This document shows, piece after piece, positions 1 to 32,142 of a stretch of DNA of 32,142 nucleotides. The translations under genes and the position numbers were made by a program. Source of the stretch: Nitrospirota bacterium (GTDB lineage: Bacteria; Nitrospirota; Thermodesulfovibrionia; Thermodesulfovibrionales; Dissulfurispiraceae); NCBI GenBank assembly GCA_021847795.1, contig JAJZPZ010000021.1, positions 1-32,142 on the forward strand. The letters run 5' to 3'. The notes below the pieces were generated by a model. The model was given only the letters and a program-made list of their open reading frames with translations, was not told the origin of the DNA and did no database searches. The stretch's first letter is position 1. Each line of letters starts with the position of its first letter.

Positions 1-10
1 GATCTACATA

Positions 11-1126
11 GTGCATAAAAAGCTGAATTCGCTTTCAGGCAAGCTGATCCTGGCAATAGGCATCATGATGCTTACCGTAGGGTTGGTTTTCGCTTACGTC
101 TTTATTACCAAAAACCCGTACAGCAGGCTCGAAGAGATCCTGCTGTACGGCGGCTCTTTTGTAATCATTACATCCTTCTCCCTCTGCCTGATCCTCTACA
201 ACATTGTCACACGGCCCCTTTACCTCCTCGTGGACGGCATGAACAAACTGTCGAAAGGGGACATGGAATTCAGGATAAATCTCAACACAAAAGATGAGAT
301 GGGCGTGCTGGCCCGTTCCTTCAACTCCATGGCGGAAGAGTTAATGCAGTACAAAGAGAAGATGGAGAACTGGACAAGGAGCCTGGAGGACGAGGTCCAG
401 AAAAAGACCGCGGAAATATACAAGGCCCAGGAGCAGCTGATCAATACGGAGAAGCTCGCCTCCCTGGGAAGGATGGCGGCCGGTGTCGCGCATGAGATCA
501 ACAGCCCACTGACCGGGATCGTGACCTTTGCCCATTTAATGCTGAAACGCGTGCCTGCCGGGAATGCCCAGGACATTGAGGACCTGAATATCATTATCGA
601 CCAGGCGGAAAGGTGCTCGAAGATCATCAAGGGGCTGCTCGGCTTCTCCAGAAAGACCGCATCTGAAAAGATCAGAGTCGATGCCAACGTGCTGATCGAA
701 AACATACTGGCAATGGTGAGGAACCAGGCGAAATTCTACAACATCGCTTTTGACATCCAGCTCGATAAAACTCTTCCTGAAATAAGCATTGATGCGACCC
801 AGATCCAGCAGGTGTTCGTAAACCTCCTGCTGAATGCGGCCGATGCAATGGAGGAGAAGGGCAAAATAAAGATAGCCTCTCGGGTAGTTGAGGACGCCGG
901 GAGTAAATTCATTGAACTGGAGTTTGCCGATTCAGGGCCGGGCATCCCGGAAGAGAATGTCGGCAAAATATTCGAGCCTTTTTTTACCACAAAACCGGTG
1001 GGCAAGGGCACGGGCCTCGGCCTTGCAGTAAGCTACGGAATCATAAAAAAGCACGAGGGCCAGATATTTGCAAGAAACAATCAGGGCCGCGGCGCAAGCT
1101 TTTTCATACGGCTGCCTGTGGCCTAG
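11..1126 (+). CDS. Membrane sensor histidine kinase (HAMP-HisKA-HATPase)
   Basis: An inner-membrane kinase that should autophosphorylate on His and pass the phosphate to a response regulator, probably one of the two encoded at 3774-5527. Two hydrophobic segments lie at about residues 12-33 and 43-65, with only a short loop between them, so there is little periplasmic sensing domain. A HAMP linker (about 66-115) and a coiled coil follow. The HisKA box AHEINSPL has its phospho-acceptor at His161. The HATPase domain shows the N box (NLLLNAADAM), DSGPGIP and GTGLGLAVSYG. The start is a GTG at 11, and the frame stays open to the window edge, so a longer N-terminus cannot be excluded. The signal sensed cannot be read from the sequence. 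Confidence 0.9.
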   Translation: MHKKLNSLSGKLILAIGIMMLTVGLVFAYVFITKNPYSRLEEILLYGGSFVIITSFSLCLILYNIVTRPLYLLVDGMNKLSKGDMEFRINLNTKDEMGVLARSFNSMAEELMQYKEKMENWTRSLEDEVQKKTAEIYKAQEQLINTEKLASLGRMAAGVAHEINSPLTGIVTFAHLMLKRVPAGNAQDIEDLNIIIDQAERCSKIIKGLLGFSRKTASEKIRVDANVLIENILAMVRNQAKFYNIAFDIQLDKTLPEISIDATQIQQVFVNLLLNAADAMEEKGKIKIASRVVEDAGSKFIELEFADSGPGIPEENVGKIFEPFFTTKPVGKGTGLGLAVSYGIIKKHEGQIFARNNQGRGASFFIRLPVA

Positions 1127-1183
1127 CGCTTTCAGGCATCCTGATGCCGTATCAATAGCTTTCGTGCAGGGAAAGAAGACGTT

Positions 1184-1537
1184 ATGGAACTGTCCGGTGT
1201 AGTGGAGTTGGTGTGCGGAAGAATCGTTGTAAAGGAAAAAGACGAGTCTTTCGATATCACCGCCGTATGCACTACCGACATGATGAGCGACGTGCTGCAT
1301 TTTGCGAAAAAAGGGGAACTCCTGGTGACATCGCTGAACCAGTCCCAGGTGATCATGACTGCTGAAATAGCCGATATCCCGGTGGTCATGGTGGTCCTGG
1401 GCAAAAAGATAGAAAAGGAAATGACAGCGATGGCGGAAAAAAAGCATATTACCCTGCTGTCCACCGAATTGCCGATGTTTACCGTATGCGGTATGCTGTA
1501 TGCAAAGGGGCTGAAGAGTTGCGTGAATGGCAAGTAA
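1184..1537 (+). CDS. DRTGG-domain protein (first copy)
   Basis: A small soluble protein of 117 residues resembling the DRTGG domain family (a possible ligand-binding domain also found in CBS-associated and phosphotransacetylase-type proteins). The pattern visible is a repeated beta-alpha layout with segments such as VCTTDMMSDVLHF and LLSTELPMFTVCGMLY, which recurs in the second copy at 1969-2316. No catalytic residues are recognised. Its 3' end overlaps the RsbW-like ATPase gene by 11 bases, so the two are probably co-translated. Its biochemical role is unknown. In other anaerobes this gene set (DRTGG, HATPase, DRTGG, PHP) often sits near redox or hydrogenase genes; that link is from family knowledge and no hydrogenase is visible here. 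Confidence 0.75.
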   Translation: MELSGVVELVCGRIVVKEKDESFDITAVCTTDMMSDVLHFAKKGELLVTSLNQSQVIMTAEIADIPVVMVVLGKKIEKEMTAMAEKKHITLLSTELPMFTVCGMLYAKGLKSCVNGK

Positions 1538-1985
1538 CAGGCGCACCATAGAAGGGTGCTTTCAACTGATGGGAGGGGCCTTTGCCGGCGCAGGTGCGGC
1601 TTCGAGCGAGCTGAAAACCGTGCTCATGAGTCTCGGAGTGCCGCAGGGAATAGTCCGGCGCGCATCAATAGCGGCTTTTGAAGCGGAAATGAACGTTATA
1701 ATCCATGCCGTCGCAGGGACCCTGCATTACGAGGTCACTCCCGCAAAGATTCACATAGATGTTACGGACATGGGGCCCGGCATAGAAGATATTGACCTGG
1801 CAATGCAGGAAGGATATTCTACAGCGCCTGACTGGGTCAGAGAGATGGGATGGGGCGCAGGCATGGGGCTTCCGAACATAAAGAGGAACGCCGATGCTTT
1901 CAAACTGGATTCTGTTGTGGGCGAGGGGACCACTCTCGAGATTAATATCTTTTTGACCGAGGAGAACTATGCTGACAATACATGA
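1527..1985 (+). CDS. RsbW-like ATP-binding protein (GHKL ATPase)
   Basis: A free-standing GHKL ATPase domain of 152 residues, of the anti-sigma regulatory factor (serine kinase) type. The N box lies around AAFEAEMNVIIHA, the G1 box is DMGPGIED, and the G2 region is GWGAGMGLPNIKR. The C-terminus has GEGTTLEINIFL. Such proteins usually phosphorylate or bind an anti-anti-sigma protein or a sigma factor, but no STAS-domain partner is encoded here. The ATG at 1527 is preferred because the N-terminus RRTIEGCFQLMGGAFAGAG aligns with the usual family start; the internal ATG at 1569 is an alternative. It overlaps the DRTGG genes on both sides (11 and 17 bases), which suggests one functional unit. Confidence 0.8.
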   Translation: MASNRRTIEGCFQLMGGAFAGAGAASSELKTVLMSLGVPQGIVRRASIAAFEAEMNVIIHAVAGTLHYEVTPAKIHIDVTDMGPGIEDIDLAMQEGYSTAPDWVREMGWGAGMGLPNIKRNADAFKLDSVVGEGTTLEINIFLTEENYADNT

Positions 1986-2316
1986 CATTGTTGAAAAGCT
2001 CGGGCTGGATGTTAAGGCACAAGGGGATTTGCAAAAAGATGTTGCCGGCTGCTATATCAGCGATCTTCTCTCTGATGTCATGGCCAACAGTAAAGACCAT
2101 GATCTGTGGGTAACCCTGCAGACCCACCCTAATGTCGTCGCCGTAGCGGTGATCAAGGGCATTTCAGGGGTGATTATAACTAATAACAGGACCCCTGAGG
2201 CTGAAACCGTGAAGAAGGCCGAGATGGAGAAGGTAACCATCCTGACCAGCCCACATTCCACATTCGATATTGCGGGCAGGCTCTACCAGTTGCTTATGAG
2301 CGGGAGCGATAAGTGA
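1969..2316 (+). CDS. DRTGG-domain protein (second copy)
   Basis: A 115-residue protein of the same family as the gene at 1184-1537. The shared layout includes GCYISDLLSDVM near residue 28 and the C-terminal TILTSPHSTFDIAGRLYQLL, which matches the other copy's TLLSTELPMFTVCGMLY. GAGGAG at 1959-1964, five bases before the ATG at 1969, is a good ribosome binding site even though it lies inside the upstream gene. Two divergent copies on either side of an ATPase suggest a heteromeric sensor or regulator, but that is inference. No enzyme motif is visible. Confidence 0.75.
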   Translation: MLTIHDIVEKLGLDVKAQGDLQKDVAGCYISDLLSDVMANSKDHDLWVTLQTHPNVVAVAVIKGISGVIITNNRTPEAETVKKAEMEKVTILTSPHSTFDIAGRLYQLLMSGSDK

Positions 2317-2400
2317 GTCCGGCCCCGGCAGGGCGACCGCCCCAGCCGCGGCATACGGGCACAGGCGGGTGAACGGGCGCATGTGCTCCGTGACCTCGTG

Positions 2401-3132
2401 ATGAAGAGATGTCCCGCCGACCTGCATATCCACTCCTGCCTTTCACCGTGCGCTGAACCTGACATGACCCCCCGGAGGATAATCGATGGGGCAGTCGAAA
2501 GGGGGCTCGGGATAATTGCCATAGCTGATCATAATTCTGCCGAAAACCTTGAAGTTGCAGGCAGGATAGCGCAAAGCAAAGGGATTACCGTGCTTCCCGC
2601 CATGGAAATAACCTCCTACGAAGAGGCCCATGTGCTGGCTTTGTTCGGCTCTGTCGGGAGTGCCGTGGCAATGCAGGATGTTGTGTACAGGAACCTGTCC
2701 GAAGGCCTCAATGATGAGCGGTTCCTGGGATACCAGCTTGTTGTGAATGAAGAGGACGAAATTATCAGGTTCAACCCGCGGCTCCTCATCACCACGACGG
2801 GGCTTCACCTGAAGGACCTGGTGGACGCCATCCATTCTTTCGGGGGCCTTGCCGTAGCGAGCCATATAGACAGGGGGTCTTTCAGTGTCATTTCACAGCT
2901 CGGGTTTATTTCCGACGAGATGGGGTTCGATGCCCTCGAAATTTCATGCAACACCCGGAGGGAAAGGGCCGAGGCCTTATTCGGCGCGTATGCGGCGATC
3001 CCCTGGATAACATCGTCCGATGCCCATAATCTGGGCGATATAGGAAAGAGGACCACATCGTTCTTTCTTGAAGAGGCTTCTTTTGATGAAATAGCAAGGG
3101 CGTTCAGGGGGGAGCGGAAGGTCGAATGGTGA
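2401..3132 (+). CDS. PHP-domain metal-dependent phosphoesterase
   Basis: A PHP-superfamily hydrolase of about 243 residues. The metal-binding signature DLHIHSCLSPCAEPDM is at the N-terminus, followed by IAIADHNSAEN, GLAVASHIDRGSF and the C-terminal TSSDAHNLGDIG, so the expected His/Asp/Glu metal ligands are all present. The substrate is unknown; PHP proteins cleave phosphate esters in nucleic acids or small molecules. The start is chosen at ATG 2401 because the family usually begins a few residues before the DLHIHS motif. A GTG at 2383 is in frame and also possible; neither has a strong ribosome binding site. It follows the second DRTGG gene on the same strand. Confidence 0.85.
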   Translation: MKRCPADLHIHSCLSPCAEPDMTPRRIIDGAVERGLGIIAIADHNSAENLEVAGRIAQSKGITVLPAMEITSYEEAHVLALFGSVGSAVAMQDVVYRNLSEGLNDERFLGYQLVVNEEDEIIRFNPRLLITTTGLHLKDLVDAIHSFGGLAVASHIDRGSFSVISQLGFISDEMGFDALEISCNTRRERAEALFGAYAAIPWITSSDAHNLGDIGKRTTSFFLEEASFDEIARAFRGERKVEW

Positions 3133-3137
3133 GGATT

Positions 3138-3172
3138 GCAAATTTATGGTTTAGGATTTATGATTGAAAAGG
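3138..3172 (+). repeat. Short AT-rich repeat-like spacer after the PHP gene
   Basis: The spacer contains near-repeats of the type TTTATGGTTT and ATTTATGATT in an otherwise GC-richer stretch. It has the same flavour as the GATTCAA repeat at the start of the cbiN-like gene (30931-30955). No promoter or terminator is evident in it. Confidence 0.35.
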
Positions 3173-3234
3173 TCTGCATAAAAAGCATACGGGGCCGGTC
3201 CGGAATCCGGTAGTACGGCGGGGCAAAACAACCG

Positions 3235-3771
3235 ATGGAAGATCTTTCGCTGCACATTCTCGATATTGCTGAAAACTCTATAGATGCAGGGGCCGGCAGA
3301 ATAGAGATAACCATTGTGAACAGCGCCGGGGAAGACAGGTTCATGCTCCGGGTAAAGGACAACGGCAGGGGAATGGACCAGGAGACAATCAGTAGGCTCA
3401 GGGACCCGTTCTTCACCACAAAGACGGTCAGGAGGTTCGGGCTCGGCATTCCGCTCCTGGCCCAGTTCGCGGAGGAGTGCGACGGCGGCCTTTCGATAGA
3501 GTCAAAGCAGGGGGAGGGCACTACAATCACCGCGGAGTTCCGGCAGGGCCATATAGACAGGAAGCCCCTGGGAGATGTCGGATCGACCATGATGGTCCTT
3601 GTGGGGGGGCACCCGGAACTGGACTTCCTGCTTGATTATTCGGCAGACGGGGTTTCCTACACTTTTGATACTGCAAAGTTGAAAGGGGATTTGCAGGATG
3701 TGCCCATTAATCTGCCTGATGTTTTAAAATTAATACGGGAGGATATAAACGAAGCATTAAGGGGGGGATAA
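3235..3771 (+). CDS. GHKL ATPase-domain protein (sensor-kinase-like, no HisKA)
   Basis: A 178-residue soluble protein with a histidine-kinase-type ATPase domain in its first 105 residues. It shows the N box (HILDIAENSIDAGA), G1 box (VKDNGRGMD), F box (DPFFTTK) and a G2-like segment (RRFGLGIPLLAQFAEE), then GEGTTITAEF. It lacks a phospho-acceptor His domain, so it cannot be a complete kinase alone. The C-terminal 70 residues resemble no domain I recognise. The gene is only three bases upstream of the response regulator at 3774, so a shared function with the downstream regulators is likely. It could act on that regulator directly or as an anti-sigma-like binding protein. Confidence 0.8.
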   Translation: MEDLSLHILDIAENSIDAGAGRIEITIVNSAGEDRFMLRVKDNGRGMDQETISRLRDPFFTTKTVRRFGLGIPLLAQFAEECDGGLSIESKQGEGTTITAEFRQGHIDRKPLGDVGSTMMVLVGGHPELDFLLDYSADGVSYTFDTAKLKGDLQDVPINLPDVLKLIREDINEALRGG

Positions 3772-3773
3772 CG

Positions 3774-4133
3774 ATGGCTAAAATTCTGGTGGTTGATGAC
3801 GAAGAGATTGTCAGGGTTTGCTGCAAGAGAGCGCTTATTGATGAGGGTTATGAGGTCGACGTTACCGCCTCGGGGAAAGAAGGGCTTGAACTTTTCGACC
3901 AGCAAAAGTATGACCTGGTGATCCTTGATCTGAAAATGCCGCACATGGAGGGGATCGAGGTCCTGGCAAGCATCCGGAGGAGGACTTCTGATCAGAAGGT
4001 AATTATGATTACGGGCTACATGGCGCTTGAGCATACCGATGAATCCTCTGCGCTGGGGACTACCTGTTACCTGGAAAAGCCTTTTGCGCCTGATGTCCTG
4101 CTGTCGGCCATCCATAATGTGCTGAAGGAGTGA
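3774..4133 (+). CDS. Single-domain response regulator (CheY-like receiver)
   Basis: A 119-residue receiver domain with no output domain. It begins ILVVDDEEIVR (acidic pocket); the phospho-acceptor Asp is in LVILDLKMPHMEG, the switch Thr is in MITGYM, and the conserved Lys is in YLEKPFAPD. It likely relays phosphate or regulates by protein contact. It lies three bases after the GHKL ATPase gene and its last codons overlap the ribosome binding site of the sigma-54 activator gene. The two receivers are clearly paralogous, since both share the VDDEEIVR and EKPF segments. Confidence 0.9.
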   Translation: MAKILVVDDEEIVRVCCKRALIDEGYEVDVTASGKEGLELFDQQKYDLVILDLKMPHMEGIEVLASIRRRTSDQKVIMITGYMALEHTDESSALGTTCYLEKPFAPDVLLSAIHNVLKE

Positions 4134-4135
4134 AT

Positions 4136-5527
4136 TTGGTCAGGCCGGGTATCCTTATTGTTGATGACGAAGAAATCGTCAGGTCGAGCTGCCTGAGAAT
4201 CCTTGCCCCTGAAGGATACGGCATCGATACTGCAGAAAACGGCGCCGCTGCATTGGAGAAGCTCAGGGACGGCTCTTTTGACCTGGTGCTTACCGACCTG
4301 ATGATGCCCGGCATGACGGGGATCGATCTGCTGAAACACATCAAGGAGGAATGGCCCGATACCGAGGTGGTCGTTATTACCGGTTACGGCACTGTCAAGA
4401 CCGCTGTCGACGCCCTGAAGTACGGGGTCTATGACTACATTGAAAAGCCCTTTACTCCCGAGGTCCTGCTGAATGCGGTAGAGAGGTGCCTGGAGAAGAA
4501 ACGGCTGCTTTTCGAGAACGAGAGACTCAGGCAGGAGGTGAACGCCCTCTACAGTCTTGAAAATATCATCGGTGTTTCAAAGGAAATGCAGAAAATCTTC
4601 AAGCTGATATCCACAGTCGCCCCGACAGGCAGCACGGTGCTGATATCCGGGGAAAGCGGTACCGGTAAGGAACTGATTGCAAGGGCTGTCCATCACAACA
4701 GTTCCAGGAGGGAGGAGGCTTTTCTGGTTGTTGACTGCGGGACAATACCGGAAAACCTTGTGGAATCGGAGCTCTTCGGGCATGCCAGGGGATCGTTTAC
4801 CGGAGCGGTAACCACGGAAAAGGGTCTGCTTGAAACAGCAAACGGCGGCACCCTGTTCCTGGATGAAATAAGCAACCTGCCGCTGTCCATGCAGGCTAAA
4901 CTTTTAAGGGTCTTGCAGGAAAAGGAACTCAGGGCAGTCGGCGGCAAAAAGGTGTTAAAGGTCGACATCCGGTTTATTGCAGCAACAAACAGGGACCTGT
5001 CCGATATGGTCAAAGAGGGGAGGTTCAGAGAGGACTTTTTCTACAGGCTCAATGTGTTCCCGCTCCATATCCCCCCTTTGAGGGCGAGGAAAGAGGACAT
5101 CCCCTCTCTTGCATATCATTTCCTCGGCAAGTACAGCAAGGAGATCGGCAGGAACACTTCGAACATCTCGACTGAGGCGATGCGGAAGCTCATCACCCAT
5201 GATTGGCCCGGCAATATCAGGGAGCTTGAGAATGTGATACACCGGGCTGTGATTGTCTGCAGCAACAAGGCGCTCAAGCCTGAACACATCATGGTCCCCC
5301 TGGAGGAAGAGATCGAGGTCCCGATGACCCTGGAAGCCCTGAAGAGGATAAAAAGAGACCTGAGGCTGAAATCCATCGAGGAGATAGAGAAGAACTTCCT
5401 TGTCACCGCCCTGAAGCGCAATGACTGGAACATAACCAGGGCCGCCCAGGAAGTAGGCATGCAGAGGTCCAACTTACATGCGCTCCTGAAGAAGTATCAG
5501 ATTTCAAAGGGACGGGGTGAGGAGTAG
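4136..5527 (+). CDS. Sigma-54-dependent response regulator (NtrC family)
   Basis: A transcription activator with a receiver domain, an AAA+ central domain and a Fis-type helix-turn-helix. The phospho-acceptor Asp is in LVLTDLMMPGM and the Lys in YIEKPFTPE. The Walker A motif GESGTGKE is near residue 172 and the Walker B-like segment is GGTLFLDEIS. The sigma-54 contact loop reads GSFTGA (near residue 219) where GAFTGA is usual. The C-terminus NITRAAQEVGMQRSNLHALLKKY is the DNA-binding helix-turn-helix. A TTG at 4136 is preferred because AAGGAG (4125-4130) is five bases before it; a GTG at 4130 overlaps that site. It probably pairs with the kinase at 11-1126 and activates sigma-54 promoters not visible here. 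Confidence 0.93.
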   Translation: MVRPGILIVDDEEIVRSSCLRILAPEGYGIDTAENGAAALEKLRDGSFDLVLTDLMMPGMTGIDLLKHIKEEWPDTEVVVITGYGTVKTAVDALKYGVYDYIEKPFTPEVLLNAVERCLEKKRLLFENERLRQEVNALYSLENIIGVSKEMQKIFKLISTVAPTGSTVLISGESGTGKELIARAVHHNSSRREEAFLVVDCGTIPENLVESELFGHARGSFTGAVTTEKGLLETANGGTLFLDEISNLPLSMQAKLLRVLQEKELRAVGGKKVLKVDIRFIAATNRDLSDMVKEGRFREDFFYRLNVFPLHIPPLRARKEDIPSLAYHFLGKYSKEIGRNTSNISTEAMRKLITHDWPGNIRELENVIHRAVIVCSNKALKPEHIMVPLEEEIEVPMTLEALKRIKRDLRLKSIEEIEKNFLVTALKRNDWNITRAAQEVGMQRSNLHALLKKYQISKGRGEE

Positions 5528-5538
5528 GGAAGGGGTGT

Positions 5539-5739
5539 ATGGAAAAGGAGAAGGCGGATTGCTTCACATGCGTCCACTTTTATATTACCTGGGACAGGCA
5601 TTTCCCTTATGGGTGCAGGGCAATGCAGTTTAAAACAAGAAACATGCCGTCTGCTGATGTTTACGGGGCCTCCGGGAAAAAGTGCATGGGGTTCAAACAA
5701 AAAGACGGGCTGCTGCCTCGCCGCATCCCCCGCAGTTGA
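5539..5739 (+). CDS. Small conserved-looking four-Cys protein
   Basis: A 66-residue protein with the sequence pattern CFTCVHFYITWD, then YGCRAMQFKT, then GKKCMGF. Four Cys spaced this way suggest a zinc- or metal-binding small protein. I recall similar short proteins in anaerobic bacteria, sometimes mislabelled as uracil-DNA glycosylase, but assign no function. The last 14 residues (after MGFKQK) look unconserved. It begins 11 bases after the sigma-54 activator stop on the same strand, so it may be the last gene of that operon. Confidence 0.6.
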   Translation: MEKEKADCFTCVHFYITWDRHFPYGCRAMQFKTRNMPSADVYGASGKKCMGFKQKDGLLPRRIPRS

Positions 5740-5778
5740 ACAGCTTCAGGACCTACTTGAAAAACCTGTGTCCCGGAG

Positions 5779-6543
5779 CTACTTGCCTGCCATTTCAATC
5801 AGGGTCTTCGCATCCACATACCCGCTGACAAGCCTGCCGTCAGGGAAGATTATGGCTGGTGTGCCTGATATCCCGAGCCCCCTGCCGAGCTTGATGTTTT
5901 CGTCTAAAACAGATGTCTCGCATTTCGGTTTTGGGAGAGGCTTGCCGCTGAATGCGTCCTCAAGGAGTGCGAGGGACTTTTCGCACACGATGGCTTTTGC
6001 TTTCTCGTAGGCGTCTTTATGCATGGGCAACGGGAACATCTTTATATAAAAAGCAATGTCTTTTCTCTCCTGAATCACCTTCTTCATCTCCTGATGAAGT
6101 TTCCCGCAGTAGGGTCAATCCGGATCGTCGAATACGATAATCTTATGTTCGGCATCTTTATTCCCCATGACAAGCGCGTCTTTCAGCGGGATTTTTGATA
6201 CATTGACCCGGGTGATGTCAAGGAGCCTTTCCTGGGTGAGGTTCTTTCTTCCCTTGATATCAACAAGCGCCCCGGAGAAAAGGTAGCGCTTTGAAAAATC
6301 GACGTACACAAGACTCTTCTGCCCGTTTGATTCGAAATCGACTTCCCATAATGATTTTACCGGCATGGTCTTAACATCCAGCACCTTAAGGTTGGGAATA
6401 ATGCTGCCCAGGAGAGTTGATGCCTCATCCTTTGTAAGGGTATGGCATTTCGAGCAGTCCTGGTCCTGAGTGGGAAAGGCATGGGCATATGCTCCAGAGT
6501 AGAGCAGGAAGACAGCAACAAGAACTAAGAGCCGTGTGCGCAT
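5779..6543 (-). CDS. DsbC-like thiol:disulfide isomerase, predicted selenoprotein (UGA at 6115-6117)
   Basis: A secreted thioredoxin-fold protein of 254 residues if UGA is decoded as selenocysteine. A signal peptide (residues 1-22) is followed by a CSKCH motif (Cys30, Cys33, His34) that could bind haem c. A DsbC-type N-terminal domain comes next. The active site reads VFDDPD-Sec143-PYC146, where DsbC proteins have CPYC. After the UGA the frame continues with family-typical sequence (KLHQEMKK, MFPLPMHKDAYEKAKA) and the cis-Pro motif GISGTPAIIFPDGR. A hairpin 15 bases after the UGA fits a bacterial SECIS. The start ATG follows GGAGG by seven or eight bases. Without UGA decoding the gene would be split into an N-terminal fragment ending at 6115 and an orphan C-terminal part. 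Confidence 0.8.
6082..6099 (-). promoter_or_regulatory. SECIS-like hairpin after the in-frame UGA
   Basis: In the mRNA (minus strand) a perfect 6-bp stem, CUUCAU with AUGAAG, encloses the loop CAGGAG. It starts 15 bases after the UGA codon. Bacterial SECIS elements sit a short distance downstream of the UGA and carry a G-rich apical loop; the GG in this loop fits. It lies in coding sequence, as bacterial SECIS elements do. The spacing and fold were judged by eye, not by a folding program. Confidence 0.6.
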
Positions 6544-6567
6544 CCATCAACCTCCGTTATTTTATAG

Positions 6568-6596
6568 ATAGTAACATAAAATATCCGAATCTACAA
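6568..6596 (-). promoter_or_regulatory. Candidate promoter for the DsbC-like gene
   Basis: On the minus strand TTGTAG (6596-6591) and TACTAT (6573-6568) are 17 bases apart. The predicted transcript would begin close to 6560, about 20 bases before the start codon, leaving room for the GGAGG ribosome binding site. Confidence 0.4.
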
Positions 6597-6664
6597 ATAG
6601 TCCTGCCGGCTCGCTGAGGGGATGCTGGTTGCCGGGGGAAGGTCACAAAAGCACATGCAATAAA

Positions 6665-6673
6665 TGGTATAAT
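6665..6673 (+). promoter_or_regulatory. Extended -10 promoter for the transglycosylase gene
   Basis: TGGTATAAT at 6665-6673 has a perfect -10 hexamer with the TGN extension; no good -35 is seen 17 bases upstream. It points toward the gene at 6761 and would give a leader of about 80 bases. Confidence 0.45.
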
Positions 6674-6760
6674 GAAAACATTAAAATTTAGCCGGGAAAA
6701 AAACAAGTACTTGCCGTGCCCTTCTCTTTTGAGCCGGATAAAACATCAGGAGGTGCAGTG

Positions 6761-7558
6761 ATGGTGAAGCGGCTTCGATCAGCAGTACTGTTGCTTCTCC
6801 TTTTTATGCTGCCGGCAAACGGCATTGCGGCTGAAGAACTCCATGCCATTAAGGAAAATGCCCGTACAAGCAAACTCTACGATCGCGCATTGGAATTGAT
6901 CACAAAGAAGATACCTGAGGCATTCGAGAAAAAACTCAGCAATTCCGGCAAGTACATAGACTCTATAACAGATATATTCAAAGAGAAAAACATCCCGCTT
7001 GACATAGCGTATCTTCCTCTTGTGGAGAGCGGTTTTTCCCCTCTTTCCGTAGGGAACGGGGATGCTGTCGGCCTGTGGCAGTTTGTGCGGAGCACCGGGC
7101 GGAAGTACGGATTGAAAATAGACAGTTATGTCGATGAACGGAAAGATCCGATAAAGTCGACTTATGCAGCGGCACGGTATCTGAAGGACCTTCATGGTAT
7201 GTTCGGCGCATGGGACATTGCCCTTGCCGCATATAATGCCGGGGATGGAAAGATCAAACGCATACTCGGCAGGTATGAGTCTGCAAGGTTCCCCCAGGTC
7301 ATTAACCGCTACCTGGCCAGGTTCATGGCGGCCTCTACCGTGGCCCAGGACCCCGAAAGTTATGGATTGAAGACCCCGGTCGATGCTCAGGATGATGAGG
7401 TCGATTTCATCGAGATCGCAACGGATAAAATCATCAATCTGAAGACAATAGCTGAAGAAAATAATACGACGGTAACGGCCATCAAGGAACTCAATCCTGC
7501 ATTGCGTACCAACCGTACCCCGCCGTACCCCTACGTTCTGAGATTGCCTGTTCCTTAA
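6761..7558 (+). CDS. Lytic murein transglycosylase (MltD-like)
   Basis: A peptidoglycan-cleaving enzyme of 265 residues acting in the periplasm. A signal peptide spans about residues 1-25 (KRLRS then a Leu-rich core ending near GIAAEE). The SLT catalytic domain shows LPLVESGFSPLS, where the Glu is catalytic, then GLWQFVRSTGRKYGL and the ALAAYNAGDGKI motif. The last 50 residues (EIATDKIINLKTIAEENNTTVTAIKELNPALR) resemble a LysM-type cell-wall binding repeat. ATG 6761 is chosen because CAGGAGG (6747-6753) lies seven bases before it and the signal peptide then starts at once. The gene stands alone. Confidence 0.9.
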   Translation: MVKRLRSAVLLLLLFMLPANGIAAEELHAIKENARTSKLYDRALELITKKIPEAFEKKLSNSGKYIDSITDIFKEKNIPLDIAYLPLVESGFSPLSVGNGDAVGLWQFVRSTGRKYGLKIDSYVDERKDPIKSTYAAARYLKDLHGMFGAWDIALAAYNAGDGKIKRILGRYESARFPQVINRYLARFMAASTVAQDPESYGLKTPVDAQDDEVDFIEIATDKIINLKTIAEENNTTVTAIKELNPALRTNRTPPYPYVLRLPVP

Positions 7559-7747
7559 CCGCTGACCACGGCAGGTAAGCCGCTGCCGGCGGCACGGAAG
7601 CCGGTGCGCGCGCTTGTCCTTTCCCGCAGATTATGGCTGCTCCGGGCAGCGCTGGACTTTGCTGCGGGATGACAGTATTATTTATAGCATGAAATCTTCC
7701 CGTGAAAACCGAGCGGAAATCCCGCCTCCTGCCCTCCCGGGCGCCAT

Positions 7748-8263
7748 ATGACCGGTATGCTCGGGGCCATCTGGGGACTGGCAGGCGTATCATTGCTGCT
7801 TGTCAGCGCAATTTACCGGCTGACGCCTCTTGCCGCCGATGCTTTTTCCCATGATCTCTTTTGGTATCATTGGCTGTCCCTGGTGTTTATTATTTTCTTC
7901 ATGGCCTATGCCGAGGGATACCGGGGATTTCAGCAGAGATTTTCTCCGCGTGTAGCTGCACGGGCCAGATATTTACGGGACCACCCGGCTTTTCTTCATG
8001 CGCTCCTTGCTCCTTTTTTCTGCATGGGGTATTTTCATGCTTCGGGAAGGAGAAAAATCACTTCCCTTTCGCTGACCGCGGGGATCATTATTTTGATCGG
8101 CATGGTCCGCCTCGTGTCCCAGCCGTGGCGGGGCATCATCGATGCCGGCGTTGTGACCGGCCTGGTATGGGGAGTTGTCTCCCTCTGGATCTTCAGCATC
8201 AAAGCTTTCGGTCCCGGGCGATTCGAATACTCTCCGGAAGTTCCTGGGGAAGGCGAAAGATAA
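7748..8263 (+). CDS. Hypothetical integral membrane protein
   Basis: A 171-residue protein with about four hydrophobic segments, near residues 5-25, 40-57, 78-95 and 107-150. Short charged loops lie between them (GYRGFQQRFSPRVAARARYLRDHPA is rich in Arg). No catalytic motif is seen and I assign no family. The preceding 190 bases (7559-7747) hold no gene or obvious promoter, and the 140 bases after it are also featureless. Codon use looks like that of its neighbours. Confidence 0.6.
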   Translation: MTGMLGAIWGLAGVSLLLVSAIYRLTPLAADAFSHDLFWYHWLSLVFIIFFMAYAEGYRGFQQRFSPRVAARARYLRDHPAFLHALLAPFFCMGYFHASGRRKITSLSLTAGIIILIGMVRLVSQPWRGIIDAGVVTGLVWGVVSLWIFSIKAFGPGRFEYSPEVPGEGER

Positions 8264-8404
8264 CGATGCCGTGCATGGTTCGCGCTGCAGGCGATTATTT
8301 GTGTGCCTGATGCGACTGCCGGCAAACGCCCCGGGTGTTTTCAGGGATATGTTGCAGAGTTGCATGCAAAGCAGGAAAAGCTCCAGGAGATCTCTTTATG
8401 AACG

Positions 8405-8432
8405 AAAAAAGAGGAAGCGGGTCCGCTTCCTC
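8405..8432 (-). terminator. Intrinsic terminator of the 8450-8764 gene
   Basis: Reading leftward, a 10-bp perfect stem (GAGGAAGCGG with its complement, two-base loop, 8411-8432) is followed by six T residues (8410-8405). It lies 18 bases after the stop codon of the minus-strand gene. Confidence 0.85.
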
Positions 8433-8449
8433 CTTCGATGAACTCCGCC

Positions 8450-8764
8450 CTACTTTATCGGCCCTGCGGAGAAAAAGATCCTGTCGAATTTGCGGTGGAG
8501 GGTCTTGCTCTCGAAATTTATCATCTCAGACCCCGGCTGAAAAGACACCTGCTGCCCCTTGGAAACCTTCATCTGGGGAACGGCAACCCATGTTTTCTTG
8601 CCCTTGTTTTCAATATGCACATATGTGTACCCGCCGCTGTTCATGGTCTCAATTACTTTGCCCGACATGGGAACCGCCATATCGGGATTTGCAAACAGGC
8701 TCTGCCCGGCTATCAACGTAGTAAGCATTAATACCACGGCCGCCACGATTAAAGATTTTTTCAT
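8450..8764 (-). CDS. Small secreted protein, OB-fold-like (NrfJ-like)
   Basis: A 104-residue exported protein with a signal peptide ending near residue 25 (QSLFA-NPD). The mature part contains GKVIETMNSGGYTYVHIENKGKKTWVAVP in two overlapping segments, followed by GQQVSF and FESKTLHRKFDRIFFS. This is the pattern of small periplasmic proteins with a beta-barrel (OB-like) fold seen near cytochrome or metal-handling genes in anaerobes. Its function is unknown. It has its own promoter with a palindromic operator-like site upstream and its own terminator downstream, so it is a single-gene transcript. Confidence 0.75.
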   Translation of the reverse strand: MKKSLIVAAVVLMLTTLIAGQSLFANPDMAVPMSGKVIETMNSGGYTYVHIENKGKKTWVAVPQMKVSKGQQVSFQPGSEMINFESKTLHRKFDRIFFSAGPIK

Positions 8765-8792
8765 GCTGGTCTCCTTGTATTTTATCCGACAT

Positions 8793-8822
8793 AATTACCC
8801 GAGGTAATTGGTTATCATTATA
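8793..8822 (-). promoter_or_regulatory. Promoter with overlapping palindromic operator
   Basis: On the minus strand a TATAAT -10 lies at 8822-8817 with a weak TGAATT -35 seventeen bases upstream. Immediately downstream, where transcription should start, is a 7+7 palindrome AATTACC-3-GGTAATT (8793-8809). A dimeric regulator bound there would block initiation. The regulator is unknown. Confidence 0.5.
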
Positions 8823-8893
8823 ACACACAAATATTTCAGAATTCAGGAGATTGTTTTTTTGCCGGCTGCCGCTGCAATGCGCGCAGACAGGCG

Positions 8894-9118
8894 CTACTTT
8901 CCCTTCTGCTGTTCCCCGAGGTTGTGCACGAACTTGGCGCCCACAAGAAATATGCAGGATGAATAAAACACCCACAGCAGGAAGATCATAAAGGCTGAAA
9001 GCGGGCCGTAAATTGTGCCGAGCCTCATGAAGAAATACGACAGAGACCCTGCCAGCATAAACCCGCCGTCTCTGAAGAAATCCACAAGGCTTCCGGCTAT
9101 CGCTTTCGGATACCTCAT
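8894..9118 (-). pseudogene. YihY/BrkB-family membrane protein with a large internal deletion
   Basis: The reading frame encodes only about 74 residues. Its first part (AGSLVDFFRDGGFMLAGSLSYFF) matches the N-terminal start and first membrane segment of YihY/BrkB proteins. Its second part (GTIYGPLSAFMIFLLWVFYSSCIFLVGAKFVHNL) matches their last membrane segment. The intervening roughly 200 residues of a normal protein of about 280 are missing, with the two ends joined in frame near RLGTIYG. The remaining product would have two membrane segments and is unlikely to work. It lies just downstream of the redoxin-TPR gene on the same strand. Confidence 0.7.
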
Positions 9119-9138
9119 GGCGGCTGCAGGGGAGGGGA

Positions 9139-10260
9139 TCAATTTTTTATCTTTGCGAGCAGTTCAAGAGACTTCCTGTAGTCAGCCGAGGCCTCTTTCA
9201 GCATTGCATTTCTTTCGTATACCTCTGCCCTCAGGCGGTATGGCACAGGGTCGTAGGGGTTCAGGGAGAGCGCCTGTTCGAATGCGTCCAGCGCCTCTTT
9301 CAGCTGTCCGGCTACGCCCAGGGCGTAGGCGCGGTAATAGTGGGCCGGGGGGTAAGCGGCGGTCTCGTTTTTTACTGCCCGGTCGAGCATGCCGATTGCT
9401 TCTTTCTCCCTTCCTGTTTTGGAAAGAAGATAGCCGAGTTCGCTCAAGGCGGCAACATTTTCCGGCTCTGCAGCAAGGGAGTTCTTCAGGACATTTTCCG
9501 CCTCGCTGTTCTTGCCGTCGGTCTCATACAGTTTTGCAAGTTCCACATAGGGGAGTATGAACTTCGGATCTTTCCCTATCGCTTTTTTAAACAGCAGAGA
9601 GGCCATTTCGTACTGCTTTTTGCCCGCGAACCGGAGGGCGAGGCTTGCATCCGCAACAGCATCCGGGTCGGCGCTGTATTTGGGTTCTGTTTTTTTTCGG
9701 GGGGACTCGCCTGCCAGAACAAGGAGATAGTCGAACATGTCCTCTGTGCCCACAAGCGGAAAACCCGGAAGGGTGTATGATATTTTCCCTTCAGATATGA
9801 CCAGGGTCGAGGGCAGCGCAATAATGTTATACAGGTGAAACGTGCTCAGCCCGTTGTCGAGGAGAACAGGGAACGTAATATCCAGTTCGCTGACGAGCTT
9901 TTTTATCTTCGCGAGGTCTTCCCCGGAAATCGTCTGGTTATCGGCATTGATGCCGACTACCTGTATACCCTGGTCTTTATACTTCCGGTAAAAGTCCTCA
10001 AATCTCTTCAGCGCTTTCGGGGAATTTGTGCTCCAGGTCGACCAGAAAAGCACGATTACCGCTTTCTTCTGTGAATATTCGGAAAAGCTGGTGTTTTTTC
10101 CATCAATGGTTTTCAGGGAGAAATCAGGAGGAGGCGCCCCTGTTTGCAGCAGTGACTGTGCCATTGCAGGGAAGGAGAAGAAGAGAAAAACAATTGCCGC
10201 AGTGAAAATAATCGCCTGCTTGCCGAACCCTCTTTTTTTCCTGCTTGAGAAAATCATCAT
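9139..10260 (-). CDS. Redoxin (TlpA/AhpC-like) domain protein with TPR repeats
   Basis: A 373-residue exported protein. A signal sequence or anchor lies at about residues 14-35. A thioredoxin-like redoxin domain runs from about 40 to 185 (GAPPPDFSLKTIDGK, VVGINADN, ALPSTLVI). The expected WCxxC active site is replaced by WSTNSP at residues 76-81, so Ser77 and Ser80 occupy both Cys positions and dithiol chemistry is not possible. From about 205 to the end there are four TPR-type repeats (for example YPPAHYYRAYALGVAGQLKEAL and DPVPYRLRAEVYERNAMLKEA). It may serve as a scaffold or binding protein. It is followed on the same strand by the YihY remnant. Confidence 0.8.
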   Translation of the reverse strand: MMIFSSRKKRGFGKQAIIFTAAIVFLFFSFPAMAQSLLQTGAPPPDFSLKTIDGKNTSFSEYSQKKAVIVLFWSTWSTNSPKALKRFEDFYRKYKDQGIQVVGINADNQTISGEDLAKIKKLVSELDITFPVLLDNGLSTFHLYNIIALPSTLVISEGKISYTLPGFPLVGTEDMFDYLLVLAGESPRKKTEPKYSADPDAVADASLALRFAGKKQYEMASLLFKKAIGKDPKFILPYVELAKLYETDGKNSEAENVLKNSLAAEPENVAALSELGYLLSKTGREKEAIGMLDRAVKNETAAYPPAHYYRAYALGVAGQLKEALDAFEQALSLNPYDPVPYRLRAEVYERNAMLKEASADYRKSLELLAKIKN

Positions 10261-10437
10261 GCCGCTCTTTCAACCTTTTAATACTATACAACATTTCAAG
10301 GCATCCGCGGAGCCTTTTGATAAAGGAGCGGCAATGTTGCTGTCCCTGTCCCCGGCATGATGTTTTACAACACTGCAGCAGCCGGCGCCTGCCGGTGTCC
10401 GGTAATGCGTTGTTTTTATTGCAGGGCACGTGAAATC

Positions 10438-10465
10438 TTGACTTTTAAGGGTATAAAGTTTTAAT
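10438..10465 (+). promoter_or_regulatory. Candidate promoter of tRNA-Phe
   Basis: TTGACT (10438-10443) and TTTAAT (10460-10465) are 16 bases apart, and predicted initiation would fall about 10 bases before the tRNA. The rest of 10261-10437 shows only a weak inverted repeat (GCCGCTCTTT near 10262 with AAAGGAGCGGC near 10324). Confidence 0.4.
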
Positions 10466-10482
10466 GTTTAAGATTGTTTTAT

Positions 10483-10558
10483 GGGCAGTTAGCTCAGTCG
10501 GTAGAGCAGGGGCCTGAAAAGCCCCGTGTCGGGAGTTCGATTCTCTCACTGCCCACCA
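10483..10558 (+). tRNA. tRNA-Phe (anticodon GAA)
   Basis: A 76-base cloverleaf. The acceptor stem GGGCAGT pairs with ACTGCCC, the D arm is AGCTCAGTCGGTAGAGC, and the anticodon stem GGGGC/GCCCC encloses CTGAAAA with anticodon GAA. The T arm carries GTTCGATTC and the CCA end is encoded. Confidence 0.97.
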
Positions 10559-10572
10559 TTTCCCCTTCTTAC

Positions 10573-10940
10573 TTAGCAGTAGTGGTCTGTCACAGATGGA
10601 ATTAAAGAATTCCGTAGTACCCCCCCCCTCACCCCCCTTGCCAAAAGCCAACAACGAGACTCCGCAACAATCTCGTTGGCATCGGCCAACGCAGAGCGAG
10701 AAACCGGGTCGCCGATTCCCATGTGATACAGCTTGGATATCTGAGCCGAAAGACATGCTTCGATATCCCGCAGACTCTCGCGATAGGTCAGTTGAGCAAA
10801 GGCCATTACGCGAAACTGCCCGGCACAGCGGAAAGCGAACATAGGAAAGTGTCAGGTCTTGACGGGCTGTTGCCCAAATACGCATTGCTCTGAACTTTCT
10901 ATGTTGCCTCGATAAGCCATCACCGATTATTGTCCACAAC
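10573..10940 (-). pseudogene. IS4-family transposase N-terminal remnant
   Basis: Read leftward, the sequence encodes FRVMAFAQLTYRESLRDIEACL and KLYHMGIGDPVSRSALADANE, which are the well-known N-terminal region (DUF4372-type) of an IS4-group transposase. The upstream part is in another frame and the frame is broken soon after ADANE, so the catalytic DDE domain is absent. No terminal inverted repeats were found. It lies directly beyond the tRNA-Phe gene. Confidence 0.75.
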
Positions 10941-10978
10941 AACTGCGGCAGTACGGAAACAAATCGCTAAGTGCCCTT

Positions 10979-11457
10979 TTATACGGTGCAATAACGCACT
11001 GCCTGAAAAGTCGTTCTCGACAGGCCTACTGATGCGATGCTTTTCTTCGGATTGAAGACATGCCTTATCAGTACCTGAATGTTCTGAATTGCACAGGTCA
11101 GATATTCCTGAATGAGCACTCGCCAGAGTCCTCGCCACCGCGCCTGATCGAATCCATATCGTGTGCCCCGTGCAAAAAAAACCATAACCAATCAATTCTC
11201 TCCGGCAAGGTCTCCATCAATTTCCTCTCGGACCTCACATTATAGAACACCAACAACACCATCAGCTTCAGAATTATCGGTGGAGGAACGGAGATATTCC
11301 CTCTGTTCCCATATGTATCTTTTACCTCCTCATAGATGAAATCCCAATCGATGAGTTCCTTTATCTTCCGTAATGGATGGTTCTTCCGAACCCTCTCCTC
11401 AATATCTATCTCTATATACTGCTGTTTGCCCTTCTCGGGCTGCTCATATCCCATCAT
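10979..11457 (-). pseudogene. IS5/IS1182-like transposase remnant
   Basis: The minus-strand frame from 11457 encodes IDIEERVRKNHPLRKIKELI, then DFIYEEVKDTYGNRG and VSVPPPIILKLMVLLVFYNVRSERKLMETLP, which is the N-terminal domain typical of IS1182/IS5-group transposases. After IDWLWFFLHG the frame is lost, and similarity-like segments continue in other frames down to about 10979. The gene is truncated and frameshifted and cannot encode an active enzyme. It is a different element from the IS4-type remnant beside it. Confidence 0.75.
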
Positions 11458-11518
11458 ACTACCCTGAAATCCTCCAAATCTCTTTGCGGGTGAAATCGTA
11501 TGAGATAAGAAACTCTTT

Positions 11519-12682
11519 TTATTTCTTCTGCGTATGACAGGTAAAACAGCCGCCGCTTCCGCCGCCGCCGGCTACCATGGCTGTGTAATCCCATCTGAGC
11601 ATTGAGGGATAGTTAGAGGCATGAGAGGCATGGCATGAGAGGCACATGACAATATCCGACCCCGGAGAAACAATACTGCTTATTGCATCAGGAACTGTTA
11701 TCCTTGCAACAGGCGCTTCTATACTGTAAGCCGTGTATCCGGCATATTCGCCGGTGGAGGGCAATACTATATCAGTCGGGTGTCTCTGGAATGGTGAATG
11801 ATTGGTGCTGCCGATACCTGCATCGTTGCCGTAATACCCGCCGCTCAGGGTATGAAAATTCCCGTGGCAGGTGCCGCAGAACCCGCTTATTGTATTATTG
11901 ACACTACGCAATCCGTTCGCGCTATGGCAGGAGTTAATACAACCGCCGCTGTAGTTATAAATTGGAGGTGTGGTTGTACCGAAATACTCATTATGACTAC
12001 TGGCATCCTTGTTCTGCCATTTATATGTTCCGTTATTCTCAAACCCCTTCACGCCTGTCAGAAATCTATAACTGTTGTAAACCTGATCAGCAACATCGAG
12101 CTTGCTGATATCAGGATTTTTGTGATGGGTGCCTTTCATGGCATACAAATTAGTTATACCGCTCATTTCCATCCTCTTCCCGTGACAGCCCTCTTCTACG
12201 CAACAGCTCAAATTAGTAATAATTATTGATCTGTGCCCGCTGCCTTTAAACCCGCCGGGTATTACCGTATTATTAAAAAGCGGGTCAGGCCCATTATTGA
12301 GTTCATATACATTATGCCCCTTGCGGTCCGATGCGCCGCTGCCTTTTGTTCCAGTAATATAAGCAAAATTCCCTCCCGCCAGGTCCCCCGAAGCATCCGC
12401 ATGGTAAACCTGGGGGACATCGGAACCGCCGATGTTCACTATCTTGGAGGTGCCTATGCCGTGGCATCCCAGGCAATTGCCGCGGACCAATGTCGGGTTG
12501 ACCCCTGAACCTTTCCAGGGCTTACTATCAGCTCCATAGGTAGCCATAGCTGCGTTATTCTGGCTATTGTGCATAGTATGACAGTTAACGCACGGGCCGG
12601 TTATTTTGGCATCAGAAAAGTTATAAAACAAAACTAAAAACATGAAAATTATAAATAACGGCATGAAGAATTTTATTAACAT
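11519..12682 (-). CDS. Multihaem c-type cytochrome, secreted
   Basis: A 387-residue exported protein with a signal peptide (residues 1 to about 25) and seven haem-type motifs. Five are canonical CxxCH: CVNCH, CLGCH, CGTCH, CLSCH and CFTCH. Two have wider spacing: CINSCH (CX3CH) and CVEEGCH (CX4CH). Several extra His residues (for example GTHHKN) could be distal ligands. A Gly-rich linker precedes the last motif. It probably carries electrons in the periplasm or at the cell surface in anaerobic respiration. The start at 12682 is chosen because AGGAGG lies eight bases upstream and the signal peptide then begins directly. No other cytochrome gene is adjacent. Confidence 0.88.
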
Positions 12683-12720
12683 ACAAGCCGCCTCCTGCTC
12701 CAACCTTTTATGTTGTACTA

Positions 12721-12738
12721 TGCAATTGCAATATTGCA
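12721..12738. promoter_or_regulatory. Overlapping palindromes upstream of the cytochrome gene
   Basis: TGCAATTGCA (12721-12730) and TGCAATATTGCA (12727-12738) are both perfect palindromes sharing four bases. They lie about 40-55 bases upstream of the cytochrome start codon, where a regulator might bind. A further 13-base palindrome, TTACAA-A-TTGTAA, is at 12775-12787. Confidence 0.4.
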
Positions 12739-12870
12739 AATACCATGCCTATATTTTTTTGATGCGCACGCATGTTACAAATTGTAATTATTAGGTGTTG
12801 TCTTGATACGAAAATCCAATAAAGTCATAGCATTAGCTATTTGCTCTATTTTTTGCAAATTCTCTGCAAC

Positions 12871-12905
12871 TGCGCATAAACGCACAGCATGCGCATAAAC
12901 GCGCA
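12871..12905. repeat. Two 16-base direct repeats, TGCGCATAAACGC type
   Basis: TGCGCATAAACGCACA (12871-12886) and TGCGCATAAACGCGCA (12890-12905) differ at one base. A shorter relative, TGCATAAACGCA, lies at 13087-13098 inside the large hairpin. The stretch 12683-13227 has no gene that I can support. Confidence 0.6.
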
Positions 12906-13049
12906 CTTTGCCAATAAAATCGGAAATGGTAGTGTCAAGAATCTTTCTCACTTTTAAAGGGGCTCTCAATCCGGCCCGCGCCTCAAGCTGCCAACTCTGC
13001 TTCCTCCTCAAGCCGGTCCATTTTCAGGTATTGCTTCATTCCACATTTT

Positions 13050-13117
13050 GGGTGAGTGAACGGAGCCGGGCTTGCAAATGTGCAAATGCATAAACGCAAG
13101 CCCGGCGCTTCTCACCC
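13050..13117. repeat. Large inverted repeat (hairpin)
   Basis: GGGTGAG (13050-13056) pairs with CTCACCC (13111-13117), and GCCGGGCTTGC (13065-13075) pairs perfectly with GCAAGCCCGGC (13096-13106). This gives 18 base pairs around a 20-base loop with an asymmetric internal loop. No T-run follows on either side, so it is not an ordinary terminator. It may be a REP-type element or the end of a lost mobile element. Confidence 0.65.
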
Positions 13118-13227
13118 TCCGGGCATAAGTTATGCTTGCAATTCCGGCATGCAGGGGTGTGCGGTCATTAAACATTTTTCTCCTTTGCCCGATAACTAAG
13201 GCAAGAAAAGACCCGAAGGAGCGTGCC

Positions 13228-13353
13228 ATGGAACGGCAGAGGATCAGGGAGATCATATCAATACTCATGGAGAGTTCTCTGTACTTCAAGCTTTCGCCGC
13301 GTGAGCGGCTGGAGATCATCAGAGGACTTATGGTAAAGGTCAACTGGTGTTAG
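13228..13353 (+). CDS. Very small protein, 41 residues
   Basis: A short open frame beginning MERQRIREIISILMES and ending with LSPRERLEIIRGLMVKVNWC. The sequence is highly charged and predicted helical. AAGGAG lies at about 13216-13221, a proper distance before ATG 13228. I have an impression of similar tiny proteins in related bacteria but assign no function. Its stop is 15 bases before the zinc-ribbon gene, so the two are probably co-transcribed. Confidence 0.55.
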   Translation: MERQRIREIISILMESSLYFKLSPRERLEIIRGLMVKVNWC

Positions 13354-13367
13354 ACAGGTGCAAAACT

Positions 13368-13574
13368 ATGGGAAACAGGGAAATCACCGGCATAGATTCA
13401 GAAGAGCTCTGGAAAGAGTTCAGGAAAACCCAGCCCATTGAGAAGCTCGTAAAGTGCTGGGTATGCAAAGCAATGCTCGAGATCGAATTCCTGGAACTGG
13501 AATGCCCTGCCACAAGCGCAGTAGATGTGTTGCGGATAGAGTTCTGCCCCAAATGCGGCAGGAGATTAAAATAG
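13368..13574 (+). CDS. Small zinc-ribbon-like protein
   Basis: A 68-residue protein with CWVC near its middle and CPKCGRRLK at the C-terminus. This is two pairs of Cys in the CxxC arrangement of a zinc ribbon, with an extra Cys at ECPATS. The start is uncertain: ATG 13368 gives MGNREITGIDS; GTG 13347 would add seven residues and overlap the upstream gene. Its function is unknown; it might bind nucleic acid or a metal. Confidence 0.6.
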   Translation: MGNREITGIDSEELWKEFRKTQPIEKLVKCWVCKAMLEIEFLELECPATSAVDVLRIEFCPKCGRRLK

Positions 13575-13584
13575 AATCTCATTC

Positions 13585-13615
13585 TTGACATTTGCAACAA
13601 ACGTTAAGCTATAGT
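13585..13615 (+). promoter_or_regulatory. Candidate sigma-70 promoter of the bzaCDE-like operon
   Basis: TTGACA (13585-13590) and TATAGT (13610-13615) are 19 bases apart (18 if CTATAG is used). The same two hexamers occur in the promoter before the cobalamin riboswitch at 18087-18115, with ideal 17-base spacing. Transcription would begin near 13622, only about 15 bases before a strong terminator hairpin. Confidence 0.55.
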
Positions 13616-13635
13616 AACCGATAAACAGGATGCAG

Positions 13636-13667
13636 TCCTCAAGGCAAAATGCCTTGAGGATTTTTTT
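13636..13667 (+). terminator. Intrinsic terminator in the leader of the bzaC-like gene
   Basis: TCCTCAAGGC and GCCTTGAGGA (13636-13645 and 13651-13660) form a 10-bp perfect stem with a five-base loop, followed by seven T. It closely matches the terminator of the cobalamin riboswitch at 18376-18407 (both read TGCA[AG]TCCTCA before the stem and GGATTTTTTT after it). It may end transcription of the small genes upstream or act as an attenuator. The only SD-like bases for the bzaC-like start (GAGGA) lie in its 3' arm. Confidence 0.85.
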
Positions 13668-13671
13668 ATAT

Positions 13672-15231
13672 ATGCCGGATAGAAAATTCCCATTTTTTTC
13701 GCATGACCCTCAGGATGCCGGTCCCCAGTATCTGGAAGACCTGGCTACGGCATACTGGTTTTCCGAAACGCTCTTCACGGCAGTTGAGGCCGGTATCTTT
13801 ACATTCCTCGGGCCCGAAGGGAAAACTGCCGGCGAAATTGCGCCTGCACTGGGCCTTGAACCGCAAGGTCTTGCACGGCTGCTGCATGCCCTTTGTATGC
13901 TGGGCCTCCTGCACCATGATGGTGGACACTTCTCCAACACGCAACTCTCAGGCGAGTACCTTGTTGCAGGGAAGAAGTATTACCAGGGCGAGTCAATTCT
14001 CTGGAGGAAAAGTCTTGCCGGCCGCTGGACAGGCCTGAAGCAATGCCTGAAGGCCGGAGGCAGGACCGATTACAGCCCTGAGATGGAGGACCCTGCAAAT
14101 CTGTCCGGCCGCATACGCAGATATATCGCTGCGATGAATTGCACTGCACAGGTAAAAGCCCGGGAGATTCTGCCCATATTCGGCAGCGCCCTGGAACAGG
14201 GAGAGCTCCTCGATGCAGGGGCGGGATCAGGCGCGCTGGCAGCAGGGTTCCTCGAGCATTTTCCCAAGCTGAGGGCCACGCTCATGGATATCCCGGGAGT
14301 GCTGGACCATACCAGGGAGTTTATCAGCAGTCAAAATTTGAATGAACGGGTCTCCTGTTGTGCGGCAAACATTCTGGAACCCTGGCCTTTCAGCCAGGGA
14401 AAGTTTGATCTGGTTATACTCTCAAACATCATCCATGCCTATTCCGAAACAGAGCTTCCCCACATTCTTGCCAATGCCGCTGAATGCCTGAAGCCGAAGG
14501 GGCTTATCATAATCCATGATTTTTTCCTGGAGCACTGCCCTGAGAAAGCGGCCCTCTTTGACCTGAACATGCTGATCAACACCTATAACGGAAGAGTATT
14601 CTCCCAGGACCTGATCATGGAAGGGCTTTCAAAGCTGGGGCTTTGCACTACCGGCCCTGTCCCCCTCGGAACAGATACAGGCCTTATCATCGCAGCGAAA
14701 AACGAAGAGGAATTATCCCGTCTCCAGCTTGATAAAGGCGCTGTTCTGGTTTCCAGGGTCCGTGCACTCGGATTTCGCCGGGTCAAACCTGTTCCGGTGG
14801 ATATGATCCATGTACCGGGCTGGCCTGACATGCGTTGCCGGTTCGGATGCAGCAGGTACGGGAGCCCGCACTGTCCGCCTCACAGCCCCTCTCCAAAAAA
14901 GACAAAGGAAATCATGGAAGATTACACATCTGCAATCCTGCTGGAAGGGGAACCGCCGACAAAGGAATTTCAGCTCCGCGTCTTAAAAGCTGAAAAAGAG
15001 GCCTTCACCTTAGGATTCTATAAGGCCTTTGCATTCTGGGCAGGCCCATGCTCCCTTTGTCCTGAATGCCCCCGGACCGGCAAATGCCGCAACACCAAAG
15101 ACAGCAGGCCGTCTATGGAGGGCGCAGGGATCGACGTATTCGAGACAGTCAGGCGGGCAGGCTTTGCGCTCCGGACACTCGACAGGAAAACCGACTTCGT
15201 CAAATATTTTGCTTTGATACTGCTGGAATAA
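13672..15231 (+). CDS. SAM methyltransferase fused to DUF2284 Cys-rich domain (BzaC-like)
   Basis: A 519-residue fusion. The first 100 residues are a winged-helix dimerisation domain (LFTAVEAGIFTFL, EIAPALGLEPQGLARLLHALCMLGLL). A class I O-methyltransferase domain follows, with the SAM-binding motif LLDAGAGSGALA near residue 179 and FDLVILSNIIHAYSETE. From about 375 a Cys-rich DUF2284 domain shows CRFGCSRYG, CPPHSP and CSLCPECP...GKC, suggesting a metal or Fe-S site. BzaC O-methylates 5-hydroxybenzimidazole in the anaerobic DMB pathway; this role is inferred from the order (methyltransferase, then two radical SAM genes, then a ThiC-like gene with cobamide genes). ATG 13672 is preferred over 13630, which lies inside the terminator. 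Confidence 0.75.
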   Translation: MPDRKFPFFSHDPQDAGPQYLEDLATAYWFSETLFTAVEAGIFTFLGPEGKTAGEIAPALGLEPQGLARLLHALCMLGLLHHDGGHFSNTQLSGEYLVAGKKYYQGESILWRKSLAGRWTGLKQCLKAGGRTDYSPEMEDPANLSGRIRRYIAAMNCTAQVKAREILPIFGSALEQGELLDAGAGSGALAAGFLEHFPKLRATLMDIPGVLDHTREFISSQNLNERVSCCAANILEPWPFSQGKFDLVILSNIIHAYSETELPHILANAAECLKPKGLIIIHDFFLEHCPEKAALFDLNMLINTYNGRVFSQDLIMEGLSKLGLCTTGPVPLGTDTGLIIAAKNEEELSRLQLDKGAVLVSRVRALGFRRVKPVPVDMIHVPGWPDMRCRFGCSRYGSPHCPPHSPSPKKTKEIMEDYTSAILLEGEPPTKEFQLRVLKAEKEAFTLGFYKAFAFWAGPCSLCPECPRTGKCRNTKDSRPSMEGAGIDVFETVRRAGFALRTLDRKTDFVKYFALILLE

Positions 15232-15235
15232 ATAT

Positions 15236-16558
15236 ATGCGAATGCTTCTTATACAAGCCCCCTCTGTAGAGGGCGCAGCGCAGGAAAAGGTCTATCCAAT
15301 CGGCATTGTATCCCTTGCCGGATACCTGAAAAGAGCGGGCCATGAAACAGCCGTCCTGGATATGAATCTCGAAGAGGACCCCTTTGGCGCGCTGAAGGAG
15401 ATGCTCCTGGATTTTCGCCCCGGGGCAGTCGGGATATCCCTGAGGAATATTGATCCCCTCGGCAACAAGACCACTTCTCTGGTCCCCCACTTCGCTGTGA
15501 CGGTACGTATGACCGCTGCCCTGATGCCCCAGGCCTGGATTATCGCAGGAGGCGCCGGTTTTTCCCTCTTCCCCGAACGATTGATGCAGGAACTGCCCGA
15601 AATACATTACGGGATCATCGGGGAAGCGGAGCTGTCGCTGCCCGCCCTGCTCTCTTCCCCGGAGAATCCGCCCCGGCTCAAAGGGCTTTGCATGAGGGAA
15701 GGGGGGAGAGTCAGGACAACGCCGCCTTCGCGCGCATTTGATATGGCGCAGTACCTGCCCCCGGACAGGGGCCTGCTCGACCCTGCCCGCTACCTTGCCC
15801 TTAATTCCTATGTCCCTGCCATAGGGATTGAAACCAAGCGGGGATGTCCCTTTACCTGCGCCTATTGCGTTTACCCGAAGCTGCAGGGGAGAAAGGTCCG
15901 GCGCCGCACCCCCAGGGCAGTTGTGGATGAAATGGAAATGCTGCACAAGAAATACGGCATCGGGAGTTTCCATTTTACCGATCCGGTCCTGAATGCCCCT
16001 TGCGGCCATCTCGAGGAGATCAGCAGGGAAATCATCCGCAGAAAACTGAAGGTCAAATGGGACGGTTTCATGAGGGAGGACCATCTGGACGGGAAAAATG
16101 CGCTCCTCTTCGAGAAGGCAGGATGCGAGTGTTTTTCCTTCTCCCCTGACGGCCTCTGCGGGGAAGCCCTGGGGACCCTGGGAAAGAAGCTCAGCGAAGC
16201 GGACATCCTGCGGGCAGCCGGCATTGTTTCCGGGACAGATGCGATCAGCGTGTACCACTTCATGGTAAATGTCCCTGGAGAAACGGATAAGACCTGCGAA
16301 AAAGGGATCAGGATGCTGGAACGGATATACAATCTGCACAGCAGGAAGAAAAATCTCGGCACAGTCGTACTGAACAATATCCGGATTCTGCCGGGTACAG
16401 GCATTGAAACGCGGGCCTTGGCAGAGGGGATCATAACAGCGGGAACAGACCTCCTCTACCCTGTTTATTACAATCCGCCGCCTTTCGATGCACTGAGGCA
16501 CAGGCTCGAAACAATGCATTTCCACAAAAACGTATTCATGTGGCAGGAGATCAAATGA
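15236..16558 (+). CDS. B12-binding radical SAM protein (BzaD-like)
   Basis: A 440-residue enzyme with an N-terminal B12-binding-like domain (residues 1 to about 150; GIVSLAGYLKRAGHETAVLDMN, AWIIAGGAGF, GIIGEAE) and a radical SAM domain with CPFTCAYC (CX3CX2C) near residue 208. The classic DxHxxG cobalamin motif is not seen, which is common in this subgroup. By position and family it would methylate 5-methoxybenzimidazole on the way to DMB, as BzaD does in Eubacterium limosum. It begins four bases after the methyltransferase stop with a weak ribosome binding site, and its last four bases overlap the next start (ATGA). Its exact substrate cannot be read from sequence. Confidence 0.75.
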   Translation: MRMLLIQAPSVEGAAQEKVYPIGIVSLAGYLKRAGHETAVLDMNLEEDPFGALKEMLLDFRPGAVGISLRNIDPLGNKTTSLVPHFAVTVRMTAALMPQAWIIAGGAGFSLFPERLMQELPEIHYGIIGEAELSLPALLSSPENPPRLKGLCMREGGRVRTTPPSRAFDMAQYLPPDRGLLDPARYLALNSYVPAIGIETKRGCPFTCAYCVYPKLQGRKVRRRTPRAVVDEMEMLHKKYGIGSFHFTDPVLNAPCGHLEEISREIIRRKLKVKWDGFMREDHLDGKNALLFEKAGCECFSFSPDGLCGEALGTLGKKLSEADILRAAGIVSGTDAISVYHFMVNVPGETDKTCEKGIRMLERIYNLHSRKKNLGTVVLNNIRILPGTGIETRALAEGIITAGTDLLYPVYYNPPPFDALRHRLETMHFHKNVFMWQEIK

Positions 16559-18063
16559 AGATACTCTTACTGGAGCATCCGCGCAGCATTACCCGTGAAC
16601 GGTGCAACGATATCGCAAACACGCCCCTCTCCTCCTGTCTCCTCACCGGGTACTCTGCAGGCATGCTGCAGAGCAAAGGGCATGATGTGGAGATCATTGA
16701 GGGCTATCTCGACAAACTCTCCTACGAGGAAATAGGGGATTCCATAAGCACGGCGAAACCCGATCTGCTCGGAGTTCACATGGTGTATCACTGGAAAGAA
16801 GACCACGCCCTCTTCGACTTCCTGGCGAGAATTAAACGCGAAATCCCGGTTTCTGCAATCACTGCTTACGGGTTTTACCCGACTGTGGCCTTTAAAAACA
16901 TATTGGAGCAATGCCGGGCAATTGACTCGGTCATCATCGGAGAACCGGAGATGCCTTTTGCCGAACTGGCCTCTCTGGTCCCACCAGGACGCCCTGCCAC
17001 GCTTATCCCCGGACTTGCCGCCAGGGATGGATCAGGCAGCATCCGCCACCTGCAGCAAAAACCGGTGGAAGACCTTGATGGACTCCCTTTCCCGGTGCGC
17101 ACTGAAGCCTTGTCCCGCCTGTCTGAAGTGAATATCCTGGGGAGCAGGGGTTGCTACGGCAAATGCACTTTCTGCTATATAAATTCCCTCTACGGCCCCG
17201 GGCCGTCATGGCGCGGCCGGAGCCCCGAAAACATCATTGCAGAGATAGACGCCGTCATAACAGAAAGGGCGGCAGGTGATTTCTATTTTACCGATCCGAA
17301 TTTTTTCGGGCCCGGGCGGAAAGGGCAGGAAAGGGCATTGCGCATCGCCTCCCTTCTTAAGAAAAGAAATATCAGGTTCGGGATTGAGGGCAGGGTCAAT
17401 GACATCCATGACAAGACTATCGGCGCCTTGGTGGATGCCGGCCTCCGGCATATCCTTATCGGCCTTGAGAGCGGGAGGGACGCATCCCTCAAACGCATGA
17501 ACAAAATGACGAGCGTGGCCCAGAATGAAAAGGCGCTCGGCATTCTCCGCAAACACGGGGTGGAGCCGAATGTCGGGTTCATCATGTTCGAGCCTGATTC
17601 CTCGCTGGCCGATGTGCGGGTAAATTTTGAGTTCCTGAGGAGGAACGACCTGCTCAGGAATCTCCCGGTCACTGCAAACGTGCTGTACCACCACCAGATA
17701 ATCCTGGAAGGCACAGAGGCATATGATCACCTCAGGAAAGAGGGGCGGCTTGATACACCGGCATCTTCCTATGAGGGCACTGCGTATTTTAAGGACCCGG
17801 CAGTAGCAGCTCTTGCCGACACTATGAGGCAGGTAACCAACACCCTCTTTTCGCACATGGAGGGTATTTGGAGCGGACGTGTGATGGAACCGCCCGGCGC
17901 CCGTGGAAGATACGCAAGGATAAACCGCCTGCTGGCGGCATTATTTGAAGATACCCTGAGCGCGCTCGAAAAGGGAGAGCGGCCCGGCAAAGAGGAGGTG
18001 GAAACACTCGTTCAGGGAGTTGAGAGGGAAATTGCATGTGCATTGAAAACCATCCCTATGTAA
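16555..18063 (+). CDS. B12-binding radical SAM protein (BzaE-like)
   Basis: A 502-residue radical SAM enzyme with an N-terminal B12-binding-like domain (SSCLLTGYSAGMLQSKGHDVEIIEGYL, VIIGEPEMP) and the cluster motif GCYGKCTFCYINS near residue 202. Further segments GDFYFTDPNFFG, LRHILIGLESG and NVGFIMFEPDSS are typical of radical SAM barrels. A C-terminal extension of about 100 residues is helical. By order it is the candidate BzaE, which completes DMB from 5-methoxy-6-methylbenzimidazole. The start is ATG 16555, with GGAG (16546-16549) upstream and ATGA overlap with the previous gene. It ends 24 bases before the promoter of the riboswitch transcript. Confidence 0.75.
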   Translation: MKILLLEHPRSITRERCNDIANTPLSSCLLTGYSAGMLQSKGHDVEIIEGYLDKLSYEEIGDSISTAKPDLLGVHMVYHWKEDHALFDFLARIKREIPVSAITAYGFYPTVAFKNILEQCRAIDSVIIGEPEMPFAELASLVPPGRPATLIPGLAARDGSGSIRHLQQKPVEDLDGLPFPVRTEALSRLSEVNILGSRGCYGKCTFCYINSLYGPGPSWRGRSPENIIAEIDAVITERAAGDFYFTDPNFFGPGRKGQERALRIASLLKKRNIRFGIEGRVNDIHDKTIGALVDAGLRHILIGLESGRDASLKRMNKMTSVAQNEKALGILRKHGVEPNVGFIMFEPDSSLADVRVNFEFLRRNDLLRNLPVTANVLYHHQIILEGTEAYDHLRKEGRLDTPASSYEGTAYFKDPAVAALADTMRQVTNTLFSHMEGIWSGRVMEPPGARGRYARINRLLAALFEDTLSALEKGERPGKEEVETLVQGVEREIACALKTIPM

Positions 18064-18086
18064 TACCTGACAATTATAACTAAACG

Positions 18087-18115
18087 TTGACAAATGCAGT
18101 AACGGGCTATATAGT
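18087..18115 (+). promoter_or_regulatory. Sigma-70 promoter of the riboswitch-controlled operon
   Basis: TTGACA (18087-18092), exactly 17 bases, then TATAGT (18110-18115). Transcription should start near 18122, right at the beginning of the cobalamin riboswitch. Confidence 0.8.
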
Positions 18116-18122
18116 AAATTAT

Positions 18123-18290
18123 TCAGGTGCACGAAGCTTAATAGGGAATCCCGTGAGGGCTCACAAGCAGCCCAAACCGGGAGCGGTCCCGCCGCTGTAA
18201 CCGGGGACGAAAGCCGCCATGCCACTGTCCAAAACGGATGGGAAGGCCGGCAAGTAGGACGATCCGGGAGCCAGAAGACCTGCCTGTAGA
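18123..18290 (+). ncRNA. Cobalamin riboswitch 1
   Basis: The classical aptamer landmarks are in order: AATAGGGAATCCCGTGAGG, then GCCGCTGTAACCGGGGACGAA, GCCACTG, GGATGGGAAGGC and the B12 box GAGCCAGAAGACC. The ends CAGGT and ACCTG pair to close the structure. It is followed after about 85 bases by an intrinsic terminator just before the BzaF-like gene, so bound cobamide should stop transcription of the cobamide operon. Confidence 0.95.
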
Positions 18291-18375
18291 GACCCCGCAA
18301 CGTGTTACACGTTACGGGCAACGAGATTAACCTTCTCGCGGATGGAAGGTGAGGATGAAGTGAACCAGGGTGCAA

Positions 18376-18407
18376 TCCTCAGAGCAATTTGCTCTGGGGA
18401 TTTTTTT
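18376..18407 (+). terminator. Riboswitch expression platform (terminator)
   Basis: TCCTCAGAGC (18376-18385) pairs with GCTCTGGGGA (18391-18400, with G-T pairing), with a five-base loop and seven T after it. It sits between the aptamer and the ribosome binding site AAGGAG (18413-18418) of the next gene. Confidence 0.85.
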
Positions 18408-18424
18408 ATTTTAAGGAGAAGACG

Positions 18425-19726
18425 ATGACGCAATTGGAAAGGGCCGCAAAAGGAGAAATTACCGGGGAAATCAAAGCCGTCGCTGAGAGTGAGGGGATAA
18501 GCACTGAGCTTGTGAGGGAGTATGTGGCATCGGGCAAGCTCGTGATCCCGGCAAACAAAAACCGAAAACAAAACGTCGTTGGTATCGGCAAAGGGCTGAG
18601 GACAAAGGTGAACGCATCGATCGGCACATCAACCGACATCGCGGACATCCGGATGGAAGTGGAAAAAGCGAAGATAGCCGAGCGCTATGGGGCGGACACG
18701 CTCATGGACCTGAGTGTCGGCGGCGATATCCCAGGCGCCAGGAAAGCGGTAATGGATGCCATCAGCCTGCCCATAGGGACGGTCCCACTCTATGAGGCCT
18801 TTGCACTGGCGATCGAGAAATACGGCGCTGCCGTCAATATGCCGGCGGAACTCCTATTCGAGATCACTGAAAAACAGTGCGAGGAAGGCGTTGCATTCAT
18901 GGCAATTCATTGCGGCATTAACAGAAAGACTGTCGAGATGCTCAGGAAGCAGCACTACCGGTATGGGGGGCTTGTCTCAAAAGGAGGCTCTTATATGGTC
19001 GCGTGGATGGAGCACAACAACAAGGAAAACCCCCTTTATGAGCACTTCGACAGGGTGGCGGCCATCCTGAAAAAGCACGACACCGTGCTCAGCCTGGGCA
19101 ACGGGTTCCGCGCCGGGGCGGTTCATGATTCGACAGACAGGGTACAGATCCAGGAACTGCTTATCAACTGCGAGCTTGCTGAAATCGGCAGGGAGACGGG
19201 CTGCCAGACCATGGTGGAAGGGCCGGGGCACATCCCGATCAATGAGATCGAGGCAAACATCATCATGGAGAAGAGGATGAGCGGGGAATCCCCCTTCTAT
19301 ATGCTGGGTCCTATCACAACCGATATAGCCCCAGGGTACGATCATATCACCGCTGCGATAGGGGCTGCCCTCTCCTCCTCTTACGGAGCTGATTTCATTT
19401 GTTATGTTACCCCTTCCGAGCACCTGGGGCTGCCTTTCCCCGAGGATGTCAGGGAGGGAGTCATTGCCTCCAGGATTGCCGCGCATATAGGAGATATGAT
19501 AAAGCACAAGAACATGGAGAGTGATAAAATTATGGCAAAGGCGCGGCGGGACATGAAATGGGACACCCAGTTCTCCCTTGCGATAGATGCGGAGCGGGCG
19601 CGGGAGATAAAGGCCAAGAGAGGGAACGGCGATGAGCACTCCTGCACCATGTGCGGCAAGTTTTGTGCAAATGATATACTGAAAGGTATGTTCTCAAAAA
19701 ATATGGAAGGATCAGACAAGAAATAG
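18425..19726 (+). CDS. bzaF: ThiC-family radical SAM enzyme, probable 5-hydroxybenzimidazole synthase (BzaF-like)
   Basis: A 433-residue ThiC-superfamily enzyme. Typical segments include KNRKQNVVGIGKGLRTKVNA, GADTLMDLSVGGDI, MVEGPGHIPINEIE, YMLGPITTDIAPGYDH and the C-terminal cluster motif CTMCGKFC (CX2CX3C). ThiC makes the thiamine pyrimidine from aminoimidazole ribotide (AIR), while its paralogue BzaF makes 5-hydroxybenzimidazole from the same substrate. BzaF is favoured because the gene lies under a cobalamin riboswitch, is followed without a gap by cobU and cobT, and is preceded by bzaCDE-like genes; no TPP riboswitch is seen. Sequence alone does not exclude ThiC. ATG 18425 has AAGGAG six bases upstream; an earlier ATG at 18389 falls inside the terminator. 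Confidence 0.78.
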   Translation: MTQLERAAKGEITGEIKAVAESEGISTELVREYVASGKLVIPANKNRKQNVVGIGKGLRTKVNASIGTSTDIADIRMEVEKAKIAERYGADTLMDLSVGGDIPGARKAVMDAISLPIGTVPLYEAFALAIEKYGAAVNMPAELLFEITEKQCEEGVAFMAIHCGINRKTVEMLRKQHYRYGGLVSKGGSYMVAWMEHNNKENPLYEHFDRVAAILKKHDTVLSLGNGFRAGAVHDSTDRVQIQELLINCELAEIGRETGCQTMVEGPGHIPINEIEANIIMEKRMSGESPFYMLGPITTDIAPGYDHITAAIGAALSSSYGADFICYVTPSEHLGLPFPEDVREGVIASRIAAHIGDMIKHKNMESDKIMAKARRDMKWDTQFSLAIDAERAREIKAKRGNGDEHSCTMCGKFCANDILKGMFSKNMEGSDKK

Positions 19727-20251
19727 ATGGCGGGACGCGGTTTTATCACCTTTGTTCTCGGCGGTGCGCGGAGCGGCAAGAGCAGTTTTGCTCTTGCCGG
19801 GGCCTCTGCCCTGCCGGGGAGGAAGGTCTATGTTGCAACTGCCCAGGCCTTGGATGAGGAGATGAAGGAGCGGGTAAGAAAGCACCGGGAAGAGCGCACA
19901 AAAGAGTGGGCCACCCTTGAGGAGCCGCTCGCGGTTCCTGCTGCATTAAAGGATATGCATACCAGGTACGAGGTAGTCCTCATCGACTGCCTTACCCTCT
20001 GGCTTTCAAATGTGCTGCTCTCCGGGCCGGAAGATCCGAAGAACAGCATTGACGCGCTCATCTCAGCCCTCGGGGAATGCAAAGCCCCTCATCTGTATCT
20101 CGTCTCGAATGAAGTGGGGCTGGGCATTGTCCCGGAGAACGCCCTGGCCCGCAGGTTCAGGGATGCGGCGGGACTTTTGAACCAAAGGGTTGCAGCAATC
20201 GCTGATGCAGTATATTTTGTGGCCGCGGGGATACCGTTAAAAATAAAATAA
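19727..20251 (+). CDS. cobU: Adenosylcobinamide kinase / guanylyltransferase
   Basis: A 174-residue CobU. It phosphorylates adenosylcobinamide and then transfers GMP to give AdoCbi-GDP, the acceptor for CobS. Walker A is GGARSGKS near residue 12, and [14 protein letters not shown] and [21 protein letters not shown] are hallmark segments. The His in RKHREER is the likely guanylylated residue. The ATG follows the bzaF stop codon directly, which suggests tight co-translation. Length is normal for the family. Confidence 0.95.
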
Positions 20252-20300
20252 CGCATACCCTGAGGCTTGCCTGTGTTTACAGAGGAGGAAAGAAAAGCAG

Positions 20301-21365
20301 ATGGACTTATTGAAAAGCACCCTGACGAACATTAAAGCCGTGGACGGCGAGTGGCATATTACGGCCCAGAAGCACCTTGACAATCTCACAAAGCCTCCGG
20401 GGAGCCTCGGGAGGCTCGAAGAGTTTGCCCGAAGGATTGTTGCCATAACGGAAAGCAAAAACCCCCTTCTGGACAAGAAGGCGGTCTTCACCTTTGCAGG
20501 GGACCACGGGGTAACCGAGGAAGGCGTATCGGCCTACCCGAAGGAAGTGACTCCCCAGATGGTCCTTAATTTTCTCAGGGGCGGGGCCGGGATAAATGTC
20601 CTTGCGCGCCATGCAGGGGCCGAAGTCGTTGTCATAGACATGGGAGTTGATCACGAGTTTGATGAAACGAACGGGCTGATCAGCAACATGAAAGTTGTGA
20701 GGGGCACCAGGAATTTTGCAAAAGGCCCTGCTATGACACCGGAAGAGGCGGTCAAATGCATAGAAGTGGGAATCACCATTGCAAACGGATATGCCGTAAA
20801 AGGATATAAAATATTCGGCACCGGCGATATGGGAATAGGCAATACCACCCCGTCGAGCGCCATTGCTGCAGTGCTCACAGGCACGGCGGTCTCAAAAGTC
20901 ACCGGGAAAGGCACCGGCATTACTGATGAATCCCTGGAAAATAAGATCAGGGTGATCGAGAACGGCATACGCCTGAACAAGCCCGACCACAAGGATGCCC
21001 TTGACGTGCTTGCAAAGGTGGGCGGAGCGGAGATCGGCGGCATTGCCGGCCTGGTCCTCGGCGCAGCGGCAAACAGGATTCCCGTTGTCATAGACGGGTT
21101 TATCTCCACCGCAGGCGCTCTCATTGCCTATTGCCTTGAGCCTAAGACAAGGGACTACATGTTCGCGGCCCATAACTCTGTTGAGATAGGGCACACAGCC
21201 ATGCTCTCGAAAATGGAGCTGCAGCCCATTCTCGATCTCGGGCTGAGACTCGGGGAAGGCACCGGAGCAGCCCTTGCCATGCTCCTCATAGAGGCGGGGT
21301 TGAAAATATACAAGGAAATGGCGACCTTCGGCGAAGCCGGAGTCTCGAATGAAATAGTGAACTAG
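20301..21365 (+). CDS. cobT: Nicotinate-nucleotide:dimethylbenzimidazole phosphoribosyltransferase
   Basis: A 354-residue CobT, which transfers phosphoribose from nicotinate mononucleotide to the benzimidazole base and so activates the product of the bza pathway. Key segments are [45 protein letters not shown] and the C-terminal [11 protein letters not shown], which contains the catalytic Glu. Length is as expected. GGAGG lies about 10-12 bases before the ATG. In E. limosum cobT also lies within the bza operon, which agrees with the assignment of its neighbours. Confidence 0.97.
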
Positions 21366-22178
21366 ATGAAACAGATGCTCCTTGCATTGCAATTCCTCAC
21401 CATCATACCTGTTCGGGTGGGCGGTGATGTCTCTGAAAGAGAGATAGCGCAGTCAGCCGCCTTCTTCCCTCTGGCCGGAGCACTCCAGGGATTGCTTGCC
21501 GCACTGTCAGCCCTGGTCCTGGTAAAAGTGTTTTCCCCGGAGATCACCAGCGGGCTCGTGCTGCTGGTCTTGATCATCTGCAACGGAGGCTTTGACCTGG
21601 ATGGGCTTGCAGATACTGCAGATGCACTGGCCGTAAAATCAACGGGCAATCCGCAGGCCGATAAAGTGAAAAGACTCGCTGTAATGAAGGACAGCGCCGT
21701 CGGATCAATAGGGGCAGTTGCTTTGATCATGGACATTTTCCTGAAATTCCTTTTCATACGGCAGTTGTTCCTGATTCATTCCCTTTACACCTGCATGTCC
21801 GTGTTGTTCCTCATGCCCGCTTTTTCAAAGTGGGCGCCCGTCCCTGCCATGTATCACGGGGCGCCGGCGCGGGCAGACGGCCTGGGCAGGATATTCATTG
21901 ATAATATGAAAGTGAACACCCTGATACTTTCATCTCTGGTCCTGGTGGTCATTTACATAGCAGCAGCCGAACTGCACCTGATCGGGGCATACGGGTCCGT
22001 CAGTGTGACGCTCCTCGTTATTCTCCTGGCGATATTTTATCTGTTCAGCACCGCGTCGGTGCGTTTCTTCAGGGAAAGGTTCGGCGGCCTCACCGGGGAC
22101 CACTGCGGGGCTTTGAGCGAAATCTCGGAAATTCTTTTTTTGGCGGTCACCACGATATGGTTACAACACTTTACTTAG
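21366..22178 (+). CDS. cobS: Adenosylcobinamide-GDP ribazoletransferase (cobalamin synthase)
   Basis: A 270-residue integral membrane enzyme with about six to seven hydrophobic segments. It joins AdoCbi-GDP with alpha-ribazole (or its phosphate) to give the final cobamide. The N-terminal LLALQFLTIIPV and the acidic motif GGFDLDGLADTADAL are diagnostic, as are SAVGSIGAVAL and, near the C-terminus, FGGLTGDHCGALSEI. It starts directly after the cobT stop and overlaps the next gene by 22 bases. Confidence 0.95.
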   Translation: MKQMLLALQFLTIIPVRVGGDVSEREIAQSAAFFPLAGALQGLLAALSALVLVKVFSPEITSGLVLLVLIICNGGFDLDGLADTADALAVKSTGNPQADKVKRLAVMKDSAVGSIGAVALIMDIFLKFLFIRQLFLIHSLYTCMSVLFLMPAFSKWAPVPAMYHGAPARADGLGRIFIDNMKVNTLILSSLVLVVIYIAAAELHLIGAYGSVSVTLLVILLAIFYLFSTASVRFFRERFGGLTGDHCGALSEISEILFLAVTTIWLQHFT

Positions 22179-22849
22179 TCAGGCACGGGGAGACAGAAGG
22201 AAGCGGGACAAAATGCTATAAGGGAAGCATTGATGTCCCCCTGTCCTCAAAAGGAGCAGAACAGATTGCACGGGCTTCGGATTTTCTGCTCGGGGACATC
22301 AGGGGTTCGGCCGGTTCCAAATATTTAAGTTACCTTAAGGACATCCATTGCTCTGACCTACAGCAGGCGGATGCCGTACCGGAAGGCACGCTTGCCGCTG
22401 TATATTGCTCCGATCTCATCAGGGCTGAAAAAAGCGCCGAAATCATAGCAGCCCCCCACGGATTGAAGCCCGTCATTGTCCCTGACCTGAGGGAAAGGAG
22501 TTTCGGCATATGGGAAGGAATGTCCTTCACGGATATAAAAGCAAAATACCCCGACGAATTCGAGGCGTGGGCAAGCAACCCGCTCAAGTACAGTCCCATA
22601 GGCGGGGAGAACACCCTTGAGGTAAAAGACAGGGTCATCAATGCCTTGGACAAAATATTGGCAGATCACGACGGGGACAATATTGTCATTGTCGCACACG
22701 GGGGCGTCAACAGGATAATCCTCTGCCATATCATGGGAATCCCCCTCGAGAATATTTTCAGGATAGAACAGGGCTTTGCCGCAATAAACATCATAGAGTT
22801 CTGGGAAAAATATCCGGTAGTAAAGGCATTGAATCTGGTCCCGAAATGA
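22157..22849 (+). CDS. cobC: Alpha-ribazole phosphatase (histidine phosphatase family)
   Basis: A 230-residue phosphoglycerate-mutase-like phosphatase that would remove the 5'-phosphate from alpha-ribazole phosphate or cobalamin phosphate. It shows LVRHGET (catalytic His10), YCSDLIRAEKSAE, RSFGIWEGM and IVAHGGVNR. It is longer than most CobC proteins (about 200) because of an insertion at residues 38-78. The insertion includes HCSDLQQAD, which repeats the conserved YCSDLIRAE that follows, so an internal duplication is likely. The start lies inside cobS. Confidence 0.9.
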   Translation: MVTTLYLVRHGETEGSGTKCYKGSIDVPLSSKGAEQIARASDFLLGDIRGSAGSKYLSYLKDIHCSDLQQADAVPEGTLAAVYCSDLIRAEKSAEIIAAPHGLKPVIVPDLRERSFGIWEGMSFTDIKAKYPDEFEAWASNPLKYSPIGGENTLEVKDRVINALDKILADHDGDNIVIVAHGGVNRIILCHIMGIPLENIFRIEQGFAAINIIEFWEKYPVVKALNLVPK

Positions 22850-22876
22850 CAGGACTTGTTTTTACAGGAGAACGTA

Positions 22877-24427
22877 TTGGCTAAAGCGTTGATGATACAG
22901 GGCACAGGATCGGGTGCGGGCAAGAGCCTTATCGCTGCCGCCTTTTGCAGGATCTTCAGTGACATGGGGATAAATGTCGCGCCTTTTAAGGCACAGAATA
23001 TGGCGCTGAACTCCTATATCACCGGAGAAGGCGGCGAAATCGGCAGGGCCCAGGCATTGCAGGCAGAGGCCGCACGGGTCCCGGCTTCCGTGGACATGAA
23101 TCCCATATTGCTCAAAGTATCGGGCGAGACGGGTTCGCAGGTAATCGTCCACGGCAAGGTGCTTGAAACCATGAGGGCGCAGGAATATTACGCCTTCAGG
23201 CAGGAGGCATGGAAGGCCGTTGCAGCCTCCTACAAAAGACTCGCCCAAAGACATGACCTGCTTGTGATTGAAGGGGCCGGGAGTCCTGCAGAGATAAACC
23301 TCATGAATGTGGATATTGTAAACATGGCGGTTGCAAAGCATGCAAAAGCCCCGGTGCTCCTGGTCGGCGACATAGATAAAGGGGGAGTATTCGCTTCGCT
23401 CTACGGCACGATCAAGCTCCTGGGAAGGGACAGCAGGCATATCAAGGCTTTCATCATAAACAAGTTTCGCGGAGACCTTGCCATACTCAAGCCGGGGCTC
23501 GATATGATCAGGGACAAAACAGGCAAGCCGGTAATAGGAGTTCTGCCCTATATTTTCAATATAGGATTACCTGAAGAAGATGGGCTTTCGCTCCAGAAAA
23601 ATGCAAAGGCCGGGTTGCCCAACCGGAACGGATCGGGCTCAGGGAAGGTGAGAATTGTCGTGGCAAGGCTTAAATACATAGCCAATTTCACTGATTTCGA
23701 TCCCCTCGCCCTTGAGCCCGATGTCGAACTCATCTATTCCGACAACCCAGCAGATATCGAAGGGGCGGACCTCGTCATTGTCCCGGGGTCAAAGAACACC
23801 ATGAAGGACCTCGCGGCCTTGAAGGAACTGGGCCTGGACGAGAGCATTAAAAAGGCATATGAAAAAGGCATACAGCTCATCGGCATATGCGGCGGCTACC
23901 AGATGCTGGGCAGAAAAATACACGATCCCTATTGCGTTGAGAGTTCCTGCAAAGCAGCTGAAGGGTTAGGACTGCTGAACATTGAGACAACCTTTGAAAG
24001 GACCAAAACCACCTGCCGGGCCGAGGCTGCAATCAATACAAGCGGGGCAGCATCAGGCTGCACAGGAAGAGCGTTGCTCAGCAGATACGGGGTGCCTCCA
24101 TCCCTCTTGCTGAAAGGCTACGAGATCCACATGGGCGGGAGCAAAGGTGATATAGGGTTGTTCACCCTTAAAAGGGCGTTTGAATCAGAGCCGGTCATGG
24201 ACGGTTCGGAAAACAAAAACTGCTGGGGCACTTATCTTCACGGCATCTTCGAAAATGACCAATTAAGACGGGGCATCATCAACAGCATCCGTGCACGGAA
24301 AGGCATGTCCCCCCTGGGGCAGACATACTCATACGCTGAAACAAAAGAACAAGCCATAGACAGTCTCGCAAAAATCGTAAGGGAAAACCTGGACATGGAC
24401 TTTATAAAGGGGGCGATAAGGCTATGA
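22877..24427 (+). CDS. cbiP: Cobyric acid synthase
   Basis: A 516-residue CbiP/CobQ, which amidates four side chains of adenosylcobyrinic acid a,c-diamide using glutamine and ATP. The N-terminal synthetase domain has GTGSGAGKS and PFKAQNMALNSY. The C-terminal glutamine amidotransferase domain has the nucleophile Cys in GICGGYQMLG and the catalytic His in GTYLHGIFEND. A TTG at 22877 is preferred because AGGAG (22866-22870) is six bases upstream and the protein then begins LAKALMIQGTG, as expected. A TTG at 22856 would add seven residues. It overlaps cbiB by four bases. Confidence 0.95.
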   Translation: MAKALMIQGTGSGAGKSLIAAAFCRIFSDMGINVAPFKAQNMALNSYITGEGGEIGRAQALQAEAARVPASVDMNPILLKVSGETGSQVIVHGKVLETMRAQEYYAFRQEAWKAVAASYKRLAQRHDLLVIEGAGSPAEINLMNVDIVNMAVAKHAKAPVLLVGDIDKGGVFASLYGTIKLLGRDSRHIKAFIINKFRGDLAILKPGLDMIRDKTGKPVIGVLPYIFNIGLPEEDGLSLQKNAKAGLPNRNGSGSGKVRIVVARLKYIANFTDFDPLALEPDVELIYSDNPADIEGADLVIVPGSKNTMKDLAALKELGLDESIKKAYEKGIQLIGICGGYQMLGRKIHDPYCVESSCKAAEGLGLLNIETTFERTKTTCRAEAAINTSGAASGCTGRALLSRYGVPPSLLLKGYEIHMGGSKGDIGLFTLKRAFESEPVMDGSENKNCWGTYLHGIFENDQLRRGIINSIRARKGMSPLGQTYSYAETKEQAIDSLAKIVRENLDMDFIKGAIRL

Positions 24428-25461
24428 TAAATTTCCACACGTCGCCTTTTGTCCTTCATCCCCTTATCCTGCTCTCTGCGTTCCTGCTGGACCTTGCCAT
24501 AGGCGATCCCCGATGGCTGCCCCATCCGGTAAGGATCATGGGGAAGGCCGTCAGCAGGACAGAAGCAGCGCTCAGGAAATTCTTCACAACACCTTCACGG
24601 GAAAGGCAGGCAGGAGTCCTCCTGGTAGCGCTCATTGTCCTGCCGACATTCCTTATCACATTCATCATATGCAGGGGAGCAGGAGAGTCCCCTCATGCTG
24701 CAGCAGACATCCTCCGGATTGCGGCGATTGTCATCCTCACCTCAACAACAATCGCACTCCATGAACTCATAGACTCCGCGCGGCTCGTTATCGCAGCGCT
24801 CACTGCAGAGGACATTGAAGAAGCCAGGGGCAGGTTGAGCATGATCGTGGGCCGCGACACCCGGGCGCTCACTGAAAAGGACATACTCAGGGCAACCATG
24901 GAAACCCTTGCAGAAAACCTTTCGGACGGTATTATAGCTCCGGTCTTTTACCTGGCAGTAGGCGGGCTCCCTCTTGCAATGACGTATAAGGCAATCAACA
25001 CCCTGGATTCCATGGTGGGATACAAAAACAGCATCTATACTCATTTCGGCCGGGCGGCTGCCAGGCTGGATGATGCGGCAAACTATCTGCCTGCACGGAT
25101 TACCGGGGGCCTTATCGTAGCGGCGGTCTTTGTTCTCGCGCTCCTCAGGAAATCCCGGGGCCTCGCACACGCAGCCCGCAGGTCTTTCTCTGTCATGCTG
25201 CGCGACGGCGGGAACCATACAAGCCCCAACAGCGGCATCCCGGAGGCTGCAATGGCAGGGGCCCTCGGTATCAGGATGGGCGGGCCGTCCTCGTATGGCG
25301 GCATTATAGTTGAAAAGCCTTACATTGGGGACGCCGTCGCCGAGGGCAGCGCAGAGGATTATTTTGTTGCCTCGGAAAATGCAATAATTATAGTAAAGGT
25401 TGCGGCCCTGCTCAGTATGGGCATTGCAGCGGCAATTTCATTTCTCAGGGGGAAAGTGTGA
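24424..25461 (+). CDS. cbiB: Adenosylcobinamide-phosphate synthase
   Basis: A 345-residue integral membrane protein that couples aminopropanol (phosphate) to adenosylcobyric acid. The N-terminal LLDLAIGDPRWLPHPVRIMG is diagnostic, as are GRDTRALTEKDILRATMETLAENLSDG (in two parts), FYLAVGGLP and the C-terminal RDGGNHTSPNSGIPEAAMAGAL. Several membrane spans are present. The start overlaps cbiP (ATGA) and the end overlaps cobD (GTGA), so all three are translated together. Confidence 0.95.
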   Translation: MINFHTSPFVLHPLILLSAFLLDLAIGDPRWLPHPVRIMGKAVSRTEAALRKFFTTPSRERQAGVLLVALIVLPTFLITFIICRGAGESPHAAADILRIAAIVILTSTTIALHELIDSARLVIAALTAEDIEEARGRLSMIVGRDTRALTEKDILRATMETLAENLSDGIIAPVFYLAVGGLPLAMTYKAINTLDSMVGYKNSIYTHFGRAAARLDDAANYLPARITGGLIVAAVFVLALLRKSRGLAHAARRSFSVMLRDGGNHTSPNSGIPEAAMAGALGIRMGGPSSYGGIIVEKPYIGDAVAEGSAEDYFVASENAIIIVKVAALLSMGIAAAISFLRGKV

Positions 25462-26561
25462 TCCGGGAACCACATGGAGGCAATGTATACAGGCTCGCGG
25501 AAAAACTGGGGATAGATGAGAGCGAAATCATAGACTTCAGCGCATCAATCAATCCTCTCGGGGTGCCGAAGAGCGTGCTTTCTGAGATAAAGGATACGAT
25601 GAAGTATCTGTATAATTATCCTGATCCCGATACAAAACAGCTCAGGCTGTGGATCGCAAAACAGCTCGTCATCAACCCGCAATCCATTATCTGCGGAAAT
25701 GGCAGCACCGAGCTCATTTACCTTATGGTGCGGGCGCTGAAACCTGAAAAGGTGCTCCTGCCTGCTCCGACCTTTTCCGAGTACGAAAGGGCTGCAGGCA
25801 GTCAGAAAAAGATAATCCATTTCACCCTTTCCGGAAGCGACGGGTTTACCGTCAACCCCAATGAGTTCATCGGGGCAATGTCAGGGAATGCAGCGTCGGT
25901 ATCGTACAAATCAACCCTGACAACGTCCGTTGATATGGCATTCCTTTGCAATCCGAACAACCCGACTGGAAGACTGATCCCGAGAGCGGACCTCCTGAAA
26001 ATAGCCGGGGCGGCACAAAACCTCAGGTGTTATCTCGTTGTGGATGAGGCCTTCATTGATTTCACCCCCGCCGATTCGGTTGTTAAGGAAGTTGAGCACA
26101 ACCCTTATCTCATTGTGTTGAGGTCCCTGACAAAATTCTATGCCCTTTCAGGGCTGAGGATAGGCTATGGCGTGATGCCACTTGCCATTCTCGACATGGT
26201 GAAGGAGGCGCGGGAACCCTGGACCGTAAATTCTCTGGCCCAGGCAGCAGGCATTGCAGCTATCAATGATATTGCATACAGGGATGAAACATTCAGGACC
26301 ATAAGGAATGAAAAGAAGACCCTTGAGGATGGCTTTAAACTCCTGGGCATAGATTATTTCCCCTCTGCAGCAAACTATTACCTGATACGGCTGAACAACG
26401 CGCAAAAAGTCATAACTGCGCTCAGGAACAAGGGGATCCTGGTAAGAGACTGTTCGAATTTCACCGGGCTCGATGAAACATACATCAGGGTAGCGGTAAA
26501 GTCCAATAAGGACAATATGCGGCTGCTCCAGGAACTGGCGAACCTATGCATGGCTTCGTGA
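25458..26561 (+). CDS. cobD: L-threonine-O-3-phosphate decarboxylase (PLP enzyme)
   Basis: A 367-residue class I aminotransferase-fold enzyme. The N-terminal REPHGGNVYRLAEKLG and DFSASINPLGVP match CobD, which makes (R)-1-aminopropan-2-ol phosphate, the linker of the cobamide tail. The substrate and cofactor sites include CNPNNPTG, VVDEAFIDF and SLTKFYALSGLRIGY, with the PLP Lys in LTK. Histidinol-phosphate aminotransferase is the main alternative, but the position between cbiB and cbiA favours CobD. The start is a GTG overlapping the cbiB stop by four bases. Confidence 0.92.
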   Translation: MIREPHGGNVYRLAEKLGIDESEIIDFSASINPLGVPKSVLSEIKDTMKYLYNYPDPDTKQLRLWIAKQLVINPQSIICGNGSTELIYLMVRALKPEKVLLPAPTFSEYERAAGSQKKIIHFTLSGSDGFTVNPNEFIGAMSGNAASVSYKSTLTTSVDMAFLCNPNNPTGRLIPRADLLKIAGAAQNLRCYLVVDEAFIDFTPADSVVKEVEHNPYLIVLRSLTKFYALSGLRIGYGVMPLAILDMVKEAREPWTVNSLAQAAGIAAINDIAYRDETFRTIRNEKKTLEDGFKLLGIDYFPSAANYYLIRLNNAQKVITALRNKGILVRDCSNFTGLDETYIRVAVKSNKDNMRLLQELANLCMAS

Positions 26562-28189
26562 TATCCGGGACACACAGCGGCTGCGGAAAGACGACGGTAA
26601 CGCTCGGGCTTCTTGCCGCGCTCAGGAGAAAAGGATGGGATACGCAGTCATTCAAGGCAGGTCCCGACTTTATAGATTCAGGCCTTCACCAGCTTATAAC
26701 CGGAAGGCCCTCCCGGAACCTTGATATCTGGATGTGCGGAAAAGAGAGCGTGGCGCACTGCTTTGAAAAGCATGCGCACACTGCGGATGTCGCGATTATC
26801 GAGGGAGTGATGGGCCTGCATGACGGAGACTTCAGCACAGCAGACCTGGCGCGGCTGCTCGACATGCCAGTCATCCTTGTTGTAGATGCATACGGGATGG
26901 CTGAAAGCGCAGGTGCGGTGGTGAAGGGATTTGTCGAATATAACAAAGAGTTACAGACTAACGACAGTAACGAGTTACAAGTAACAAGTAACGAGTCAAA
27001 GACTAAAGGAGAATCCGGAGACTCGTCACTCGTTACTCGTCACTTGTCACCGCCTTCAGATCCTTTACTTGTTACTCGTCACTCGTCACTTGTTACTGAT
27101 AACTCGTCACTGCCTTCGGACTCGTCGCTTAATTGGGCCGGGGTGATCTTCAACCGGGTGGCATCAGACAGCCATTACAAAAGGCTTAAAAACAGTGTCC
27201 GCGGCGTTCGGGTCCTGGGATATCTCCCGAGAAATCTCGCTTTCGAAATCCCGCACAGGCATCTCGGCCTCCATATTGCCGAAGAAACCCCCATTGCGGA
27301 TAAAAATATCGAAAAACTTGCCGATGCGGTATTGGAACACATCAATATCGAAGAACTCATGAGGAAGGCGGCAAAGCAGGAAAGGAAGCCTGAGGCCTGC
27401 AACCCATCGCCCGTCGCCCGTATCGCAGTTGCCTACGACAAGGCATTCTGCTTTTATTATGAAGACAACCTGGACTTCCTGAGAGATGCAGGGGCTGAAA
27501 TCATCAGGTTCAGCCCCCTTTCCGACAGGCGCATCCCCGCCCATGCAGATGCCGTATATATCGGGGGAGGGTACCCGGAACTCCATGCAGATATTCTATC
27601 CGGGAACACTTCCATGCTCGAATCCGTTCATGCCTGGGTCGCCTCAGGCAGACCGCTCTACGCGGAATGCGGGGGACTGATGTATCTCTCCCAGGGCATT
27701 CACGATTTTGAGGGCAGCTTTTTCCCGATGACAAAGGTCTTTCCTTTCGAAACCCGGATGAAAAAGGGGAAGTCACATCTCGGCTATCGTGAGATTCAAC
27801 TCAATGAGGACTGTATCATGGGGAATAAGGGCGATGTGTGCAGAGGGCACGAGTTCCATTATTCGGAAATCATAAACGGCCGTGATGCGTCAAGCGTAAT
27901 GGGTAATGAGGAACAGAAGGGACTGTCCCTATTTACGGACGGAGCAAAGCGGAGTCGTAGAATAGGGACTGTCCCCAGTGGTTTAGACCCATCACGCATC
28001 ACGCATTACGCATCACGATCTTTAACTTTGTGTTACTCCGTCAGAGACCGGTCCGGGCTGAGGCTTGAGGATGAAGGCTACCGCATAAAGAACACCCTTG
28101 CAAGCTATATCCATGTCCACTTCGGCAGCAATACGCGCCTTGCGGATAGCTTTTTAAATTTCATCAAGGAGAAACCATGGAGAGCATAA
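26546..28189 (+). CDS. cbiA: Cobyrinic acid a,c-diamide synthase with two repeat-derived insertions
   Basis: A 547-residue CbiA/CobB, about 90 residues longer than usual. It amidates cobyrinic acid at positions a and c. The synthetase domain has GTHSGCGKTTV and the amidotransferase domain has AECGGLMYLS with the nucleophile Cys and GHEFHYSEI; the C-terminal LASYIHVHFGSN is typical. Two segments look foreign: residues about 134-195 (low complexity, rich in Ser, Thr and Asn, coded by ACTCGTCACTCGTTAC-type repeats) and about 449-493 (coded by AGGGACTGTCCC pairs and ATCACGC repeats). Both keep the frame and fall in places where loops are expected, so the enzyme may still work. It overlaps cobD by 16 bases and cbiX by 13. 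Confidence 0.93.
   Translation: MHGFVISGTHSGCGKTTVTLGLLAALRRKGWDTQSFKAGPDFIDSGLHQLITGRPSRNLDIWMCGKESVAHCFEKHAHTADVAIIEGVMGLHDGDFSTADLARLLDMPVILVVDAYGMAESAGAVVKGFVEYNKELQTNDSNELQVTSNESKTKGESGDSSLVTRHLSPPSDPLLVTRHSSLVTDNSSLPSDSSLNWAGVIFNRVASDSHYKRLKNSVRGVRVLGYLPRNLAFEIPHRHLGLHIAEETPIADKNIEKLADAVLEHINIEELMRKAAKQERKPEACNPSPVARIAVAYDKAFCFYYEDNLDFLRDAGAEIIRFSPLSDRRIPAHADAVYIGGGYPELHADILSGNTSMLESVHAWVASGRPLYAECGGLMYLSQGIHDFEGSFFPMTKVFPFETRMKKGKSHLGYREIQLNEDCIMGNKGDVCRGHEFHYSEIINGRDASSVMGNEEQKGLSLFTDGAKRSRRIGTVPSGLDPSRITHYASRSLTLCYSVRDRSGLRLEDEGYRIKNTLASYIHVHFGSNTRLADSFLNFIKEKPWRA
26967..27110. repeat. Inserted ACTCGTTAC-type repeat array inside cbiA
   Basis: The left half carries repeats such as GTAACGAGTTACAAGTAAC (26967 onward) and the right half the complementary ACTCGTCACTCGTTACTCG (27021 onward), so the segment is an imperfect palindrome as a whole. 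The 20 bases at 27067-27086 occur identically at 30991-31010 in the cbiN-like gene. No stop codon is introduced. Confidence 0.75.
27918..28019. repeat. Second inserted repeat segment inside cbiA
   Basis: AGGGACTGTCCC (an odd-centred palindrome) occurs at 27918-27929 and again at 27964-27975. Four 7-base units of the type ATCACGC, ATCACGC, ATTACGC, ATCACGA follow at 27991-28018. This segment interrupts the amidotransferase domain between GHEFHYSEI and LCYSVRDRSG. Confidence 0.7.
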
Positions 28190-29178
28190 TACTCATCGGG
28201 CACGGCAGCCCGAAAAAAGACGCCAACAACCTTGAGCTGATGGGAAAGATGCTGCACAGCATGCTTCACGCCGGGTGCACAGGGGATTGTGTAAAAGTCG
28301 CGTACCTGCAGTTTGTGGAGCCCGACATTATGGGGACGATAAAAGAGTGCGCAGAAAACGGCGCTGAAAAAATAATCCTCCATCCCTTTTTCCTGAGCTC
28401 AGGGATGCATGTGACCAAGGACATACCCGGGATGATTCAGGAAGCCCGGGGCCTGTACCCGGAGGTGAAGTTCGTTTACACGGAACCCCTCGGCATCCAT
28501 GAAAAACTGGCCCGGATCGTAATGGAACGCATAGAGTGCGCCGACAAACCGGCGCCGGAGCATATCGAGAAGCGGAGCTTTGAAATACTCTCCGAAGAGG
28601 CTGACTTCAACGGCATCCCCGCCGAACAGCTGCCGGTAATAAAGCGGGTTATCCATGCCACTGCGGATTTCGAGTTCAGGGAAACATTAGTTTTCCATAA
28701 GGACGCCATTGCTGCGGGCCTCAGCGCCATCAGGGCAGGCAAGAATATCCTTACCGATATCGAGATGGTCAAGGCTGGAATCAACAAGAGATGGCTCGAA
28801 CAGTGGGGTGGGAAAGTCATCTGCGCGATCTCAGATGAAGAGGTCATACGGATCTCAGGAGAGACAGGGCAGACCCGTGCGGAAGTGGCGATCGAGCGCG
28901 GGCTTAATGATGGCAATACGGGCATCATCGCCATAGGGAATGCGCCGACAGCGCTCATAAAAACTATCGAGGCGCTGAAAAGCGCCGGCCCCGCAGCACC
29001 CGTCCCGTTGGTCGTTGGAGTCCCGGTCGGGTTCGTCAAGGCCTTGGAGTCAAAAGTCATGCTCTCGGCACAGGACTTCCCCTTCATCACGAATCTGAGC
29101 AGGAAAGGCGGCACTCCGGTAGCGGTAGCTATAGTCAACGCGTTATTAAAGATGGCGGAAGGAGGTGATAAGAAGTGA
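28177..29178 (+). CDS. Sirohydrochlorin cobaltochelatase / precorrin-8X methylmutase fusion
   Basis: A 333-residue two-domain protein. The first 115 residues are CbiX-like, with ILIGHGSPKKDANN and LHPFFLSSGMHVTKDIP supplying the two expected metal-site His; this domain inserts cobalt into sirohydrochlorin. From about residue 125 to the end it is CbiC-like, with VIHATADFEF (catalytic His), ILTDIEMVKAGI and IAIGNAPTALI; this domain moves a methyl group on cobalt-precorrin-8 to form cobyrinic acid. The two reactions are the first and nearly the last of the corrin-ring pathway, so the fusion does not channel one product into the next. AAGGAG is just upstream, and it overlaps cbiA by 13 bases. Confidence 0.93.
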   Translation: MESIILIGHGSPKKDANNLELMGKMLHSMLHAGCTGDCVKVAYLQFVEPDIMGTIKECAENGAEKIILHPFFLSSGMHVTKDIPGMIQEARGLYPEVKFVYTEPLGIHEKLARIVMERIECADKPAPEHIEKRSFEILSEEADFNGIPAEQLPVIKRVIHATADFEFRETLVFHKDAIAAGLSAIRAGKNILTDIEMVKAGINKRWLEQWGGKVICAISDEEVIRISGETGQTRAEVAIERGLNDGNTGIIAIGNAPTALIKTIEALKSAGPAAPVPLVVGVPVGFVKALESKVMLSAQDFPFITNLSRKGGTPVAVAIVNALLKMAEGGDKK

Positions 29179-29216
29179 GATAACAAAGCCGGAAAATTCG
29201 TGAAGCGCAAAAAATC

Positions 29217-29369
29217 CGGGGAATGAAGAAGCGGAAAGGGGTGAAAACCCCCTGCTGTCTCGCAGCCGTGAAGGGAACGAAAGCCCCAAGTTAATAGCCA
29301 CTGTTCGCATTAGGCGGATGGGAAGGCTGGTGAGTAGGGAGCCCTGAGCCGGAAGACCTCTCATTCCCA
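29217..29369 (+). ncRNA. Cobalamin riboswitch 2
   Basis: GGGAATGA (29218-29225) and TCATTCCC (29361-29368) form a perfect outer stem. Inside are the aptamer landmarks CGCAGCCGTGAAGGGAACGAA, AGCCACTG, GGATGGGAAGGCTGG and the B12 box GAGCCGGAAGACCT. It lies 38 bases after the cbiX-cbiC stop and just before the barrel gene. No T-run terminator follows, so control is probably at translation; the segment CCTCTCAT (29357-29364) can pair at seven of eight positions with the ribosome binding region at 29378-29385. Confidence 0.93.
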
Positions 29370-29392
29370 AAACCTCGATGAAAGGAGAAAAG

Positions 29393-30148
29393 ATGTTTAA
29401 AAAAACTATTGTTATGATTGTTGTATTATTGTGGCCAGGATTGGCTCTTGCAGCCCATCCGCTTATCACAGACGACACAGGCACACAGGGCAGGGGAAAA
29501 TTTCAGCTCGAACTTAATGGAGAATACGGGCATGAAAATGAAGACGGGACCACAGAGAACACAACTAATATTGCGACAGCGCTAACCTACGGGATAACAA
29601 ACAATATTGATGTAATTCTCGGCATCCCCTATCAGTATATAACAACAAAGGATTCAGAAAGCACGACAAGGCATGACGGCATCTCAGATGTGTCCATTGA
29701 TTTAAAATGGCGCTTTTACGAAAAAGACGGCCTTAGTTTTGCATTAAAACCAGGCATTACCCTTCCCTCAGGTGACGAGGAAAGGGAACTAGGCGCCGGC
29801 AGTACAACGTATGGCCTTTTTTTCATTACCACAAAGGAAATGAAGCCGTGGGCATTTCATCTGAATCTTGGCTATAAAAGAAATGAAAGCAAGGTCAATT
29901 CAAGAAAAGACCTATGGCATGCCTCTCTTGCAGGAGAGGTGAAGGTGGTTGAAGACCTTAAAGCAGTTGTAAATATCGGTGTTTCAGAAAATCCCGAGGA
30001 GGAATCAACCACTCATCCTACATTCATTCTAGGGGGTTTTATCTATTCTCTTAATGAACTGTTGGACATCGATGCCGGAGTAAAAGCCGGGCTCAATAAG
30101 GCCGAGACGGACTACTCCCTGCTTGCAGGGCTAACATACAGGTTTTAG
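29393..30148 (+). CDS. Outer-membrane beta-barrel protein (phenol MetA/transporter-like family)
   Basis: A 251-residue exported protein with a signal peptide (residues 1 to about 17, ending LALA-AHP). The mature part alternates polar and hydrophobic residues in many short strands and ends in GLTYRF, a terminal Phe typical of outer-membrane barrels. Segments such as DTGTQGRGKFQLELNGEY and YGITNNIDVILGIPYQY match the family often called putative MetA-pathway or transporter proteins. Its position behind a cobalamin riboswitch and before cbiMNQO suggests an outer-membrane pore for cobalt or corrinoid; this is inference. It lacks a TonB box or plug, so it is not BtuB. ATG 29393 has AAAGGAG upstream. 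Confidence 0.8.
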   Translation: MFKKTIVMIVVLLWPGLALAAHPLITDDTGTQGRGKFQLELNGEYGHENEDGTTENTTNIATALTYGITNNIDVILGIPYQYITTKDSESTTRHDGISDVSIDLKWRFYEKDGLSFALKPGITLPSGDEERELGAGSTTYGLFFITTKEMKPWAFHLNLGYKRNESKVNSRKDLWHASLAGEVKVVEDLKAVVNIGVSENPEEESTTHPTFILGGFIYSLNELLDIDAGVKAGLNKAETDYSLLAGLTYRF

Positions 30149-30157
30149 GAGGCAAAA

Positions 30158-30922
30158 ATGAAAATTCAAACTTTAAAAATAAGAATTCAGGTCTTTATTC
30201 CCGTGCTGTTCGGCTGCTTTTTGTTTGCCCGCAATGCTTATGCCATGCATATCTCGGAGGGGATATTGCCATGGAACTGGGCAGCGTTGTGGTTTGCCGT
30301 TGCAGCGCCTTTTGTAGCCTATGGATTATACAGGCTAAAAAAACTCTCAAATACCGACCTCTCATTTAAACCGCTCGTCGGACTGATGGCAGCGGTAGTC
30401 TTTATCATCTCCTGCATGCCCATTCCCGTTCCCACAGCAGGCACATGTTCCCACCCGTGCGGAACAGGGATGTCCGGGATACTTCTCGGCCCCACGATCA
30501 GTGTTCTCGTCACCGCCGTGGCTCTGCTGATTCAGGCGCTTTTTCTCGCCCACGGCGGATTAAGCACCTGGGGTGCGGACATAGTATCCATGGGCGTGAT
30601 GGGATCGTTTGCGGGATTCCTGACTTTCAGGGCATTGCGGGCAATAAAAATAAATATACCGATCGCGGGCTTCATGGCAGGGTTGCTTGCTGACTGGGCA
30701 ACATACATTACAACCTCGGTGGAGCTTGCATCCGGCATAAAAGGAGACTCTCCCTTTATGCCCCTTTTCTGGAAAATACTCATCGCCTTCATCCCGACAC
30801 AACTGCCTCTGGGTATCCTTGAAGGGGCGATGACTGCAGGCATGGTGGTCCTTCTCTATAAGAAGCGGCCCGACCTGCTTGTAAAGATGCGTGTTTTAAA
30901 GCCGGAGGAGGTGGCGGCATGA
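30158..30922 (+). CDS. cbiM: Cobalt ECF transporter substrate-binding protein
   Basis: A 254-residue integral membrane protein that captures Co(II). An N-terminal signal sequence (RIQVFIPVLFGCFLFARNAYA) precedes MHISEGILP, the mature N-terminus where the Met-His pair coordinates the metal. Later segments VPTAGTCSHPCGTG and AHGGLSTWGADIVSMGVMG are typical of CbiM, and ADWATYITTSVELA is also conserved. About seven hydrophobic spans are present. The first ten codons are rich in an AAAATTCAAAC-type sequence, similar to the repeat at the start of the next gene. It overlaps that gene by four bases (ATGA). Confidence 0.95.
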   Translation: MKIQTLKIRIQVFIPVLFGCFLFARNAYAMHISEGILPWNWAALWFAVAAPFVAYGLYRLKKLSNTDLSFKPLVGLMAAVVFIISCMPIPVPTAGTCSHPCGTGMSGILLGPTISVLVTAVALLIQALFLAHGGLSTWGADIVSMGVMGSFAGFLTFRALRAIKINIPIAGFMAGLLADWATYITTSVELASGIKGDSPFMPLFWKILIAFIPTQLPLGILEGAMTAGMVVLLYKKRPDLLVKMRVLKPEEVAA

Positions 30923-31245
30923 GAATTCAGGATTCAAGATTCAAGATTCAAAATTACAGGATAATGTTCTTAATTATTTTTTTACTCATCACTTGTTACT
31001 CGTCACTCGTTACCGCCGCTGAGAAATGGCCGGGTGTTGATGAGTCTGTAGTCGAAAAATACGCAAAAGAGCATGGCAGAGAGGCGATGACACCCTTAAT
31101 AAACACTGACCAGGGTGACCTCCTCCTCTTTGTATTCCTCCTTGCAGGGACAATCGGAGGGTTTGCGGCAGGCTATTACTGGAGGGTACTTATGGTTGAA
31201 AAAACGCCTGAAAGCAACGGGGATAAGCAAAAAACGACAGGTTAA
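30919..31245 (+). CDS. cbiN: CbiN-like small subunit of the cobalt transporter
   Basis: A 108-residue protein with two hydrophobic segments (about 15-33 and 69-90). The loop KWPGVDESVVEKYAKEHGRE and the second membrane span LLLFVFLLAGTIGGFAAGYYW match CbiN-like proteins that stimulate CbiM in cobalt uptake. The first 12 residues are coded by three GATTCAA units, and the end of the first membrane span by the ACTTGTTACTCGTCACTCGT repeat also present in cbiA. ATG 30919 overlaps cbiM; an internal ATG at 30964 would skip the repeat-coded leader. Confidence 0.8.
   Translation: MRIQDSRFKIQNYRIMFLIIFLLITCYSSLVTAAEKWPGVDESVVEKYAKEHGREAMTPLINTDQGDLLLFVFLLAGTIGGFAAGYYWRVLMVEKTPESNGDKQKTTG
30931..30955. 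repeat. GATTCAA tandem repeat at the 5' end of cbiN
   Basis: Three consecutive GATTCAA units, followed by AATT, encode the first residues of the cbiN-like protein. A second repeat type (20 bases identical to 27067-27086) lies 36 bases further on, at 30991-31010. Confidence 0.7.
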
Positions 31246-31258
31246 CGTTACTATTAGG

Positions 31259-31290
31259 ATGTGCGGGCTATCTGAACATAGTCCGCGCAT
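31259..31290 (+). other. Hairpin between cbiN and cbiQ
   Basis: ATGTGCGGGCTAT (31259-31271) and ATAGTCCGCGCAT (31278-31290) form a 13-bp RNA stem with two G-U pairs and a six-base loop. No T-run follows, so it is more likely an mRNA-stabilising or processing hairpin within the operon than a terminator. Confidence 0.55.
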
Positions 31291-31313
31291 CTTCAGGTTT
31301 ACATGAGGATTGA

Positions 31314-32066
31314 ATGGAACTATTTTCTGAATACTTTAAAAAAGACACTTTGTTTTCAAGGATCGATGCAAGGGTGAAACTCCTTGCTGCCATGGTCCTT
31401 CTCGCAATGGTCTTAAGTTATAAGGGCTTTGCCTTTCCCCTGCTTATGGCATTGCTCTGTCTCTTTTTCTGTATCAAGATGAGGATACCATTAAGGGTCT
31501 TTATCCTGAGGTTTTCCGAACCCCTGTTCATTGCCGCTGTAGTCCTTCTTCTGAAATTCCTCTTTTCAGGAGAGGAGGTTCTCTTCTCTATAAACATCAT
31601 GGGCGCCAGGATTACCGGACATAAAGATGGACTCATGGACGGCTTGCAGATAGCAAGCAGAATTTGGGGCGCTGTATCCGTCGTTGCCGTCCTGGGGCTT
31701 TCCACGCCGTTCAACGAATTTATGGCCGGCCTTTCATGGCTCAGGGTTCCAAAGGGTTTTATAGAAATATTGATGTTTGCCTACAGATATATTTTTGTGC
31801 TCTTTGAGGATGCAATGGTCATTTACAATTCCCAGAAAAATCGCCTCGGTTATTCAAATGTCAGGCGGGGGTTAAGCTCTTTCGGCGTCCTGGCAGGTTC
31901 TTTAACCCTTAAGGCGCTCGAGCACAGCCAAAATGTCACAGTGGCAATGGTCCAGCGGGGATATGACGGCAATATGCCGATCCTGAAGCACAAGCCTTTC
32001 AGGGCATCCGAGATTTTATTCTCAGCTCTATTCCTCATCGTTATGGGGTTTGCATGGAGCATATAG
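31314..32066 (+). CDS. cbiQ: Cobalt ECF transporter transmembrane subunit
   Basis: A 250-residue integral membrane protein that couples CbiM to the ATPase. It has an N-terminal segment SRIDARVKLLAAMVLLAMVLSY and several spans. The coupling region contains AYRYIFVLFEDA and, later, LSSFGVLAGSLTLKALEHSQNVTVAMVQRGYDG; the last of these carries the Ala-Arg-Gly-type motif that contacts the ATPase. GAGGA lies five bases before the ATG. It overlaps cbiO by 13 bases. Confidence 0.93.
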   Translation: MELFSEYFKKDTLFSRIDARVKLLAAMVLLAMVLSYKGFAFPLLMALLCLFFCIKMRIPLRVFILRFSEPLFIAAVVLLLKFLFSGEEVLFSINIMGARITGHKDGLMDGLQIASRIWGAVSVVAVLGLSTPFNEFMAGLSWLRVPKGFIEILMFAYRYIFVLFEDAMVIYNSQKNRLGYSNVRRGLSSFGVLAGSLTLKALEHSQNVTVAMVQRGYDGNMPILKHKPFRASEILFSALFLIVMGFAWSI

Positions 32067-32142
32067 CCAGATTGGCAGTCAACGTAGATTTTTTCAAATA
32101 CCCGGATGGGACACAGGCCCTGTCCGGCATAACCCTTGAACT
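32054..32142 (+). CDS. cbiO: Cobalt ECF transporter ATPase (cut off by the window end)
   Basis: Only the first 29 codons are present. The frame reads MEHIARLAVNVDFFKYPDGTQALSG in two parts and then ITLE, which is the start of an ABC ATPase (the YPDGTQALSGI segment is typical of CbiO, just before Walker A). It begins inside the end of cbiQ. The rest lies outside the window. Confidence 0.85.
   Translation, partial: MEHIARLAVNVDFFKYPDGTQALSGITLE

Follow-up and report, generated by a model that had tools for sequence, protein, structure and literature searches.

The minus strand of the window, by which we mean the whole 32,142-nucleotide stretch of Nitrospirota DNA that was analysed, appears to encode a DsbC-like selenoprotein between positions 5779 and 6543, a reading to which a probability of roughly 0.93 can be given. 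The gene extends from an ATG at 6541-6543 to a TAG at 5779-5781 and specifies 254 residues, with selenocysteine (Sec) at residue 143. Upstream of the ATG, a ribosome-binding site, GGAGG, can be read from the sequence (6551-6555, minus strand). A single in-frame UGA at 6115-6117 interrupts an otherwise intact family protein and is followed by exactly 111 sense codons up to the TAG. A preliminary description of this DNA had reported the frame VFDDPD-UGA-PYCGK with 111 further codons, and this frame is present on the minus strand, the UGA being residue 143. The span proposed there, 6082-6543, has the correct start, but the gene ends at 5779 rather than at 6082. The conclusion drawn there, that the product is a probable DsbC-like selenoprotein, is now supported by homologues, the hairpin downstream of the UGA, the Sec genes of the same genome, and domain matches. 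Residues 1-22 (MRTRLLVLVAVFLLYSGAYAHA; 6478-6543, minus strand) form a probable signal peptide, recognised by inspection from its hydrophobic core and A-x-A end and lacking a lipobox. Segments resembling it are present in relatives, and the N-terminus is of low confidence in the structure model.

Homologues were searched for in 150 related genomes, 138 of which gave a match, many with exactly one internal TGA and others with none. A scan of named genomes added 48 loci, nearly all from Nitrospirota MAGs, the exceptions being one labelled Syntrophaceae and a few from Desulfuromonadia or other deltaproteobacteria. The homologues can be aligned with the window protein along its full length. At column 143, only Sec or Cys is found, with UGA in 73 and TGC or TGT in 62 of the 135 distinct homologues; the latter supply the Cys homologues alignable at this residue that had been suggested as a comparison. 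The active site, U-P-Y-C at residues 143-146 (6106-6117, minus strand), is aligned with CGYC of DsbC. The preliminary description was thus right about the position of the UGA within the DsbC motif, but wrong in giving that motif as CPYC, since the best-matching solved DsbC proteins have CGYC. One UGA homologue (L182; G035:C1:2085747-2090394) carries U-P-F-S, in which Ser stands in place of the resolving Cys and the SECIS hairpin is intact.

The distribution of the codon also bears on two simpler explanations. If the UGA were a true stop, the region would hold either two distinct genes or a pseudogene disrupted at residue 143, and a table 11 list of open reading frames does split the frame into 6115-6543 and 5779-6087. 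This explanation is highly improbable in view of the 73 distinct homologues that share the UGA codon, keep the downstream half intact, and have a frozen hairpin; a pseudogene is rejected because a dead gene would not keep these three features. A sequencing or assembly error that changed TGC to TGA might be imagined, the window being a single contig from a draft assembly of 273. Its probability is smaller still, considering that TGA occurs at the same codon in independent assemblies of many genera, for example, in the same-genus relative G001 and in the Nitrospirota records L050-L055, and that the hairpin is SECIS-like in TGA genes only. The relatives with TGA at this codon rule out a misread TGC, which had been named as a possible refutation. 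For practical purposes, the conserved UGA and hairpin exclude a true stop, a pseudogene, and a sequencing error. Gene callers split or truncate such UGA genes, just as the plain list of open reading frames divides the window gene, so that many genomes may carry a wrong annotation for this periplasmic enzyme, which is widespread in Nitrospirota.

A bSECIS hairpin, CTTCATC-AGGA-GATGAAG (6082-6099, minus strand), consists of a 7-bp stem and a 4-nt loop and begins 15 nt downstream of the UGA. The preliminary description had given its position and GG-containing loop correctly, whereas its stem was said to be 6 bp. Published rules for bSECIS elements ask for an apical loop of 3-9 nt, a stem of 4-16 bp, a G in the first two loop positions, a loop located 16-37 nt after the UGA, and an MFE of -7.5 or lower (PMC13188914). 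The window hairpin satisfies every one of these rules, with the loop AGGA starting 22 nt after the UGA and a folding energy of -11.7 kcal/mol for the segment downstream of the UGA. The bSECIS prediction thus returns a rule-conforming element that is conserved in UGA genes only. Taken alone, the window hairpin is not significant because about 5% of random synonymous recodings of the same peptide also form all 7 pairs, whereas the comparison with homologues is overwhelming. Of the 73 UGA genes, 72 form all 7 base pairs (70 of the 71 that passed a motif filter, and 2 outside the filter), against an average of 3.9 pairs in the 58 Cys genes scored. The sequence CTTCATC-nGGn-GATGAAG is almost fixed in UGA genes, where the codon run CTT CAT CAG GAG ATG AAG is nearly invariant (Leu CTT in 71/71, His CAT in 68/71, and Lys AAG in 71/71), and mixed synonymous codons are used at the same Leu, His, and Lys sites in the Cys homologues. 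Folding z-scores are -1.93 for UGA genes versus -0.27 for Cys genes, with a p-value of about 2e-14 from sequences that are related and draws that are not independent. Because of this dependence, the confinement of codon freezing to the hairpin is a stronger argument than the p-value. A small covariation signal is added by two UGA genes in which T-A is changed to C-G on both sides of one pair.

The selA, selB, selC, and selD genes, whose presence had been proposed as a check, are all found in the window genome, which has one tRNA-Sec with the anticodon TCA and matches to SelB, SelA, and SelD at 351, 619, and 359 bits, respectively. A second tRNA-Sec candidate (C88) turned out to be a tRNA-Tyr. 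The SelD gene (L018; G000:C270:28628-29554) has one in-frame TGA, and its product is probably a selenoprotein itself, as is known for SelD from other bacteria. The same genome holds a second Sec candidate (L101, 1156-2046; G000:C158), which has a DsbA-like domain with the motif FSDYQ-UGA-PYC, a GC-rich hairpin after the UGA, and an N-terminal part resembling a beta-propeller fragment. In the homologue listing, G004, which lacks the Sec machinery, and G103, in which it is broken, are represented by Cys versions only. The latter contains selA and selB as fragments only, one of them with a TAA (C97, C105; L046), together with a retained tRNA-Sec and a DsbC-like gene in the Cys form, and its lineage seems to be in the process of losing Sec use. 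For two genomes with UGA genes (G061 and G097), SelA and full-length SelB were not found; since a strong tRNA-Sec match is present in both, these may be gaps in draft assemblies.

In a tree of 133 sequences, built with the Sec codon and SECIS columns left out, the Sec/Cys label changes 22 times by parsimony, and at least 5 of the changes are forced by well-supported branches, which indicates that Sec and Cys have been swapped repeatedly. Repeated exchange of this kind is the expected pattern for selenoproteins. The window genome also encodes a Cys paralogue that is 50% identical to the window protein. With both forms side by side in one genome and many switches on the tree, the family offers a natural experiment well suited to asking why Cys is replaced by Sec.

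The domain composition and fold of the protein are those of DsbC-type enzymes. Two Pfam domains are detected, DsbC_N (PF10411; 6.3e-10, above the cut-off) and Thioredoxin_2 (PF13098; 2.3e-21, 76.5 bits against a cut-off of 27). The NCBIfam DsbC equivalog NF008129 scores 79.1 bits, far below its cut-off of 215, and the protein is therefore called DsbC-like rather than DsbC. In the profile ranking, Thioredoxin_2 and DsbC score highest and DsbG is second, and the closest solved proteins are DsbC, at 25-27% identity. A structure model computed from 46 aligned relatives has a mean pLDDT of 89.9. Its best Foldseek match is DsbC (E 3e-15), the fold alignment to DsbC covers residues 35-254 with Z of about 18 over about 200 residues, and DsbC and DsbG are its best matches among full-length chains. 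Cys187 (5983-5985) and Cys208 (5920-5922), which delimit the span 5920-5985 on the minus strand, do not vary among the 46 aligned sequences and correspond to the second Cys pair in the alignment with solved DsbC; they probably form a structural disulfide as in DsbC. Pro229 (5857-5859, minus strand), at the cis-proline position of thioredoxin folds, lies in a GTPA loop that is aligned with the GTPA of DsbC and is invariant.

These features can be combined into a mechanism for synthesis and action. SelB, bound to the hairpin that immediately follows the UGA at 6115-6117, would deliver Sec-tRNA to this codon, and residue 143 would become selenocysteine, the machinery, codon, and hairpin being observed and the insertion itself inferred. 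The signal peptide would export the protein, and DsbC_N, judging from the fold, would probably mediate homodimerisation. Because of the signal peptide and the UPYC motif, a Sec-Cys pair working in the periplasm is likely. There, Sec143 would attack substrate disulfides and Cys146 would resolve the mixed selenide-sulfide. The reduced form could be restored by a CcdA-type membrane carrier, for which the window genome has two short candidate genes. The main activity is quite probably that of a disulfide isomerase or reductase. A comparison of gene neighbourhoods at about 130 loci revealed no conserved neighbour that suggested itself as an operon partner; the sigma-54 regulators that are frequent near the loci are probably paralogues of a large family.

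The preliminary description, whose selenoprotein reading stands, mentioned neither the earlier descriptions of such selenoproteins nor a second motif, CSKCH at residues 30-34 (6442-6456, minus strand), which could be a site of haem c attachment or another redox pair. It is located about 8 residues past the likely signal-peptide cleavage site, in the exported protein, and abuts the dimerisation domain on its N-terminal side, the next residue being the one aligned with residue 1 of solved DsbC. C-x-x-C-H is found in 114 of the 135 distinct homologues and is common to Sec and Cys forms, including those of Desulfuromonadia. In about 56 sequences, a further Cys lies four residues ahead of the motif, giving GC-x-x-DCxKCH (window 6442-6456, L020-L184). 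The presence or absence of the motif changes 8 times on the tree, with its loss from an entire Sec-containing branch. Its correlation with the Sec/Cys state was tested on the tree, where there were too few informative pairs. In a tandem DsbC-like pair (L117 and L079), a Sec copy without CXXCH lies beside a Cys copy with it.

The motif may serve for covalent haem attachment, as a second redox pair, or for metal binding. Haem is favoured over a plain redox pair because the His is kept as strictly as both cysteines; that CXXCH actually carries haem is, on the whole, rather doubtful. No cytochrome domain was found in the window protein, and a distal haem ligand tracking CXXCH was sought among the homologues without success, His150 and His175 being conserved equally in homologues lacking the motif. 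The window genome encodes several cytochrome c assembly proteins, and the window itself contains, at 11519-12739, a multihaem cytochrome with paired CXXCH motifs, which suggests that the organism makes c-type cytochromes. A selenol-haem enzyme can be envisaged as a speculative arrangement, in which a DsbC-like dimer with haem c covalently bound to the N-terminal CXXCH, next to the dimerisation domain, would link disulfide exchange at the Sec-Cys site to cytochrome electron transfer, but we regard it as unlikely. If CXXCH does carry haem, protein disulfide chemistry would be connected with the cytochrome network in anaerobes. No relevant paper on a DsbC-like protein that itself bears CXXCH or haem was found in a search of the open-access literature, which is weak evidence of novelty.

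The same observations raise the possibility that the main work of the selenoprotein is not general disulfide isomerisation but the reduction of a specific partner, in cytochrome c maturation or elsewhere, with the involvement of CXXCH. The presence of the motif in most homologues, the cytochrome c assembly proteins and multihaem cytochrome, and a score well below the DsbC equivalog cut-off are consistent with such a role. Against it, the protein has the dimerisation domain and the general fold of DsbC/DsbG, and no cytochrome maturation gene occurs among the conserved neighbours. We give this alternative a low likelihood and prefer a disulfide isomerase or reductase of the DsbC type.

Elsewhere in the window, two cobalamin riboswitches (18108-18301 and 29207-29379) precede cobalamin-synthesis and transport-like genes, and an O-methyltransferase fused to a DUF2284 predicted metal-binding domain (13630-15231) is followed by two B12-binding radical SAM genes.

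Several known systems resemble the window protein in part. Thioredoxins of the CcmG/CcsX type for cytochrome c maturation are periplasmic and reduced by CcdA-type carriers, and CXXCH is the substrate motif of their pathway. They lack DsbC_N, whereas the window protein has CXXCH within its own chain. Enteric DsbC (1eej, 4i5q) shares with the window protein the combination of DsbC_N and a thioredoxin domain, the second Cys pair, the GTPA loop, and the best fold match, but is only 25-27% identical, has CGYC instead of UPYC, and does not have the extra N-terminal CXXCH. Among selenoproteins, DsbG-like and DsbA-like families are likewise included in reviews of prokaryotic selenoproteins, and the DsbG-like one (UxxC; PMC1088965, PMC1794560) also places Sec first in a DsbC/DsbG-type thioredoxin active site. 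In the review entries, it is assigned to Thioredoxin_4 or NF041057, whereas the window protein scores highest with Thioredoxin_2 and DsbC. A match in domain and motif is provided by the selenoprotein 'Thiol:disulfide interchange protein' (PF13098, UxxC), a family that goes back to the list of Zhang et al. from 2006 (PMC1794560) and is retained in later reviews (PMC9312934 and PMC13188914; example WP_011366075.1), with members in Geobacter and Syntrophus according to these sources. It has in common with the window protein the Thioredoxin_2 domain, the U-x-x-C motif, and UGA-coded Sec with Cys homologues. The passages describing this family, compared here by domain and motif, do not mention DsbC_N, members from Nitrospirota, or CXXCH. 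On this basis of domain and motif, the window selenoprotein belongs to an already described kind, which is widespread in Nitrospirota.
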